From NCBI RefSeq assembly GCF_014698235.1, contig NZ_JACJSP010000015.1:1-64000 (forward strand): a stretch of 64,000 bases of DNA. Reading direction: 5' to 3'. A program made the position numbers and the translations under genes. Below, in pieces: positions 1 through 64,000 of this stretch. The notes under the pieces were generated by a model. The model ran no database searches. It had not been told where the DNA came from and worked only from the letters and a program-made list of their open reading frames with translations. Source of the stretch: Limnothrix sp. FACHB-406 (lineage in GTDB: Bacteria; Cyanobacteriota; Cyanobacteriia; CACIAM-69d). Within the stretch, counting starts at the first letter, position 1, and each line of letters opens with the position of its first letter.

Positions 1-38
1 AATGAGCGTAACATTGGTGTACTACTTTTTGATTGTTT

Positions 39-71
39 GGGGTAAGAATTACATCTTCTTACCCCTTTTTT
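39..71 (+). terminator. Rho-independent terminator of a gene left of the window
   Basis: A perfect 10-bp stem (GGGGTAAGAA at 39-48, TTCTTACCCC at 56-65) closes a 7-nt loop and is followed at once by six T residues. It ends a plus-strand transcript that enters from outside the window. It lies only about 35 bp before the truncated kinase gene, so that gene cannot be the intact continuation of its usual upstream part. Confidence 0.75.
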
Positions 72-104
72 ATAACCTGAATCTGTCATTCAACACTTCT
101 GAGT

Positions 105-3100
105 TTGGATATGTTGGCTATTGTTCATGAAAAATCTACAACGGAGACTTTCGCAGATTTGTGGCAAGCTCTTCAGGCAGAATTTGTTATTCCGCTGAAT
201 GCAGCTTATGAAATTCCGCAAGTGTTAGAAGATTGTAAAACAGTCACGATTACCTACAAATTTCTGCACGATCGTGTGCAGCAAGCGGCCTATTCTCTGA
301 TTCCTAATGAGGAAAAGCAACTCATCCATTTAACGGTGGGTCGCTTGTTGCTCAACAGTATTGAACCCGATCGGCTAGATGATTGTCTGTTTGATGTGGT
401 GAATGCGATGAATGTGGGTTCTGCCCTCATTTCGGATCCCCAGGAACAGTTACTCTTGGCGCGGCTAAATGATCGAGCAGGTAGAAAGGCTAAGGCTGCG
501 GCGGCCTACAGTTCGGCCCAAGAATACTTTGCAATGGGCCGTCGATTGCTGCCGGGAAATGCCTGGGAAATGGATTATGAATTAACATTTAACCTCTATA
601 CTACGAGTGTGGAAGTTGAATATTTATTGGCTCAATTTAAAGAGGCATATACTCTTTCAGAAATTGCCTTAGAGCGCTCATGCTCGCTGATTGACCGCGC
701 AAAAATTTATGAGCTAAAAATTCAATTTCTGATCGCTGAAAACCAAATGCACAGTGCGATCGAAACAGCTTTGCCTGTTTTGGAACTACTGGGCTATCCC
801 TTGGTGATTGATTCGCAACTGTTGCAACTAAATCAGCCGCTGCCGGAGTTGGATCAGTTGGCAAATTACCCAGAAATGAGCGATCGGGCTGCTTTGGCTG
901 CCCTCGAAATTCTGATCATCATCACGGGCCCCTCTTACGAAGTGCGACCCGATTTATTGCCCTTCATCGTTTTTCTGATGGTGAATATGTGCCTAGAGCT
1001 GGGCCATTCAGCTCTCGCCGCCTACGCCTATGGCATGTATGGATTGTTGTTGTGTGGTCCCTTAAATCAAATTGAATTGGGCTATCGATCGGGACAAATT
1101 TCTTTGCAAATTTTGGAGCAATATCCCTCGGATGCTCTGAAATGCAAAATCCACATGCTTTTCAATTCCTTTGTGGTTCATTGGAAAGAACCCCATCAAA
1201 ATACGATTCAATTCCTTGAGCGCACAGTGCAAATGGGAATGGAAACGGGTGATGTGGTTTATGCCACCTACTGCGCCATGTGGTCTTGTGGCTACATGAT
1301 GTTGGTGGGAACGCCCTTGACAGAAGTGGCCCGAGAGCAACAACTGTATATCGAATTGCTCCAGAAAATTAAACAGGATCATGGCTTATATCCAGCCATG
1401 ACTTGGCGACAACTCACGGAAGCCTTGGAGTCGCCAGAAACACCCACTTCTCAACTGGAAGGCCGCTATATTAATCGCCAATTGGTTTCAGAAATTCAAG
1501 CTTCTGAAAACCAAATGCTGCTCTTCTTTATCTATTTTGCAGAGACTATTCTGGCCTATGTCATGAATGACTGGGAAGCAGCAAAAACCAAGGCGAATTT
1601 GGCTGACCAGTACCAAGCAGCAGCCACCGCTTCGATGTTGTCTGGTGGCTTCACATTTTATGCCGCATTGGTTTATCTCAAAACCACTCAACCCAGTGAC
1701 TTGGCCGCTCTAAATGAAGAAGAACCAGATCGGCCTTCCACCTTAGAACTTTTGACGGCAAAGTTGGAAAATTGGGCACATCACGCACCAGAAAACTATC
1801 AAAGTAAATATGAATTGGTGCTGGCAGAAACGGCCCGTTGGCAAGGGGAAATCCTGCGAGCCATGGACTATTACGATCGCGCCATCAACACAGCCCAAGC
1901 CCATAGTCGCTGGCCTGAAGTGGCGATCGCGGCCGAGCGTGCCGCTGAGCTATATCACGACTCTGGGCGCGACAAAATTGCTAAGCAATATTGGCTGGAT
2001 GCGGCTCATGCTTACGATCGCTGGGGAGCCAAAGCCAAAGTTGCCGCGCTCCAGGCCAAGTCGCTGCCCTTACAAAATCTGTCGCCACGGCGGCCGCCCA
2101 CCTTGCCGCCCACGGGCACTCAGCATTCCACCCATCCCCACACAACCGCCAGCACGGTGCTGGATATTAACACCGTGATTAAAGCGGCCCAAGCCCTTTC
2201 GGGGGAAATTGTCTTGTCGCAATTGTTAACCCAACTAACGCGACTAACCCTTGAAAATGCGGGGGCCCAAACGGGCTATTTGCTCCTTAAAGATCCCCAA
2301 CAAAACAATCGGCTAACCGTGGTGGCTACCAGTCACGTGGAAGGGCAAACGGCCGTAGATGTTCCCCTAAACTGCCCCTTATCTCCAAGTTTATCTTTGC
2401 CGGTTTCCCTGATTCAATACGTGCAACGAACTCAAGAATCAGTGGTGTTGGGAAATGCTATGGCTGAAGGACTATTTACCAATGATCCTTACATTGCAAA
2501 CCAGCAAATTCAATCGGTGATTTGTATGCCCATTACTCAACAAGGACAGTTAATGGGCGTTCTTTATTTGGAGAATAATTTGGCGATCGATGCATTCACA
2601 CCCGATCGCCTGGAAGTGTTGCAAATTTTGATGGCGCAGGCGGCGATCTCCATTGAAAACGCGCGCCTCTACCGAAACTTGGAAGACTACAGCAACAATC
2701 TGGAAAAGAAAGTGGCCGCCCGCACTCAGGAGCTAACCGAAAGAAACCAGCAGTTGAAGATTACGCTCCAAGAACTGCAACAAACCCAAGCGCAACTAAT
2801 TCAAGCGGAAAAAATGTCGAGCTTGGGGCAAATGGTGGCCGGTATTGCCCATGAGATTAATAATCCTATTAGTTTCATTATGGGTAATATTACTCATGCT
2901 CGGTCTTACTTTTTAGACCTCCTGGATTTGTTGACACTCCATGAGCAGCACTCCTCTGAAATTCATCCAATTGTTCAAGCAAGAATGCAAGAAATGGAGT
3001 TGGATTTCCTGAAAGAAGATCTGAATAATTTGTTTCACTCCATGCAAAATGGGGTCGATCGGGTGCGGCAAATTGTCCTAGGACTGCGAAATTTCTCGCG

Positions 3101-3611
3101 TTTGGATGAATCGGATCAAAAACAAGTAGACCTGCATGAAGGAATTGACAACACGCTGCTGATTTTGCAGCACCGATTACAGGTGCAAAGCCAACAGCCA
3201 GCAATCAGCGTGTTAAAAAACTATGGCGAAATTCCGTTGGTGAATTGCTACGCCAGTATGGTGAATCAGGTCTTTTTGAATATTTTGACCAACGCGATCG
3301 ATGCCTTGCGATCGCCCGCCGGTTTTGCCTTGCAGCCCATGCCCGAAATTTCCATTGAAACTTGCAAAATTAGCGATCGAACTGTGCAAATTTCCATCAC
3401 CGATAACGGCCCAGGCATGGAAGACAGTGTGCGCCAAAAAATCTTTGATCCCTTCTTCACCACAAAGCCAGTGGGCGAAGGCAAAGGATTGGGCCTATCG
3501 GTGAGCTACCAAATCATTACTCAACAACACCACGGACAACTATCTTGTCAGTCTGCCCCTCAACAGGGAGCAACATTAACGATTGAATTACCCATTGATG
3601 GCCCCGCTTAA
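105..3611 (+). CDS. 5'-truncated GAF-domain sensor histidine kinase (C-terminal part of a kinase/AAA/GAF/HK multidomain protein)
   Basis: The 1168-residue product is the C-terminal part of the very large cyanobacterial proteins that join a Ser/Thr kinase domain, an AAA ATPase, a helical-repeat region, a GAF sensor domain and a histidine kinase. Here the kinase domain and nearly all of the ATPase are missing: the frame starts inside the post-ATPase segment (motif [17 protein letters not shown] at about residues 50-66) and has an in-frame stop at 78-80. Helical repeats span about 70-680, GAF about 710-865, a coiled coil follows, then a DHp H-box with the phospho-acceptor His at residue 916 (GIAHEINNP), an N-box near 1060, a G1 box starting at Asp1100 (DNGPGM) and a G2 box GLGLS. 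The start is uncertain: TTG at 105 or ATG at 111, neither with a clear ribosome-binding site. The kinase module looks intact, but whether the gene is expressed is unknown; it may be a remnant. Confidence 0.75.
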
Positions 3612-3715
3612 GTGCTTGGAGATCTTGTCAAATCCAATGAGCCTTTGCCAAAATTTCTTCAATTGAATGAGTTGGCTATGCGTCCATCTCATGAGTTCAT
3701 TGATTAACCATTACC

Positions 3716-4336
3716 ATGACCAGTCAATTACGAATCGGGGTGGCCGGGCCAGTGGGTTCTGGAAAAACAGCCCTGGTGGATGCTTTGTGTAAAAAATTGC
3801 GCGATCAATATAGTCTGGCGGTGGTGACCAATGATATCTATACCCAGGAAGATGCTCAATTTTTAGTTCGGAGTGCTGCTCTTTCCCCCGATCGAATCGT
3901 GGGTGTGGAAACCGGCGGTTGCCCCCACACGGCCATCCGAGAAGATGCTTCCATCAACCTGGTGGCGATCGAGCAATTAGAGGCTAAATTTGCGCAGGGC
4001 GATCGCCCTATTCAAATCACCTTTGTTGAAAGTGGGGGAGATAACTTGGCCGCCACTTTCAGCCCGGAGTTAGTTGATTTAACGATTTACGTGATTGATG
4101 TGGCAGCCGGTGACAAAATTCCTCGCAAAGGGGGGCCAGGGATCACTAAATCTGATCTCTTGGTGATTAATAAAATCGATTTGGCTCCCCATGTGGGTGC
4201 TGATTTAGCGGTCATGGAACGGGATGCCCAGAAAATGCGAGGCGATCGCCCTTTTCTGTTCAGCAATCTAAAAACGGGCCATGGTTTGCCAGAGATTATT
4301 GGCTTTATTGAACAGCAATTGCCCCCAGTTTCCTAG
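3716..4336 (+). CDS. ureG: urease accessory GTPase UreG
   Basis: UreG is the SIMIBI-class GTPase that, with UreD, UreF and UreE, delivers nickel to apo-urease in the cytoplasm. The 206-residue length is typical. Visible motifs are the P-loop [11 protein letters not shown] (about residues 11-21), the metal-binding Cys-Pro-His within [13 protein letters not shown], the ESGGDNL segment and the guanine-specificity motif NKIDL. No other ure gene is in the window, so the gene stands apart from its usual partners, as often happens in cyanobacteria where urease genes are scattered. It is flanked by two histidine kinase genes with no evident functional link. Confidence 0.95.
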
Positions 4337-4425
4337 GGAATGTTTGAACAACCAAAGCCCATCAAGAGCCTATCAATTGCCTGATTTTACTTCACGATGA
4401 ATCAGCGGGTTAATCCGTGGGTTCC

Positions 4426-6420
4426 TTATGAATCAATGGGCAAACGAATCAAAAACTCAGTTCCCTGATTGAGTTGGGATTGCACATCGATCGACCCGCC
4501 ATGTTTGGTCACCACAATTTCTTGGGCGATCGATAGGCCAATGCCCGTGCCTTGGTTCACTCCCTTGGTCGTAAAGAGGTGATCAAAAACCCGAGCGATC
4601 GTTGCCTCATCCATTCCCTTAGCATTGTCAACAATGCCAATCACAATCTGATTCGTTTCTAACTTTGTGGTTACGGTAATTTGATAGGAGCGGGCTGGTA
4701 AATTTTCAAGGCTCTGCTCCATGGCGAACTCGTCGATCGCATCAATGGCATTAGCCAAAATATTCATAAATACCTGATTTAGTTGCCCTGGAAAGCAGTA
4801 GATTTCAGGCAATTTCTCATAATTACGAATCACCCGGATTTCAGAGCGATGATTCGTAGCCTTCAGTCGATATTTTAAGATCAGAATCGTGCTGTCCAGA
4901 TTCTCTGTCAGTTGGGCACTGACTTTTTGATCGGTGTCCGATCGCGTGAATGCTCGCAAACTTTTACTAATTCCAGTCACCCGATCGGTGGCATTGTGCA
5001 TGGATTCAAACAATTTAGGAAAATCTTCCTCTAAAAACTCTAAATCAATATCCTCAGCATGTTCCACAATATCCCTTCTAGGTTCAGGATATTGCTTCTG
5101 GTAAAGCCGAATATGTTCCAACAAATAGTTGGCATATTCTTTCGCATTTTCAATGCTGCCATTTAAAAAGCTGATCGGGTTGTTAATTTCATGGGCAACC
5201 CCAGCAATTAAATTTCCCAACGCAGACATTTTTTCACTTTGAACCATTTGCGCCTGAGTGAACTTCAACTCCTCAAGAGTTCGCTCTAGGGTTCGATTTT
5301 GCTGAATTAACGTTCTGGCCTGATGCTCCAAAACATGATTGGCAACCTTTAAATCTGCGAATGCTCGATCTAGCTTCACCTTAGCAGTGTTTTGCTCAGC
5401 CAAAGTTGCCGTCAAAATTAATGATGTAAAAACCACCACCACGATAAACGACTGTAAACCCATCAACGACTGATTCAGGTGAGGGCTGGCAAAACTGCCC
5501 AACCCGCGCACTGTGCCCAAAATAGCCATCAAAGAAATCAAGAAAGCTGTGAAATTAGCCCCCAAATCTCCAAAACGGAAAACAGCCCAAATTAATAAGG
5601 GAATCAAAACATAGGCGATGGATTGTCCATTCCAAAAAGCAGAAAAACTGATCAAGAAAACACTTAAACATAAAAATAAGAATTCAATTTCTTTGCTTGG
5701 AATCACCTTGATTCCTAATCGTGATAAAACACCTTGAAAAGAATGTGGATTCACAATTTTGCGATTTAAGACATGAAAAATAAGCTGTGATAGGTTGCGA
5801 CAACTCAGTTGATTCAGTTTTAGGTAGCGATATCCGCTCAAAATGAGTGGTGTCAAAATAAAAATACCGGCAACGTTAGAAATCCACCAGGTTAACCAAG
5901 TGCTAGGAGCATGTTCAAAAAAATCGATTTTCCCAGCAGCAGCTAACATGCCTACGCCCATTGTTGCGTTGACAACGGGGCCCAGCAATCCTGCGTAAAC
6001 CAAAAATCGAATGGTGTCAGAAACTTGGCTAAATGGATATCGACTGCGGGTTGACTGTTTAAATAAATAGGTTCCTAATTGAGTGCCCGCAGTAGTTCCG
6101 GCGGCAATGCCCAGTACGGCTACGGTAGATAACAGCAGGGTGATCAGATTGCGATCGCCCCAAAAGGCTTGAATATTAGCCCCTAAGGATCCTAAAAAAA
6201 CGCCGGGAAGCACGCCTCTGCCACAGAGCAGGACAATACCAACGGCAAATCCATCCGGTGGCCAAACTGGGGTGACTGAGTTTGGCGTGGAAGCGACGGC
6301 CCGGGACAGCTCTGCCAGGGCATCGTAAACCAAGGCGGTTGCCAAGATTGACCCGAAGTGAAACTTTTGCAGCCACGCTAGGGATTTGCGAGCTGTGATG
6401 ACGTTGATGATCTGTTCCAT
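4426..6420 (-). CDS. MASE1-domain sensor histidine kinase
   Basis: This is a membrane sensor kinase of about 664 residues counted from the ATG at 6420; an upstream in-frame ATG at 6492 would add 24 residues that look unlike the family. The N-terminal half is a multi-pass MASE1 sensor (roughly eight hydrophobic helices, with the family-typical TPVWPPDGFAVG near the start). A coiled coil leads into the kinase core: H-box [12 protein letters not shown] with the His at about residue 410, N-box NILANAIDA, G1 box DNAKGM (usually DNGPGM) and G2 box GTGIGLS. The DHp/ATPase core closely resembles that of the truncated kinase at 105-3611, including the spacer between H- and N-boxes, so the two are paralogous. 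No response regulator is adjacent. The stimulus is unknown. Confidence 0.88.
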   Translation of the reverse strand: MEQIINVITARKSLAWLQKFHFGSILATALVYDALAELSRAVASTPNSVTPVWPPDGFAVGIVLLCGRGVLPGVFLGSLGANIQAFWGDRNLITLLLSTVAVLGIAAGTTAGTQLGTYLFKQSTRSRYPFSQVSDTIRFLVYAGLLGPVVNATMGVGMLAAAGKIDFFEHAPSTWLTWWISNVAGIFILTPLILSGYRYLKLNQLSCRNLSQLIFHVLNRKIVNPHSFQGVLSRLGIKVIPSKEIEFLFLCLSVFLISFSAFWNGQSIAYVLIPLLIWAVFRFGDLGANFTAFLISLMAILGTVRGLGSFASPHLNQSLMGLQSFIVVVVFTSLILTATLAEQNTAKVKLDRAFADLKVANHVLEHQARTLIQQNRTLERTLEELKFTQAQMVQSEKMSALGNLIAGVAHEINNPISFLNGSIENAKEYANYLLEHIRLYQKQYPEPRRDIVEHAEDIDLEFLEEDFPKLFESMHNATDRVTGISKSLRAFTRSDTDQKVSAQLTENLDSTILILKYRLKATNHRSEIRVIRNYEKLPEIYCFPGQLNQVFMNILANAIDAIDEFAMEQSLENLPARSYQITVTTKLETNQIVIGIVDNAKGMDEATIARVFDHLFTTKGVNQGTGIGLSIAQEIVVTKHGGSIDVQSQLNQGTEFLIRLPIDS

Positions 6421-7090
6421 AGATTTCCAGTGGACGATCGAGCTATTGAGTATTACGTCGATCAATGAAAAAGTCGTGAAAATATTCAGCAAATTTGTGG
6501 AAATCCAGACAAATTAGGGCTTGCTCCCATTAATTACCCTAAATACAAGCCTTTTGGTAGTCTAAACTTCAGACAAATCCCAATCAGTAAATTTTTAGAG
6601 GTGGTTGAATAATTGTTAGAGCTTTTAAAATATTTGTATGAGGTTCAAGTCTCTATTAATCAATTATCTTTTGTTGGTTAATAAGATTCTTGAATTTTAA
6701 TTTCGCGTTGTTATTTATACAAATAAATCAATTTCAGCTCCTTTTGATTATTTTGGATTGTTGCTTCATGAATCCTTTGAATTGCAATTTGATGCTATGA
6801 AATAGATGGCAGGTGAGAAGAATTTGATCGATTTGGTGACTTAAATGGCATTCAACGAATAAGATATCGAGCGTGATTTTTTAAATTTAAAAAATTATTA
6901 ATTGTACGATTCGTTTAAACTTCTACACAAAAATCAACGTAAACCTATGTGACCTCAACGGAATTTCAACATTTCAGCGCCCGATCGATCAAGTCAGCTT
7001 TTGGAATTGATCGAGCCAGTCCGCCCCCTGGGCGCGTTGCTCAGACTCCATTCACGGCGCTGGGTCTGGTTAGTGTTTGCCTCGCTGTGG
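6421..7090. other. AT-rich gene-free gap with a 20-bp palindrome
   Basis: About 670 bases lie between the kinase start and the 3' end of the hydroxylase gene. The stretch 6600-6940 is clearly richer in A and T than its surroundings and has no convincing reading frame. It holds a perfect 20-bp palindrome at 6876-6895 (ATTTTTTAAATTTAAAAAAT). The kinase promoter is presumably within the right-hand part, but no good -10/-35 pair could be assigned. No RNA gene was recognised. Confidence 0.6.
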
Positions 7091-7762
7091 CTAGAGTTCT
7101 CCCCATTTCCGAAGCAGGTTGGCATGGGTTTTGGCAATGAGGTCAAACTCGGGCGTTTTGCCGGTTTTGGCAAATAGCGATTGGCGGGCGGTGTCCAGGT
7201 CAAAGAGCAGCTCTCGCTCGGCGGGATCTTTAACAAGACTTTGGATCCAAGTGACGGCCACCAGTCGCACGCCTTGGGCGATCGCCTCCACGCGGTGCAG
7301 GGTGGAGGAGGGATAGAGCACCATGGCCCCGGCTGCGAGCTTGAAGGTTTCTTCGCCATTGGTGGTTTCAATCACCAATTCGCCACCGTCGTAGGTTTCG
7401 GGCGATCGCAAAAACAGGGTGAGAGACAAGTCCGATCGAATCTTGGGATCGCTGCCCATGAAAGCGTTGTCCACGTGGCTGCCGTAGGCCATGCCCGTTT
7501 CGTAGCGACTGAACAAAATCGGCCCGATCGCCTTGGGTAGCGCGGCCATTTGAAACAACGGATTGCGCCATAGGGCCTGTTGCACCAACGTTCGCAAGGG
7601 GCCAAAGGCGGGGTCTGTGCTGGCCAGTTGGGTGTTTTGCTTCACGAGCTTGGCGTGCCAGCCAGCGGTGGACTGGCCGTCAATAAATGTTGCGCCTGCC
7701 AGTTGCGCCTCAATGGTGGCCAGTTCCGCCGCGCTCAGCACATTAGCAATAGAAATAATCAT
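7091..7762 (-). CDS. PKHD-type Fe(II)/2-oxoglutarate hydroxylase (PiuC/YbiX family)
   Basis: The 223-residue protein matches the PiuC/YbiX family of 2-oxoglutarate- and Fe(II)-dependent dioxygenases, usually found next to iron-uptake genes. The iron ligands are visible as H96 and D98 in SHVDNAF and H156 in STLHRVE, with R166 as the likely 2-oxoglutarate-binding residue; the family motifs YDGGELVI and WIQSLVKD are present. It lies divergent from the EfeO/EfeB pair across a gap of about 310 bp, which suggests shared iron control. The substrate is not known for the family. A sequence resembling half of a Fur box overlaps the start codon. Confidence 0.9.
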   Translation of the reverse strand: MIISIANVLSAAELATIEAQLAGATFIDGQSTAGWHAKLVKQNTQLASTDPAFGPLRTLVQQALWRNPLFQMAALPKAIGPILFSRYETGMAYGSHVDNAFMGSDPKIRSDLSLTLFLRSPETYDGGELVIETTNGEETFKLAAGAMVLYPSSTLHRVEAIAQGVRLVAVTWIQSLVKDPAERELLFDLDTARQSLFAKTGKTPEFDLIAKTHANLLRKWGEL

Positions 7763-8072
7763 TAGTCTTTTTAATTGCAGATCTTTTTCTTAGAAAAATT
7801 ACTACAGTTTGGCAGTAAGCGGCTGAAGTCCCTGGAGCAGGGTGAACTCCAAAAATGCTCAGCTTCAAGAAATACAAGCATTTTCCCGATCGCGGCTGCT
7901 CTAGTCTGGTTCCAGAAAGCGGGACAAGCACCTGTTATACTCTTGCAAGTAATTCGCAATTTTTGATCTCCGCTCCAATTTCTGGAGGGGCCAATCGGCG
8001 CGCCCAAGCACCCTCTGCCCAGCAATCGTTGCCCCTGGCGATCGGATCTTTAGCCATCAGACTTCAGCAGCC
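7763..8072. other. divergent intergenic region between hydroxylase and efeO-like genes
   Basis: This gap of 310 bp must hold the promoters of both divergent iron-related genes. It contains an 8-bp inverted repeat AAAATGCT/AGCATTTT at 7852-7859 and 7877-7884 and a good -10 hexamer (see 7936-7941). No reading frame in it looks real. Confidence 0.55.
7936..7941 (+). promoter_or_regulatory. candidate -10 element of the efeO-like gene
   Basis: TATACT fits a sigma70-type -10 box and would start transcription near 7948, giving a leader of about 125 nt. No convincing -35 box lies at the expected distance, so the call is tentative. Confidence 0.3.
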
Positions 8073-9113
8073 ATGAAAAATAAGACAAAACTTTGGGTTG
8101 GCATTGGTGCATATCTGTTAACGGCCCTGAGTCCCACGGGCTGTGCGGTTGCCCCTCAGCAAAATGCAGCGGTCTCAACCCAAGAAGCGGCCTCGCCTGG
8201 GGCTGAATCTCCCGTGGCTTCCGCAACGGCCTCGCCTGGGGCGGTGGCTTCGGAACTGGATCCCTGTCGGCGGGGCGCTGGCGGTGAAGGGGGCGAAGGC
8301 GGTGAAGGCGGTGAAGGTGGCGAAGGGGCCGAAGACAGCAGTGCTGCGGTCACACCGAACCCGGCCATTAAGCCAGAGGAACTTCAGAAAGCGGTGGCCG
8401 ATTACAAGACCTATGTGGTGCAAGAGGTCGATCGCCTGGTGACCGATACAAAGGTGTTTACCGATCGGGTAATTGCCGGAGATGTGGCGGGGGCGAAAGC
8501 GGTGTATGGCTCATCGCGGTTGGGTTGGGAACGCATTGAGCCGATCGCCTCGTCCTTTGCGGCTCTAGATGGGGCGATCGATGCGCGGGTGGATGACTTT
8601 AAAGGGGAAGACGACCCGGCATTCACAGGTTTCCACCGCATTGAAATGGGGTTGTTTAAGTACAACACCACCAAAGGCTATGAACCCTTTGCCCGCAAGC
8701 TAATGACGGATCTTCAGGGGCTAAAAACCTGCGTGGCTTCCCTGGAAATTGAGCCGAGGGATATGGTTCGCGGGGCTTCGGAACTGATTGAAGAAGTCTC
8801 CCTGGGCAAAATTACCGGCGAGGAAGATCGCTACAGCCGTCTGGATTTTTGGTCATTCCGCGCCAACTTGGAAGGCTCCCAAAAGGTTGTGGATTTGGTG
8901 CGGCCCATGGTGCAGCGAATTCAGCCCACAGTGCTGCAACGGGTCGATCGGGATTTTGCGGCCGTGAATCAGGTTTTGGAGAAATATAAGCTGCCCAATG
9001 GCGACTTCATGACCTACGACAAGCTTTCGGCCGCCGACAAAAAGCGCTTACAGGCAGATTTGGCCAAGCTTGCGGAAAACATTTCCAAACTACGGGGCGT
9101 AATCGGTGTTTAG
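8073..9113 (+). CDS. efeO: imelysin/M75-family iron-uptake lipoprotein (EfeM/EfeO type)
   Basis: The 346-residue protein has a signal peptide ending in SPTGC, so Cys24 is the probable lipidated residue, although Pro at -3 makes a weak lipobox. Residues about 110-346 form the M75/imelysin fold of EfeM/EfeO proteins, with the HxxE motif as H188-R-I-E191 (GFHRIE). The N-terminal cupredoxin domain of classical EfeO is missing, so it is closer to the EfeM form. Between signal and domain lies a Gly-Glu-Gly repeat (about residues 69-87) encoded by GGCGAAGGCGGTGAA-like DNA. EfeO/EfeM proteins work in the periplasm with EfeB and the permease EfeU to take up ferrous iron. efeB follows 78 bp downstream on the same strand; no efeU is in the window. 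Confidence 0.85.
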   Translation: MKNKTKLWVGIGAYLLTALSPTGCAVAPQQNAAVSTQEAASPGAESPVASATASPGAVASELDPCRRGAGGEGGEGGEGGEGGEGAEDSSAAVTPNPAIKPEELQKAVADYKTYVVQEVDRLVTDTKVFTDRVIAGDVAGAKAVYGSSRLGWERIEPIASSFAALDGAIDARVDDFKGEDDPAFTGFHRIEMGLFKYNTTKGYEPFARKLMTDLQGLKTCVASLEIEPRDMVRGASELIEEVSLGKITGEEDRYSRLDFWSFRANLEGSQKVVDLVRPMVQRIQPTVLQRVDRDFAAVNQVLEKYKLPNGDFMTYDKLSAADKKRLQADLAKLAENISKLRGVIGV

Positions 9114-9191
9114 GGCTAAATAACCGTTATTTCTGCCTGCTATACCAACGGAGCAAACATCGTTTTTGAGGAAATTTCTGAGGGAAGATTC

Positions 9192-10439
9192 ATGGTAAAA
9201 CCACGCTTTTCCTGGAGTCGGCGGCAACTCCTGGGACGGGGATTGGCGATCGCCGTTGGTGCAGGCCTGGGCCTGTGGCAAGGTCAGCGTTGGTGGGGTG
9301 ATCGCTCCGAAGCCGCTGCCCTGGCGGAGGCGATTCCCTTTTGGGGCCCTCACCAACCGGGCATCGCCACACCGGATGTGGCCGCTGCTTTGGTGGTGGC
9401 TTTGGACGTGACTGCACGCGATCGCCAGGAACTGACTCAACTGTTTCAAACCCTGACCGATCGCATTGCCTATTTGATGGCTGGTGGTGCCCTGAAGCCC
9501 TTGGATCAGCGCTATCCCCCCAGCGGCTCCGGTATTTTGGGCGACGAATTTCCCGCCGATCGGCTCACGGTCACCGTTTCCGTGGGGGCCTCTCTGTTTG
9601 ACCAACGCTACGGCCTGGCCGCCGCCAAACCCCGTCATTTGACGGAAATGCCCAATTTCCCGAACGATCGCCTCGATCCCCAGCTTTGCCATGGCGACTT
9701 GCTCTTGCAGTTTTGCGCCAACCACGAAGAAACCAACATCCACGCCCTGCGCGACATCCTGAAGCAATTGTCGGGGTTGGTGGTTTTGCGTTGGCAAATG
9801 GCCGGTTTCCAACAGCCCGATCGCGACCCCCATCCCCGCCGCACCACCGTGCGCAACCTGTTGGGGTTCAAGGACGGCACGGTGAACCCGAACCCGAAAG
9901 ACGAGAAGTTAATGAACCGATTGGTTTGGGTTTCTCGTAACAGCCCAGAACCGGCCTGGACGGTCGGCGGTTCCTATCACGTGGTGCGAATTATTCGGAT
10001 GTTTGTGGAGTTTTGGGATCGAACTCCCTTGGATGAGCAAGAAGCGGTGATGGGGCGATCGCGCAGTAGCGGTGCGCCCTTGGGTTACCGCCACGAGGAA
10101 GAGATTCCAAACTATCAACGGGCTGGCAAAGCAATTCCCCTCGATTCCCATATTCGGTTGGCAAACCCGCGCAATCCCGGCATGGGAGAACATCAAATTT
10201 TGCGCAAAGGATTCCACTACTCCCGCGATATCGATCGCGCCGGTCAGTTGGACATGGGCTTGCTCTTTTTGGCCTTTCAACAGGATGTGAAAACTGGCTT
10301 TGAAGCCATTCAAAATCGGCTGAATGGTGAACCCTTGGAGGAATACATTAAGCCGATCGGGGGCGGCTATTTCTTTGCCCTGCCTGGCGTGCCCGATCGC
10401 GACAGCTACTTGGGTCAGTCTCTGTTGCAATCGGTGTAA
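9192..10439 (+). CDS. efeB: Tat-exported DyP-type heme peroxidase / deferrochelatase EfeB
   Basis: EfeB is a periplasmic heme peroxidase of the DyP family that oxidises ferrous iron for EfeUOB transport and has been proposed to release iron from heme. The 415-residue product begins with a twin-arginine signal (SRRQLLGRG, residues 9-17, followed by a hydrophobic stretch). The DyP signature GxxDG is at 225-229 (GFKDG, catalytic Asp228). It lies 78 bp after the EfeM/EfeO gene, so the two are probably co-transcribed. The stop-codon region is tandemly duplicated: ATCGGTGTAAT occurs at 10430-10440 and again at 10445-10455. Confidence 0.92.
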   Translation: MVKPRFSWSRRQLLGRGLAIAVGAGLGLWQGQRWWGDRSEAAALAEAIPFWGPHQPGIATPDVAAALVVALDVTARDRQELTQLFQTLTDRIAYLMAGGALKPLDQRYPPSGSGILGDEFPADRLTVTVSVGASLFDQRYGLAAAKPRHLTEMPNFPNDRLDPQLCHGDLLLQFCANHEETNIHALRDILKQLSGLVVLRWQMAGFQQPDRDPHPRRTTVRNLLGFKDGTVNPNPKDEKLMNRLVWVSRNSPEPAWTVGGSYHVVRIIRMFVEFWDRTPLDEQEAVMGRSRSSGAPLGYRHEEEIPNYQRAGKAIPLDSHIRLANPRNPGMGEHQILRKGFHYSRDIDRAGQLDMGLLFLAFQQDVKTGFEAIQNRLNGEPLEEYIKPIGGGYFFALPGVPDRDSYLGQSLLQSV

Positions 10440-10516
10440 TGGCGATCGGTGTAATTTAGGCAGCGCAGCTTAAGGCGCATTGACCCAACCAATCGATCAA
10501 ATCAATCGATCGAATG
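10430..10516. repeat. short tandem duplications at and after the efeB stop
   Basis: ATCGGTGTAAT is repeated at a 15-bp period (10430 and 10445), the first copy containing the efeB stop codon. A second pair with 13-bp units lies at 10491-10503 and 10504-10516 (AATCGATCAAATC, AATCGATCGAATG). Confidence 0.6.
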
Positions 10517-10556
10517 AATTAATTAAGCAGGGTGATTCAGGCCGAATTGGACAGAG

Positions 10557-11573
10557 TTAGATCGAATAATGCAGTGGAAACGCCTTTGCTCCCTTGGGTT
10601 TGACGTAAACCCGTTGCTGGGGCGAAAGATCTAATTCATCAAATCGTTCCCGTGTCAGATGGGCCGTCATCACCTGCCCATCATCCAACACCAATTCCGC
10701 CTGAATTTCCCAACCCAAATGCACCAGCCGACTAACGCGGGCCGGAGCCGTGGCCTTGTCCGGTGCTAGTTCAATCACCACATCATGGGGCCGCAGGAAA
10801 ATTTCCGGCTCCGTGGAATCAATGCCGTGAGCCTGGAAGATTTGGGAATCGCTGGGCAGAATGTTCACCGGCCCAATGAACTTCATCACAAAAGGCGTGG
10901 CGGGGCGATCGTAAATTTCAGCGGGCGAGCCAATTTGTTCAATCCGCCCATGATTCACAATCACGATTTCATCGGCCACTTCCATCGCTTCCTCTTGGTC
11001 GTGGGTCACAAAAACCGTGGTCACATGCACTTCATCGTGCAAACGCCGCAACCAGGCCCGCAAATCCTTGCGCACCCTCGCATCCAATGCCCCAAAGGGT
11101 TCATCCAACAGCAACACCTTCGGTTCCACAGCCAACGCCCGCGCCAGGGCCACCCGCTGCCGTTGGCCGCCGGACAGTTGGGAGGGGTAGCGATCGCCCA
11201 ACCCCGAAAGCTGCACCAACTCCAGTAGCTCATCGACGCGCTGGCGCACCTTGGCGCGATCGGTCTTTTGTAATTCCAACCCAAATCCAATGTTTTGGCG
11301 CACGTTCATGTGCTTAAACAGGGCGTAGTGCTGAAACACAAAGCCGATGTTGCGCTCTTGTACGGTTTGGTCGGTGGCATCTTTGCCGGTGAGCCAAATT
11401 CGCCCGCTGTCCGGCTTTTCGAGGCCGGCAATCAACCGCAACAGGGTTGATTTACCGGATCCCGACGCACCCAACAGGGCCACCAGCGAACCGGACTCTA
11501 AACTAAGGCTGACGTTATCGACGGCCAGGAAATCGCCAAAGCGTTTGGTGACGTTTTCTACGACGATGCCCAC
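10557..11573 (-). CDS. cysA: sulfate/thiosulfate-type ABC transporter ATP-binding protein (CysA-like)
   Basis: The product is an importer ATPase of about 338 residues from a GTG at 11573; an upstream ATG at 11609 would add 12 residues not typical of the family. It shows Walker [10 protein letters not shown], signature LSGGQRQR, Walker [13 protein letters not shown] and the switch His in [15 protein letters not shown]. The C-terminal part (about 235-338) is a TOBE-like regulatory domain, as in CysA. No sulfate permease or sulfate-binding protein gene is near, so its partner subunits must be encoded elsewhere. Distinguishing a sulfate from a molybdate ATPase by sequence alone is not secure, and modA/modB at 50.9-52.4 kb lack an ATPase. 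Confidence 0.85.
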
Positions 11574-11690
11574 GATGCCGCTGCTCCCGATGCGAAAGGT
11601 TGACCCCATTATGCAATGGATAGGTCGCCGATCAATGCCCTAAACCCCGCTTTCTCGGTCGTGTTACCGGGGTTTTGTCCGGTTCGCAGC

Positions 11691-12668
11691 CTAGTTTTCT
11701 CCTGCCGCGTCGGCTGATCGCCCCAGTCGATCGAGCCATTGGCGCAAGAGGGCATTCACTCGATCGGGCGCTTCATCGTGGGGACAATGACCCGCTCCCT
11801 CGATCGGCACAAATTCCAAACGCGGTGAACAACCGACAAATTGTTGGGAGAGGGCGAAGGGAATGAGTCGATCGCGCGTGCCCCACAACAGGAGCACCGG
11901 AATTTGGATGTGGTTCAACACCCGCCGAATGGGGGGCGAAAACCGGCTGCTGGCCATGGCGCGGATAATTTGGGCAAAGGTGCGGGCCGCCCCCCGATCG
12001 CGGGCCGGCTCTGTCAAAATTTCCACCAACTCCGAATCGATCGCTCCGGGATCTCCCCAAGCCAAGCCAGCCCAGCGCCGCACCACGGCCGGCCGGCGCA
12101 CCCCATAAAAAACAGCCTGCAACAGCCAGGGAGAAGCCACCAAAGCCTCCAGCCCCAGCACCAGCGGGCGCAGGGCCCTGGGAATAATTTCCTCGCGCAT
12201 GGATGGATCGGGCAAGCTAATGGCCACAGCCCCACAAACCATTTCGGGGTAGCATTCCGCCACCGTGAGGGCAATGGCCGAGCCGATCGAGTTGCCCACC
12301 ACCACCGCCGGAACCCCAATGAAGGTTTGCCAAAACTCCCGCACCTGCTCCGCCCAAAAGTAAGCATCGTAGGCCACCGATGGTTTGCAGGATGCGCCAA
12401 AGCCGACCAAATCAAGGGCATAAACCGGGTGGTGAGTGGCCAGGGCTTCCATGTTGGAGCGCCAATAGCCGATCGAGGCTCCAAACCCATGCAGCAACAA
12501 AATGGGCGGCCCGCCATTCACCGCCGGGCCGGGCAGGAAACTGTAGCGGGTTGACCAACCGCGCCAAACCCAATCACGCCGATCGCCCACGCGATCGACC
12601 CACGATCGCGCCGGGCGTTGAGGGACTGGGGGTTGCGGGTCGGTTGTGGCCAGTGGAGTTGCGTTCAT
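11691..12668 (-). CDS. alpha/beta-fold hydrolase
   Basis: This is a soluble alpha/beta hydrolase of about 325 residues; the ATG at 12668 is preferred to the one at 12734, which adds 22 unconserved residues. Visible are the oxyanion-hole segment LLLHGFGASIGYWR, the nucleophile elbow GNSIGS, an acidic residue in WGTRDRLIP and the catalytic His in GAGHCPHDEAP. The overall pattern matches the cyanobacterial/chloroplast hydrolases related to pheophytinase-like and haloalkane-dehalogenase-like enzymes, but the substrate cannot be told. It is divergent from infC and 118 bp upstream of the cysA-like gene on the same strand. Confidence 0.85.
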   Translation of the reverse strand: MNATPLATTDPQPPVPQRPARSWVDRVGDRRDWVWRGWSTRYSFLPGPAVNGGPPILLLHGFGASIGYWRSNMEALATHHPVYALDLVGFGASCKPSVAYDAYFWAEQVREFWQTFIGVPAVVVGNSIGSAIALTVAECYPEMVCGAVAISLPDPSMREEIIPRALRPLVLGLEALVASPWLLQAVFYGVRRPAVVRRWAGLAWGDPGAIDSELVEILTEPARDRGAARTFAQIIRAMASSRFSPPIRRVLNHIQIPVLLLWGTRDRLIPFALSQQFVGCSPRLEFVPIEGAGHCPHDEAPDRVNALLRQWLDRLGRSADAAGEN

Positions 12669-13136
12669 GGGGTGCTGTGGCCGAATACTTTTGATCGAGC
12701 GGCCTTGATGGTCGAATGGCCTCGATCGAGGCACTGGATCACAAAGACCATCATGATTCAGTTGCCTGGATCAAATACTAAGAAATCTTGCGAGTTTATT
12801 GACATCCTTAGCTGCACCTTAGCCGATCAAACCCCCTATTTCCAAGGCGCGATCGCCCGAAAAGTCCCTCATCCCATCCACCCCTGGCACAGAGTAAAAT
12901 AGGTGGCAGTCTCTGTTGTTTTGGGCCAAGTCTGTCCCGCAGCAGCTAGACGCTGAATGGTTCAATACCGTTCGACACCATTCAATTGATTGCTCGATCG
13001 TGCTAAGACGGAAGCAAATCGCCTCAATCGCCCCATGCGATCGGCTGTTTCCCGCCCTAGCAACGCTGGCCCAGCCTAAACAAACTTCAAAAGCTCCATT
13101 CACAGCGATCGCGCTACCCCAGAATCCATTTCACCA
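12669..13136. other. intergenic region and probable long leader of infC
   Basis: The 468 bp between the hydrolase start and infC contain no likely gene. A possible -10 box TAAAAT at 12895-12900 would give infC a leader of about 230 nt. Inside the leader is a hairpin, TGAATGGT (12954-12961) with ACCATTCA (12977-12984), 8-bp stem and 15-nt loop. No known riboswitch was recognised. Confidence 0.45.
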
Positions 13137-13679
13137 ATGCCACCAGTCATCGACAAACGCAAACCCGCGAATCTTCCCCCCATCAACGAAAACATCCGCT
13201 TTCCCGAAGTGCGCCTGATTGATGCAGACGGCGCACAGGTTGGAATCATCCCCACCTACGACGCACGCCGCATGGCCGAGGAAAAGGAACTAGACCTCGT
13301 GCTGATTAGTGACAAGGCCGTGCCGCCCGTTTGCCGGATCATGGACTACGGCAAATATAAGTTTGAGCAAGAAAAGAAGGCGCGCGAGGCCAAGAAGAAG
13401 CAGCATACGGCTGACGTGAAAGAAGTCAAGATGCGCTACAAAATCGACCCGCACGATTACCAAGTGCGGATCCGCGCCGCTGAACGCTTCCTCAAGGCCG
13501 GCGATAAAGTGAAGGCTACGATCACCTTCCGGGGGCGGGAAATTCAGCACGCCCACCTGGCGGAAACCTTGCTCAATCAAATGATGCAGGATCTGCAAGA
13601 AGTGGCTGAGGTGCAGCAAGCGCCGAAGCGGGAAGGCCGCAATATGATGATGCTGCTGTCACCCAAGCGGGAAAAGTAA
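13137..13679 (+). CDS. infC: translation initiation factor IF-3
   Basis: IF-3 binds the 30S subunit, prevents 50S joining and checks the start codon and initiator tRNA. The 180-residue product has the N-terminal domain opening ([14 protein letters not shown]), the linker rich in Lys and Ala (about residues 75-98) and the C-terminal domain with [14 protein letters not shown] and [15 protein letters not shown]. Length and motifs are normal. The start codon is ATG; the rare AUU start typical of E. coli infC is not seen here. The usual partners rpmI and rplT are not adjacent. Confidence 0.97.
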
Positions 13680-13864
13680 CCTTCGGTAAGGATGGCCAGG
13701 GGTGAAAACTGGGTGATGGCACACGGGGGCCCCTGGGCCCAACCGTGATCATTAGATTGACGAGCCGTCCATGGTTTTGTCACCCTTGTGTGGTGGGGGG
13801 CGTGCGATCGCGCGCCCCTCTGCCCTTGCCCGTCCGCCCACTCCATTTGATTGACCGATCGCCC

Positions 13865-16800
13865 ATGGATGCCAACTATCAGGGAACCCGAGGCGGCGCA
13901 TGGCAACAGGTGCTGCGCTGGCTGAACCTTCGGCCCGAAGAAGGGGAACGCACTTGGTTGATGTTCGCCTTCTACACCACCACCACCGTGGGGTTGAGTT
14001 GGCTGGATAACAGCACGGCGGGTCTGTTTGTCGATCGCTACGGGGCCGTGGGCCTGCCGCTCATTTATTTGGGCAACGCGGCGATCGGGGCCTTGATGGG
14101 CTTTGCCTATTCCCTGATGCAGAAGGTCATTCCCCTGCGTCAGACGATCGTCTTGATTCCAATTTTGATTGCCCTGCCCCTGGTGGCCTTTCGGGCGGGA
14201 CTGGGCATTGAGCACCTGGCGGCGATCACGGTTTTTGTGATGCGGCTGTGGCTGGATGTGACCTATGTGCTCAACGACATCAACACCTCCATCACCGCCA
14301 ACCAGCTTTTTAACATTCGGGAAATTAAACGCACCTATCCCCTCATCAGCAGTGGTGTGCTGGTGGCGGATGTGATCAGCGGTTTTTCGCTGCCGGTGCT
14401 GTTGGATTGGGTGGGGCTGCCGAATGTGTTGCTGTTGGCGGCCGCCACGATCGCCTTTGGGGGCGGCATTTTGTTTTATCTGGGCCGGGCCTACAGTCAG
14501 GCCTTCCCCGATTCCCCCAGTCGCTACACCGAAGAGTCCCAGGCGGATTCCAATCGCCGGCTGCAGGGGCCCCTGCGCAGCTATGCGGGCTGGCTGGTGG
14601 CCTTTTTCATGCTGGCGCAGGTGTTGTTTCTGCTGGTGGAATTTCAGTTTTTTGATCGACTGGAGTTGCAGAGCAAAACGACGGCGGGCACGGGCACCGG
14701 GGGTGACGTGGCCAGCGAGATTGCCAGTTTTTTGGGCCTGTTTAACGGGGTGTTGGGGTTGGCGGAGTTGCTGACCCAATGGCTGGTGTCCAGTCGGGCG
14801 ATCGAGCGGATTGGCCTGTTTCGATCGGCGGCCATTTTGCCCACGGCGGTGCTGATTTCCGGGGTTTTGGCCCTGTTGAGCATTCCGCTAGCGGCCCATG
14901 GATTTTCGGGCGCGTTCCTCGGGGCGATCGGCCTGAAGTTCATGGATGAGCTGCTGCGCTACACCCTCTTTGCCAGCACCAACCCAGTGCTGTTCCAGCC
15001 CATTCCCGACAGCGTGCGGGGCAGCATCCAAGCCCGGGTTCGCGGTGTGTTTGAGTCGCTCTCCACGGGGCTGGCGGGGCTGCTGATTTTGGGGACGGTG
15101 TTTGTTTGCAAGCACTTTTTACCACCGGACTACCTGGAAGCCCAAAGCTGGATTGTGCTGGGGGCGATCGTCATTTTGGCGGTGCTCTGGGTGGTGGCGG
15201 TGTTGGGGTTGCGATCGCGCTACATCAGCCTGTTGGTGATCAGCGCCGAGCGGGGCCGGCTGGGCACGATGGATGTGGACTCTTCCACCCTGCGCCAGGC
15301 GGTGATTGAGGCCCTGGTGCAACCAGGAACCACTCCCGAAGACAAGCGATCGTGCATCGAACTCCTGAGCCGCATTGACCCCGAGCGGGCCAGTGAAGTG
15401 CTGGCTCCCCTGCTGACCGGGTTTCCGCCCGTGCTGCAAAAGCAATGTTTGGAAGTGATGCTGGAGCGGCCCCAAACGGACTATCTCGCGCAAGTGCGGG
15501 CCCTGATTGTGCAGCAACCACCGCCGGAGGTGCTGGCGGCGGCCCTACGCTACGTCTGGATTACGGAATCCGATCAGGATGTGCGCCATTTGCAGCCCTA
15601 CCTGCGGCCGGAGGTGGATCCCATGGTGCGGGGTACGGCGGCCTCGTTAATCATGCGCCGTGGATCTGCAAGCCAAAAGGCCGAAGCCACCAACAGTTTG
15701 CGCCGAATGCTCACCAGCGGCGATGTGCGAGAGCGGGTGATGGGTTGTCGGGCCTTGGGCGAGGCGGCCTATCTCCAGGCCCTGCGGTTGTATGTGCCGG
15801 ATTTGCTTCAAGATTCATCGGTAGAGGTGCGTTGCGCCCTGCTGGAAGTGATTGCCTCGGCCCGGCTGGAAGACTATTACCCGGCCCTGTTGCGGGGGCT
15901 GAATTACAAGAGCACCCGGGAATCGGCCCTGCGCGGGTTGACCAAGCTGGAGCATGAGGTGCTGCCGATGCTGTTGGAAATGGCGGAGGACTGCCATAAG
16001 CCGGATCTGATGCGGATGCAGGCCTGGGGGGCGATCGGGCGCATTAGCACCTCAGAAGCCTTGGATATTTTGGTGTCGCGGTTGTTGGTGTCCTGGGGAG
16101 CCACCCGCCAAACGATTATGCGCACCCTGCTGAAGCTGCCCGATGACGCGGGGATTGAGGGCGTGTTGCGGCGGATTGGGCGAAGTGGGGTGGAAATGGC
16201 GATCGACCAGGAGTTGCGCTACGTGGGGCAACTGGCGGCGGCGCTGGTGGATTTGTCGGAAGCGTCCCTCACGGGGCGGGAGGCGGATCTGCTGCGCCAG
16301 TCCCTGCGCGATTCGATTCAGGATGCCCATGAACGGCTCTTTTCCCTGATGAAGTTCCTCTATCCGATCGGGTCGATTCAAGCGGCTTCCTTTAATTTGC
16401 GATCGGGGTCGCGGGAGTCCGTGGCTCGGGGCTTGGAGATTTTGGATAATACGCTGGATATTCCCAGTAAGCGGGCGGTGTTGGGAATTTTTGACTCCGC
16501 CAACGATCGCGATCGGCTGGCGGCGGTGAATGAGCTGATGCATTACCAACCCATGCCCCCGCGCGATCGGGTGCGGCGGCTTTTGGATTTGCGCTATTTC
16601 CTGTCCGATTGGCCCTTGGCCTGTTGCTTCCATGTGGCGCGGTCTTTGCGCTGGAGCTTGACGACGGATCAAACCCTGGCCTGTTTGCGTCACCCACGCG
16701 GCTTTGTGCGGGAAGCGGTGCTAGCCTATTTGGAGTTGGCTTCTCAGCGGATGTTGGCGGAAATTTTGCCCCGGATGGTGCATGATCCCGATCGCCTGGT

Positions 16801-16882
16801 TCTGGCCCAGGTGCAACATCTGGCCCAGGGGTTGGGCGTTGCCCTGCCCACCAAGTCCGCCGAGGCTTCGGGCCCTGCCTAG
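13865..16882 (+). CDS. nucleotide-transporter-like/MFS membrane protein fused to HEAT repeats
   Basis: Counting from the ATG at 13865 the protein has about 1005 residues; an upstream in-frame start at 13745 would add 40 residues without family character. The N-terminal 460 residues hold about 12 membrane helices of the MFS type, resembling the Npt1/Npt2 ADP-ATP translocase group (TWLMFAFYTTTTVGLSWL, VTYVLNDINTSITANQLF). From about residue 480 to the end the sequence is soluble and made of helical HEAT-like repeats (EALVQPGTTPEDKRSCIELL, VRERVMGCRALGEAAYL and similar). A cyclic-nucleotide-binding protein gene follows 209 bp downstream on the same strand. The likely picture is a membrane transporter with a large cytoplasmic regulatory scaffold; the substrate is unknown. 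Confidence 0.82.
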   Translation: MDANYQGTRGGAWQQVLRWLNLRPEEGERTWLMFAFYTTTTVGLSWLDNSTAGLFVDRYGAVGLPLIYLGNAAIGALMGFAYSLMQKVIPLRQTIVLIPILIALPLVAFRAGLGIEHLAAITVFVMRLWLDVTYVLNDINTSITANQLFNIREIKRTYPLISSGVLVADVISGFSLPVLLDWVGLPNVLLLAAATIAFGGGILFYLGRAYSQAFPDSPSRYTEESQADSNRRLQGPLRSYAGWLVAFFMLAQVLFLLVEFQFFDRLELQSKTTAGTGTGGDVASEIASFLGLFNGVLGLAELLTQWLVSSRAIERIGLFRSAAILPTAVLISGVLALLSIPLAAHGFSGAFLGAIGLKFMDELLRYTLFASTNPVLFQPIPDSVRGSIQARVRGVFESLSTGLAGLLILGTVFVCKHFLPPDYLEAQSWIVLGAIVILAVLWVVAVLGLRSRYISLLVISAERGRLGTMDVDSSTLRQAVIEALVQPGTTPEDKRSCIELLSRIDPERASEVLAPLLTGFPPVLQKQCLEVMLERPQTDYLAQVRALIVQQPPPEVLAAALRYVWITESDQDVRHLQPYLRPEVDPMVRGTAASLIMRRGSASQKAEATNSLRRMLTSGDVRERVMGCRALGEAAYLQALRLYVPDLLQDSSVEVRCALLEVIASARLEDYYPALLRGLNYKSTRESALRGLTKLEHEVLPMLLEMAEDCHKPDLMRMQAWGAIGRISTSEALDILVSRLLVSWGATRQTIMRTLLKLPDDAGIEGVLRRIGRSGVEMAIDQELRYVGQLAAALVDLSEASLTGREADLLRQSLRDSIQDAHERLFSLMKFLYPIGSIQAASFNLRSGSRESVARGLEILDNTLDIPSKRAVLGIFDSANDRDRLAAVNELMHYQPMPPRDRVRRLLDLRYFLSDWPLACCFHVARSLRWSLTTDQTLACLRHPRGFVREAVLAYLELASQRMLAEILPRMVHDPDRLVLAQVQHLAQGLGVALPTKSAEASGPA

Positions 16883-16963
16883 GGACTGGGGTGGCTCCGG
16901 GTTGATTGAACTCTGCCCGCGAAGAACCCCCAGCCCAGCACTCGCCACTCCCACAAAGCGGGA

Positions 16964-16969
16964 TAAGAT
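16964..16969 (+). promoter_or_regulatory. possible -10 element before the cyclic-nucleotide-binding gene
   Basis: TAAGAT in the gap between the transporter-HEAT gene and the gene at 17092 could start a separate transcript near 16976. No strong -35 was found, so read-through from upstream remains possible. Confidence 0.2.
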
Positions 16970-17091
16970 AGCGGGGTGTTGAGCCTTCATCATGTCGTTT
17001 CACCTCCAGCCTTGCCCTCGCGGTGCATCAACCAGCTTTGAGTCATTGACCGCCTGGGGCCTGCTGCTTGACCCACCGCGCCTAGCCGCTC

Positions 17092-17580
17092 ATGCTCACT
17101 AGCGTCGATCGCCTGCTCTTTATCCGCGAAGTCCCGATTTTTAAAGAACTGCGCGACGAGTTCCTCGTGCGGTTGGCTTCCTGCATGGATGAGTTATCGT
17201 TTTCTGCCAAGCAAACGATCTTCACGCAGGGGCAAGAGGGGCGATCGCTCTACATTGTGGTGTCGGGACGGGTGCGGGTGCATCTGAACGATCGAGATTT
17301 GGCCCATCTAGGGAAAGGATCCTTTTTTGGGGAAATGTCGCTGTTTGATGCGGAACCCCGATCGGCCTCCGTCACGACGATCGAACCCTGCGAATGTTTG
17401 ATGCTGACCCAACAGCAGCTCTACGACGCGATCGACGAAACTCCCGATATTGCGGTGAATGTGATTCGGCTGCTCTCTCGTCGGATTCGGGAGCTGAATC
17501 AAAAACTGAATGCCAGTCGCGAATTGGACGGCAAAGGATCCGGATCAACCCTCTTACCGTCCAATTCCCAAAACAGCTAG
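17092..17580 (+). CDS. cyclic-nucleotide-binding domain protein (no DNA-binding domain)
   Basis: The 162-residue product is essentially one cNMP-binding beta-barrel. It has the conserved GQEGRSLYIVVSGRVRV strand pair and the phosphate-binding cassette FGEMSLFDAEPRSASV, including the Arg that holds the cyclic phosphate, so ligand binding is plausible. No helix-turn-helix follows: the C-terminus is a short helix and a Ser/Asn-rich tail. It therefore is not a Crp-type regulator but a soluble sensor or regulatory subunit. Its position directly after the transporter-HEAT gene on the same strand suggests that it regulates or binds that protein. Confidence 0.88.
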   Translation: MLTSVDRLLFIREVPIFKELRDEFLVRLASCMDELSFSAKQTIFTQGQEGRSLYIVVSGRVRVHLNDRDLAHLGKGSFFGEMSLFDAEPRSASVTTIEPCECLMLTQQQLYDAIDETPDIAVNVIRLLSRRIRELNQKLNASRELDGKGSGSTLLPSNSQNS

Positions 17581-17628
17581 GGCTAACCGCGCCCGAGCCT
17601 AAACAAAGCGCCCAGTGAAGATCTTGAA

Positions 17629-20139
17629 CTACAGGGCGATCGCCCCGCTAATGGCCTCAGTGCTGGCCAGTTTCACCAGCCGATCGCCCTGATCTTCGCG
17701 GCCCAGGACGGGGAAATCGGCCCAAGCTAAGCCGCCCGATCGACCCGTGTTGGTGCTGATCCACCACAGGCCGCGATCGGCCACCGGAGCCATGGCCGCC
17801 AGCCGATCGCCCCGGGCTAGGGTCAGGAAATTGCTGCCCGCTTCGCCCAATCCATTCAGACGCAGGCGATCCACCCGTAGTTGCTTACCATAGCCCCGCT
17901 CGGTGATCAGGGCCAGGGTTTGCCCCGGGCTTAAGGTGCAACAGCCCAACAACCGTTCCGATCGGCTCACCTTCGTGGCCAAGGCTCCTTGGGTGTTGCG
18001 GTTGCTGACCGGTAGGGTAACCGCGTCCAGGGGCACAATCATGCCTCGGCCCATGGAAGTGGCCACCACCAGCCGATCGCCCTCGGATCCCAAGGCGGCG
18101 GCCACCAACTGATCGCCCTCCTTCAGCTTCAGGGCCACCAGGCCCCGCCCGGTAATTCGCTCAAATTCCCCCAGGGCCAAGCGCTTCACCCGCCCTTGCT
18201 GAGTGAGCACAATCAAATCCTGGGGCGGATTGGGGCGATCGGCAAAGTCCAAGGACAACACGGCCACAATTTCCCGGGCCAGGGCCGCCACCGAATCATC
18301 CGCACTTTGCAGGGCGGTCGATCGGGCCGATTCCGGCAGGAGGGTGACCAGGGGCAATCCTCGGGGCGCTTTTTTGCTAATGGGGGGAATGTCGCCCACC
18401 CGCAGGCTATAGGCCTTGCCCGATCGGGTGAGCACTAACAATTCCCGATCGGTTTGCGTATTAAAGGTCTGTACGGCGGCCTCGTCCCGTTCCGTCAGCT
18501 CGCCCGGCGTGGATTCGCTGCGCCGTCGCTTGGGCGGAACCCGCCGCACATAACCCCGATCGCTCAGTTCCACGATCGCCGGTTCCGGAGCCGTGGGAGC
18601 CGCCACTGTTGGCGATTCCGTGGTCGCCTGCACCGTCGCTTCATCCAAAATTCGGGTGCGGCGCGGATCGGCAAATTTCTTTTTGAACGATCGCAGGTCT
18701 TTTTTCAGGAATTTCAGCCGTTCTTGTCGATCGTCCAACAAATTCGACAGCTCTGCTAGGCGCGATCGCAGGGTTTCCCGTTCCTCCAACAGCTTTTGGC
18801 GCTCCAGTCCCGTCAGTCGCCGCATGGGCATTCCCAACACCGCCTGGGCCTGGGAATCGCTCATGCCCAGCCGCACGGCCAACTGTGCCTGGGCGGTGGT
18901 TCCGTCCGGGGCAAACCGCAAAATCTCGATCGTTTCATCCAAATGATCCAGGGCCAGCACTAACCCTTCCACCAACTCCAATCGATCGGCCACCTGCTCG
19001 CGATCGGCCGTCAATTGCTTGGTCAGGGTTTCTTCCCGGAACGCCAAAAAGACTTGGAGGGCCTGCTTCAGGCTCAACTGCTGGGGCTGGCGATCGACAA
19101 TGGCCAGCAGAATCATGCCAAAGGTGGACTGCAAATCCGTTTGGCGATAAAGCTGCTTCAAAACCGCCGCCGGTTCCGCCTCCCGCTTCAGTTCAATGAC
19201 AACCCGAATTCCGTCGCGATCGCTCTCATCCCGCAAGTCGCTGATGCCCGTCAGCTTGCCCAGGTTCACCAACTCGGCCATTTTTTCTAGCCAACTGGCC
19301 TTGTTGGTTTGGTAGGGCAACTCCGTCACCACGATCGCCGTCCGTTTTTGGCGACCCCGCCCGCCGGGAATTTCCTCCACATGGGTCACCCCCCGCAGGA
19401 CAATGCTGCCCTTGCCGGTGCGGTAGGCATCCTCAATGCCCTTGGTGCCGATAATTTCGCCCCCGGTGGGGAAGTCGGGGCCCGGAATCAGTTTCCACAG
19501 TTGCGCATCGGTTAAGTCTGGGCGATCGATCAGCGCCACCAACCCATCCACTAACTCGCCCAGGTGGTGCGGGGGAATATTGGTGGCCATGCCCACGGCA
19601 ATGCCCGAACAGCCATTCAGCAACAGCAGGGGCAACTGCACCGGCAACACCACCGGTTCCTGTTGGGAACTGTCGAAATTGGGCGCAAAGTTAACGGTGG
19701 CCTCGCTCAGGTTTGCCAGGGCTGAAACCTGGGCAATTTCTGCCAATCGGGTTTCCGTATAGCGCATGGCGGCCGGTGGATCGTCGTCGATCGAGCCAAA
19801 ATTGCCATGGCCCTGCAACAGGGGATAGCGCATGGAAAAGCTCTGCACCATCCGCACCAGCGCGTCATAAACCGCCTTGTCTCCGTGGGGGTGATATTTC
19901 CCCAGCACATCCCCCACCACCCGGGCACATTTGCGAAAGGGGCGATCGGGCGTTAACCCCAACTCATGCATCGCGTACAAAATCCGCCGATGCACCGGCT
20001 TGAGGCCATCCCGCGCATCCGGCAGGGCCCGGCCGACGATCGTACTCATGGCGTATTCCAAATACGATCGCTGCATTTCCCCATGCAGCGAAGTCGGAAT
20101 GATTTGCCCAGAGCCAAGAAGGTTGAGTTGCGCGGTCAT
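17629..20139 (-). CDS. parC: type II DNA topoisomerase subunit A (ParC/GyrA paralogue)
   Basis: The product (836 residues from the ATG at 20139; 842 from 20157) is the DNA-cleaving subunit of a type IIA topoisomerase. The breakage-reunion core is complete, with the active-site Tyr at about residue 127 ([10 protein letters not shown]) and the quinolone-region motif [13 protein letters not shown]. The C-terminal beta-pinwheel is present ([30 protein letters not shown]), but no GyrA-box such as QRRGGKG is visible in the first blade; that place holds [14 protein letters not shown]. This favours a ParC-like or second GyrA-like copy over the true gyrase subunit. It neighbours no gyrB/parE. parC is given as the better guess. 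Confidence 0.85.
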
Positions 20140-20289
20140 CAGGCGAGTCCAGTCCAAAAAACGGCCAAGGGGTGAGCGAAATTAAAAATCGCAAGAAAGA
20201 CGAGGATTAATCAGCAGTCGCTTGCACGGAAAGAGCAATGAGGCATAGCATAACAACTAGACAGCCTCGCGTTTGGCGCAACTTGCTCG

Positions 20290-20691
20290 ATGAAAACGGT
20301 TTTGATCGTTGAAGACGACCCAATTAATGCACGCGTCTTCTCCAAAATTTTGACCAAGCGGGGCGGCCTGGCCGTGCAGCACACAGAAGATGTGGAAGAG
20401 GTCGTGAAGATTGCCCGGGCGGGTGAAGCGGACATCATCTTGATGGACGTTTCCTTGGCCCACAGCACCTATGAGGGCAAATCGGTTGATGGCATTAAAA
20501 TCACCCAAATGTTGAAGGGGGATCCGGCCACGGCCAAGCTGCCCATCATTTTGGTGACGGCCCACGCCATGGAAGGCGATCGGGAAAATTTCCTGTCCGA
20601 AAGTGGCGCGGATGACTACATCTCTAAGCCCGTGGTCGATCACCAAGCCTTTGTGGACAAAATCGTCAGCCTGCTGCCCACGGACGCTTAG
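20290..20691 (+). CDS. stand-alone response regulator receiver protein
   Basis: The 133-residue protein is a single CheY/DivK-like receiver domain with no output domain. The acidic pair is E8-D9-D10, the phospho-acceptor Asp53 (LMDVSL), the conserved Thr90 (LVTAHA) and Lys113 (ISKPV). An extra stretch of about ten residues (AHSTYEGKSVDG) follows the phosphorylation site, longer than in CheY. The gene is convergent with the ABC exporter gene, 96 bp away, whose C-terminal tail resembles histidine-kinase dimerisation domains; a physical link is possible but unproven. No kinase gene is adjacent. Confidence 0.92.
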   Translation: MKTVLIVEDDPINARVFSKILTKRGGLAVQHTEDVEEVVKIARAGEADIILMDVSLAHSTYEGKSVDGIKITQMLKGDPATAKLPIILVTAHAMEGDRENFLSESGADDYISKPVVDHQAFVDKIVSLLPTDA

Positions 20692-20787
20692 GGCGGGCGA
20701 TCGACGGCTGGAGAGATCGTTCACGGGTCGCCAATTGCTGTTTGGGCCATCTTCCGTTGGGAGGGTGGCCCATTGCCCGATCGGCCC

Positions 20788-23031
20788 CTAGGCTTGATTG
20801 CCCGTGGCTTCTAGGGATTCGAGGATGTTCAAAATTTCCAGAGCGGCAGCGTAGGTATCGTTCAAAATCCGTTCGTCCTCTTCGGGATCATCGGTCAAGT
20901 CATCCAAAATGAGCCGCAGGGCCCCAATAATTTCGCTGAGGCGCGATCGCACCTGATAGGAAATTTGGGCAAAGGTTTCATAGCGATCCATGCCCCCACC
21001 TCCCGAGTCGCTGTAGAACGATCGCTGAACTTGCAGCGCGTCTTCAAACAACTCCATGGTGCTCAACATCCGAATGGCCGATCGATAGGATTCGCGCAGG
21101 AGTTCTTGGCGTTCCTCGTTGCTGTCCACCAGGTCATCCACCAGCAATTGCAGGGAGCCGACGGTGATGTTGAGCCGGGTGCGAATTTCGTAGGAGGTGC
21201 GGTTGAAGGTTTCGCTGGCGGTGGCCATCGGTTGCTGCACCCGGGCATTGCCAAACTGCATGGTGTAGAGCTTGGCGTAGGCTCCGCCCTTGGCCAGCAG
21301 TTCCGCATGGTTACCCACTTCCACCACGCGCCCCTTGTCCAGGACAGCGATTTGGTGGGCCCGCTGCACGGTTGAGAGGCGGTGGGCAATGGCGATCACG
21401 GTGCGATCGCGGCTGAGGGTTTCGATCGCCTCCTGCACCAACCGCTCAGACACCGTATCCAAGGCGCTGGTGGCCTCATCCAAAATCAGAACTGGGGGAT
21501 TTTGCAGCAAGGCCCGGGCGATCGCCAGCCGCTGCCGTTGCCCCCCCGACAACATCACACCCCGATCACCAATGGTGGTTTCCAGGCCGCGCGGCATTCG
21601 CTCAATAAATTCCATAGCGTTGGCCAATTTGGCGGCGGCAATCACCTCCTCATCGGTGGCCGTGGGCATGGGGTAGGCGATGTTATTGCGGATGGTGTCG
21701 TTAAACAGAAAGGTTTCCTGGCTGACAATGCCCAAGGATCGCCGGAGCGATCGCACGTCAAAGCTGCGTAAGTCTTGACCATCGATGAGGATCCGCCCCG
21801 CCGTGGGATCGGCAAACCGAGGCACTAGCTCCACGAGGGTTGATTTCCCGGCTCCGGAGCTGCCCACCAGGGCCAAGGTTGTGCCCCGGGGCAAGGTGAG
21901 GGTGATGTCTTGGAGTGTCAGCTCGCTGCTGCCTTCGTAGGCAAAGCTGAGATTTTCAAACCGAATATCCTGGTGCAGTCCCGTGAAGGGGGTGGAACCA
22001 TTGGCCAAAAAGGTCTTGTTGCTCGATCGCAAAAAGTCTTCCACCACATCCACACTGGCGGCCGTGTTGGCCAACTGGCCCCGCAACCGGTTGAGCTGGG
22101 CCACCAGGGGCAGCAGCCGAAACAGCAGCGTCAGATAGGTTAGCAGCACCGTGGACAGGGCACTGAGCTGATCCGCAAACAACCAGCGACTGATGCCCAC
22201 GATCGCCATTAGCATCACCACGCTCACCACTTCCGTGACTGGGGCGATCGCGATCGAGTTGGCCTGGGATTTAAACTCCGCGGCCTCCCGGGCCTTGGTT
22301 AGCCGCAGCATTCGATCGAACTCCCGCGCCTCCATGGCAGCCGATCGCACCAACCGCATCCCGCCCAAAATCTCCAGCAGGGCCACGGAATAGTCCTTGG
22401 AGGTTTGGGACACATCCTTCCCCAGTTGGCGGGACTGGTTGACATAAAGCTGATTAATCCACACCACCCCCGCAAACAACACCGTGGCCACCACCGTCAG
22501 TTGCCAAGACAGCAGCAACAACAGCCCCACCATCACCAGGATCGAGACCACGGTGGCCACCAATTGCAGCAAATTGGCCACCGTGGCCGAAACCCGCCCA
22601 ATTTCATTCCCCAGGCGGTTGTTGATGTCGCCCACACGGGTGCGAGCAAAGTAGCTGAGATTCACATCCAGCAGCAACTGAATGGCGTTCATTCGCAGGT
22701 CAGCCGCCAGCGATCGCTGCAAAATTCCGACGGCCAAGGCGCTGAGGTAGGTGGCCAGGTTTTTGAGGGCGATCGTGCCCACCACCGCCACGGCCATGGC
22801 GATCGGTTGGTAGGCCGCGGGCAGTCCCTCAAAGGGCGAAAAAAGTTTGCGCAAAATGGGCGGCCCGCCGGACAGCACCATTTCCTGGCCCAAAAAGCGC
22901 AGCACCACTGGCACAATCAGCGCCGTGCTTACCCCGTTGAACAGGGCCCCCGAGAAGCCCATGATCATCGTCCAAGCGGCTTGTCGGGGATAGCGCCGAA
23001 TCAGTTGCCAAAGGAATTTGCGTCGGGCCAT
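20788..23031 (-). CDS. ABC exporter (membrane plus ATPase) with tandem DHp-like C-terminal tail
   Basis: The 747-residue protein is a fused half-exporter of the MsbA/HlyB/HepA type: six membrane helices in about residues 1-325, then an ATPase with Walker A GSSGAGKST (about 388-396), signature LSGGQRQR, Walker B VLILDEAT and H-loop AIAHRLST. The usual protein ends near residue 595. Here about 150 residues follow, made of two similar units starting SYEIRTRL (Tyr614) and SYQVRSRL (Tyr692), 78 residues apart, each continuing with helices ending in ...LLVDDL/LILDDL and an acidic stretch. Each unit resembles a histidine-kinase DHp H-box (SHELRTPL) with His changed to Tyr and Pro to Arg. A glycosyltransferase gene lies 222 bp upstream on the same strand, so lipid-linked or polysaccharide export is a reasonable guess. 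Confidence 0.88.
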   Translation of the reverse strand: MARRKFLWQLIRRYPRQAAWTMIMGFSGALFNGVSTALIVPVVLRFLGQEMVLSGGPPILRKLFSPFEGLPAAYQPIAMAVAVVGTIALKNLATYLSALAVGILQRSLAADLRMNAIQLLLDVNLSYFARTRVGDINNRLGNEIGRVSATVANLLQLVATVVSILVMVGLLLLLSWQLTVVATVLFAGVVWINQLYVNQSRQLGKDVSQTSKDYSVALLEILGGMRLVRSAAMEAREFDRMLRLTKAREAAEFKSQANSIAIAPVTEVVSVVMLMAIVGISRWLFADQLSALSTVLLTYLTLLFRLLPLVAQLNRLRGQLANTAASVDVVEDFLRSSNKTFLANGSTPFTGLHQDIRFENLSFAYEGSSELTLQDITLTLPRGTTLALVGSSGAGKSTLVELVPRFADPTAGRILIDGQDLRSFDVRSLRRSLGIVSQETFLFNDTIRNNIAYPMPTATDEEVIAAAKLANAMEFIERMPRGLETTIGDRGVMLSGGQRQRLAIARALLQNPPVLILDEATSALDTVSERLVQEAIETLSRDRTVIAIAHRLSTVQRAHQIAVLDKGRVVEVGNHAELLAKGGAYAKLYTMQFGNARVQQPMATASETFNRTSYEIRTRLNITVGSLQLLVDDLVDSNEERQELLRESYRSAIRMLSTMELFEDALQVQRSFYSDSGGGGMDRYETFAQISYQVRSRLSEIIGALRLILDDLTDDPEEDERILNDTYAAALEILNILESLEATGNQA

Positions 23032-23252
23032 TGGATCACAAGAAAAAAGGAACGGGGTCTACCCAAAACAGGCAGCGGTGGCCAAAAACCAGCCAAGAAC
23101 CCATCAGGCAAAACCTGATGCAACATCCTGATGCGATCGCCCCGGGGATCTGGAGAAATGCGCATCTGAATTTTAGGCCGGGCATTGGCCCGATGGGGGG
23201 CGACCGCCACCGCTTCTTGGCCACCGGCCCGCAGCAGCCCCCCCTCGCCGCC

Positions 23253-24461
23253 CTAGCATCGATCGAGAATTTGGTGCAGACCCGTGGCCATCGCTTCCAG
23301 GCTGTAGTGTTCAATGCAGCGCTGTCGGGCCCGCCGCCCGATCGCCCCCGATTGTTCCGGATCATCCAACACCTGGCGAATGGCTTGGGCCAGTTGGGGA
23401 GGCTGGCTGGGTTCCACCAGCAGCCCCGTATCTCCCAGCAATTGCGGAATATCACCCACGCGGGTGGCAATGACCGGCTTGCCCATGGCCATGCCATCCG
23501 TCAGCTTCAGGGGAAATTGGGCGCGGGTTTCCGGGGTGTCCCGCTGGGGAACCACCACCGCATGGGCCGCCGCCACCACCCCTGGCATTTCCGAGGCGGG
23601 TTGTTTGGGTAAATAGATCAGCCATCGGCCCCAGCGGGCCTGTAGTTGCTGGTCATAGTCATCGTAGGGACTGCCCCCCACGATCACCAGCCGAATTTGT
23701 GGATCGTTGAGCTGATCTAAGGCCTCCAGCAAGTCTTCAACGCCCTTGTAGGGGCGGGTGGCTCCTGGAAACATCAAAATTTTGTAGTCTTGCCAGCCTT
23801 GGCGCGATCGAGCGGCGACGGGATCGAATCGATCGGGATCAAACAGGGCCGTGTCCTTGCCACTGGGAATCAAAACCCCACCAAACCGTTGCTGCAACGC
23901 CAAGGTATTCACCGTAATTGCCGTGGCGTGGCTGGCCCAAGACTCGATCGCCTGGAGATAGAGGGGATGATCGGGCCGGCGCAGTTCCCCATCTTTGCCC
24001 AACAAGTCGCGCAGAAATTTGCGCGGCCGCAGCCGATAGCGATAGTGATCGCCCCCGTGCCAGCTCAATTCCCAATCATCAATATCCACAATCACCGGCC
24101 GCCGATGGGCGATCGCCTTCAGCAGCCCTAAGCCGTAGCTGCTGGGTTTCAGCTTTTGGGCATAGATAATGTCGCCGGTAATTTGGGGCCAAAGCCGGGC
24201 GATCGAGCGAAAGTAGCCGGGATAGGGGCAACCCGGCACGGTCACCACCTGCCAGTGGGGCGGAGCGGGCAACGTTCCCAACTCCCCAAACACCGACCCC
24301 ACGATCTGGATTCGATAACCCAGGCGATCGAGCGCTTGGGCCAACAAAAACGTGCGCACCGCACCGCCCCAACGGCCGACCCCCTTGGTGGACAGATCGC
24401 TCACCAGAATGGTGACTTGGCGCGGTTGGGCCGAGGGTTGAGACTTGGAAAAAACAGACAT
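23253..24461 (-). CDS. glycosyltransferase, GT4/GT1 family
   Basis: Counting from the ATG at 24461 the protein has 402 residues; an in-frame ATG at 24494 would add 11. It is a GT-B fold enzyme: the N-terminal half opens with VTILVSDLSTKGVGRWGGAVRT and contains IVDIDDWELSWHGGDHYR; the C-terminal half has FPGATRPYKGVEDLLEAL, RLVIVGG and the nucleotide-sugar-binding pattern PLKLTDGMAMGKPVIATRVGDIPQLL. These fit retaining glycosyltransferases acting on lipid-linked or secreted glycans. It precedes the ABC exporter gene by 222 bp on the same strand, so the two may form a synthesis-and-export unit. Donor and acceptor are unknown. Confidence 0.87.
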   Translation of the reverse strand: MSVFSKSQPSAQPRQVTILVSDLSTKGVGRWGGAVRTFLLAQALDRLGYRIQIVGSVFGELGTLPAPPHWQVVTVPGCPYPGYFRSIARLWPQITGDIIYAQKLKPSSYGLGLLKAIAHRRPVIVDIDDWELSWHGGDHYRYRLRPRKFLRDLLGKDGELRRPDHPLYLQAIESWASHATAITVNTLALQQRFGGVLIPSGKDTALFDPDRFDPVAARSRQGWQDYKILMFPGATRPYKGVEDLLEALDQLNDPQIRLVIVGGSPYDDYDQQLQARWGRWLIYLPKQPASEMPGVVAAAHAVVVPQRDTPETRAQFPLKLTDGMAMGKPVIATRVGDIPQLLGDTGLLVEPSQPPQLAQAIRQVLDDPEQSGAIGRRARQRCIEHYSLEAMATGLHQILDRC

Positions 24462-24578
24462 CGGCGGCACAGCAGCAAAAGGGCGAGGAACCACCGCAGA
24501 TCAGCCAACTTGCCAATCTGCTCAAGGGTTCTGACGGTCTAGATCGCTCGGCCAGGCCAAACTTATGGCCAGACCAGC

Positions 24579-24779
24579 CTATGGATGCACAATTCGCACC
24601 CGCCCCAACTTCACCAGGTCAAAGAGCCTGGACACTTGCCGCCGCTGATCGTCAGTCATCTTAAAATCACTGAGAAGGCAGTTGGCCAGGCTCAGGTAAT
24701 CTTGCCGGGGAATCGCCTCGACTCCATCTAAGCGATCGAGAATTGGCTGAAGGTCGAATTCTGTCGCTTTCGTCGCCAT
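24579..24779 (-). CDS. small conserved cyanobacterial protein of unknown function
   Basis: The 66-residue product from the ATG at 24779 (MATKATEFDLQP) is acidic at the start and helical throughout, with LSLANCLLSDFKMTDDQRRQ in the middle and a basic C-terminus ending RVRIVHP. A longer in-frame version starting at 24920 would add 47 Arg/Ser-rich residues that overlap the divergent gloB gene and look non-native, so the short form is preferred. I recognise the general look of a conserved cyanobacterial hypothetical family but no function. It is divergent from gloB across 106 bp. Confidence 0.65.
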   Translation of the reverse strand: MATKATEFDLQPILDRLDGVEAIPRQDYLSLANCLLSDFKMTDDQRRQVSRLFDLVKLGRVRIVHP

Positions 24780-24885
24780 TGACGCTGATGTCGAAGAGGT
24801 CGCAAGGCCGATCCGCCGCGATTTTCGCCGCTTGCGCGCTCTTCGCGCGGTGGGGGGTCTGTTGTTAATTCTATTTCGCACCCCA

Positions 24886-25668
24886 ATGTACGTCGAACGC
24901 ATTCCGGCTCTGTTGGACAACTATATCTTTTTGTTAGTCGATCGCGCTCGTCAAGAGGCCGCCGTGGTGGATCCGGCGGAAGCACAACCGGTGCTCGATC
25001 GGCTGGCAGCCCTCAATTGCCGCCTCACCACAATTTTTAACACCCATCACCACCGTGATCATGTGGGTGGCACACCGGCCCTCTTGCAGGCCTTTCCCGA
25101 GCTGGTGGTCTATGGGGGCGCGCGCGATCGGGGGCGAATTCCCGCGCAACAGGTGTTTTTGGAAGGGGGCGAAACAATTCCCTTTGCCGATCGCACTGCT
25201 CAAGTGTTCTTTGTGCCCGGCCACACCCGCGCCCATGTGGCCTATTACTTCGCTCCCGCCAACGGCCCCGACAGCGATGGTTGGGGCGATTTATTTTCCG
25301 GGGATGTGATTTTTGGGGCCGGCTGCGGTCGCCTTTCTGAGGGCACACCGGCCGAAATGCTCCAGTCGATCGATCAACTGCGCCAACTGCCAGACAGCAC
25401 CCGGATTTGGTGTGCCCATGAATACACCCTGGGCAACCTGGAATTTGCCCAAACCATCGAACCCCAAAACCATACGCTGCAACAACGCCTCCAGGAAACT
25501 CGCCTCGCGCGATCGCGCCAGCAACCCACCGTTCCCCTCAGCCTGGGCCAAGAAAAACAAACCAACCCTTTTCTGCGTTGGGATAGTCCTGCCGTCCAAG
25601 CGGCCATGGCCACAGATGATCCCGTTCGTACCTTTACCCGTCTGCGGGGCAAAAAAGATCTTTGGTAG
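24886..25668 (+). CDS. gloB: hydroxyacylglutathione hydrolase (glyoxalase II)
   Basis: Glyoxalase II hydrolyses S-D-lactoylglutathione to D-lactate and glutathione, the second step of methylglyoxal detoxification. The 260-residue product from the ATG at 24886 has the metallo-beta-lactamase motif THHHRDHVGG, the metal-bridging Asp in FSGDVIFGAGCGR, the His in VPGHTRAH and the C-terminal substrate-binding segment with CAHEYTLGNLEFA and KQTNPFLRW. The upstream in-frame start at 24832 lies within the divergent promoter region and is rejected. Length and motifs are standard. Confidence 0.93.
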   Translation: MYVERIPALLDNYIFLLVDRARQEAAVVDPAEAQPVLDRLAALNCRLTTIFNTHHHRDHVGGTPALLQAFPELVVYGGARDRGRIPAQQVFLEGGETIPFADRTAQVFFVPGHTRAHVAYYFAPANGPDSDGWGDLFSGDVIFGAGCGRLSEGTPAEMLQSIDQLRQLPDSTRIWCAHEYTLGNLEFAQTIEPQNHTLQQRLQETRLARSRQQPTVPLSLGQEKQTNPFLRWDSPAVQAAMATDDPVRTFTRLRGKKDLW

Positions 25669-26033
25669 CGAGATCAAGATGTCGGCAAGAGGTCGCCTCC
25701 TAAGGCCTTCTCCATCGAAAACCCAGTCCGCTCCTTTGATCATCCAAGGGGCATGAAAATTGGTAACCCCTGAGTCAATTTGACCTAGGCATCAACCCAA
25801 ACGATCATTGCTATCAATGGCGAAAGTGGTTTGGGGATGGGCAATTGAGCCATCATTTCGATCACTAAGGGGGCTGAACGATTTCCTAACAACGCTCCTG
25901 GAAAAGGCAGATTGACGATGAAGTTTAAATCTGCGTAGTTTCGGCTACAAATAGTCCAAAAAATCCTTGCTAGGCTACAGGGTAATTCTCGAATCTGCTG
26001 CCGCATTGGGCAACAACGAGTTGAATCAAGCCT
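25669..26033. other. intergenic region without recognised features
   Basis: This 365-bp stretch separates gloB from the OmpR-type regulator gene, both on the plus strand. No convincing reading frame on either strand, no RNA gene and no strong terminator was seen; it presumably carries the regulator promoter. Confidence 0.5.
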
Positions 26034-26837
26034 GTGGCTCCTATTAGCATTCAGATTATTGAGACGAATCCACACCTACGCTCGTTGTTGGGGTGGCACT
26101 TACAACAACTGGGCTACGTGGTTTGTCCGTCAGCAACGCTTCAGCAAGCACGGGACGTGGCCCAGGCCCAACGGCCAATGTTGGTTGTGCTGGATCCCGA
26201 TTTGCCCGATGGGGATGGTTTGGAATTCTGTGCCTGGTTGCAACGGGTTCAGCAGCCGATGGTGCTGATGATTTCGGCGCGATCGGGCGAGGCGGATGCG
26301 GTGGCGGCCCTGCGGGCAGGGGCCGATGATTATCTGCGCAAGCCTTTTGGGATGCAGGAGTTTTTGGCGCGGGTGCAGGCGTTGGTGCGTCGGGGTCGAT
26401 CTCGATCGGCTCCGGCCCTGCTGGACTGTGGCGTGTTGCGGATTGATCTAATTCAGCGGCGGGTTTGGCTGTTTGAACGGGCGATCGAGCTGACTCCCCA
26501 GGAATTTAGCCTGCTCTATGCCCTGGCCCAGGCGGGCGGCGTGCCCCTCAGTCGGGCGGAAATTTTGCAGCGGGCTTGGCCTGAGTCGATCGACAATCCA
26601 CGCACGGTCGATACCCATGTGCTGTCCCTGCGCAAAAAGCTGGAGGCCGATCCCCGCCAACCCAGCACCATCCAAACAGTCCGCAATGTGGGCTATCGCC
26701 TCAATTTGGAGCGCTTGGAATTGCACCGGGAACCCACCAGTGGCCACGGCCCGCCGCCAAATCCGGTGGGGGGTGGGCCGGCTGGCTCCGGTGGCGGGGC
26801 CTTGTCCCGATCGATGTTGTCCGTGTCTTCGGGCTAG
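26034..26837 (+). CDS. OmpR/PhoB-family response regulator with atypical acidic pocket
   Basis: The 267-residue protein starts at a GTG and has a receiver domain (residues 1-120) and a winged-helix DNA-binding domain (about 128-225; ELTPQEFSLLYALAQ, RAWPESIDNPRTVDTHVLSLRKKL, VRNVGYRLNLE). Asp54 (VLDPDLPDGDG) and Lys103 (LRKPF) are present, but the acidic pair usually seen near residues 8-10 is reduced to one acid (IIETNP, Glu10). This may weaken metal-dependent phosphorylation, as in atypical regulators. A tail of about 35 residues rich in Gly and Pro ends the protein. No kinase gene is adjacent. There is some likeness to NblR-type regulators, but not enough to name it. Confidence 0.85.
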   Translation: MAPISIQIIETNPHLRSLLGWHLQQLGYVVCPSATLQQARDVAQAQRPMLVVLDPDLPDGDGLEFCAWLQRVQQPMVLMISARSGEADAVAALRAGADDYLRKPFGMQEFLARVQALVRRGRSRSAPALLDCGVLRIDLIQRRVWLFERAIELTPQEFSLLYALAQAGGVPLSRAEILQRAWPESIDNPRTVDTHVLSLRKKLEADPRQPSTIQTVRNVGYRLNLERLELHREPTSGHGPPPNPVGGGPAGSGGGALSRSMLSVSSG

Positions 26838-26892
26838 GGGTTCTCCTGCCGGATGGATGCAAGGTTTGCTGATGCCAACTTGGCTCTTAACC

Positions 26893-27933
26893 TCAAAGTT
26901 CCTTGGATGACCGATCCGTTGGTGGGTTCTTGCCAAACCGTTGCTGATGGCATTGGTGAGCGAGGTTTACCAAGTCCTGATAGCCCCAACTCCCTCGATC
27001 GTTGACCTGTGCCGCAAGGGCTTGGGGCAGTGCCATTAATCCCAAATAAGCTCCACTAATCGCCCCGGCCATGGCGGCGGTGGTGTCCACATCTCCGCCC
27101 ACGGTGATGCTGGTGCAAACAGTTTCCCAATAATCTGCGGGCGATCGCAAGAAGGCGTAGAGGCTCCACAAAACACTGGGAATAACAAAGGGAGAAATGC
27201 CCGGCCAACTGCGCTCCTGATCGGGAGATCGGCCGGCGTTGGCGATCAAGACGGCGGCTTCGGTGGGGCTAAGCAAGACCCAATCGGTCAGCATTTGCAC
27301 CCATTCACCAAAGGGGCGATCGACCTGAGCCACCCAAGTACTGAGCTGACCCAGAAAATCGGGAGGATTGATCGCCCCACCGCGCAGGGCCAAAGCCACC
27401 GCGCCAGCAATGGCAACGGCTCCCGCAGAGCAACGCGGATCTTGGTGCGTAATGTACCCTTGGTCGCAGGCGGCGGCAATCAGTTTGTCGGGATCATGGC
27501 TAAAGAACCACCCGATCGGGGCCGCTCGCATGGCGCTGCCGTTGCCAGCGGAAGGGGCTGGAACCCCCGCCTCATGCCAGGGAACCCCTTGAATTAACCG
27601 CTCGGCGGCCGATTCGGTGGCTAGTCCCCGGCCCACAATTCGCTCTTCCGCGAAGATGGCGGCAATTCTGGCCGCATAATCTGCGGGATCAAACCCTCCT
27701 TGGGCCACGTAGCTTTGTGCCAACTCGCGAGCCAGTTGGGAATCGTCCGTATATTGACCAAAAGGGAAGGGAAATCGATCCCGATCGCCAATTTGCTGAA
27801 GCCGGACTTCTTGGGCCACAAAGTTGGCACAAACTTCCGGTGGGTAGCCCTCCACCCGACAACCCACCGCATCAGCCAAACATTGCCCCACCAAACTGCC
27901 GGCAAACTGATCAGGACTGGGAATCAACATCAA
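26893..27933 (-). CDS. ADP-ribosylglycohydrolase family protein
   Basis: The 346-residue protein belongs to the DraG/ARH family of dinuclear-magnesium hydrolases that remove ADP-ribose from proteins or small molecules. The metal-binding motifs are visible: YTDDSQ (T62-D63-D64-S65) near the N-terminus and GGDVDTTAAMAGAISGAYLG near residue 280. The N-terminal GSLVGQCLADAVG is also typical. The target is unknown; no ADP-ribosyltransferase or nitrogenase gene is in the window. It is convergent with the OmpR-type regulator gene and precedes nothing on its own strand for over 2 kb except unrelated genes. Confidence 0.9.
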   Translation of the reverse strand: MMLIPSPDQFAGSLVGQCLADAVGCRVEGYPPEVCANFVAQEVRLQQIGDRDRFPFPFGQYTDDSQLARELAQSYVAQGGFDPADYAARIAAIFAEERIVGRGLATESAAERLIQGVPWHEAGVPAPSAGNGSAMRAAPIGWFFSHDPDKLIAAACDQGYITHQDPRCSAGAVAIAGAVALALRGGAINPPDFLGQLSTWVAQVDRPFGEWVQMLTDWVLLSPTEAAVLIANAGRSPDQERSWPGISPFVIPSVLWSLYAFLRSPADYWETVCTSITVGGDVDTTAAMAGAISGAYLGLMALPQALAAQVNDRGSWGYQDLVNLAHQCHQQRFGKNPPTDRSSKEL

Positions 27934-28033
27934 GAGAGAACCTCAAGACGTAGAATTTGTCCTCAACATACCCAAGGCTGAGCCAGTTTTTGCCGATGGT
28001 TCAGGTTCCCCGTGCCTGCCAGCGTGGGCCCCT

Positions 28034-30841
28034 TCAAAGTTCCAGCACGGCCAAGGTGATATCGGCGGCCCGTTGGATTTGGAAACCCAGTTTTTCGCAC
28101 AGATGACGCATAGGGGCGTTGTTGGGCAAAATTTCGCCCCGCAGTCGATCGATCTTTTCGTCGCGGGCAATGGCAACCAACCGCTGCAAAAGTTCCGTGC
28201 CTAGCCCTTGATTTTGGTAGCGATCGCGAATGAGCATCGCAAACTCCGCTTCATTGGAGCCATGCAGCTTGCTAATGCGGCTGACTCCCAAAATTTCCCG
28301 TTCTTCACTGGGATCGCGCCCCTCCGCCACCAGGGCCATTTCCCGATCGTAGTCAATGAAGCAAATCCGCGACAGACGCTCGTGGCTAATCCGCTGGCTC
28401 AGTTTCAGGGCGTGGAAATAGCGCAGATAAACCGTTTGTTCCGACAAACTCTCGTGGAAACGCACCAAAGGCGGTTCATCCTCCGGGCGAATGGGGCGAA
28501 TATTGACCGTTGTGCCGTCGCGCAGGGTCCAGGGGGTCGCGTATTGAATGGGATAAGGGCGGATGGCCGGCCGGGGCAACGTTGCCGGATCCATGGGCGG
28601 GTGCAACACCACCCTCGCATCCAGGGCAATCAGCGAACTGGTGGTTCCGGTGGCCACGGCCTGGCCAGCCTCGCGGGCGAGGAGGGGATTGATGTCAATT
28701 TCCTTAATCCAGGGCTGTTCCACCACCAGTTGGCTGAAACGCACCAGGAGTTGCTCCAGGGCGGCCAAGTCCACGGGGGCCCGACCGCGTACCCCTTGCA
28801 GGGCTTTGTAAATCCGGGTTTGTTCCATCATCCGCCGGGCCAGGGTGGTGTTGAGCGGGGGCAGGCCCAGGGCGCGATCGCGGAACACCTCCACCAACTG
28901 ACCGCCCAACCCAAACAGCAACACGGGGCCAAATTGTGGATCCACACTACTGCCCAGAATTAGCTCATAGCCATCTAACTTGAGCATGGGTTGCACGGTG
29001 ACCCCCAAAAAGTCCGCTGTGAGGACGCGCCGTTGGGGATCTGCATCCCCTTCTTCGGTGTAGCTGCTGGTTTGTGGGGACTTGTGACGGTTGGCGATCG
29101 CCACGCCGGCCACGATCGCCAGGTAAGCCCAGCGCACCTCATTAGCATTTTGCAAATTCAGCCGCACACCACCCACATCGCTCTTGTGGGTGATGGTTTC
29201 GGAATAGAGCTTGAGGGCCACGGGATAGCCAATGTCGTTGGCAATTTCCACGGCCTCTTCGAGCTTGGTGGCGATGCGGGTTTCCACCACGGGAATTCCA
29301 TAGGCGGCCAGGATTTGCTTGGCTTCAAATTCCGTGAGTAGATTGCGGCCCACCGCTTGGGCTTGCTGAATGATCCGAGTGACGGCGGCTCGATCGGGTT
29401 CGGCGGCAAAACTACCCGCGACCGCATTGGGGGTTTCATACAGTCCCCGCAGGTTGTAGCTGTAGCGCCACATGTAGTTGAACACCCGGGTGGCCGCGTC
29501 GGGGTAGGGGAGGGTGAAGATGCCCGCTTGGTTCAAAATGGCCTCGCCAGCGGCCACGGCCGAGCCGCCCATCCAACTGGCCAAGATCGGCTTCCCGCAA
29601 TGGGCATAGGGCCGCAGCCGCTCAGCAATTTGGGTGGGATCGGTCATGGCCTGGGGGGTGAGGATGGTCAGCAGCCCGTCTCCGTTGGGATCGGCGGCGG
29701 CGATTTCCAAGGCCTGGGAATAGCGATCGGGGTCGGCATCTCCCAAAATGTCGATCGGGTTGCGGCGGCTCCAACTGGGCGGCAACACTTGATCTAACCG
29801 CTCGATCGTCTCCGGTGACAGCTCGGCCAAGTCGCCCCCGCCGGAAACCACCTCATCGGCCGCCAACACCCCAGGGCCGCCCGCATTGGTCAGCACAATC
29901 AACTTGCGCCCCCGGGGGCGAGGTTGCTTGGCCAGCACTTCGGTCATGTCGAACAGGTCTTCGATCGTCTCGACGCGCAACACCCCCGATCGCCGGAAGG
30001 CCGCATCCAACACCGCGTCACTACCCGACAGCGATCCCGTGTGGGAGGCGGCCGCCTGGGCTGCCGCTTCCGTGCGTCCCACCTTGATCACCATGATCGG
30101 TTTTTGCAGCGCCACTTCTCGCGCTGCCGACAGGAAGGCCCGCGCATCCCCCACCGATTCCATGTAAATAGCGATCGTGTGGGTGCGGGGATCATCGCCC
30201 AGGTATTCAATCAGGTCGCCCCAGCCCACATCCAGCATTGACCCGATCGACACAAAGGAACTGAAGCCCACCTGTTCCCGGAAGCTCCAATCCAAAATCG
30301 CCGTACACATGGCCCCGCTTTGGCTCAGGAATGCCACATTTCCCGGCCGGGCCATGGCGCTGGCAAAGGTGGCGTTCAAACCGGAAATCGGATTCATTAC
30401 CCCCAAGCAGTTGGGGCCCACCACCCGCATGTTGTAGCGGCGGGCTTCGGTCAGGAGTCGTTTTTCTAGTTCAATGCCAGCGGGGCCAATTTCCTTGAAG
30501 CCCGCAGACAGGACGATCGCCCCGCGTACCCCTGCCTGGCCACAATCGCGAATCAAGTCCGGAACGGTGGCCGCTGGGGTGGCAATCACCGCCAAATCCA
30601 CGGTTTCGGGCACTTCCGCGATCGAGGGATAGGCCCTGACTCCCAACACGTTCGATCGCTTGGGATTAATGGGAAACACCGTGCCCCCAAAGGGGTTTTG
30701 CAACAAATTGGTCAAAAGCGTGCGCCCCACACTCCCTTCACGATCGGTTGCGCCAATCAGCGCCACACTCCGAGGCACAAAAATTGCATCCAAAGGATGG
30801 CGATCGGGAGAGACTTCAAGGGCGATGGAAGCAACTGTCAT
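28034..30841 (-). CDS. ADP-forming acyl-CoA synthetase fused to a GNAT acetyltransferase (Pat/PatZ type)
   Basis: From the ATG at 30841 the product has 935 residues; the ATG at 30946 would add 35 unconserved ones. Domains in order: CoA-binding Rossmann domain (about 15-145, [17 protein letters not shown]), succinyl-CoA-synthetase-like ligase domains with [13 protein letters not shown] near residue 295, an ATP-grasp domain (about 480-715, [19 protein letters not shown]) and a C-terminal GNAT domain (about 755-935, [33 protein letters not shown]). This is the architecture of Pat/PatZ (YfiQ) protein lysine acetyltransferases, in which the synthetase part may be catalytic or a regulatory relic. 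It may acetylate acetyl-CoA synthetase or other metabolic enzymes. Confidence 0.9.
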
Positions 30842-31301
30842 AGCCAGCGACCTACGTGAATGCAATAGGTAAAGAAGACAAAGGGGCAATGCCGGGCCCA
30901 TGGCCCAATTGTTCAGATCAACGCAACACCGCTCAGGCAGCCCCAAGGTCGCAATTCATCCCGGCCCTAGCGTTCGTTTGGGGTTGACACCATCGCCGCA
31001 ATCTCAATTGACGGCATTTGCGGGGATGCAGGCCATGGGGCTGGCTGCCGCTCGGAGGTTAGGGAATCTGTCGATCGTGAAGTCTTGATCCGATCTTGAC
31101 CCGACTTGATGGGGAATTCCCTAAATCGCATACAGTTTTTTCGATTCAGCGTTTTCAATTCCGCGTTATTGATGCAGCGCCCTGATATTGCCTCCTCAAT
31201 AACATTGGGAACATCAGGAAAGGGGAATTCCAAGAAATCTGAACGAACTTTGAAAAATCTGACAAGTTTGGTGTCACTCAAGATGCCTACCAAGATGCCC
31301 A
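30842..31301. other. intergenic region
   Basis: This 460-bp gap between the acyl-CoA synthetase start and the 3' end of the GT2 gene has no convincing coding frame. GGGGAATTCC occurs twice (about 31110 and 31222). The synthetase promoter must lie at its left end; none could be assigned with confidence. Confidence 0.45.
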
Positions 31302-32417
31302 TCAATTGGACCCCGAAGGACGGCGGATATAGCCCAGTAGGGATTGGGGATTCACCCAGCGGGCGCGGGATCCTAGCCGATCGAGCAGGTTAGCCCGCAG
31401 CCTTGGGGAACATAAACCAATCAACAGTAATCCCAACAAAGCTTTCACTGCTCCGGGCGATCGCCCAAAGGCCGGGTCATGGCCCAAGAGATGCCAACCC
31501 AATTGCCAACCGAGCAGCCCTTGGCGATCGGGTGGGTTCAGTCGCAGGGTCACGGCATCCAGGCGCGGGGCCAGATATTTATAGAGCAAATATTTATAGA
31601 AATTGCCAAAGGCGATCGGCCCATGAATGGCCAGGTGGGGATGCTGGGCGATGGCTTGCCGCAAACAGGCCAACCCCGATCGCGCAATGCGGGCCACATT
31701 CGCCGACTGGGATCCCGCTGCCATCCGATAGAGCACCTGCACCCGGGGCACGCAAACCAGGGGAAACCGGGCCGCCAACCGCAACCACAAATCCCAATCC
31801 TCTGAGGGAACCAGGGTGGGATCAAAGGGGGCAATCGGGCGGGGATCGGCGGGATTCGGCCAGCCCACGGCCGCCAGGGCGGATCGGCGGATCAGCGGGT
31901 TAGAGCCATTTTCTAAAAAATTGAGCTGTAACAAAGCGGGCAGCACGGCCCCTTCCAGGCTGACATAGCTGCCTCGGTGGGAAAACGCTGCCCGATCGTC
32001 CACGTAGTCCGTCCAGCTATAGGCCAAGGCGGCCTGGGGATTGGCGGCCAAGGCCGCCTTCTGGGCCGCCAATTTGTCCGGAGTCCACCAATCATCCGCA
32101 TCGAGAAAGGCAATCCATTGGCCCCGTGCTTGGGCTAAGCCTCGGTTTCGGGCGATCGCCTGGCCGCCGTTGGCAAACCGGAATGGCCGCACCCGAGCAT
32201 CCCGCGCGGCCCAAGCCTGCAAGCAATCCCAGGTCTGGTCGATCGACCCGTCATCCACCACCACAATTTCAAAATCTGGGTCGGTTTGGGCCAACACAGA
32301 GGCGATCGTCTGGGAAAGGGTCGCCGCTGCGTTGTAGGCCGGAATGATCACTGAGATCGCTGGGTTGGGCATTGCTGAATCCGATCTTGTGGCGTTGGGC
32401 ATTGCTGCTTCGGACAT
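31302..32417 (-). CDS. glycosyltransferase family 2
   Basis: The 371-residue protein is a GT-A fold glycosyltransferase. It opens with ISVIIPAYNAAATLSQTIAS, followed by FEIVVVDDGSIDQTWD, ARNRGLAQARGQWIAFLDAD with the DxD metal site, and SEDWDLWLRLAARF with the likely catalytic acid. It lacks the membrane helices of processive synthases. The start is not certain, as in-frame ATGs at residues 6 and 16 also precede the first strand. The gene is divergent from the DUF4112 gene. The acceptor is unknown; exopolysaccharide or lipopolysaccharide decoration is possible. Confidence 0.9.
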   Translation of the reverse strand: MSEAAMPNATRSDSAMPNPAISVIIPAYNAAATLSQTIASVLAQTDPDFEIVVVDDGSIDQTWDCLQAWAARDARVRPFRFANGGQAIARNRGLAQARGQWIAFLDADDWWTPDKLAAQKAALAANPQAALAYSWTDYVDDRAAFSHRGSYVSLEGAVLPALLQLNFLENGSNPLIRRSALAAVGWPNPADPRPIAPFDPTLVPSEDWDLWLRLAARFPLVCVPRVQVLYRMAAGSQSANVARIARSGLACLRQAIAQHPHLAIHGPIAFGNFYKYLLYKYLAPRLDAVTLRLNPPDRQGLLGWQLGWHLLGHDPAFGRSPGAVKALLGLLLIGLCSPRLRANLLDRLGSRARWVNPQSLLGYIRRPSGSN

Positions 32418-32526
32418 TGGGTTATAACGACAGGCCGCCTCAAAAACAGCAATCGAAAACGGAACTTTCGCGATCGCCGCCTACAATTTTGGCAATGCTG
32501 CAAGGGGCCCCACTGCCCTGCCACCC

Positions 32527-33063
32527 ATGAACCGCCGATCGTCCGCCGCTTCCACCCCGATCGCCACCTCCGGGGTCACACCGCAGTTTTCTAGCCAAGA
32601 TTGGCAACGCTTGAAACGGGTTCGGGCGATCGCCACCCTGATGGACAACGCGATCGAACTGCCGATTGTGCGCTACCGGGTGGGCCTCGATCCCGTGATT
32701 GGCCTGCTCCCGATCGGGGGAGACCTGGTGAGTTTTTTGCTGTCGGTTTATCTGGTTTGGGAGTCGGCCCGCCTGGGCACACCGCCCGCCCTGCTCACCC
32801 GCATGACTGTGAATATTGCCTTGGAAACCCTGGCCGGCGCGGTTCCGGCCCTCGGGGATTTGGTGGATGTGGCCTGGAAGGCCAATGCCCAAAATTTGCA
32901 GTTGCTGGAAGCCCATTTGCACGCACCTGATCGGGGGCCGGGGCGCGTGTCCAAACGGTTTGTGTTGCTGTTGATTGGGGGCCTGCTGCTGCTGACGATC
33001 GCCACGGCCAGCCTCAGCCTGTGGTTGCTGCAACTGGCTTGGCAGACTCTCGTTGGTGCATAG
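32527..33063 (+). CDS. DUF4112 membrane protein
   Basis: The 178-residue protein fits the DUF4112 family: the conserved block LMDNAIELPIVRYRVGLDPV-type, then LLPIGGDLVSFLLSVYLVWESARLG and TLAGAVPALGDLVDVAWKANAQN. Two or three hydrophobic segments occur, the last near the C-terminus (about residues 141-170), so it is probably an inner- or thylakoid-membrane protein. Function is not known for the family. The gene lies between two oppositely oriented neighbours and is likely transcribed alone. Confidence 0.85.
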   Translation: MNRRSSAASTPIATSGVTPQFSSQDWQRLKRVRAIATLMDNAIELPIVRYRVGLDPVIGLLPIGGDLVSFLLSVYLVWESARLGTPPALLTRMTVNIALETLAGAVPALGDLVDVAWKANAQNLQLLEAHLHAPDRGPGRVSKRFVLLLIGGLLLLTIATASLSLWLLQLAWQTLVGA

Positions 33064-33087
33064 GTTTCGGGAATTGGAGCATCGGCC

Positions 33088-34470
33088 CTAGGTCTGGATG
33101 GGTTCGTTGCGGCTAGGGTCGCCCAAAAACGGCTCGATCGGGGGCGGTATTACTACCGGTTGCGGTGGGCCACCCCATTGGGTTTGTAAGTCCGTGAGGA
33201 GTTTGTCTTGCTCCGCCCGCAGGCTGTTGACTTTGGTGCTGCGGTTTTGGATTGAAAACCAAACCAAGCCCCGATCGCGCGTGGGCAAAAACCCAGACAG
33301 GGCACTGACATTAAACAAACTGCCGGTTTTGACAGCGGAACCGGCGGGCATTTTGCGCCGGGCAATGGTTCCCCGATCGCGCCCGGCCATGGGCAACAGG
33401 GCCGCAACGCCCTCCGGAATGCCCAGCACTTGCAAGCGCCGTTCCAAAGCAATCCCGATCGCGGTGATCGCCCTGGGAGAAAAAGCATTGCCCTGGCCCA
33501 AACCGGAGCCATTGAGCGATCGCAATTCCGTTTCTGAGAGACCCGTGAGCGATCGCAACTGTTGCGCCACCTTCACGCCGCCGCCCATCTGGCGGGCCAG
33601 GGTTTCGGCCATGAAGTTATTGCTGTAGAGGTTCATTTGCTTCAGCAAACTCAGCAACGGCAGCGATCGATGGCGAATCAACAAGCGCCGGCCCGCTACG
33701 GGCGTGGTCGTGCCCGGTGTGGTGGTGGCGTTGGGCAGTTGGTTGGGCGAAGCCGAGGGCAGGGCATCCAACGCCGGCCGCACCGTTCCCGCAATCACCA
33801 CCTGGGGCTTGGCTGTGCCGGGGGGCATGGCTCCATGGACACGGGTGAGCAAGGGCGACCAAGCCGCTTCATTGATCCCTTGGCGCAGTAAGGTTCCGCC
33901 CAGGGCTGGCCCCGGTGGGTTAGGGTCTTCTGGATCGGGCAAAAAGTTCATCTCAAAGCGCCCTTCAATCACCAGATCGCCGGTTACCCGGTTGATGCCC
34001 AATTGCTGGAGCGCATTCCCAAGGGCGATCGCCTCTTCCCAAACAAACATCGGATCGCCACCGCCGCGCACAATTAAGTTGCCCTGGAGGGTTCCTTGGG
34101 CGATCGGCCCGTCGGCCCAAATTTCCGTGATGAATTGATGGTTCGGATCCCAGGTTTCCAAAGCCGCCAAGGAAGTGGCCACCTTGGTCAAGGATGCGGC
34201 GGAGAGGGGGCGATCGCCCTGATGTTGGGCCAAAACGCGCCAGTTGGCTTGGAACCAAAGGCCCTGTTCAGCGGGGTCAATGCCGGCCGCCTTCAGGCGA
34301 TCGAGATATTGCTGCACCGTTGCCTGTGCTTGGGGTTCTGCCTGGTTTGGCCCCCAAAACCAACTGCTGCCAACGCGATTCAGATAAGTCACGGCTCCCT
34401 GGTGGAGCAAGTCAACCCCGGGTGAGAGGGTGAGCAGCGTTGCGAGTCCCGTACCGATGAATCCTTGCAC
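33088..34470 (-). CDS. dacB: D-alanyl-D-alanine carboxypeptidase/endopeptidase, PBP4 (S13) family
   Basis: The 460-residue protein is a periplasmic peptidase that trims or cuts peptidoglycan stem peptides. An N-terminal hydrophobic segment (about residues 4-20) acts as signal peptide. The three penicillin-recognition motifs are visible: SxxK as S93-L-T-K96, SxN in YSNNFMAE and KTG in VKTGSLFN near residue 385. The large insertion between SxxK and SxN is typical of the S13 family. It is transcribed toward the DUF4112 gene and lies 42 bp downstream of murJ on the same strand, so a small cell-wall operon murJ-dacB is likely. Confidence 0.92.
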   Translation of the reverse strand: MQGFIGTGLATLLTLSPGVDLLHQGAVTYLNRVGSSWFWGPNQAEPQAQATVQQYLDRLKAAGIDPAEQGLWFQANWRVLAQHQGDRPLSAASLTKVATSLAALETWDPNHQFITEIWADGPIAQGTLQGNLIVRGGGDPMFVWEEAIALGNALQQLGINRVTGDLVIEGRFEMNFLPDPEDPNPPGPALGGTLLRQGINEAAWSPLLTRVHGAMPPGTAKPQVVIAGTVRPALDALPSASPNQLPNATTTPGTTTPVAGRRLLIRHRSLPLLSLLKQMNLYSNNFMAETLARQMGGGVKVAQQLRSLTGLSETELRSLNGSGLGQGNAFSPRAITAIGIALERRLQVLGIPEGVAALLPMAGRDRGTIARRKMPAGSAVKTGSLFNVSALSGFLPTRDRGLVWFSIQNRSTKVNSLRAEQDKLLTDLQTQWGGPPQPVVIPPPIEPFLGDPSRNEPIQT

Positions 34471-34512
34471 TGTTCTGAATGCCCTGATGAGTTCTCTGAT
34501 TTGCTGCGTTGC

Positions 34513-36210
34513 CTATTCGCTGCGTCGCCACCGTCGCAGCAGGATCTGCAATTCCGGCAGGCGCAACTGCCAAGCCACGGCCCCAAAAACCCCTAAGCCC
34601 GCTGAACCCGCCAACACCAACAACAGCAATTGCTCAAGCAGCGAGGATCCCAAGGATCCCGCCAGCCCCCAGCGCACCCCCCAGGCCACGCCCCCAGCCA
34701 GGAAGCTTCCCAACAGCACACCGCCAAAGGGCTTGGCCCAATCGCCCCAGGGCAAGCCGCCAATGCGTCGATCGAGCAACCAGAGCAACGCCGCCATGGC
34801 CAGGGCATTCACCCCCACCGTGGCCAACACAATGCCGGCCGCGCCAAACCGAGGCACGAGCCACCAGTCCAGCAGCGCATTAAACCCGATATTGACCAAA
34901 CTGATCCGAAAGGGCGCATTGGCATCACCCAGGGCATAGAAGGCTCGCACCATCACATCCCGCCCAAGATAAACAAACATGCCAATCCCGGCGGCCATCA
35001 AAACGCTGGCCACCAGTTGGGAATCGTTGCTGTTGAAGGCTCCCCGCTCGTAGATTACTTGAACGATCGGGTCAGCCAGGGCGATCGTCAGGCCGCTGAG
35101 GGGCAACATGGCAATCGCGGAAACCAACAATCCTTGCCGAAGCCGATCAATAAATACGGGGCGATCGTCCGCTGACCGGGCCAACACCGGCAACAGGGGC
35201 ACAAGCACCACGTTGGAAACCAGGCCCAAGGGGGTTTGGATCAGCAAGTTGGCGTAGTTGAGGGCCGCCGCCGCCTGGGGCACAAAGGAGGCAAAAAATA
35301 AATCCGTGTAGAGATTAATCTGCAACATGCCGGAGGAGAGGGCCGCGGGCCCCATCACGCCCAGCACCGCTTGCACGCCCGGATGGCGCAGCGACCAGCG
35401 CAGTCGAAACCGTCCCATGCCCGCTTTGATTTGGGCGGGCAGTTGGACTAACCATTGCAAGAGGGCCCCGGCCGTGGTGCTGGCAGCCAACAGCACCCCA
35501 CCCAGCGCCAGGGTTTCAGGGCCAGAGCCGCCCTGTTGCCAAGCGAACCAGCCGATCGCCCCGATGGTGACAATGCTGGACAGAACGGGACTGATCGAGG
35601 GCAGCCAATACAGATCGGCGGCGTTCAGCGTGCCGAAGCCAATCCCGATCGCCCCGGCCAAGAAGGCGATCGGGGCCATTACCTGTAATTGCAACACCGC
35701 CAGCTCACGGGTTTGGACGGCGGCGGCGGTGTTGTGGACGCTCAAGCCGGGAGCCAACAGCCCGATCGCCGGTTCCGCAAACACCACCAGGGCCGCACTC
35801 ACCAGCAGCAAGGCCCCACAAACCACCGTGGTGACCGTTTCCACAATCACTGCCGCCTCCGATCGATCGCGCTTGGCCAACACACTGACCATGGCGCTGT
35901 GGAAGGGGCCATTGATGCCGCCCAACAGAATCAACAAAAAGCCCGGCAGCACATAGGCATAGGCGAAGGCATCCACCACGGGCCCGGCTCCAAAGGCCGC
36001 TGCGATCACCTGTTGGCGCACCAGGCCCGCCACCTTGCTCAGGAGGGTGGCCCCGGCCACGATGCTGGCAATGGACAGGATCGATCGCCCGGTCTGGGTT
36101 GGTTCCGGGGCCGCCGGGGGCGGGGGTTCAGGGTCGAGATTGGCGGCCGGCTCGGCGGGCGAGGGGGGCGGCAATTCGGAAGCGGAGGAAGGAGGCGGAG
36201 AGTCGGTCAC
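34513..36210 (-). CDS. murJ: lipid II flippase MurJ
   Basis: MurJ moves lipid-linked peptidoglycan precursors across the inner membrane. The 565-residue protein has about 14 membrane helices and family motifs in the first ones (GATLLSKVAGLVRQQVIAAAFG, VVDAFAYAYVLPGFLLILLGG) and the later YLGRDVMVRAFYALGDANAPFR. The first 42 residues are a Pro/Glu-rich cytoplasmic extension that is longer than in E. coli. The ATG at 36210 is the only start that gives this tail; a later start cannot be excluded. dacB follows 42 bp downstream. The copper-ATPase gene is divergent upstream. Confidence 0.93.
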   Translation of the reverse strand: MTDSPPPSSASELPPPSPAEPAANLDPEPPPPAAPEPTQTGRSILSIASIVAGATLLSKVAGLVRQQVIAAAFGAGPVVDAFAYAYVLPGFLLILLGGINGPFHSAMVSVLAKRDRSEAAVIVETVTTVVCGALLLVSAALVVFAEPAIGLLAPGLSVHNTAAAVQTRELAVLQLQVMAPIAFLAGAIGIGFGTLNAADLYWLPSISPVLSSIVTIGAIGWFAWQQGGSGPETLALGGVLLAASTTAGALLQWLVQLPAQIKAGMGRFRLRWSLRHPGVQAVLGVMGPAALSSGMLQINLYTDLFFASFVPQAAAALNYANLLIQTPLGLVSNVVLVPLLPVLARSADDRPVFIDRLRQGLLVSAIAMLPLSGLTIALADPIVQVIYERGAFNSNDSQLVASVLMAAGIGMFVYLGRDVMVRAFYALGDANAPFRISLVNIGFNALLDWWLVPRFGAAGIVLATVGVNALAMAALLWLLDRRIGGLPWGDWAKPFGGVLLGSFLAGGVAWGVRWGLAGSLGSSLLEQLLLLVLAGSAGLGVFGAVAWQLRLPELQILLRRWRRSE

Positions 36211-36407
36211 GGTCGAGGGGCGATCGAGAACCCGATCGAAAAAGGCTGGTTTGCAGCATACCCGAGCCGGGGAGCGATCGACCTTTTCGCCAAACCGCTA
36301 TAGTCGATCTGCGTCGATTGGCTTCCCCGATCGCCGTCAGCCAACTTTCAGATTTCGATTCCAGATTCCAACGTTTTCCCTGATCGCCGCGATCGCCCGT
36401 GAATCCT

Positions 36408-38813
36408 ATGACCCTGACCAGCCCTTCCCCATCCCCCAAACCCACGGCCGTGCTCACGGTTTCGGGCATGAAATGTGGGGGCTGTGTGGCGGCTGTGGAA
36501 AATCGCCTGAAACGCCAACCCACGGTGGCCGATGCCAATGTGAACTTGGCGACGGGCTTGGCGGTGGTGGATTTGCTGCCGGGAACCGATGTGCAGGCCA
36601 CCGTGCCCGCCCTGGCGGCGGCCTTGACGGGGGCAGGGTTTCCCAGCGAAGTGCAAACTTCGGCAGATTTGACCCCGATCGCCCCGGAAACCCCGGCCAC
36701 GGCGGGCGATTGGTGGCGGCCCCTGGTGATTGCCGGGGTGCTGTTGCTGATTTCCACTTTGGGCCACCTCGATCGGCTGGGGGGCCCGCCCATCCCATTG
36801 ATCAGTCGGGTGGAATTTCACTTTGCGGTGGCCACCTTGGCCCTGCTGTTTCCGGGGCGAGAAATTTTGCTAGAAGGGTTTCGCTCGCTGCTGCGCGGCA
36901 TTCCCACCATGAACTCCCTGATTGGCTTGGGAACCGGTGCGGCCTATCTGGCCAGTGTGGTGGCCTTGGTTCACCCCAGTTGGGATTGGGCTTGTTTTTT
37001 TGATGAACCGGCCATGCTGTTGGGGTTTGTGCTGTTGGGCCGCACGATCGAGGCCCGGGTGCGGGTGCGATCTCGGGAATCCTTCACGGCCCTGCTGGCC
37101 CTGAAGCCAGCCCTGGCGCGTCGGTTGACCCAGGAACCCACGGAATTGGGAGAAGCGCTGCCAACGGAATCGATTCCCGTGGGAACGGTGCAGGTGGGCC
37201 AAGCCCTGTTGGTGTTGCCGGGCGATCGGTTGCCGGTGGATGGGGTGGTGGTGTTGGGTAAAACCACGGTGGATGAGGCGATGTTGACGGGGGAATCGCA
37301 GCCGGTGATCAAGCAGCCGGGCGATCGCCTGTTGGCGGGAACCCTCAACCAATCGGGGGCGATCGTGATTCGGGCCCAGCGGGTTGGCCGCGACACGGAA
37401 TTGGCCCGCATTGTGCAATTGGTGGCCGAAGCCCAGGGGCGCAAGGCTCCGATCCAGCGCTTGGCCGATCGCGTGGCGGGCTATTTTTGCTGGGGGGTGA
37501 TGGCGATCGCCGGGTTCACCTTTGGCTTTTGGGCCCTCTGGGGCGATCGATTCCCCGCTGTGTTGCAAGCGGCCGCCCAAACCGCCGACCACGCCAACCA
37601 CACCGCCCACCTGGCCATGGCCGGGATGGCCCCCATGGTGTCGGAGCCGGTGACCCCTGGGCAACTGGCCCTGAAGCTCGCCATTTCCGTGCTGGTGGTG
37701 GCCTGTCCCTGTGCCTTGGGCTTGGCCACGCCGACGGCCATTTTGGTTGGCTCCAGTTGGGGCGCAGAACAGGGGATTTTGATCCGGGGTGGTGATGTGC
37801 TGGAACGGCTCCAGCAGGTGGCCACGGTGGTCTTTGACAAAACGGGAACCCTCACCACGGGGCGACCGGTGTTGGTCGATCGCCAACCCCTGGTGGCTGA
37901 CATGACGGGCGATCGCCTGGTGCAGTTGGCGGCGGCCGTGGAGCGGGGCACTCGCCACCCCCTGGCCCAAGCGATCGCCCAAGCGGCCGCTGCGCTACCC
38001 GCCCTCCCGGCCCAAGACTTCGTGACGGAACCGGGCCTGGGAGCCAAGGCCCAAGTGGCCGATCGCCCCGTTTGGGTTGGCAATTGGGCCTGGCTGGCTC
38101 AAGGGGGAATTCCCTTGCCGGAGTCGGTGGAGCTGGCCTTGCAGCAGATGGCCCAGGCGGGGAAAACGCCAATTTTGGTGGCGGAGGGCGATCGACTGGT
38201 GGGGCTGTTGTCGGCCGCCGACGAGTTGCGACCCGATGCGATCGCCACCGTGCAGCGGCTCCAGCAACTGGGGTTGGATATTCGGGTGTTGACGGGCGAT
38301 CGGGCTGAGGTGGCCAACGCCCTAGCCGATCGGGTTGGCTTGTCCCGATCGGCCGTGGTTGCCGAGTTGCGACCCGACCAAAAAGCCCAAATCATCAGCC
38401 AATTGCCCCATCCGGCCATGGTGGGTGACGGCATCAACGACGCACCCGCCTTGGCCACTGCTCCCGTTGGCATTGCCCTGGGATCGGCCACCGATGCTGC
38501 CCTCGAAACTGCCGGTGTCATTTTGACGCGCGATCGACTGCTCGACCTGCCGAGCGCGATCATGCTCGGCCGCGCAACGTTCCGTAAAATTCGCCAAAAC
38601 CTGTTATGGGCCATCGCGTACAATGCGATTGGCATTCCCCTCGCGGCGGGCCTTTGGTTACCCTCCGTTGGATTGGGGCTTAGTCCTGCCACTGCTGCCG
38701 CTCTGATGGCTTTCAGTTCTGTCAGTGTGGTGAGTAATTCCCTGCTCTTGCGTGTCAGCGCCCGATCGGCAGTTAGTGCGCTGCCTGAACAAAACCAGAC
38801 ATGTCAGAATTAG
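36408..38813 (+). CDS. P1B-type heavy-metal ATPase, probably copper (CtaA/PacS/CopA type)
   Basis: The protein has 801 residues from the ATG at 36408; a GTG at 36399 is also in frame. An N-terminal metal-binding domain carries C23-G-G-C26 (GMKCGGC). Eight membrane helices follow, the sixth with the metal-site C433-P-C435. The actuator motif LTGES, the phosphorylated Asp477 (DKTGTLT), the HP motif (RHPLAQA) and GDGINDAPAL are all present. CPC with a CxxC domain indicates monovalent copper. An unusual His/Met-rich loop (HANHTAHLAMAGMAPM, near residues 398-413) lies in the external loop before the CPC helix. Whether it imports copper to thylakoids or exports it cannot be told from sequence. A small hairpin lies in the 71-bp gap before the FHA gene. 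Confidence 0.92.
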   Translation: MTLTSPSPSPKPTAVLTVSGMKCGGCVAAVENRLKRQPTVADANVNLATGLAVVDLLPGTDVQATVPALAAALTGAGFPSEVQTSADLTPIAPETPATAGDWWRPLVIAGVLLLISTLGHLDRLGGPPIPLISRVEFHFAVATLALLFPGREILLEGFRSLLRGIPTMNSLIGLGTGAAYLASVVALVHPSWDWACFFDEPAMLLGFVLLGRTIEARVRVRSRESFTALLALKPALARRLTQEPTELGEALPTESIPVGTVQVGQALLVLPGDRLPVDGVVVLGKTTVDEAMLTGESQPVIKQPGDRLLAGTLNQSGAIVIRAQRVGRDTELARIVQLVAEAQGRKAPIQRLADRVAGYFCWGVMAIAGFTFGFWALWGDRFPAVLQAAAQTADHANHTAHLAMAGMAPMVSEPVTPGQLALKLAISVLVVACPCALGLATPTAILVGSSWGAEQGILIRGGDVLERLQQVATVVFDKTGTLTTGRPVLVDRQPLVADMTGDRLVQLAAAVERGTRHPLAQAIAQAAAALPALPAQDFVTEPGLGAKAQVADRPVWVGNWAWLAQGGIPLPESVELALQQMAQAGKTPILVAEGDRLVGLLSAADELRPDAIATVQRLQQLGLDIRVLTGDRAEVANALADRVGLSRSAVVAELRPDQKAQIISQLPHPAMVGDGINDAPALATAPVGIALGSATDAALETAGVILTRDRLLDLPSAIMLGRATFRKIRQNLLWAIAYNAIGIPLAAGLWLPSVGLGLSPATAAALMAFSSVSVVSNSLLLRVSARSAVSALPEQNQTCQN

Positions 38814-38837
38814 CCGTAACCGAGCTACGTCAAGAGT

Positions 38838-38854
38838 CTCCACACTTCGTGGAG
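38838..38854 (+). other. small hairpin between the copper-ATPase and FHA genes
   Basis: CTCCAC pairs with GTGGAG around a 5-nt loop. No U-run follows, so it is not a canonical terminator; it may stabilise the 3' end or be chance. Confidence 0.35.
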
Positions 38855-38884
38855 CACAGTTAATCCAGTCCGCATAATCAGCCC

Positions 38885-39319
38885 ATGCCCGCAGAACCCA
38901 GGCAAAATCACCTCTTAATCGTTGAAGACGACAAGGGGAGACGGGAAGTCATTCTCGAAAATCCCGTCTACTCCATTGGACGCGATCCCAAGTGCGATGT
39001 CATCCTTGTTTCTCAATTTGTGTCGCGTCGGCACGCCACCCTCGTTCGTCTGTCCTATGACGACGGTACAGCCTATTACCGAATTGTCGATGGCAACCTC
39101 AAGGGCAAACCCAGTGCCAATGGGCTGCTAATTAACGGTCGTAAGCTGCAAGTCCACGATTTACAAAACGAGGACGAAATTGTCTTTGGGCCCCAGGTTC
39201 GGGCCATTTACTACACCCTCAAGCAAGATACGCTCTCGATCGGGCCGCCGGACGAGTTTGATATCACCTTGATTAGCCCCAACATGGTGGGTGACCCGGA
39301 AGACACGGATGATGATTAA
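38885..39319 (+). CDS. FHA-domain protein
   Basis: The 144-residue protein is almost entirely one forkhead-associated domain, which binds phosphothreonine peptides. The key loop residues are visible: Gly-Arg in YSIGRDPKCDVIL, Ser-x-x-His in FVSRRHATLVR and the Asn-Gly of PSANGLLINGRKL. A short acidic tail ends in PEDTDDD. It probably acts as a soluble adaptor reading Ser/Thr kinase phosphorylation; no kinase gene with that activity is nearby. The stop codon is part of a perfect 8-bp inverted repeat (39313-39334). Confidence 0.9.
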   Translation: MPAEPRQNHLLIVEDDKGRREVILENPVYSIGRDPKCDVILVSQFVSRRHATLVRLSYDDGTAYYRIVDGNLKGKPSANGLLINGRKLQVHDLQNEDEIVFGPQVRAIYYTLKQDTLSIGPPDEFDITLISPNMVGDPEDTDDD

Positions 39320-39334
39320 CCCTTGTGTTAATCA
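39313..39334. repeat. inverted repeat over the FHA stop codon
   Basis: TGATTAAC (39313-39320) and GTTAATCA (39327-39334) form a perfect 8-bp stem with a 6-nt loop; the stop codon is inside the left arm. There is no following T-run, so it is terminator-like but not canonical. Confidence 0.5.
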
Positions 39335-39346
39335 GAACCCATAGGA

Positions 39347-39413
39347 GACTCCAGAATCTGAGCGTTTGAAGATGTTGTTGTTTAATCAATCATCCCCCAA
39401 GGCTTCTGGAGTC
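39347..39413. repeat. 10-bp inverted repeat
   Basis: GACTCCAGAA (39347-39356) is the exact reverse complement of TTCTGGAGTC (39404-39413), 47 bp apart. Confidence 0.6.
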
Positions 39414-39453
39414 ATGTTTAAGCATTATCCTATGCGCTTTCCTATCGTTTTCG

Positions 39454-39513
39454 GCATTGATTGACTCGGCACTGATTGATTCAGCACTGATTAGTTCAGC
39501 ACTGATTGATTCA
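39454..39513. repeat. four 15-bp tandem repeats
   Basis: Units begin at 39454, 39469, 39484 and 39499 with consensus GCACTGATTGATTCA; the second and fourth are identical. Directly after, two 11-bp units AAGCATCTACG/T lie at 39523-39533 and 39534-39544. Confidence 0.8.
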
Positions 39514-39556
39514 GCATTTACAAAGCATCTACGAAGCATCTACTGAAAAAGTTTCT

Positions 39557-39659
39557 GAAAAGCCAAAACCGAGCCTGAGCCAGCCGCTGTCACTGACCAA
39601 GTTCATTGAGAATCTTAGGAAAGTTGCAGGTCTTGGCCCCGTTTCGGTTTTGGCTTTTC
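39557..39659. repeat. perfect 16-bp inverted repeat
   Basis: GAAAAGCCAAAACCGA (39557-39572) is the exact reverse complement of TCGGTTTTGGCTTTTC (39644-39659), separated by 71 bp. Read on the minus strand, the second arm is followed by a T-rich stretch (CTTTTT), so it might act as a glk terminator; it could equally be the ends of a small non-autonomous element. Confidence 0.7.
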
Positions 39660-39756
39660 TTCGTTTTGGGCTTTTTAAGCTCTGGGTTCATGAATGAGCG
39701 GACAATGTGCGGGTGAATTGCCCTGTGAATGAATCGATGAATGAGTCGATCGCACC

Positions 39757-40806
39757 CTAGCCCAATTGAGCCGCACACACCGCTGCCCCCAGCAGGCCCA
39801 CTTGAGGATTCAAGACCACCGAAACGGGCACATTCTCTAACAGCTCGCTCACCCGGCCCTTGCTGCCAAAGTGAAATAGAAACTGTCCCCGATCGAGCAA
39901 GGGCAAAATCTTGGCGGCAATGCCTCCGGCCACATATAGCCCGCCGTAGGGCAAGAGCTTCAGGGCCAAGTTGCCCGCCTCGGCTCCATAGGCCGCCACA
40001 AACAAGTTCATGGCCTGTTCGCAGAGTGCATCGGACTCTTCCAAGGCAGCACGGGCAATGATTGCACCGGGATCGATGCTCTTTTCGCTGCGGCCCATTT
40101 CCTGTTCCCAGGTGCGGATGGCTTGGGCGACGGTGCTGTTTTCGTGGCCCGTTTGTCGATCGCGCAGAAATTGATAGATGCCGACAATCCCTTGACCGGA
40201 AACAATCCGCTCCACGGAGACCCGATCGATCTGATATCGCTCCTGCAAATAGTTGTGTAGCTCCCATTCCAGGGCTGATCGGGGTGCAAAGTCTGTGTGA
40301 CCGCCCTCGGTGCTGAATGCTCGGTAGCGGCCCGGCTCGCCCGTTGGAATCAAAAATCCTTCGCCCAAGCCAGTGCCCGCCCCCAAGATCCCGATCGGGG
40401 CCAGGGGATCAACCTTGGCCGGCTGCAACACTTTCAAATCCACTGCTTCCAGCACCGGGATGCCATAGCCGACGGCGGCAAAGTCGTTGATCAGTTCCAC
40501 ATGGGGAATCTCGAGGGCTTGGATTAGGCGATCGACCTCCAGGAACCAGCCCAGGTTGGTGAGTCGTGATGTGCCGTGGGCCACGGGCCCCGCAATCCCA
40601 AAACAGGCGCGATCGGGTCGGCGATTTAGCCCGGAAGCCCCCAAAAAGGTTTCTACCATTGGCACCAGGTCGGTGAAGTCCCGGCTGGCGTATTGGGCTT
40701 CATACAGGGGTTGCAATTCCACCGCCTGGGGGGTGCGGCTGTCGGTTTCCACCAACCGCAGAATCGTTTTGGTTCCGCCCACATCACCGGCCAACAGCAG
40801 CGCCAC
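39757..40806 (-). CDS. glk: glucokinase
   Basis: Glucokinase phosphorylates glucose to glucose-6-phosphate with ATP. The 349-residue protein is of the E. coli Glk type: phosphate-binding LAGDVGGTKTILRLVE at the N-terminus, CFGIAGPVAHG, the catalytic Asp in VELINDFAAVGYG (LINDF), GAGTGLGEGFL and the sugar-binding STEGGHTDFAPRS. Length is standard, and the start codon is ATG at the expected point. It is transcribed alone; a nested inverted-repeat structure lies upstream between its start and the chlI 3' end. Confidence 0.95.
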   Translation of the reverse strand: MALLLAGDVGGTKTILRLVETDSRTPQAVELQPLYEAQYASRDFTDLVPMVETFLGASGLNRRPDRACFGIAGPVAHGTSRLTNLGWFLEVDRLIQALEIPHVELINDFAAVGYGIPVLEAVDLKVLQPAKVDPLAPIGILGAGTGLGEGFLIPTGEPGRYRAFSTEGGHTDFAPRSALEWELHNYLQERYQIDRVSVERIVSGQGIVGIYQFLRDRQTGHENSTVAQAIRTWEQEMGRSEKSIDPGAIIARAALEESDALCEQAMNLFVAAYGAEAGNLALKLLPYGGLYVAGGIAAKILPLLDRGQFLFHFGSKGRVSELLENVPVSVVLNPQVGLLGAAVCAAQLG

Positions 40807-41161
40807 GGTTTCGCCTCCCGTTCTCAGATTGCTAGAGCTTCAGCAGGCCAAGGAACTCTGGCCCGCCCACAAGTCAATGATCTCAACGATCTCAACCCAA
40901 TCACACCCTCATCCGTCCGACCGGGACACAGCACCCCATTCCGTAGGGGCGCAACGCTTGCCATGTGCTTCAACTTAACGGTTAGCTTGTTCAAAATCAT
41001 CCCAATCAGGGTCGATTGAAACCCGTCAACCCTGTAGGGGCGTACGGCTGTACGCCCCTACCCGGATTTTCTCGGTCTTAAGTTGAAGCCAATGAACGCT
41101 TGCGCCCCCCGATGCTCATGCTTGCGATCTCGATCGCTTGCACCCCGACCGATCAAGTTGA
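40807..41161. other. intergenic region with foldback structure
   Basis: This 355-bp gap lies between the glk start and the chlI 3' end. Its right two-thirds are occupied by the nested inverted repeat described at 40943-41110. No gene was seen; the glk promoter should be in the left part. Confidence 0.6.
40943..41110. repeat. nested foldback element of three inverted-repeat layers
   Basis: The innermost layer is a perfect 12-bp hairpin with a 4-nt loop at 41034-41061 (GTAGGGGCGTAC / GTACGCCCCTAC). Outside it lies a perfect 12-bp pair GCTTCAACTTAA (40967-40978) and TTAAGTTGAAGC (41078-41089). Outermost is a perfect 9-bp pair GGGGCGCAA (40946-40954) and TTGCGCCCC (41100-41108). The core GTAGGGGCGTAC-type hairpin resembles dispersed cyanobacterial repeats. 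The whole can fold into one cruciform or RNA hairpin. Confidence 0.75.
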
Positions 41162-42238
41162 CTAATTTTGCTCGAAGGGTAAGCCAAAGACCGAGCAGAA
41201 CGTTTTCTCAACCTTATAGCCCGAGTCGATCGTCTCCAGCGGATCCTTCCGCAGCCGGTGACGCAAGCAGAGCACAATTACCCGGCGGATGTCATCGACG
41301 GTTACTTGGGTGCGACCTTCGAGGGCGGCGATCGCCTTGGCGGCCCGGTTGGTCACGATGTCGCCCCGTAACCCGTCCACATCCAGCTCAGAACAAACCT
41401 GGGAAATTTGCACCCGCAAATCGTAGTCCAGCTCCACCGAGGGCAGCAGGTTCCGGGCGTTCACCAGCTTGGCTTGCAGGGCTTGCTGTTCCGTTTGGCA
41501 ACGATCGAGGTAGCTTTGGGGGCTGCTGTCAAAGGCCGATCGCTCTTCCACAATTTGCACCCGCAGGTTCGGCTCCTTCACGGTGCGAATTTCCGCGTGC
41601 ATCCCGAACCGATCGAGCAGTTGGGGCCGCAGTTCCCCTTCTTCCGGGTTGCCGGAACCCACCAACACAAACCGTGCTGGGTGGCGAATCGAAATCCCTT
41701 CGCGTTCCACCGTGTTCCAGCCCGAGGCCGCCGAATCCAGCAGCACATCAACCAAGTGGTCATCGAGCAGGTTCACTTCATCCACGTAAAGGATGCCGCG
41801 ATTGGCCTTGGCCAACAGGCCCGGTTCAAAGGCTTTCACCCCTTCGGCCAGGGCTTTTTCAATGTCGATCGTGCCGCAAACGCGGTCTTCGGTGGCTCCC
41901 AAGGGCAGGTCAACCATTTGCACCTTGCGCTGCACCACGGGCAAGGACTGACCCGCCAACGCCCGATCGCGCACCTCGTCGCTCATCAATTCCGGGTCGC
42001 GGGGGTCGCTGTTGAAGGGGTCGCCGTCCACCACATCGATTTCTGGGAGCAAGTCGGCCAGGGCGCGAATCGTGGTGGATTTGCCCGTGCCCCGATCGCC
42101 AACGATCAACACACCCCCAATCTTGGGGTCAATGACGTTGAGCATCAACGCCAACTTCATTTCTTCTTGACCGACGATCGCCGTGAAGGGAAACACGGGC
42201 CGGCGGCGGGTTTCGGAACTGACAACGGTTGCGGTCAC
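41162..42238 (-). CDS. chlI: magnesium chelatase ATPase subunit I
   Basis: ChlI is the AAA+ motor subunit that, with ChlD and ChlH, inserts magnesium into protoporphyrin IX, the first step unique to chlorophyll synthesis. The 358-residue protein has [19 protein letters not shown], Walker [10 protein letters not shown], the ChlI-type insertion, Walker [16 protein letters not shown], sensor-1 [25 protein letters not shown] and the C-terminal helical lid. All motifs and the length are normal. It is divergent from the unknown membrane-protein gene at 42424; a possible -10 box TAAGAT lies on the minus strand at 42274-42279. Confidence 0.97.
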
Positions 42239-42423
42239 GGGCGTTTCAGGTAAGGTCGATTTTGAAGGGTTGGATCTTATGGGATCAAACTTGGGCGGGC
42301 CCTTGCGGCCGGCCGTCTTTCATTTTGCCATAGGGGTTGCGCTCCCAACGGGCGATCGGCCCGTTGGGGGAGGCTGATACCATGGACTGGTAACTTTTCA
42401 AAAATTTCGGCAAGGGCTGGGCT

Positions 42424-43491
42424 GTGGCTGCAACTTCATCTCCTTGGGTCTCGGTGGCACGCATGGTGGAAGAGCTGCTCTACTCAACTCGCCACCGGGC
42501 CACCCTGGGCCCGGCGGCACGGGGCCCAGCGGCCCGACGGGGGCGATCATCGCGCCCGGCCGGCTCGCCGCTGAATTCTCAACCCAGTCGCCCCCAGCCG
42601 GCTCGGCGCGATTCGCTGGATGATCCTTGGGCCGATGACCCCGATCGCTACGTGGATGAATATGCGAATCGATATGTTGATCGTGTCGATGATCATGTCG
42701 ATCGCCCCGTAGACCAGTTGGGCGATCGATCCCTCAATCGCCGGCCACGCCCCAGCCACCATCCCCGTAAAACACGCCTCCGCCATCGCTACGCGGCCCG
42801 ATCGATCATTACCCGGCGTTGGTTGCCTTGGGTTGCCGGTGGTAGCCTGCTCCTGCTGTCGGATTGGCAGCTAGGATCCGCCGCTGCGGCCGGTGGGGCC
42901 GTGGTTTGGCTGGTCTACCGTACCGAGCCGCGCCATTGGCAAGCCCTCGATCGACAGATTCAAGGTTGGTTGCGAGAACTGAACCGGGGCGAAAACGGCA
43001 AGCTGACCCTGGCCCTGGTGGGCGGTGGTGCAGCCATGCTGAGTACCTATGTGGCCGCGGCCGTCTTGGGAGAATCGACCGGCTGGTTGGGGGCGGCTAC
43101 GGTGCTTCAAGGGTTTGGAACCCTGGGCGCATTGGCCCTGCTGGTGCGCCACTGGTTCGGCCAACCCACGATCGAGCATGATCGCCTCTTCCATCGGGCG
43201 ATCGAGCGATTGAGCGATCGCGATCCCCTTTCCCAACTGGCCGCCGCCCGCCAACTGGGCCATCTGGCCGATCGGGGGCACTTGGATGCCACCCAAACCC
43301 GCACCGCCGCCGACTGTGTGCGGTTGCTGTTGCAACAGGGGTGCGATCGCCCCGTCCATGAAGCCGCTTGGGATACCTTGGCGGTGCTCGAACCGGTGGG
43401 CGCAGAACCCGGAACCGCCCGATCGGGACGATCAACCCAACCCGTTTTGGTGCGCTTGCCTCGGGTCACGGTTCGATCGCGCCAACCCTAA
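42424..43491 (+). CDS. membrane protein of unknown function with repetitive Asp/Arg/Val linker
   Basis: The 355-residue product, from a GTG at 42424, is not recognised. Residues 1-65 are Arg/Pro/Ala-rich and probably disordered. Residues about 75-102 are a low-complexity run with 4-residue periodicity (RYVD, EYAN, RYVD, RVDD, HVDR, PVDQ) encoded by 12-bp DNA units rich in GATCG. Hydrophobic segments at about 134-163 and 196-242 suggest two to four membrane helices. The C-terminal 110 residues (RLSDRDPLSQLAAARQLGHL, HEAAWDTLAVLEPV) look like one or two armadillo/HEAT-type helical repeats. It is divergent from chlI, but there is no evidence for a role in chlorophyll synthesis. Confidence 0.65.
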   Translation: MAATSSPWVSVARMVEELLYSTRHRATLGPAARGPAARRGRSSRPAGSPLNSQPSRPQPARRDSLDDPWADDPDRYVDEYANRYVDRVDDHVDRPVDQLGDRSLNRRPRPSHHPRKTRLRHRYAARSIITRRWLPWVAGGSLLLLSDWQLGSAAAAGGAVVWLVYRTEPRHWQALDRQIQGWLRELNRGENGKLTLALVGGGAAMLSTYVAAAVLGESTGWLGAATVLQGFGTLGALALLVRHWFGQPTIEHDRLFHRAIERLSDRDPLSQLAAARQLGHLADRGHLDATQTRTAADCVRLLLQQGCDRPVHEAAWDTLAVLEPVGAEPGTARSGRSTQPVLVRLPRVTVRSRQP

Positions 43492-43760
43492 TTCCCAGCG
43501 ACCAAGCTGATGGGATCGGGGTGGAAGTTTCCCGGGTGTAACAGCGAATTCTTGAGAAAACTAGAAAATTTGAGAAAATTGCACCTGGTTCGTGTTTAAG
43601 GTTTCATGGGCTACCGTTTCCTGAAGATCGCGGCCAGCCCACATTGGCAGTCGATCGCAACCAGTTAAGATAGAAATACCAACTTCCATCGGGGTCACCT
43701 TCAATCGCGTTGCCAGGGTGCAACAAGCGCACGCGATTCCCGAGTTCTAAGCCTTGCACC

Positions 43761-43768
43761 AAAGGAGG
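43761..43768 (+). promoter_or_regulatory. strong ribosome-binding site deciding the DUF6761 start
   Basis: AAAGGAGG ends 3 nt before the ATG at 43772. It selects this ATG over the in-frame TTG at 43754. The spacing is short, but the match to anti-SD is the best seen in the window. Confidence 0.65.
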
Positions 43769-43771
43769 CCT

Positions 43772-44017
43772 ATGCTTCAAGACCCTAGAGCCGTCCGCCA
43801 CTTTCAAAAAATCGCCGATACGATCGCTGAACTGTGGAATCGGGGCTACCGCTTTGACGATATGCGGATGTACCTTGACGGTTACTTGGCAGCCCTGCGT
43901 TATACCGAGTCCTTGGAAGCGTTTTCGATTAATCGTCTCGAAGAGGAAGCCACGCGCTATCTCTACGACCCATCCAACTACGATATGGTGCAACCTCAGC
44001 CGGATTTGGTTGAATAG
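43772..44017 (+). CDS. DUF6761-type small conserved cyanobacterial protein
   Basis: The 81-residue protein begins MLQDPRAVRHFQKI at the ATG after a strong ribosome-binding site. It is helical and charged, with the conserved blocks ELWNRGYRFDDMRMYLDGYLA and RLEEEATRYLYDPSNYD. I recognise these as a family found across cyanobacteria (DUF6761 by memory), with no known function. No signal peptide or membrane helix is present. The gene is flanked by long gaps and is probably transcribed alone. Confidence 0.8.
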   Translation: MLQDPRAVRHFQKIADTIAELWNRGYRFDDMRMYLDGYLAALRYTESLEAFSINRLEEEATRYLYDPSNYDMVQPQPDLVE

Positions 44018-44652
44018 CGCCGCTGACCGCGCTCCAATGTCACGATCCAATGTATTTGATGATTTGATGGGTGATTTGATCAGTGATTGGATTGTTGCAG
44101 TCACGTTCTCAGGAGATTGTTCCTAATCACGTTACTGGCATCATATTCCCCTCAAATCTTTTGCAACTTCCCTTTTGCAACTTCTCTCAATCGATTGTCA
44201 GTCAAATTAGGTGTTCAAATTCAGTTTTTCATCTCTTGTTGACTCGAGAACTCGATAACCCAAGTCATTGGGTTCATAGAAATAAGCGTGCTGCTTTCGT
44301 AGTCAAGTGATGTTTCAGCCCATGGGACTGAAATCAGGTTGGCTCAAGAATCTGGAGTAACAAGTTTCTCCTTGTCCTTGCTCTAGCATGGTGTTTTTAA
44401 AAATTGGTAGACTGATTGGGGCATCCTATGCAAAATGGGGATCCTGGTCAGTTTTTTTGTGGGCTGAATGAAAATTTGGTGAGTCCAGCTAGCTGCTTGT
44501 TTATGAAGTGGCTAACCGTTGGATTTTGATGACTTGACTTTGATGGCTTGATTTTGATGGCTTGATTGGGGTGGCTTGATTTTGATTGCTAAATTTTGAT
44601 GGCTTGATCGGGGTGGTTTGATTTGGGTGGCTTAAGCAGGAAGACAAAGCGC
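44018..44652. other. long intergenic region ending in a tandem array
   Basis: This 635-bp gap is AT-rich in its first 450 bases and has no believable gene. Its last part is the eight-unit 14-bp array at 44523-44634, which ends 18 bp before the start of the acetyltransferase gene. GATTTGAT-like words also recur near 44056-44090. Confidence 0.65.
44523..44634. repeat. eight 14-bp tandem repeats
   Basis: Eight contiguous units start at 44523, 44537, 44551, 44565, 44579, 44593, 44607 and 44621 with no spacer; the consensus is ATTTTGATGGCTTG. Units 3 and 6 are identical; units 4, 7 and 8 share a GGGGTGG-type variant. A 14-bp period cannot keep a reading frame, so the array is non-coding. It lies just before the ribosome-binding site of the next gene. 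Confidence 0.9.
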
Positions 44653-45126
44653 ATGGATGTGGTGACCTTAAAACCAGCCCGATCGCCCGATCGGGATTTG
44701 GTGCTGCCCTTAATTAGTCAGCTTTATGAGCATGAGTCCATTGAATTTGCGCTCGATCGGGTGGGGCCCGCGCTCGATCGGCTCCTGGCCCAACCGGATT
44801 GGGGCACGGTGCTTTTGATTCAGCCGGAAAGTGATCCCCAGCCCGATCGCCCCTCCATTGCCGGTTATGCCTTGTTGGCCTACCTTTACAGCCTCGAATT
44901 TGGCGGGATGGTGGCGCTGCTCGATGAGTTGTGGATTAGCGAAGCCTGGCGCGGCCAAGGGCTAGGGCGCAAAACCATGACGGCGATCGAGCAGTTCTGT
45001 GGCGATCGCGGGCTGGTGGCCCTGCGGTTGGAAGTGGGCAAAACGAACACAGTTGCCCGATCGCTCTATCAATCCTTGGGGTTCCAGGATCTCGATCGCG
45101 ACTTTTGGACCAAGCGCCTCGGCTGA
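44653..45126 (+). CDS. GNAT-family N-acetyltransferase
   Basis: The 157-residue protein from the ATG at 44653 (ribosome-binding AGGAAG at 44638-44643) is a single GNAT domain. The acetyl-CoA pyrophosphate-binding motif A is visible as LDELWISEAWRGQGLGRKTM, and motif B as ALRLEVGKTNTVARSLYQSLGF. The substrate is unknown. A second GNAT gene follows 91 bp downstream on the same strand. The two products are only distantly alike, so they are probably not a recent duplication. Confidence 0.9.
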   Translation: MDVVTLKPARSPDRDLVLPLISQLYEHESIEFALDRVGPALDRLLAQPDWGTVLLIQPESDPQPDRPSIAGYALLAYLYSLEFGGMVALLDELWISEAWRGQGLGRKTMTAIEQFCGDRGLVALRLEVGKTNTVARSLYQSLGFQDLDRDFWTKRLG

Positions 45127-45177
45127 GGGCCGGGCTGAAGCGGTCTGTTTTCGGACTGCCGCACCATCCCTAGCTAC

Positions 45178-45216
45178 TGTTGATTCGCCCTGTTGATTCG
45201 CCCTGTGATGTAGCCC
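45178..45216. repeat. three 13-bp tandem repeats before a GTG start
   Basis: TGTTGATTCGCCC occurs twice without spacer (45178-45190, 45191-45203), followed by a diverged copy TGTGATGTAGCCC (45204-45216). The start codon GTG at 45218 sits where a fourth unit begins (TGTGATTTCC). Confidence 0.75.
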
Positions 45217-45217
45217 T

Positions 45218-45730
45218 GTGATTTCCATCGACAATCCCCAACCGGCCACCGTCCAGATCCGATCGGCCCAGCCTGCGGATGTGGCGGCCCTCTTTCACCT
45301 GATTGAAGCCCTGGCCGCCTACGAAAAACTCAGCCACCAGGTCACCGGTTCCCCGGAAGCCCTGCGATCGCACCTGTTTGGCGATCGACCCTTTGCCGAA
45401 TCCCTGGTGGCCGAAGCCCAGCCCACAGCGGGCGGCGCGGCCAGCATCGTCGGAATGGCGCTGTTTTTCTATAACTATTCAACTTTTCTGACCCGGCCGG
45501 GCTTGTATCTCGAAGATCTGTTTGTGTTGCCGGCCTATCGGGGCCAGGGTTTGGGGAAAGGACTCTTGCAGGCGGTGATCGATCGGGCCAAATCGCAACA
45601 GTGCGGGCGGGTGGAGTGGAGCGTGCTGGACTGGAATGCTCCGGCGATCGCGTTTTATGAGCACATGGGCGCAACGGTTTTGCCCGACTGGCGAATTTGT
45701 CGGGTGCTGTTGCCTGAAGCGATCGCCTGA
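45218..45730 (+). CDS. GNAT-family N-acetyltransferase (diamine/spermidine acetyltransferase-like)
   Basis: The 170-residue protein has the GNAT motifs VQIRSAQPADVAALFHLIEALAAYEK at the N-terminus, GLYLEDLFVLPAYRGQGLGKGLL (motif A) and RVEWSVLDWNAPAIAFYEHMGA (motif B). The pattern LYLEDLFV...YRGQGLGK...WSVLDWN..AI.FYE is that of the diamine acetyltransferase (SSAT-like) branch. The start is a GTG without a ribosome-binding site, inside a 13-bp tandem repeat. The actual substrate is not established. Confidence 0.88.
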   Translation: MISIDNPQPATVQIRSAQPADVAALFHLIEALAAYEKLSHQVTGSPEALRSHLFGDRPFAESLVAEAQPTAGGAASIVGMALFFYNYSTFLTRPGLYLEDLFVLPAYRGQGLGKGLLQAVIDRAKSQQCGRVEWSVLDWNAPAIAFYEHMGATVLPDWRICRVLLPEAIA

Positions 45731-45780
45731 CAATCTGCTCACCAGCTTGCCCCGGCAAATTGTCTCGAGCGATCGGCCAA

Positions 45781-46527
45781 TTAGTCCTGAATCTCAATGG
45801 GCGATCGACCCAAAAATTCATCCAGCTTGGCCCGCACCACCTGAATGTCTTGCCACATCAGCCATTTGGGGCTGCCCTTCTCTCTCGACTGATTTCGCAA
45901 CAGGTAAGCGGGATGGAAAATGGGCATACAAAGCCGCCCTTCCCATTCCAGCCACTGGCCCCGAATTTTGGTGATCCCATCCTTGCGACCGGTCACGCCG
46001 CGCACCGCCGTGGCTCCGGTCAGCAAGATAATTTTCGGATCCACTAACCGAATCTGCTCCATCAGGTAGGGCCGGCAGGCCGCCGCTTCCTCGGGGGTGG
46101 GGGTGCGGTTGCCGGGCGGCCGACAGCGCACCACGTTGCAGATATAGACTTCCGTGGCCAGGTCAATGCGCACGGATTCCAGGATTTTTTCGAGCAACTG
46201 TCCCGATCGCCCCACAAAGGGCAACCCGGTTTCGTCCTCCGTTTGGCCCGGCCCTTCGCCAATGATCATGATCGGGGCCGTGGGCAATCCGCGACCGACC
46301 ACCACATTGGTGCGACCGCCGGCCAGTTCGCAACGCTGGCATTGGCGGCAATGGGCAAACAGCGCTTCAAGGCTGTTGTAGGTTCCCGGTGGAATGGGTT
46401 GCCGACCGTCTAGGGGAATCCGTTCGAGGTCGATCGCGGGCGGAGGTGGGGGGGCCGGCGGTGCAATGCCCCCAAAATCGAACAGACTAATTTGCTCGCT
46501 CACGGGATCAGTGGCGGACACGATCAA
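45781..46527 (-). CDS. uracil-DNA glycosylase, family 4 (iron-sulfur type)
   Basis: Family-4 enzymes remove uracil from DNA and carry a 4Fe-4S cluster. The 248-residue protein has a Pro-rich linker (about residues 22-32), the cluster cysteines in CRQCQRCELA and CNVVRCRPPGNRTPTPEEAAAC, the active-site motif GEGPGQTEDETGLPFVGRSG and the second motif HPAYLLR. Length is somewhat above the usual 200-220 because of the N-terminal extension. It lies after the DRTGG/BioD-like gene on the same strand; the short gap contains a 14-bp tandem repeat. Confidence 0.93.
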   Translation of the reverse strand: MIVSATDPVSEQISLFDFGGIAPPAPPPPPAIDLERIPLDGRQPIPPGTYNSLEALFAHCRQCQRCELAGGRTNVVVGRGLPTAPIMIIGEGPGQTEDETGLPFVGRSGQLLEKILESVRIDLATEVYICNVVRCRPPGNRTPTPEEAAACRPYLMEQIRLVDPKIILLTGATAVRGVTGRKDGITKIRGQWLEWEGRLCMPIFHPAYLLRNQSREKGSPKWLMWQDIQVVRAKLDEFLGRSPIEIQD

Positions 46528-46543
46528 ACAACTTCCTTTTTCT

Positions 46544-46580
46544 TCCGGTGGCTAGAGTCCGGTGGCTAGAGTCCGGTGGC
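46544..46580. repeat. 14-bp tandem repeat, 2.6 copies
   Basis: TCCGGTGGCTAGAG occurs at 46544-46557 and 46558-46571, followed by a partial third copy TCCGGTGGC. It lies between the glycosylase start and the next gene's 3' end. Confidence 0.8.
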
Positions 46581-46606
46581 AACCCGTTTTTGTTGGTCGG
46601 GCTGAC

Positions 46607-47683
46607 CTAGACGGCAGCGGGTTCCATTCCCAGGCGGGCCAGCAGTCGATCGAGATCGAAATGCTCACCCATCAAGTGGCGGATGCATTGAATTTTAATC
46701 GGTTCCTGCAAACGCACTTGCCCAAAGGCCCGATCGACAATTTCCACCGTGGTCAACGTGTCCAGATCCACCGTCAGCACCGGAACTTCCAACTCTTCGG
46801 CGCGGGCGATGATTGTCGGATCCGGCGGCACTTGCCCCGTCAGAATCAAGCAATGGGTTGAGGTTTCCAGGGCTGCGAATTGAATATCTGCCCGATCGCC
46901 CCCGGTCACCACGGCCATGTTGTTGCCCTTGCGGAAATACTTGAGGGCCGAATTCACGTTCATGGCCCCGATCTTCAGGTCTTCCACCATCAGTTCCAGG
47001 CGATCGCGGCAACAGAGCACTTCCGCATCCAGTTGGCGCACCAGTTCACCCACGCTGACACTCCGCAGCAGGGAGTTGCGCGGCAGCAGCCCCAAAACGG
47101 GAATGCCTTGGGACTCTAAAAATGGCCGCGCCACACCGTTCACCGCGTCCAGTTCCTTGGCAGGCAAACGGTTCAGCACCACGCCCGCCAGCCGATCGCC
47201 CAGCAGCTCCCGAGCGGCCATCAGCCGATCGACCGTCAGGGTGGGTTCATAGGAACAAACCAGCAACACAGACGCATCCAGCGTTCGCGCCGCTTGGGCC
47301 ATGGATAGTTCAAACAAACTGCCCTCTTGCAAGGAGGCGGGCCCCTCCATCAGCACCAACTCAGCGCTGGTGTTGCCATAATCCTCCAGCAAGGCGCTGT
47401 AGTTGGTGGGGTCTTCCCCTTGCAACCGCTTGAGCACCGCATCGGAGGTTAGTTGTACCAGCGTCGGCAGCAGTCGATCGCTCGGGAGGTTCAATGTCTC
47501 GCGGATCAGCCGCACATCCGCATCTTCGCCATCCGTGGCCGTCATCAGGCCACCGAGCGGCTTCCCGTAACCGATCTTGATGTCCTTGGTGGCCAACAGA
47601 TGAGCCAGCCCTAGCAATACCGCTGATTTGCCGCTGTACTCTTCCGTAGAACCGACGATCAAATGCCTGGGACGAAACGGCAC
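46607..47683 (-). CDS. BioD-like P-loop/DRTGG-domain protein (phosphotransacetylase-related)
   Basis: The 358-residue protein has an N-terminal dethiobiotin-synthetase-like P-loop domain (GSTEEYSGKSAVLLG near residue 11; PLGGL; LMEGPASL; VVLNRLP) and a C-terminal DRTGG-like domain (about 220-340, NMAVVTGGDRADIQFAAL). This is the architecture of the N-terminal half of long phosphate acetyltransferases, but the catalytic transferase domain is missing. Databases often call such proteins 'phosphotransacetylase family', which overstates what is known. The function is unclear; it may be a nucleotide-dependent regulator of acetyl-phosphate metabolism. It precedes the uracil-DNA glycosylase gene on the same strand. 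Confidence 0.85.
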   Translation of the reverse strand: MPFRPRHLIVGSTEEYSGKSAVLLGLAHLLATKDIKIGYGKPLGGLMTATDGEDADVRLIRETLNLPSDRLLPTLVQLTSDAVLKRLQGEDPTNYSALLEDYGNTSAELVLMEGPASLQEGSLFELSMAQAARTLDASVLLVCSYEPTLTVDRLMAARELLGDRLAGVVLNRLPAKELDAVNGVARPFLESQGIPVLGLLPRNSLLRSVSVGELVRQLDAEVLCCRDRLELMVEDLKIGAMNVNSALKYFRKGNNMAVVTGGDRADIQFAALETSTHCLILTGQVPPDPTIIARAEELEVPVLTVDLDTLTTVEIVDRAFGQVRLQEPIKIQCIRHLMGEHFDLDRLLARLGMEPAAV

Positions 47684-47913
47684 GCTAAAACTCCTGTGTT
47701 GTGCAACAAACTGGGGCGAAATGAACCGTCTGCGGTTGGGGGAAATCGGTTGAAATCGGGGAACCGTAGCTCGATCGAAGGGCGATCGAAAAGGTTAGCG
47801 ATCGTTGGCAGAACCGGCGGGGGTCTCTCGCTGCGTCACAGACCCGTTCAACAGATCCATCGGCCTTTGCGAGGGGGAAACTCCGCAACCCAGAACCGTG
47901 GGCGGTCTTCAGT

Positions 47914-47937
47914 ATTCAGAACGTGATTCAGAACGTG
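47914..47937. repeat. 12-bp tandem duplication
   Basis: ATTCAGAACGTG occurs twice head to tail. Confidence 0.7.
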
Positions 47938-48443
47938 AATTGACTTTCAGATGTCGTCAGATTTGAGGGGCGATTTTCAGGTGCGATCGACCCATCAAAT
48001 CTGGAGGGATACCAGACATAGCAATCCTGTTAATGCAATTAAATCATTAATGTGTATTGCAGCGATTGCAACTGTCCATTACACCTGGTATGGAAGAGTA
48101 ACGATTGTAACAAGTTGTTAGGGATTGTTTCCGCAGTTTTGCGCCCTGAGTCCCGGTGGGCTGAGGTGTTTGGGGATCGCTCTGCCGGGTCTGAGAATGG
48201 GTTTGGAAACCGACGGCCGGCCGCCGATGTGACCTGATCGCCCCTCTAGGGTTAATCATTCCCAAAATTTCCCGCCCATGGGCAGCTTCGAAGCAACCCA
48301 ATTCAGGGTTTCCCGAACGATTTGGCGGACGATGGGGCTAAAGGGGGCATTATGCGATCGTTTCCTAACATTACCAAAAAAATAATGCCTGATTTAATGC
48401 CTGATTTCGGTTGAATGCCGAACTTACTGTTGAGCCTGATGCG

Positions 48444-48469
48444 GGATTTGGTTCTGGAATTTGGTTCTG
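48444..48469. repeat. 13-bp tandem duplication
   Basis: GGATTTGGTTCTG (48444-48456) is followed by GAATTTGGTTCTG (48457-48469) and a diverged third copy. Confidence 0.7.
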
Positions 48470-48653
48470 GGATTTGATTTCGGTCTGATTTTGATTTGGC
48501 CAAAGCCTGATCGGGTTTCGCTGGTCAGAGGCTGAAGAGTGGATCTAACCAGCGATCGCCCCAATCTAAGGGCTAATTCAAGGCCCGATCTAGGGGCCAG
48601 ACCGAAGGGCCCAGCAAGGGCCGATCGGGAGGAATATTTTAGCTCGCTTGATC

Positions 48654-49028
48654 CTATTCCAAATGGCTCAGAAGCTTGCGATAAAAGGCCTTTGAAAAAT
48701 CCGTCACCCGCGTTTTTTTATAGTCAATTAACACATCAATTAGAAAGCTAATAAATTCAAAATTAGCCATGGACACTTCGTAGCTTAATTCTGCATTGCC
48801 ATCAAACTGAATTCGACAGCGGGTTAGGTCGGCCGGCAGGGTGGAAACACGCCAGGTGGCCACAAAGGGAATATCGTCACCGCCTTCAATGCGACGTTTA
48901 CCTTCGATCGATCCCTTTTGGTATAGCCCGATCGCAAAGGGCAACACGTTGCGTTTTGCGCCCTGATAGTAGGGCAGATAAACGCCAACGGCTCCCTTAG
49001 CAGCCGGTTCTAGTTTGTCCAACGACAT
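48654..49028 (-). CDS. EbsA-like protein, type IV pilus assembly in cyanobacteria
   Basis: From the ATG at 49028 the product has 124 residues; the longer frame to 49115 adds an Arg/His-rich leader that is unlikely to be real. Conserved blocks are GVYLPYYQGAKRNVLPFAIG, RRIEGGDDIPFVATWRVSTL, RCRIQFDGNAELSYEV and a C-terminal helix (FISFLIDVLIDY). From memory this matches EbsA, a small cytoplasmic protein that is part of the type IV pilus assembly complex in Synechococcus and Synechocystis. No other pilus gene is adjacent, so the call rests on the sequence pattern alone. Confidence 0.65.
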   Translation of the reverse strand: MSLDKLEPAAKGAVGVYLPYYQGAKRNVLPFAIGLYQKGSIEGKRRIEGGDDIPFVATWRVSTLPADLTRCRIQFDGNAELSYEVSMANFEFISFLIDVLIDYKKTRVTDFSKAFYRKLLSHLE

Positions 49029-49362
49029 GTGGCGTGGCCTCCTGTGGCCCGTGAGAGGATGACGAGACGATGGGGGGTGGTGACAGTATTGGGGCGATCG
49101 CGCCGTGGCCGTCAACCATCGGCAATTGCCGTATTTGCCATTATTGCCAAGCCAGACCCCTTCAACAAGGGGCGTTGGGGTCTCAAGAACTCCTCAAAAA
49201 CTCCTCAAGAATGTCGTAAGAATACCGTTGATTCACCGGGCCCAAACTGCACCAATTGGTAGGATGGATCGCTTGCGTGATTTGGCCGCAAGCGGTCTAA
49301 TGCTAGGGAAGATTGCCGTTGATTAACCCCAACTCATTACTTGCACCATCTTCCTGAATCAT
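49029..49362. other. divergent intergenic region with hairpin and 11-bp duplication
   Basis: This 334-bp gap serves two divergent genes. It holds a hairpin CCCCTT/AAGGGG (49157-49172, 4-nt loop) and two 11-bp units AACTCCTCAAA/AACTCCTCAAG (49188-49198, 49199-49209). No gene was seen. Confidence 0.55.
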
Positions 49363-50859
49363 ATGACGGAACCACTTCTTGACCGGGATGCTCTCGATCG
49401 AACCACGGCGGAATCGGGCGACCAGTGGGATTGGAGCGGTGGCCTCGAAGGGCGGCGGCGCAAGGCGGCCACCGCTCTCTTCGCCCTCTGGTCCACGGTG
49501 GTGATGTTGCACTATGCGGCTTGGGGGCCGGCCTTTGTGTGGGTGGTGACGGTGTTGGCGGGGGCCTATGTGCTGCGGGTGATGGCGGCTCCTCAGGCGG
49601 CGGTGACCGCGCGATCGACCGACCAACGCGCGGCGATCGCCCCAGATCTTTCCCGATCGCCGGTTGCTTGGGCGGCGGATGCTTGGCCTTCGGTGGCGGT
49701 GTTGGTGTCAGCCAAGGATGAGGAAGCGGTGATTGGGGCGCTGGTGAAACGCCTCTGCGCGATCGACTATCCAGCCGATCGCTACGAAGTTTGGATTATT
49801 GACGACGGCAGCAGCGATCGCACGCCCCAGGTGTTGCAACAACTGCAAACGGTTTATCCGCAATTGCGCGTTTTGCGGCGGCCGCCGGGGGCCGGGGGCG
49901 GCAAGTCCGGCGCGTTGAATGCGGCTGTGGCCCAGGCTCGGGGCGAAATTCTGGTGGTGTTTGACGCGGATGCTCAAATGCAGCCGGATCTATTGCGGCA
50001 GGTGGTTCCAGTTTTTGCCCGATCGAGCGTTGGCGCGGTGCAGTTGCGCAAGGCGATTGTGCAAGCGGAAGCCCTTGATGTTCATCCCGATCGCGACAAC
50101 TTTTGGATTCGAGGTCAGCAGGCAGAAATGGCCCTCGACAGCCACCTCCAAGGACAACGGGCCCGCTTGGGTGGCGTGGGTGAGCTGCGGGGCAATGGTG
50201 AATTTATTCGGCGTGCTGCCCTCGAACAATGCGGCGGATTCAACGAAGCCACCATTACCGACGACTTGGATTTGGCCGTGCGGCTGCACCTGAACGGTTG
50301 GGATATTGAATGCTTAATGTTCCCGGCGGTTTTGGAAGAGGGTGTGACCCGCCTCAAGGCCCTGTGGCATCAGCGGAACCGCTGGGCCGAAGGGGGCTAC
50401 CAACGCTATCTCGACTATTGGCGGGCGATCGCCGGGAATCGCGGTGGAGCTGCCAAAACCTTGGATTTAGCCGTGTTTTTGCTATTCCAATACCTCGTTC
50501 CCCAAATGATTGTGGCTGACTGGGTTGTGGCCGGCATTCGGGGCGATGGACCCGTGCTGACTCCGCTGGCTACGGCGGGGCTGTTGCTCTCGGCCTTGGG
50601 GATGGTTTTGGGGTTGCGATTGGTGGCGGCGGGCACCGAATCTCCCACCCATTGGGGCGATCGCCTGGTCAGTTGGTTGCGCACCCTCAGCAAAACCGCC
50701 TTGGGTTTGGTGTATATGCTGCACTGGTTCCCCGTCATTGCCAGCATGGGTTTGCGGATTGCGGTGCGGCCCAAGCAGTTGAAATGGGTGAAAACGGCCC
50801 ACGCCGGTTCCGGGGAACTGGCGATCGAGCTAGATGATCTCGACTCCGACCATTCCTAG
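49363..50859 (+). CDS. membrane-bound processive glycosyltransferase, family 2
   Basis: The 498-residue protein resembles cellulose-synthase/NodC-like enzymes that polymerise and extrude glycans. Two membrane helices lie at about residues 40-75. The catalytic domain shows VAVLVSAKDEEAVIGALVKR, the nucleotide-binding Asp in WIIDDGSSD, FDADAQM (DxD), ITDDLDLAVRL (TED-like acid) and the product-binding QRNRWAEGG (QxxRW). Three or more membrane helices follow in the last 140 residues. No c-di-GMP-binding PilZ domain is present. The sugar is unknown; it may make an exopolysaccharide or glycolipid. modA follows 33 bp downstream, but a link in function is unlikely. Confidence 0.9.
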   Translation: MTEPLLDRDALDRTTAESGDQWDWSGGLEGRRRKAATALFALWSTVVMLHYAAWGPAFVWVVTVLAGAYVLRVMAAPQAAVTARSTDQRAAIAPDLSRSPVAWAADAWPSVAVLVSAKDEEAVIGALVKRLCAIDYPADRYEVWIIDDGSSDRTPQVLQQLQTVYPQLRVLRRPPGAGGGKSGALNAAVAQARGEILVVFDADAQMQPDLLRQVVPVFARSSVGAVQLRKAIVQAEALDVHPDRDNFWIRGQQAEMALDSHLQGQRARLGGVGELRGNGEFIRRAALEQCGGFNEATITDDLDLAVRLHLNGWDIECLMFPAVLEEGVTRLKALWHQRNRWAEGGYQRYLDYWRAIAGNRGGAAKTLDLAVFLLFQYLVPQMIVADWVVAGIRGDGPVLTPLATAGLLLSALGMVLGLRLVAAGTESPTHWGDRLVSWLRTLSKTALGLVYMLHWFPVIASMGLRIAVRPKQLKWVKTAHAGSGELAIELDDLDSDHS

Positions 50860-50892
50860 GCAGCGCACTAAGGGCGCACTTAAAGAGGGCAT

Positions 50893-51756
50893 ATGCTGGC
50901 AAATTGGCGCTTTTGGGTCATGGGTCTGATCGTGGGAATGGTGGCGGGATGTCGTGTGGACTGGAACGGCCCCAATGGCCAAGCAAAACCCCAACAAACC
51001 CTGACCGTTTCTGCGGCCGCCAGCTTGCAACCCGCCCTCACCACCCTGCAAGCGGAATATCGCCTGGTGGAACCCACGGTGCAGTTAAGCCTCAATTTCG
51101 GTTCTTCCGGTGCGCTCAAGCAGCAAATTTTGCAAGGGGCCCCCGTGGATCTGTTCATTTCAGCCGATGCCAAAACCATGGCGGAGTTGGCGGGGGCGGG
51201 CCTGGTGGATCCGGCAACCCAACGAGATCTGCTCTCCAATGAGTTGGTCTTGGTGGCCCGGCCCGGGGTTCCCCTGCGCAAGTGGCAAGATGTGGCTGGG
51301 CCGGAGGTGAAATTTTTGGCGATCGGGGATCCGGAACGAGTGCCAGTCGGTCGCTATGCCCGCGCCACGTTGGTGTCTTTGGATCTTTGGAGAGCCGTGC
51401 AACCGAAGTTGGTTTTGGGCCAGGATGCCAGACAGGTGTTGACAGCGGTGGTGACCGGCAATGCGGATGCGGGGGTGGTATATGCCTCCGATGTGCGTCG
51501 ATCGACTGAACCGCCACTGGGTTTGGTGTTGGTGGGAGATGCGCCGCCGGGATCCCATCCGCCCATCACTTACCCGATCGCGGTGATGGCCAAAACGCGC
51601 CAACCGGCCGCCGCTCGCCAATTTGCTGACTGGTTGGGGAAACCCACCGCCCGATCGATCTTTGTCCGCTATGGGTTTGTGCCCCTGAGCTTGGGGAGTT
51701 CCTTACCCTTGCCGCGTCCGGTGGCTGCCCCTGAGCGATCGCCCGCCCACTCATGA
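50893..51756 (+). CDS. modA: molybdate ABC transporter substrate-binding lipoprotein ModA
   Basis: ModA binds molybdate (or tungstate) in the periplasm. The 287-residue protein has a signal peptide ending in the lipobox VAGC (Cys20). The fold is shown by LTVSAAASLQPALTTLQ, LNFGSSGALKQQILQGAPVDLFISA, LVLVARPG, AIGDPERVPVGRYAR and DAGVVYASDV. Its stop overlaps the modB start by 4 bp (ATGA), so translation is probably coupled. No modC follows. Confidence 0.93.
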   Translation: MLANWRFWVMGLIVGMVAGCRVDWNGPNGQAKPQQTLTVSAAASLQPALTTLQAEYRLVEPTVQLSLNFGSSGALKQQILQGAPVDLFISADAKTMAELAGAGLVDPATQRDLLSNELVLVARPGVPLRKWQDVAGPEVKFLAIGDPERVPVGRYARATLVSLDLWRAVQPKLVLGQDARQVLTAVVTGNADAGVVYASDVRRSTEPPLGLVLVGDAPPGSHPPITYPIAVMAKTRQPAAARQFADWLGKPTARSIFVRYGFVPLSLGSSLPLPRPVAAPERSPAHS

Positions 51757-52436
51757 CCAGCCCCGCCAGTTGGGTGACCCAGTGGGATTGGTCGCCTTGG
51801 AGTTTGTCCGTGGGGGCGGCCCTGTGGGCCACGGGGTTGGCCGTGAGCTTGGGCTTGCTGATTGCCTGGGCGATGCTGTCCTGTCGGGAACCCTGGCGCA
51901 GTGCGATCGATACGGTGTTAGTGTTGCCGCTGGTGTTGCCGCCAACGGTGGTGGGGTTTGGGCTGTTGGTGTTGTTGGGTCGCCAGGGGCCGATCGGGTT
52001 GGCTTTGGAATCGATCGGGGTGTCGGTGGTGTTTTCGCCCCTGGGCACGGTGGTGGCGGCCACGGTGGTGGCCTTTCCCTTGGCCTATCGCACCTTGCTT
52101 TCCACCTTTGAGCAATTGGATCCTGACCTGTTGCGGGCGGCCCGCACCTTGGGCCTGAATGGTTGGCAAATTTTTTGGCGGGTGCGGTTGCCCCTGGCGC
52201 GATCGGGCTTGGTGGCGGCGGCCTTGCTCACCTTCGCGCGATCGCTCGGAGAATTTGGGGCCACGGTGATGTTGGCGGGCAACATTCCCGGTCGCACCCA
52301 AACAATTCCCAGTGCCATTTTTGCCGCCGTGGAAGCGGGTGACTGGCCCCGGGCCCAACTGTGGGTGTGGTTATCGATCGCGATGGCCCTGCTGGCAATT
52401 GTGGGGCTTAATCAAGCGGCCCGTCGCCCTTGGTAG
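51753..52436 (+). CDS. modB: molybdate ABC transporter permease ModB
   Basis: ModB forms the membrane channel of the molybdate importer. The 227-residue protein has about five membrane helices and the coupling EAA-loop LRAARTLGLNGWQIFWRVRLPLA, plus the typical LPPTVVGFGLLVLLG and RSLGEFGATVMLAGNIPGRTQTIP. In many cyanobacteria ModB is fused to the ATPase ModC; here the protein stops after the last helix, and no ATPase gene follows. Its last 29 bp overlap tail-to-tail with the MFS transporter gene. Confidence 0.94.
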   Translation: MTSPASWVTQWDWSPWSLSVGAALWATGLAVSLGLLIAWAMLSCREPWRSAIDTVLVLPLVLPPTVVGFGLLVLLGRQGPIGLALESIGVSVVFSPLGTVVAATVVAFPLAYRTLLSTFEQLDPDLLRAARTLGLNGWQIFWRVRLPLARSGLVAAALLTFARSLGEFGATVMLAGNIPGRTQTIPSAIFAAVEAGDWPRAQLWVWLSIAMALLAIVGLNQAARRPW

Positions 52437-53790
52437 GGGGATTGTTGGGTTCTGAGTTCGTTACAGAATTCGTTACAGAATGGGTTGCAGAATTCGGTGA
52501 TTTGATCGGTTCGATGAACTCGATCGGCTCGATCGGCCCCGTCGCTGCGGGTGACCAGATTAACCAACCCGCCGCCACCGCAAAGGAACCCGCCGCCTGA
52601 CCAGGATGCAGCGGCAACCCCGTAGCACTCAGCAGGGCATTGACAGCCGCAAAACCACCAAAAAAGCACCCAATTCCCAATCCCACGCGATCGGGCATCA
52701 GGTCGATCGCCAGCGGAATGCCCCCATTGAATAGCCCCGCCCAGGCCACCATCATCACCAACGCCAGCGGCCAAGTGATGATTCCCAATTGCGGCAGCGT
52801 CAGCATTGGCAGCCCCATGCCCAAGGCGATCGCCCCCGCCAACATCACCGATCGATTGCCCCACCGGCCCGCCAACAGCCCCATCACTAACGCCCCGATC
52901 GCCACCGTCAGACCCACCCCCAACCCAATCACACTGCCGGGCCATTGGGGCAACTGGCTTTGCAAAGCAGCGGGCACAATCCCAAAAAACAGCCGCAGCC
53001 CCCAACCCACGGCTGCCCCCAAACCCAACAGCCGCACCACTTCTCCCCACCGAATTGGCCCAGGGGAATTTTGGGCAACGGCGCTGGCTCCCAAGACCCG
53101 ATCGGGCCCCGCCAATTGCAAGACTCCCGCCGCCGCCACCAGGGCCAACGATCCCAACCCAAAGGCATAGGCCGGGCCCAACTGCAAAACGCGATCGCGA
53201 GCCAAGGGAGCCACCGCCCCCACCAAGCCCGCCGACAAAACCAACAAGCTGTTGGCCTGGGGCAGTTGACTGCTCAAGGCGTATTGACCAATGAGGGCGA
53301 TCGCGGGCGATCGAAACACCGCCATGGCCACCGCCCACAGCACCACCGTCACCATCAACAGGCCTTGAACGATTGCCCCGCGCCCCAACGCTGCCGCCAC
53401 CATGGCCCCAAACATCAACACCGTTAGCCCCACCCCCGCCACCACCAGGGGATAGCGGCTGCCCACGCGCAACCGCGCCCGATCGCTCAAGCCTCCAATC
53501 ACCGGCTCCAACACTGCGGCCAGGCCATCTTCCAAAATCAACACCGCCCGATCGACCCCCGGCAACCCCACGGCCGCCAACAACTGGGGTAAATAGAACC
53601 GATACAGTACCCAAGCCAGGGAAATGGCTCCTTGCAATCCCGCCAATCCCAACACGGGCCGCCACAGGAGGTTGCGTTCCGGTTGATGTGATTCAGGCTG
53701 ATTGGATTCTAGTTGAGCGAACCCAGGCTCTTTTGGCTCGGGATTCGGGACAGGCTCGGGTGATTGGGTCATGGGATGGGGCCAGGGCAA
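52408..53790 (-). CDS. MFS transporter with repeat-derived N- and C-terminal tails
   Basis: The product has 460 residues from the start at 53790; an ATG at codon 6 would give 455. About 12 membrane helices form residues 45-415, with the loop-2 region VIGGLSDRARLRVGSRYPLV and a second-half counterpart GLLAGRWGNRSVMLAG. It is related to the GPH/SLC45-like branch by general look; the substrate is unknown. The first 40 residues contain a 5-residue repeat (ESNQP, ESHQP), and the last 45 contain EPIEFIEPI and 4-residue repeats (HSVT, NSVT) encoded by four 12-bp DNA units at 52454-52501. The stop lies inside the 3' end of the convergent modB. Confidence 0.82.
   Translation of the reverse strand: MPWPHPMTQSPEPVPNPEPKEPGFAQLESNQPESHQPERNLLWRPVLGLAGLQGAISLAWVLYRFYLPQLLAAVGLPGVDRAVLILEDGLAAVLEPVIGGLSDRARLRVGSRYPLVVAGVGLTVLMFGAMVAAALGRGAIVQGLLMVTVVLWAVAMAVFRSPAIALIGQYALSSQLPQANSLLVLSAGLVGAVAPLARDRVLQLGPAYAFGLGSLALVAAAGVLQLAGPDRVLGASAVAQNSPGPIRWGEVVRLLGLGAAVGWGLRLFFGIVPAALQSQLPQWPGSVIGLGVGLTVAIGALVMGLLAGRWGNRSVMLAGAIALGMGLPMLTLPQLGIITWPLALVMMVAWAGLFNGGIPLAIDLMPDRVGLGIGCFFGGFAAVNALLSATGLPLHPGQAAGSFAVAAGWLIWSPAATGPIEPIEFIEPIKSPNSATHSVTNSVTNSEPNNPPTKGDGPLD
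52454..52501. repeat. four 12-bp tandem repeats inside the MFS gene end
   Basis: Units GAGTTCGTTACA, GAATTCGTTACA, GAATGGGTTGCA and GAATTCGGTGAT start at 52454, 52466, 52478 and 52490. They begin 17 bp after the modB stop and are translated on the minus strand as NSVT-type repeats. Confidence 0.8.
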
Positions 53791-53914
53791 AGACCGATCG
53801 CCTCGGGGGGCGATCGCGCGGATAGTTCCGGTCTAACCGATCGATTCGGCTCCTGGCGAACCTTTCCGGGCGATCGTCCACATCAGCCCCATATCAGCCC
53901 CACAGCAACAAAAA

Positions 53915-53944
53915 TCCTGAATCAATGGATCCTGGATCAATGGA
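53915..53944. repeat. 15-bp tandem duplication
   Basis: TCCTGAATCAATGGA (53915-53929) is followed directly by TCCTGGATCAATGGA (53930-53944). ATCAGCCCC is also doubled just upstream (about 53882 and 53893). Confidence 0.7.
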
Positions 53945-53982
53945 CTTAACTGATTCCTCAACGTCGGGGCTGAATTCTGACG

Positions 53983-54429
53983 CTAATTCGCCGTGGCCGC
54001 TCTCAAAGTGTCAATATTGGCTTCCCAATTGCGCCCATCAAAGGGTTCAATCAACACCTGCGACGGATCGGCCAAATCAACTCCATCCAGGCAGCGGGCA
54101 TTCACGCTATAGCCATCCGGGTGCGATCGGGGCACATAAAATGACTTGATGCCACAGGTGCGACAAAACAAATGCTTGGCCGTGCCCGTGTTGAAGGTGT
54201 AGGTGGTTAATGCCGTTTCGCCCTGCAACAGTTGAAAGCGCGATCGGGGAACGAGTAAATGCAAAAATCCCGTTTTGTCGCAAATGGAGCAATTGCAAGA
54301 CTGCACCTGCAAGGGCGATGGCCCCTGCACCTGAAAGCGCACCGCTCCGCAATGGCAACCGCCCTCATAGGTGACGGCAGAGTCACGGTTGGATTCAGTC
54401 TCCGCTGTGGGGTTGGGTTCTTGGGTCAT
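53983..54429 (-). CDS. GFA-family (glutathione-dependent formaldehyde-activating-like) zinc protein
   Basis: The 148-residue protein has the zinc-binding cysteine pattern of the GFA/CENP-V fold: GGCHCGAVRF near residue 25, SCNCSICDKTGF near 49, and FCRTCGIKSFYVPRSHPDG near 93. The family was named for an enzyme condensing formaldehyde with glutathione, but most members have no proven activity, so the biochemical role here is open. The gene is on the minus strand after the GerMN-domain gene, 57 bp apart. Confidence 0.9.
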   Translation of the reverse strand: MTQEPNPTAETESNRDSAVTYEGGCHCGAVRFQVQGPSPLQVQSCNCSICDKTGFLHLLVPRSRFQLLQGETALTTYTFNTGTAKHLFCRTCGIKSFYVPRSHPDGYSVNARCLDGVDLADPSQVLIEPFDGRNWEANIDTLRAATAN

Positions 54430-54486
54430 GGCGAATGGTCGATCGAGAAGAAACGGATTGCTAGGGGTTGAATTAGGGCTTGGAGT

Positions 54487-55173
54487 CTAGGGCTTGAATT
54501 GTCGATCGAACGTGGACCGGTCGATCGGTTGCGGCACTTCCAAACCCTCGCCTCCCAACACCGTCAAAGGTTGACCTTCCACCAAAATCCAAACCTTCGC
54601 AGCGGGATTCAAGGTGCTGGCCGTGTAAACAATTTGCCCTAACCGTCCCATCATCGATGCACTGCCGCCGCCGCTGGTGAATTCCGACGACAGGTTCACC
54701 CGCACCCCTTCCGGCGCAATCATCACGTCCAGCAGCTTGGTGTTGATGGGAATGGCGCTGCTTAAGTTGTTGTCGGTGGGTTGCCCGGCCAAAACTTGCT
54801 CGATCGCCCCGCGCAGCACCTCATCTGGCTCACTGCTGGCCACGGTTTTGGCCGGTTGACCCGCCATCGCAAAATGGGTTCCCGTGTCCTTCAGCCAATA
54901 GACCTGGGACTGTTCAGCGATCGGGGCGGTGGCCACAGGGGCAGGAGTTGCCTTTGGTGATTGGGGCACGGCGCTGGGGGGCGGCGTGGGGGCAACGCTG
55001 GCCGCCACCGAAGGGCTGGGGCTGGGGATGGTTGTTGCGGCGGAAGGGCTGGGGGTTGGGGCCGGGGCCATGGAAGCGTTCCACCAGGCAACGCCGGCCC
55101 CCACCGCCACGGCCGTTGAACCAACGGCGGCCACAAGACTGATGGGTAGATTGCGACGGGGACGATCGGACAT
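54487..55173 (-). CDS. GerMN-domain secreted or membrane-anchored protein
   Basis: From the ATG at 55173 (MSDRPRRNLPIS) the product has 228 residues; the frame reaching 55233 adds 20 unlikely ones. An N-terminal hydrophobic segment (about 12-33) is a signal anchor, followed by a Pro/Ala/Ser-rich linker (about 34-85). Residues about 93-220 match the GerMN domain (VYWLKDTGTHFAM, VLRGAIEQVLAGQ, GVRVNLSSEF, QIVYTASTLNPAAKVWILVEG). GerMN proteins in cyanobacteria are thought to act in the periplasm, perhaps on cell-wall processes, without a defined activity. Confidence 0.88.
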   Translation of the reverse strand: MSDRPRRNLPISLVAAVGSTAVAVGAGVAWWNASMAPAPTPSPSAATTIPSPSPSVAASVAPTPPPSAVPQSPKATPAPVATAPIAEQSQVYWLKDTGTHFAMAGQPAKTVASSEPDEVLRGAIEQVLAGQPTDNNLSSAIPINTKLLDVMIAPEGVRVNLSSEFTSGGGSASMMGRLGQIVYTASTLNPAAKVWILVEGQPLTVLGGEGLEVPQPIDRSTFDRQFKP

Positions 55174-55419
55174 GGTGACAAAACCTCCTGAGGCGGTGCA
55201 AACGCAAGGCCCATAGCCAGCCTGGAACCGCACTGGAAACCGTTAGCGCAATGGCTCTTGAATTCTTGTTCTGGGTGGGGGGATGGAAACCCGGATCATT
55301 CGATGGTGGTGATTTGGGGGCGACTTGGGGGTCGGCAATCGGGTTCAGCAGTGGGCGATCGGGCTGTTACGGCCATTCTAGGCCGCTCCTCAAAAGTCGG
55401 CGTGAATACTCCCCTGAAA

Positions 55420-56406
55420 TTAGGCTCCTTGGGCCAGTTCCATCAGGGCCACTTCCCAGGCCAAGCGAGGTTGCACATAGCCCATCAGTTGCTTGCGGAG
55501 GGCTTCCAAACGGCGCAGGGTTCGATCGCGCTGGGGCCAAGGCCGATCGCCCTGTTGCCACCAGGTTTGTTGCAAATAGTTCACGAGCCACAGTTGCTGT
55601 TCTAGGTCGATCGCCTTATCAAGCTGCCGGGCCAAATCCAGGGCGGCAAAGGCGGACTGGGGCGGTTGGCGCAGGGCCATGAGCAAGTCCTGCGGCAGGG
55701 TTTGCAACCGTTGCCAATGGGCGATCGCCTGGCCGGGACAGCCCTGGGCCAAGGCCAACACTTCGGGAGTGTTGCGCAAGTCGCCATGGCCCGCCCGATC
55801 GAGCACTTGGAGCAACTCCGAGGGAGGCAACCGGCGAAAGGAAACCCGCGCGCAACGGGAAACCAAGGTGGGCAAAATCGCCTCGGGGCCAGGAGCCAAC
55901 AGAATGATGGTGGCGCGGCCCGGTTCTTCGAGGGTTTTTAAAAGGGCATTGGCGGCCCCTTCGGCCATGGTTTGCGCCGCTTCAATCACCACAAACGATC
56001 GGGGTGCTTCCATGGGTGGCCGGCCGAGGCTGGTGGCCAATTGGCGAATTTGTTCTAGGCGAACTTGGGGCGGTGTTTTCTTTTCCAAACCGCTGGCTTG
56101 GGCTTGGCTGATGGAAATCAGTTGTCCCCGATCGAGGTAGGTTGGCTCCAGCCAAATCAGGTCGGGGTGCATTCGCTCGCGTACCCGTCGTCCCAAACTG
56201 GCGGCCAATTCCGGGCGATCGGGCGGACAAAGAATCCATTGGCCAAAGCATTCTGCCGCCAGCTTGCGCCCCACCCCATCGGGCCCGGCAAACAGATAGG
56301 CCGGCGCAATTCGATCGCGGGCGATCGCCATCGTCAAAAAATCAATGACCGAATCTTGGCCCACCAGGGGCCCAAACCCAGCCCGAATCGTCGCTGGCTC
56401 CAGCAT
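55420..56406 (-). CDS. holB: DNA polymerase III subunit delta' (clamp loader)
   Basis: Delta-prime is the rigid stator of the clamp-loader complex. The 328-residue protein begins GFGPLVGQDSVIDFLTMAIA and has LFAGPDGVGRKLAAECFGQ in the Walker A position, where the usual GKS/T is replaced by GRK, consistent with a subunit that does not hydrolyse ATP. The SRC-type motif is seen as LVSRCARVSFRRLP, and AAQTMAEGAANALLKTLEEP gives the conserved block. Only one Cys remains of the usual zinc-binding set. tmk lies 95 bp upstream on the same strand; the pair tmk-holB is common in bacteria. Confidence 0.92.
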   Translation of the reverse strand: MLEPATIRAGFGPLVGQDSVIDFLTMAIARDRIAPAYLFAGPDGVGRKLAAECFGQWILCPPDRPELAASLGRRVRERMHPDLIWLEPTYLDRGQLISISQAQASGLEKKTPPQVRLEQIRQLATSLGRPPMEAPRSFVVIEAAQTMAEGAANALLKTLEEPGRATIILLAPGPEAILPTLVSRCARVSFRRLPPSELLQVLDRAGHGDLRNTPEVLALAQGCPGQAIAHWQRLQTLPQDLLMALRQPPQSAFAALDLARQLDKAIDLEQQLWLVNYLQQTWWQQGDRPWPQRDRTLRRLEALRKQLMGYVQPRLAWEVALMELAQGA

Positions 56407-56501
56407 CTAACCGGCCTCCATCCCCATGGCCCCTTGTTCCCGTCCTGTGATCTCGGCCGCAATGACCTGCATGAACAACCTGCATTCCCCTGGCTGTTCG
56501 A

Positions 56502-57254
56502 TTAGAACGCGGGCTGCACTGGAACCGGCCACCAACGGGCCAAGCGTTTGGTCAACACCGCTTGGGTTTGGGCAAAGGTGGCGGCCAGGTCTCCATCGGC
56601 CACGATTCGCACCACTCGATCGGGATCCTGAGCAGCCAAGGCTGCAAACCCCGATCGCACCCGTTCATGGAAATCGATCGCACTGCGTTCTAGGCGATCG
56701 GCCGGGCCCCGCCGCGCCGCCCGCCGCGCCAAGCAACAGTCGATCGAGGCATCGAACCACAGGGTTAAGTCACTGGCTAAGCCCGCCGTGGCAATTCGAT
56801 TCAGGGTTTCAATCAGGATTAAATCCTGCTGGCGGCCAAAGCCTTGATAGGCCACGGTGGAATCCACAAATCGATCGCTCACCACCAACGCCCCGGCGGC
56901 CAAGGCCGGTTGCAGCACCTGCGCCACATGCTGGGCCCGATCGGCCGCGTAAAGTAACAGCTCTGTGCGATCGGCTACCTCCCAATCGCCCGACAGGAGC
57001 AAGTGGCGAATTTGTTGACCCAAGGCCGTGCCTCCCGGCTCCCGCGTCACCACCAAGGGGCGATCGCCCAGAATGCCGCTGGCCTTGAGCCAATCCACCG
57101 CCTGCTCCAGTTGGGTGGTTTTGCCTGCGCCGTCAATTCCTTCAAAGGTGACCAACCGGCCCGGATTTGTCGGAACTGTCGGTGATAAATCCAGTGGTGA
57201 CAGACCCGATCGCGGCATGGTGTCCAATCCCATAACAACTGTTTCCGTCCCCAT
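56502..57254 (-). CDS. tmk: thymidylate kinase
   Basis: Tmk phosphorylates dTMP to dTDP. The protein has 250 residues from the ATG at 57254, but in-frame ATGs at 57233 and 57218 are also possible, and the first 30 or so residues are not conserved. The P-loop is FEGIDGAGKTTQ, the DRX motif VVSDRFVDSTVAYQGFGR, and the LID-region residues and TREPGGTALGQQIR are in place. holB follows 95 bp downstream on the same strand. Confidence 0.95.
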   Translation of the reverse strand: MGTETVVMGLDTMPRSGLSPLDLSPTVPTNPGRLVTFEGIDGAGKTTQLEQAVDWLKASGILGDRPLVVTREPGGTALGQQIRHLLLSGDWEVADRTELLLYAADRAQHVAQVLQPALAAGALVVSDRFVDSTVAYQGFGRQQDLILIETLNRIATAGLASDLTLWFDASIDCCLARRAARRGPADRLERSAIDFHERVRSGFAALAAQDPDRVVRIVADGDLAATFAQTQAVLTKRLARWWPVPVQPAF

Positions 57255-57356
57255 CGCCAGCTTCCCTAAGCAAAACCCTTGGGATCTGGTTCTGTTTTGC
57301 TAACGATCCCTTGGTTCCGGGCCCCAAGTCCACAGTCGAGAGCAAAAGCGCTTGGG

Positions 57357-57362
57357 TATTAT
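57357..57362 (+). promoter_or_regulatory. possible -10 element of the gene at 57407
   Basis: TATTAT would start transcription near 57369, about 38 nt before the ATG. No clear -35 hexamer was found. Confidence 0.25.
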
Positions 57363-57406
57363 AGGGTTGGACGCGGTTCTACGCAGTTTCACGCAATCGA
57401 ATCTTC

Positions 57407-57754
57407 ATGGCTCGTTATACCTGTCTATTTTCCTTCTCACAGCCGTCAGATCAACTGCTTGGCCAGCTTGAACCCTCGCTGACCGATTGCGGTCTCAACG
57501 TCGTCCACAAAACCGTTGATTATCTCCTTGCGCGTGAACGACCGGGCAAAGTGTCCTATTACCGTTTGGTGACGGTGGAATTGGTGATCGATCGCGCCGA
57601 TGAAGTTCGCAATCGCACTCGCTTAAACCTGATTGTCAAGAATGAAGAGCTGGCCCTTCAGCAAAATAATCATTGTCGGCAAATGTCCGAGCAAATTGGC
57701 CAAACCTTACAGGACAGCGGTTTGCTGGAACTGCTGAGTAGTGTCACGGGCTAG
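57407..57754 (+). CDS. small conserved protein of unknown function
   Basis: The 115-residue protein (MARYTCLFSFSQPSDQLLGQ) is not assigned to a known function. It is soluble, mixed alpha/beta, with a central segment AREKPG-like (ARERPGKVSYYRLVTVELVI) and a C-terminal helical half (QNNHCRQMSEQIGQTLQD). The composition and codon use match the neighbouring genes, and the frame is clean between two oppositely oriented genes, so it is probably real. It has the look of a cyanobacteria-specific hypothetical family. Confidence 0.7.
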   Translation: MARYTCLFSFSQPSDQLLGQLEPSLTDCGLNVVHKTVDYLLARERPGKVSYYRLVTVELVIDRADEVRNRTRLNLIVKNEELALQQNNHCRQMSEQIGQTLQDSGLLELLSSVTG

Positions 57755-57784
57755 GCAATCTAGGCAATCCGGGCGATCGCGCCG

Positions 57785-60700
57785 TTAAGGAGCGAAGGTT
57801 GGCGGTTGCGCCAAATCGGCAATTTGTTCTAATTGGAAATTTTCTAGCAAGTCCTCGATCGCCTGGCAGAGGTCGTGATAGTCGGGCGGTAACTCCGTGA
57901 GCAGCGTGCGCACCTGATCTTCATCGGCGCTGCGGGCGGCTAAGTCCAACGCCAAGCGCCACTCGATCGGCAGTTCCGCAAACCGATCGCGCAGGTTCAG
58001 GCTGGGTTGGCCATCGGGCACTGAATGCGGAGCCACGGGCACGGCGATCGGGCAGATGGGGCCCTGGGGAGCCAGCAGGCCGCGAATCAGATCCAACAGC
58101 AGAGGACAGAGCGGGGGCGAATTGGGCAGCAAGGTGCAGTCCAGCTCTTGCAAACAATGGTGATCTTGGGGACTGGGGGCAATGGCCACAATCGCACAGG
58201 GACGATGCACCAGGTTCTTGCGCTCGATCGCCCGGATGCGGCGAACCGTGGCCAGCCCTTCCCCGTCCGGTAGCCGCAGATCCACCCACAGCAGTCGCGG
58301 TTGCCAGGAAGTCCATTGGCGCAAGGCATCCCACCCGTGATGAACACATTGGCTTTCCAAACCCACCTGCTTCAGATAGTTCACATAGGCCTGGCCCCGA
58401 TCGCGCAGGGGATCCACAATTAACAAGCGCCCAATCCAGGGTTCGGGCGGCGCGGACTCCAGCAGGGCCAGGGGTTTACGAACCGGTGGCTCCGGATGCG
58501 CCAACAGGCCATCCAGGCGGGGCAAGGGCACTTGCAGCCGAAAAATGGTCAGGATGCCCGGACGACTTTCCGCCACCAAAGAACCGCCCATCAGCAGGGC
58601 CAGCCGCTGCCCGATCGCCAAGCCCAATCCCGTGCCTTGGCGCAGGCGACGGCCGGCCCTGGCCTGCACAAAGGGTTCAAAGATGTCAGGCATTTCTTCG
58701 GGGTGAATGCCTTCTCCGGTGTTGCTAATTTCAAAAACAAGCAGGTCACCTTCGCCTAAATCAACGGAGAGAGTGACTTGACCGGGCATCCCAACGAATT
58801 TGAAGGCGTTATCGAGCAAGTTGGTTAAAATTTGCCGCAACCGCCGGCCATCACCTTTCACCCAATGGGGAATCGTGCCCGCCACGACCATTTGGAAATG
58901 GAGACGGGCACTGCGCGATCGCATCTCAAAAATTTCATGCAAGTCGTTTAGCAGGGCCAACAGGTCAAAATCGATCGGCTCCAGTTCCAGATGATCCGTT
59001 TCCACACGGGCGATCGAGAGCAAATCATCAATCAGTTGCAGCAGGTAGGATCCATTGCGGGCGATCGCGTCCAGATGTTCCAGAGCCGGATCCATGGGGG
59101 CGGAAATCAGACCCAAAACGCGCGATCGCAACAGTTGCCCAAATCCCAAGATGGCGTGGAGCGGCGTGCGCAACTCATGGGTCACATTGGCCAAAAAGAC
59201 CGTCTTGGCCCGGTTGGCCTGTTCCGCCGCATCCCGGGCCGCCGCCAAGTGGTGATTCGCCACCGCCAAGGCCGCCGTCCGCTCCGAAACCTGTCGTTCC
59301 AGGTTTTGGTTGTAGCTCACCAACAATTCCTCAGTCACCTTGCGATCGGTGATGTCCTGTAACACCACGATCGCCCCGGTCACGGCCTGCTCACTGTCAA
59401 ATAGCGGCACGGCCAACACCTCCAAGGGCAGGCGGCGGCCGTGGGTTTGCTGCACATCCAGCCGCGTGGGTGCAACGGTTTTTCCCTCCAGGGCCAGGAT
59501 TCCCGGTAACTGTTGTATGGGAAACGGGGCCTCACTACCGGCCAAGAACAGACGGTGATGCAAGGTTTCGCAGGTGCGCCCCAACGGTTGCAGCCCGATC
59601 GGCAGTTGCAAGAGGCCCCCCGCCACGGAATTAACGTACTGCAAGGAACCGTCTTGGCTCAAAACCAACACCCCCATCGGCAGCGACTCTAGCACTTGGG
59701 TTAAGTGACTTTTGCTGTCTTGGAGGGCGCTGAAGGACAAACGCAGGGTGGCCGACATGGCGTTGAAGGTTTGGGCCAAGGCATCAAACTCTTGCACCCC
59801 CGTGTTGCTGTCTACGGGTTGAAACTGGATGCGGGCAGCGGCGCGGGTGGCTTGGTTCAGTTGCTCCAGGGGGCGCAAAACCTGCTGTACCGTCCACCAC
59901 CCAATTCCCATGGCCAACAGCAGCGCCGTGCCGGCCAACAGCAACATAATTTCGGCGGTTTCTTGCACATCGCTCAGAAAGGCCGATTCGGGAACCAACA
60001 CCGCAATCCACCAATCGGGGGTCGTGGGGTGGTTGCAGCGCTTGAGGTGCAGTAGGTAGCGCTTGCCGTGAAATTGATAGAGCTGGCTGGAGCGATCGGG
60101 CAGATAGCGAAATCCTCCGAACCGATCGAGCAGGTAGTAGCCCGCGCTTTGGATGGCGCGATCGGGGAAGCTTTGCAAGGACAAGGGGTGCAGTTGGTTC
60201 AGTTCGCCCCGCTGTTCCACCCGATAGGGCAACTGATCGCTGGAGGTGGCTACCACCGTCCCCTCATCGGTGAACACAAAAACCTGGCCCTGAGGCGGTA
60301 GGGGAATCGATCGCAGCAATTGCCCCACGGCCATCAGGTTCAAGTTGGCGCTAAACACCCCCAACAACCGGCCGGAGCGATCGTCATACAGCGGCCAGGC
60401 ATAGTGCATCACCCAATCGGCGCTCCATTGCCAGTTGCGGTTTTGCTGGCGCTGATCCAAGCTGCTCCAGGTGGGCTGGCCAACCCCCACCGCCGCATTA
60501 AACCAAGCCTGGGATTGGGGTTCGCTGGTCCAATAGAGCCGAGGGCGACCGGCTGGATGTCCCCGATCGCTCACGGACCATTGCCAGACACTTTGGTTAT
60601 GGCTTTGGCCGTTGGCAAAGCGCCGCCACCCCCCTAACCGTGACACCCCGCGCAAATTCCCCTGGGGGTCGCTATAAACCAACTGGCCCAAGTCGGGAAA

Positions 60701-61060
60701 CTCCCGCAACCGTCGCCAGAGGTATTGTTCGATCGCCCGCCAATCCTCTTGGGGCCATTGCCCCGTCAGAAAATCATTGGTTTGCAGTTGGGCAACGGTG
60801 TTGTAGGTACGAAAAAGGTTGGTGAGCTGTAAATGGGCCTGCTGGCTGCTCATTTGCAGCAGTTGCTTGGTGTTTTCGGTGGCAACGGTGCGATTGCTGC
60901 GGAGGGCTAAGTAGGCGATCGCCCCCACCACCAGCACCAATTGGATCACGAATGGCACAATGATCAGCCACCGCAGGGAGACCGCCCAACCGCCGCCCGC
61001 CGAAGGAGCGGTGGCCTGCGATCGAACCTGGGATGGCGACTCGGGGGCAGTTGGTCTCAA
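57785..61060 (-). CDS. membrane hybrid sensor kinase: dCache, HAMP, PAS, histidine kinase, degenerate receiver
   Basis: The 1091-residue protein has a membrane helix at about 29-53, a large external sensor of the Cache type (about 54-360; RREFPDLGQLVYSDPQGNLRG-like, VFTDEGTVVATS), a second membrane helix (about 365-390), HAMP (about 390-440), PAS (about 455-580), a DHp with phospho-acceptor His628 (THELRTPLH) and an ATPase domain (EISNTGEGIHPEEM, GTGLGLAIGQ). The C-terminal receiver (about 865-985) keeps Asp in LLWVDLRLPDGEG but has a single acid in LLIVDPLRD and lacks the conserved Lys (TLLPNSP), so phosphotransfer to it may be impaired. A C-terminal stretch of about 100 residues may be an HPt-like or docking extension; no HPt His motif was identified. 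Confidence 0.88.
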   Translation of the reverse strand: MRPTAPESPSQVRSQATAPSAGGGWAVSLRWLIIVPFVIQLVLVVGAIAYLALRSNRTVATENTKQLLQMSSQQAHLQLTNLFRTYNTVAQLQTNDFLTGQWPQEDWRAIEQYLWRRLREFPDLGQLVYSDPQGNLRGVSRLGGWRRFANGQSHNQSVWQWSVSDRGHPAGRPRLYWTSEPQSQAWFNAAVGVGQPTWSSLDQRQQNRNWQWSADWVMHYAWPLYDDRSGRLLGVFSANLNLMAVGQLLRSIPLPPQGQVFVFTDEGTVVATSSDQLPYRVEQRGELNQLHPLSLQSFPDRAIQSAGYYLLDRFGGFRYLPDRSSQLYQFHGKRYLLHLKRCNHPTTPDWWIAVLVPESAFLSDVQETAEIMLLLAGTALLLAMGIGWWTVQQVLRPLEQLNQATRAAARIQFQPVDSNTGVQEFDALAQTFNAMSATLRLSFSALQDSKSHLTQVLESLPMGVLVLSQDGSLQYVNSVAGGLLQLPIGLQPLGRTCETLHHRLFLAGSEAPFPIQQLPGILALEGKTVAPTRLDVQQTHGRRLPLEVLAVPLFDSEQAVTGAIVVLQDITDRKVTEELLVSYNQNLERQVSERTAALAVANHHLAAARDAAEQANRAKTVFLANVTHELRTPLHAILGFGQLLRSRVLGLISAPMDPALEHLDAIARNGSYLLQLIDDLLSIARVETDHLELEPIDFDLLALLNDLHEIFEMRSRSARLHFQMVVAGTIPHWVKGDGRRLRQILTNLLDNAFKFVGMPGQVTLSVDLGEGDLLVFEISNTGEGIHPEEMPDIFEPFVQARAGRRLRQGTGLGLAIGQRLALLMGGSLVAESRPGILTIFRLQVPLPRLDGLLAHPEPPVRKPLALLESAPPEPWIGRLLIVDPLRDRGQAYVNYLKQVGLESQCVHHGWDALRQWTSWQPRLLWVDLRLPDGEGLATVRRIRAIERKNLVHRPCAIVAIAPSPQDHHCLQELDCTLLPNSPPLCPLLLDLIRGLLAPQGPICPIAVPVAPHSVPDGQPSLNLRDRFAELPIEWRLALDLAARSADEDQVRTLLTELPPDYHDLCQAIEDLLENFQLEQIADLAQPPTFAP

Positions 61061-61202
61061 TCGTGCTCTCCTCTAAGGCCGAGGCGCAAGCAAGGGGGTA
61101 ATCAGCATTTGAGGCCGAGGCCACCTTGGGTAAGGTCAACTTGGGTAAGTCCAAATTGGGGCCGAAATTGCAGCCAAGGCGATTGATCGATCGCACCCAA
61201 AC

Positions 61203-62216
61203 TCAAGCATCGGGGCCTAAACATTCGCCGGGTTGCAGGTGCAGGCCGTTGGCAAAGTCCCAGCCAGCTTGCGGCCGTTTGCCCGCAGGCACCAATTGGC
61301 GCAACAGCAAGTAATCTTGCCCAGTGCGCACCACGGGCCCCCATCCCTTGAGAATGCCAACGATCGTTCCGGGTGGCCCCGCGATCGCCTGCCACTGGGC
61401 CTGTAAATTCTCCCATTGGGCGGCGAGGGAACCAAAACTCTCGGGTAATTGAGACCAAAATGCTGCACCCAAAGGGGCCGTTTCCAATAGCTTCAGGCCG
61501 TTGCCGCGCAACTGGCTGTGGCCGTTGGGGATCATGGCCCGCACTTGGTTATGGATGGCCAAAGCCGAGTGCGACCAGTCGATCGCCCATTCCTCTTTTT
61601 TGATTGGTGGGGCGTGGGTGGCTCCGGCCGGTTGGGCTTGAGGTTGCAGCGACCCATCGGCCAAACCGTGCAGGGTGGGGGGCAACAGATCCGCCGCGAT
61701 CGCTGCCAACCGTTCCGCCAAGCTTTGGGCGTTGTCGAGGAGGTCGATCGGGGTGTCGCCCCGCAGCAACATCGGGCCCGTGTCCATCCCTTCATCCATC
61801 AGCATGGTGACAATGCCCGTGAGGCGATCGCCCGCTTGCAAGCACCGCTGAATCGGGGCCGCGCCGCGATAGGCCGGCAGGATGGAGCCATGGCCATTGA
61901 TGCAACCCAACCGGGGCATGGCCAACATTTCCGCCGACAGCAGTTGTCCATAGGCCACCACCACAAAGGCATCGGCTTGGGTGGCACGCAGGCGATCGAG
62001 GGTTTCGGGATCTTTTTTGACCCGATCGGGCTGCCAAACCGGGATGCCCGCCGCCAGGGCCAGTTGCTTCACCGGGGAAGGAATCAGGTCGCTGCCCCGT
62101 CCCCGCCGTCGATCGGGTTGGGTCACCACGGCCAAGACTTCAAAATCTGGCTCATTGATCAGGCGCTGCAAACTGGGAACCGCAAAGGTGGGAGTACCGA
62201 AAAAGACAAGCCGCAT
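61203..62216 (-). CDS. fmt: methionyl-tRNA formyltransferase
   Basis: Fmt formylates the initiator Met-tRNA with 10-formyl-tetrahydrofolate. From the ATG at 62216 (MRLVFFGTPTFAVPSLQRL) the product has 337 residues; the frame extends to 62276 without conserved sequence. The catalytic Asn/His/Asp set is seen in CINGHGSILPAYRGAAPIQR and MDEGMDTGPMLL, and the C-terminal OB-fold tRNA-binding domain begins near residue 220 (AIHNQVRAMIPNGHS). Family-normal length. It is followed on the minus strand by the hybrid kinase gene and preceded by the OmpA-like gene. Confidence 0.95.
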   Translation of the reverse strand: MRLVFFGTPTFAVPSLQRLINEPDFEVLAVVTQPDRRRGRGSDLIPSPVKQLALAAGIPVWQPDRVKKDPETLDRLRATQADAFVVVAYGQLLSAEMLAMPRLGCINGHGSILPAYRGAAPIQRCLQAGDRLTGIVTMLMDEGMDTGPMLLRGDTPIDLLDNAQSLAERLAAIAADLLPPTLHGLADGSLQPQAQPAGATHAPPIKKEEWAIDWSHSALAIHNQVRAMIPNGHSQLRGNGLKLLETAPLGAAFWSQLPESFGSLAAQWENLQAQWQAIAGPPGTIVGILKGWGPVVRTGQDYLLLRQLVPAGKRPQAGWDFANGLHLQPGECLGPDA

Positions 62217-62310
62217 GGTGATAGGAAAAACAAAACGGTCGGAGGAGCGATCGATCCTGAACCCAACGCAAGCCAAACACCGTGACCAGCGGGCTGATCG
62301 GGGGTGTCGA

Positions 62311-63273
62311 TCAGGGGTTCATCAACGGTTCAATCACAATTTCAATTCGTCGATTGCGTTGCTGGCTGGCGGGATCCGGGTCAGGCGTGAGGGGCCGGCT
62401 GGCCCCGAAGCCGGCCGTAACCCAACGGTAGGGGCCCGTGAGCCGATCGGCCAGGTATTGACCCACGGCCTTGGCCCGGCGCAGGGTTAATTCTCGGTTG
62501 GCCACCGGATCCCCGATCGCGTCGCTGTGGCCGGCAATGCGCACGGTTGCGCCTGGGTAGTTTTGCAAGTCGGCGGCAATGGTATCCAGAATGGCTCCGG
62601 CTGCCGGTTGCAGGTTGCTGTGATTGTCCTGAAACAACAAATCCGTCGGGAGAGCGATGGTGAGGCGGCCGGCGGTTTGGGTGGGGGTGGTTTGGGTCGG
62701 GACGCTCTGGGTAGGAGATGACGGGCTGCGGGGATTGGCTCCCGTGCTGTTCAGGGCTTGGGCGATCGCCTGCACCCGTTGCTCGATCGGCCCCGTGGGA
62801 TTGCGATTGCCCAACTCCCCTTCAATGGCCGTGGCTTCCCCAATCAGGGCGTTCAGATCCGCTTCGAGGGCTTGCAGTTGGGTTTGCAGGGCCTTGCGTC
62901 GATCGGGGCTGAGGGGGGCAGTTGGAACCGGCGATGCACTCAGGGTTGGGCTGGGGCTGGGAATGGGGACTGTGGGTAAGGTGAGCGGGCCGGGCGATCG
63001 GGGCCAACGGGTTAACCATTGATCCAACTGGCGCAGGGCCAATTCCAACGGTGGGGTGCTGGTGATCGTTCCCGGAACCCAGCGAGCGGCAGCTACCCCG
63101 CCCAAAACCCCTGCAATCCCCAGTCCCAACAGCAGGGCCAGCCGCAACAGGGCGACAAGCCAACCCCAAGGGCCCGGCCGGCGCGATCGAGCCGGAGGAC
63201 GACCGGGCCGGCGCGATCGGTTCCGATTGGGTTGGGGATCTGGGGTGGGCGGTAGTTCAAACGGCGATTGCAA
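62311..63273 (-). CDS. OmpA-family C-terminal-domain envelope protein
   Basis: The 320-residue protein has an Arg/Pro-rich cytoplasmic start, one membrane helix (about residues 38-62), a Pro/Ser/Thr-rich linker (about 95-125), a helical segment (KALQTQLQALEADLNALIGE) and a C-terminal OmpA/MotB peptidoglycan-binding domain (about 205-317: TVRIAGHSDAIGDPVANRELTLRRAKAVGQYL, GFGASRPL, RRIEI). The conserved Asp and Arg that bind diaminopimelate are present in these motifs. It therefore links the inner membrane or periplasm to the cell wall. It lies 94 bp upstream of fmt on the same strand, so read-through is possible. Confidence 0.88.
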   Translation of the reverse strand: MQSPFELPPTPDPQPNRNRSRRPGRPPARSRRPGPWGWLVALLRLALLLGLGIAGVLGGVAAARWVPGTITSTPPLELALRQLDQWLTRWPRSPGPLTLPTVPIPSPSPTLSASPVPTAPLSPDRRKALQTQLQALEADLNALIGEATAIEGELGNRNPTGPIEQRVQAIAQALNSTGANPRSPSSPTQSVPTQTTPTQTAGRLTIALPTDLLFQDNHSNLQPAAGAILDTIAADLQNYPGATVRIAGHSDAIGDPVANRELTLRRAKAVGQYLADRLTGPYRWVTAGFGASRPLTPDPDPASQQRNRRIEIVIEPLMNP

Positions 63274-63364
63274 AACTCAAAACGTCCTATGGCTTGACCT
63301 TGAGGTTGACCGGGAGATGGACCAGACGGGACTGTTTCCATTCTAGGCTGGTTCTTTGCTGGGC

Positions 63365-64000
63365 CTAGCGCCCGAGCTTGTTTTCAATCCCTTCGCAGCC
63401 GCCGGGAATTGTGCCGCGTGTGCGTTCCCCGCCCCACATGCAGCAATAGACCCGATCGGCCTCGGAAAGATCAACCACGCCGCTCAAGTCGGCATTTTCA
63501 ATCACGGCTCCGGTGCCTTCGCCGGTTTGGTAGTTGGCTTCGTCGTCCTCGCGCGATCGGGGCGTGGTGGTTTCCAAGTTGCCATAAAACAGCCTGACTC
63601 CCTTCAAGTCGGCTCCCCGCAAATTGGCCTCAAATAGAATAGTGCGGCTGAGGTTGGCCCGGGTTAAGTTGCAACCGCTGAGGTCGGCTCGCACCAGGTT
63701 CGTTTCCCCCAGGTCAACCCACCGTAGATCCGTGCCCTGAAGGTCGGCCCCCGCCAACATCACGCCCAGGTCAATGACCCGCACGCCCCGGGCCCGATCT
63801 TCTTCATAGCCGCCGGAACCGTCCAAGATGGGCCGACCCAGCAGGCGATCGCGCTTGAGGGGCGTAACCAGCTTGGCTTGGGACAAAAAGCGCACAATTT
63901 TGGCCTTGCCCTCCGCATCCACACTGCCCAGGATGGCGGCGGTGCGGCCTTCCGCGATCGCCCGTTCTTGGGGCCAATCTTCCAAAAAACCCTGCTCATC
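63365..64000 (-). CDS. pentapeptide-repeat protein (5' end beyond the right edge)
   Basis: The frame is open to position 64000 with no start codon required before the edge, so the gene is cut. The visible part (about 211 residues) has an N-terminal helical segment (EDWPQERAIAEGRTAAILGS, FLSQAKLV) and then A(D/N)LxX pentapeptide repeats at about residues 85-130 of the visible part (ADLQGTDLRWVDLGETNLVR, ADLSGCNLTRANLSRTILFE), forming a right-handed quadrilateral beta-helix. It ends with a Cys-containing segment (RVYCCMWGGERTRG, PGGCEGIENKLGR). Function is not known. Confidence 0.85.
   Translation of the reverse strand, partial: DEQGFLEDWPQERAIAEGRTAAILGSVDAEGKAKIVRFLSQAKLVTPLKRDRLLGRPILDGSGGYEEDRARGVRVIDLGVMLAGADLQGTDLRWVDLGETNLVRADLSGCNLTRANLSRTILFEANLRGADLKGVRLFYGNLETTTPRSREDDEANYQTGEGTGAVIENADLSGVVDLSEADRVYCCMWGGERTRGTIPGGCEGIENKLGR

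Follow-up and report, generated by a model that had tools for sequence, protein, structure and literature searches.

An NTT-fold membrane protein with a HEAT-repeat arm and the cyclic-nucleotide-binding-domain protein nearly always retained with it in cyanobacteria

Gene organization and domain composition

The window analyzed in this study was a 64,000-nucleotide stretch of the genome of Limnothrix sp. FACHB-406, a filamentous cyanobacterium (contig NZ_JACJSP010000015.1, positions 1 to 64,000 of the forward strand). The following features, given in window coordinates, were identified at the locus.

13137..13679, + strand: infC, encoding translation initiation factor IF-3 (Pfam IF3_N and IF3_C); a conserved upstream neighbour, outside the proposed complex
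13865..16882, + strand: whole NTT-HEAT gene, 1005 aa, stop codon included
13865..15250, + strand: NTT-fold membrane domain (MFS-like, 12-helix), residues 1-462 (PF03219, AlphaFold model, structure comparison and profile)
14318..14341, + strand: REIKRTYP core motif at residues 152-159, corresponding to EAKRFYAL in canonical NTTs (alignments)
15281..16834, + strand: HEAT-repeat solenoid, residues about 473-990 (HEAT_2, helix pairs of the model and alphaRep profile matches)
17092..17580, + strand: gene for a stand-alone cyclic-nucleotide-binding domain (cNBD), 162 aa (PF00027, no helix-turn-helix); 57 of the 291 phylum genomes examined carry a close orthologue
17326..17370, + strand: cNBD phosphate-binding cassette at residues 79-93, FGEMSLFDAEPRSAS, with invariant positions

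The open frame of the NTT-HEAT gene extends back to a GTG at 13745; the ATG at 13865 is favoured as the likely start, since the resulting N-terminus, MDANY, is also present in close relatives. In Pfam searches, the 1005-aa protein scored 53.9 bits with HEAT_2 (cut-off 27.7) and 29.2 bits with the TLC ATP/ADP transporter family PF03219, above the family cut-off of 21; PF03219 is a weak detector here, reaching an E-value of 0.001 in only 18 of the 291 phylum genomes, compared with 57 that have a close orthologue. The AlphaFold model (mean pLDDT 83.3, pTM 0.56) displayed twelve long helices in residues 24-462, followed by a solenoid of helices extending to about residue 990, and a profile matched designed alphaRep HEAT proteins. 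A 12-helix MFS/Npt-like domain continuing into HEAT repeats of about 520 residues, as proposed in a sequence-only reading of this DNA, was thus borne out.

The same reading had described the downstream product as an isolated cNBD with an intact cassette and no DNA-binding domain, and this also held. PF00027 was the sole Pfam model above cut-off in the 162-aa protein (82 bits versus 27.5), no helix-turn-helix model was found in it, and the chain ends shortly after the C helix; for want of a helix-turn-helix, a role as DNA-binding regulator was rejected. The cassette, FFGEMSLFDAEPRSASV, was intact, and its residues F79, G80, E81, P89, R90 and A92 were invariant in 22 aligned sequences, including two fused forms (see below). 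The protein shares the FGE...PRSAS cassette and the following helix with CRP/FNR regulators and differs from them in having no C-terminal DNA-binding domain and in its proposed partner, a membrane protein.

The NTT-HEAT and cNBD genes are separated by 209 bp, in which no promoter-like site was found and terminator-like signals were at chance level, and positions 10000-21000 gave no Rfam match. Spacing in some relatives is a 3 bp gap or a 17-bp overlap. Of the 63 loci with enough upstream sequence, 52 had infC directly upstream of NTT-HEAT and in the same orientation.

Distribution of the two genes

Close orthologues of NTT-HEAT and of the cNBD protein occurred in an identical set of 57 of the 291 phylum genomes, a raw count that ignores phylogeny and was arrived at by dropping some rows. 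The two genes were adjacent in 33 of these genomes, within 20 kb in 2 and unlinked in 22. Among 59 nearer relatives, 34 had NTT-HEAT and 32 of these also had the cNBD, adjacent on the same strand (n = 26) or elsewhere in the genome (n = 6). No cNBD was detected in the remaining two, G032 and G058; the G032 assembly is 8% contaminated and the G058 gene lies near a contig end. Conservation of the pair in other genomes, a check set beforehand, was therefore found.

Both genes were gone from G149 (genus g47) and from G107 and G131 (genus g51), within genera otherwise having both, and G076 retained an NTT-HEAT remnant adjoining infC and no cNBD. G317 counts against a shared fate of the two genes: NTT-HEAT was broken there beside a transposase gene and the cNBD was retained. 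Programmed excision of the heterocyst type was considered for this split gene and set aside, both halves adjoining copies of the same transposase-like gene; no direct repeat of at least 8 bases was found in the short junction windows compared.

Five single-chain NTT-HEAT-cNBD proteins, 1046-1083 aa in length, were found in Sericytochromatia and none among the Cyanobacteriia sampled. These single-chain forms support NTT-HEAT and cNBD as one functional unit. A cNBD tree left fused and free forms unseparated; its branches were long and one row from the source genome itself (L194) was a 15-residue scrap.

Several of these observations bear on the possibility that the cNBD protein binds cAMP independently of NTT-HEAT and that their adjacency is incidental. 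The 209-bp gap lacking signs of a shared operon would agree with it, as would other lone cNBDs in cyanobacteria, such as one in G021 that is 50% identical and found without NTT-HEAT. The co-occurrence persisting where linkage is lost, the co-loss, the fused chains and the tight or overlapping spacing in some relatives argue against it, and we regard it as quite improbable. NTT-HEAT and the cNBD are nearly always retained or lost together.

Evolutionary rates

In 33 thinned loci, rate co-variation between HEAT and cNBD given NTT was 0.579 (bootstrap 0.381 to 0.790), and that between NTT and cNBD given HEAT was 0.071 (bootstrap -0.126 to 0.253). The unlinked set (n = 19 genomes) gave 0.586 for HEAT-cNBD and 0.159 for NTT-cNBD, with infC a weak control in these 19 genomes because it barely varies there. 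FGE and RSA were retained in all 19 unlinked cNBDs. The cNBD rate thus tracks that of HEAT and hardly that of NTT once HEAT is accounted for, even where the genes are unlinked. HEAT evolves more slowly than NTT, with mean distances of 0.461 and 0.658, respectively. The sequence-only reading had suggested a cytoplasmic scaffold with a separate cyclic-nucleotide-binding subunit; the rate co-variation, an indirect kind of evidence, supports the scaffold and subunit, and a cyclic nucleotide would be the regulator.

Fold of the membrane domain and its substrate-site residues

Structure comparison (VIA-align), which bears on residues 23-468 and in which no PDB match listed addressed the HEAT part, gave AtNTT1 (9j3l) as the top match of the NTT domain, with Z of 34.1 and rmsd of 3.0 over 417 aligned residues; Chlamydia pneumoniae NTT1 (9j3n) had Z of 32.6. 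The first MFS protein other than an NTT was SPNS2 with Z of 25.4, well below AtNTT1. A profile built from the NTT domains of NTT-HEAT proteins alone detected 9j3j at 2.1e-11 and 9j3n at 1.6e-7; phmmer with a single NTT-HEAT protein retrieved no NTT chain from the PDB. Judged from these profiles and the predicted model, the membrane domain belongs to the NTT family by both fold and ancestry.

Residues K155 and K527 of AtNTT1 are needed for ADP and ATP binding (PMC3306366). In 18 NTT-HEAT proteins aligned at K155, E245, E385 and K527 (AtNTT1 numbering), counterparts of K155 and K527 were missing in all 18, as were two additional lysines. The E385 position was acidic in 18 of 18; the E245 position was acidic in 18 of 18 in one alignment, with other alignments placing R127 or D138 there. 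The basic positions of the REIKRTYP motif were K or R and then R throughout, and core residues such as R156, P159, R311, E362 and R385 were invariant (n = 18). NTT-HEAT thus has in common with AtNTT1 (9j3j/l/m) and C. pneumoniae NTT1 (9j3n/o) the fold, an EAKR-like motif and two acidic positions; it lacks their nucleotide-site lysines, and they have neither the HEAT arm nor the cNBD.

The missing lysines make a reading as ATP transporter doubtful, and the substrate is probably not ATP or ADP handled in the AtNTT1 manner. Nucleotide transport without these lysines is not disproved, acidic counterparts of E245 and E385 and other basic residues apparently being kept. The earlier designation as a nucleotide transporter accordingly stands for fold and ancestry and is weak for substrate. 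Major, Embley and Williams proposed an exchanger of ATP/ADP or other nucleotides in the plasma or thylakoid membrane whose activity cAMP would adjust, serving as a gauge of cellular ATP (PMC5381601). Their published idea agrees with the NTT fold and ancestry and with the retained motif and acidic positions; the four missing lysines count against it, as does the score of 20.3 bits with TIGR00769 (NCBIfam, NTP/NDP exchange transporters), far from the cut-off of 387.2, and it seems rather unlikely. We give a similarly low probability to a non-transporting NTT domain, that is, a membrane-anchored receptor or transceptor-like scaffold whose HEAT arm would relay a cyclic-nucleotide signal to other partners. 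Such a receptor would fit the slower evolution of HEAT, its co-variation with the cNBD and the missing canonical lysines; the invariant NTT core, in contrast, exceeds the needs of a mere anchor.

Relation to described proteins

NTT-HEAT proteins of cyanobacteria and other bacteria were described by Major et al. in 2017 (PMC5381601), who reported a cNBD gene directly after NTT-HEAT in some genomes, fused NTT-HEAT-cNBD forms and a cAMP-control hypothesis. The arrangement and the idea of cAMP control are therefore already published, and the HEAT-after-NTT order with a downstream cNBD gene is the same as in the window. ATP transport is proposed there, whereas the ATP/ADP-binding lysines are missing in the sequences aligned here. 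The available part of that article contains no residue analysis, co-occurrence count or rate co-variation; the co-occurrence count, the HEAT-cNBD rate co-variation and the missing lysines are what the present analysis adds. The fused clade that it reports is in cyanobacteria of sections I-III, different from the Sericytochromatia of our sample. It notes no characterized cyanobacterial member as of 2017, and no later characterization was found in the literature searched.

Proposed function

On balance, we lean towards a two-subunit membrane complex in which an NTT-fold carrier, probably for a substrate other than ATP, would be gated by the cNBD protein docked on the HEAT arm. The NTT-fold domain would act as a secondary carrier within the membrane and the cytoplasmic HEAT arm as the docking surface. 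The cNBD would bind cAMP or cGMP from the class III cyclases of the cell, and its bound and free states would seat differently on the arm, thereby setting carrier activity; in Sericytochromatia, the regulator would be built into the same chain as the carrier. A bolder version, that the carrier no longer handles ATP/ADP, is opened or closed when a detachable, HEAT-docked cNBD responds to a cyclic nucleotide and is common in filamentous cyanobacteria, is less likely. If the two-subunit reading holds, a membrane carrier of filamentous cyanobacteria would be a direct target of cAMP or cGMP signalling, in addition to transcription factors. Judging by the co-occurrence and the rates, the cNBD contact should be sought on the HEAT arm, and the missing lysines call for caution in naming NTT-HEAT proteins ATP transporters. 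Cyclase places of family PF00211 numbered 20 in the source genome.

Gene organization and relation to published work

The source genome (4.5 Mb, 38 contigs) contributes the window as contig C15, on which the genes considered here lie in the following order.

11691-12734, minus strand, alpha/beta hydrolase
13137-13679, plus strand, infC, between the hydrolase and NTT-HEAT
13865-16882, plus strand, NTT-HEAT, with TLC and HEAT_2 Pfam matches
17092-17580, plus strand, cNBD gene (PF00027)
17629-20157, minus strand, gyrase A-type gene, convergent, after the cNBD gene

The sequence-only reading had proposed a transporter with a cytoplasmic HEAT scaffold, controlled by cAMP or cGMP through a separate cNBD subunit. 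This is essentially the idea of Major et al. (2017), because their paper (PMC5381601) already describes NTT-HEAT, a cNBD gene within several nucleotides after it and a single-chain NTT-HEAT-cNBD, and proposes that ATP uptake is adjusted by cAMP. A review restates the finding (PMC6995639), and the term NTT-HEAT was found only in these two papers in the literature searched. The observation is sound and the arrangement already published; new, as far as searched, are the joint occurrence of unlinked genes, the coupling in rate between HEAT and cNBD, and the absence of the lysines, and this added evidence supports the partnership and speaks against the ATP reading.

NTT-HEAT protein

The 1005-aa NTT-HEAT was 99.6% identical to the copy of Limnothrix sp. 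CACIAM 69d (locus L144), which places the organism in or close to Limnothrix, among the filamentous cyanobacteria. It scored 29.2 bits for TLC and 53.9 bits for HEAT_2. AtNTT1, the plant ATP/ADP translocator (9j3j), and C. pneumoniae NTT1 (9j3n) were the only transporters of known structure matched by NTT-HEAT profiles. Whole-protein values were 1.9e-17 and 1.4e-16, among 27 matched chains of which nearly all the rest were HEAT-repeat proteins; with the NTT part by itself they were 2.1e-11 and 1.6e-7. An AlphaFold model (pLDDT 83.3, pTM 0.56; 44 rows) was structurally closest to AtNTT1 (Z 34.1, rmsd 3.0, 417 aligned), followed by C. pneumoniae NTT1 (Z 32.6), with SPNS2 behind (Z 25.4). Since profiles and model match these two NTTs best, the fold and ancestry of the protein are those of an NTT, and the transporter-like membrane domain joined to HEAT repeats was confirmed. 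The protein is far from the characterised exchangers, scoring 20.3 bits on TIGR00769, well under the cut-off of 387.2.

In AtNTT1, K155, E245, E385 and K527 are reported as necessary for transport, ADP binding needing K155 and ATP binding K527 (PMC10654386, PMC3306366). These residues were located on the printed chains by letter count, a single offset of 84 fitting all four (K, E, E, K), and 18 NTT-HEAT domains were aligned to C. pneumoniae NTT1 and a segment of AtNTT1. All 18 domains had a gap and no lysine at the K155 place, and none had a lysine at the K527 place, which was mostly T; the TKE lysine was likewise absent from the 18, and the second lysine of KGKAAID was Q in 18/18. The E385 place was acidic and the EAKR basic pair retained in every domain; the E245 place was also acidic in 18/18, its placement being uncertain since other alignments put R127 or D138 there. 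With lysines missing at the ADP- and ATP-binding places, ATP/ADP exchange by the AtNTT1 mechanism is unlikely; the protein may carry another substrate, or a different nucleotide. The likeness to nucleotide transporters is good in fold and ancestry and weak as regards the substrate.

At L091 1114-4317 (G015) and L092 6042-8411 (G048), the NTT-HEAT relatives were degenerate and lacked the NTT core motif; these genomes are without the orthologous cNBD.

cNBD protein and fused chains

The 162-residue cNBD protein matched PF00027 at 82 bits, and no HTH was found in the Pfam scan. Cassette residues F79, G80, E81, P89, R90 and A92 were invariant in 22 aligned sequences, two fused ones included, in agreement with the earlier description of an isolated domain with an intact phosphate-binding cassette and no DNA-binding domain. 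The 20 places in its own genome (G000, 4.5 Mb) matching class III nucleotide cyclases (PF00211) indicate that cyclic nucleotides are very probably made in this organism.

In L085, L086, L087, L088 and L090 (1046-1083 aa), the NTT-HEAT chain has the cNBD at its C-terminal end, with an intact FGE...PR cassette; the chain of L089 (1036 aa) ends in a degenerate one. The fused chains originate from G061, G065, G072, G090 and G085, and the named copies (L101-L103) from Sericytochromatia or unclassified Cyanobacteria MAGs. Loci retrieved with the fused query, including L101-L103, are biased in adjacency and were kept out of the frequency figures. No fused frame was seen in the Cyanobacteriia sampled (NTT-HEAT open frames up to 1070 aa); this sample may overlook the fused clade of sections I-III reported in the paper of Major et al. 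(PMC5381601).

A free-standing cNBD with about 50% identity to that of the window (L096 4925-5398, G021) lies immediately upstream of a gene judged by eye to be cation-efflux-like, such copies occurring in small genomes without NTT-HEAT.

Co-occurrence of NTT-HEAT and cNBD

NTT-HEAT (E 1e-3) and cNBD (E 1e-25) were each matched in 36 of 59 relatives. Close orthologues (over 200 bits) were present in 34 and 32, respectively, all 32 within the 34; this count leaves out G015 and G048, where NTT-HEAT is degenerate and the cNBD unmatched at 1e-25, as well as G012, G021, G039 and G052, which have a cNBD of 42-50% identity and no NTT-HEAT. Of these 34 genomes, 26 had the cNBD gene as the next one downstream in the same orientation, 6 had it elsewhere, and in 2 (G032, G058) it was not found. 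Spacing ranged from a 17-bp overlap (L031) through 3 bp (L032-L034) to 1087 bp.

Across the phylum, NTT-HEAT was matched in 62 of 291 evenly drawn genomes at 1e-10, and cNBD in 59 at 1e-25. On the NTT side five matches were dropped (the 60-residue remnant of G076 and the distant ones of G061, G065, G072 and G090), and on the cNBD side two (G021 and G039, about 50% identity), after which both close orthologues occurred in the same 57 genomes; without the drops, 57 had both, 5 NTT-HEAT only and 2 cNBD only. The genes were adjacent in 33 of the 57, within 20 kb in 2 and unlinked in 22, 20 of these belonging to one family. The pair is thus conserved in other genomes, so that the first of the conditions that would have refuted the sequence-only reading did not hold. 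The Fisher value of 5e-62 takes no account of phylogeny and is not to be taken as a probability; gene losses within a genus say more. G149 (genus g47) and G107 and G131 (g51) lacked both genes while sister species have both, and in G076 the NTT-HEAT remnant still followed infC and no cNBD was found.

The immediate same-strand upstream neighbour of NTT-HEAT was infC in 52 of the 63 loci that extended far enough upstream, and also in 19 of the 20 genomes with cNBD elsewhere, the remaining one being truncated by the end of its contig; besides the window, loci L101-L180 and L196-L215 were covered. The infC linkage was kept better than that of NTT-HEAT with cNBD. In G317, NTT-HEAT was in two pieces about 535 kb apart (L098 5400-6307; L099 4422-5869). 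Close to each breakpoint lay a copy of one and the same transposase-like gene, and the cNBD was intact.

Co-variation of evolutionary rates

For 51 loci with all three genes, the partial correlation with cNBD given infC was 0.743 for HEAT and 0.545 for NTT. In 33 thinned loci, HEAT correlated with cNBD given NTT at 0.579 (bootstrap 0.381 to 0.790), and NTT with cNBD given HEAT at 0.071 (-0.126 to 0.253). The distant-gene set comprised 20 genomes (18 unlinked, 2 within 20 kb), of which 19 were used, one being left out with infC missing at a contig end; the corresponding values were 0.586 (0.370 to 0.792) and 0.159 (-0.29 to 0.527). As infC distances were just 0.034 in this set, infC is a poor control there. 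The co-variation agrees with a cNBD-HEAT contact and is not proof of one. In the proposed mechanism, cyclic nucleotide would bind the cNBD, which would then alter its grip on the HEAT arm; through this arm the carrier would be affected.

Mean protein distances over the 51 loci were 0.658 for NTT, 0.461 for HEAT, 0.261 for cNBD and 0.254 for infC; the cNBD thus evolves at about the pace of IF-3, a slow rate for a small accessory protein.
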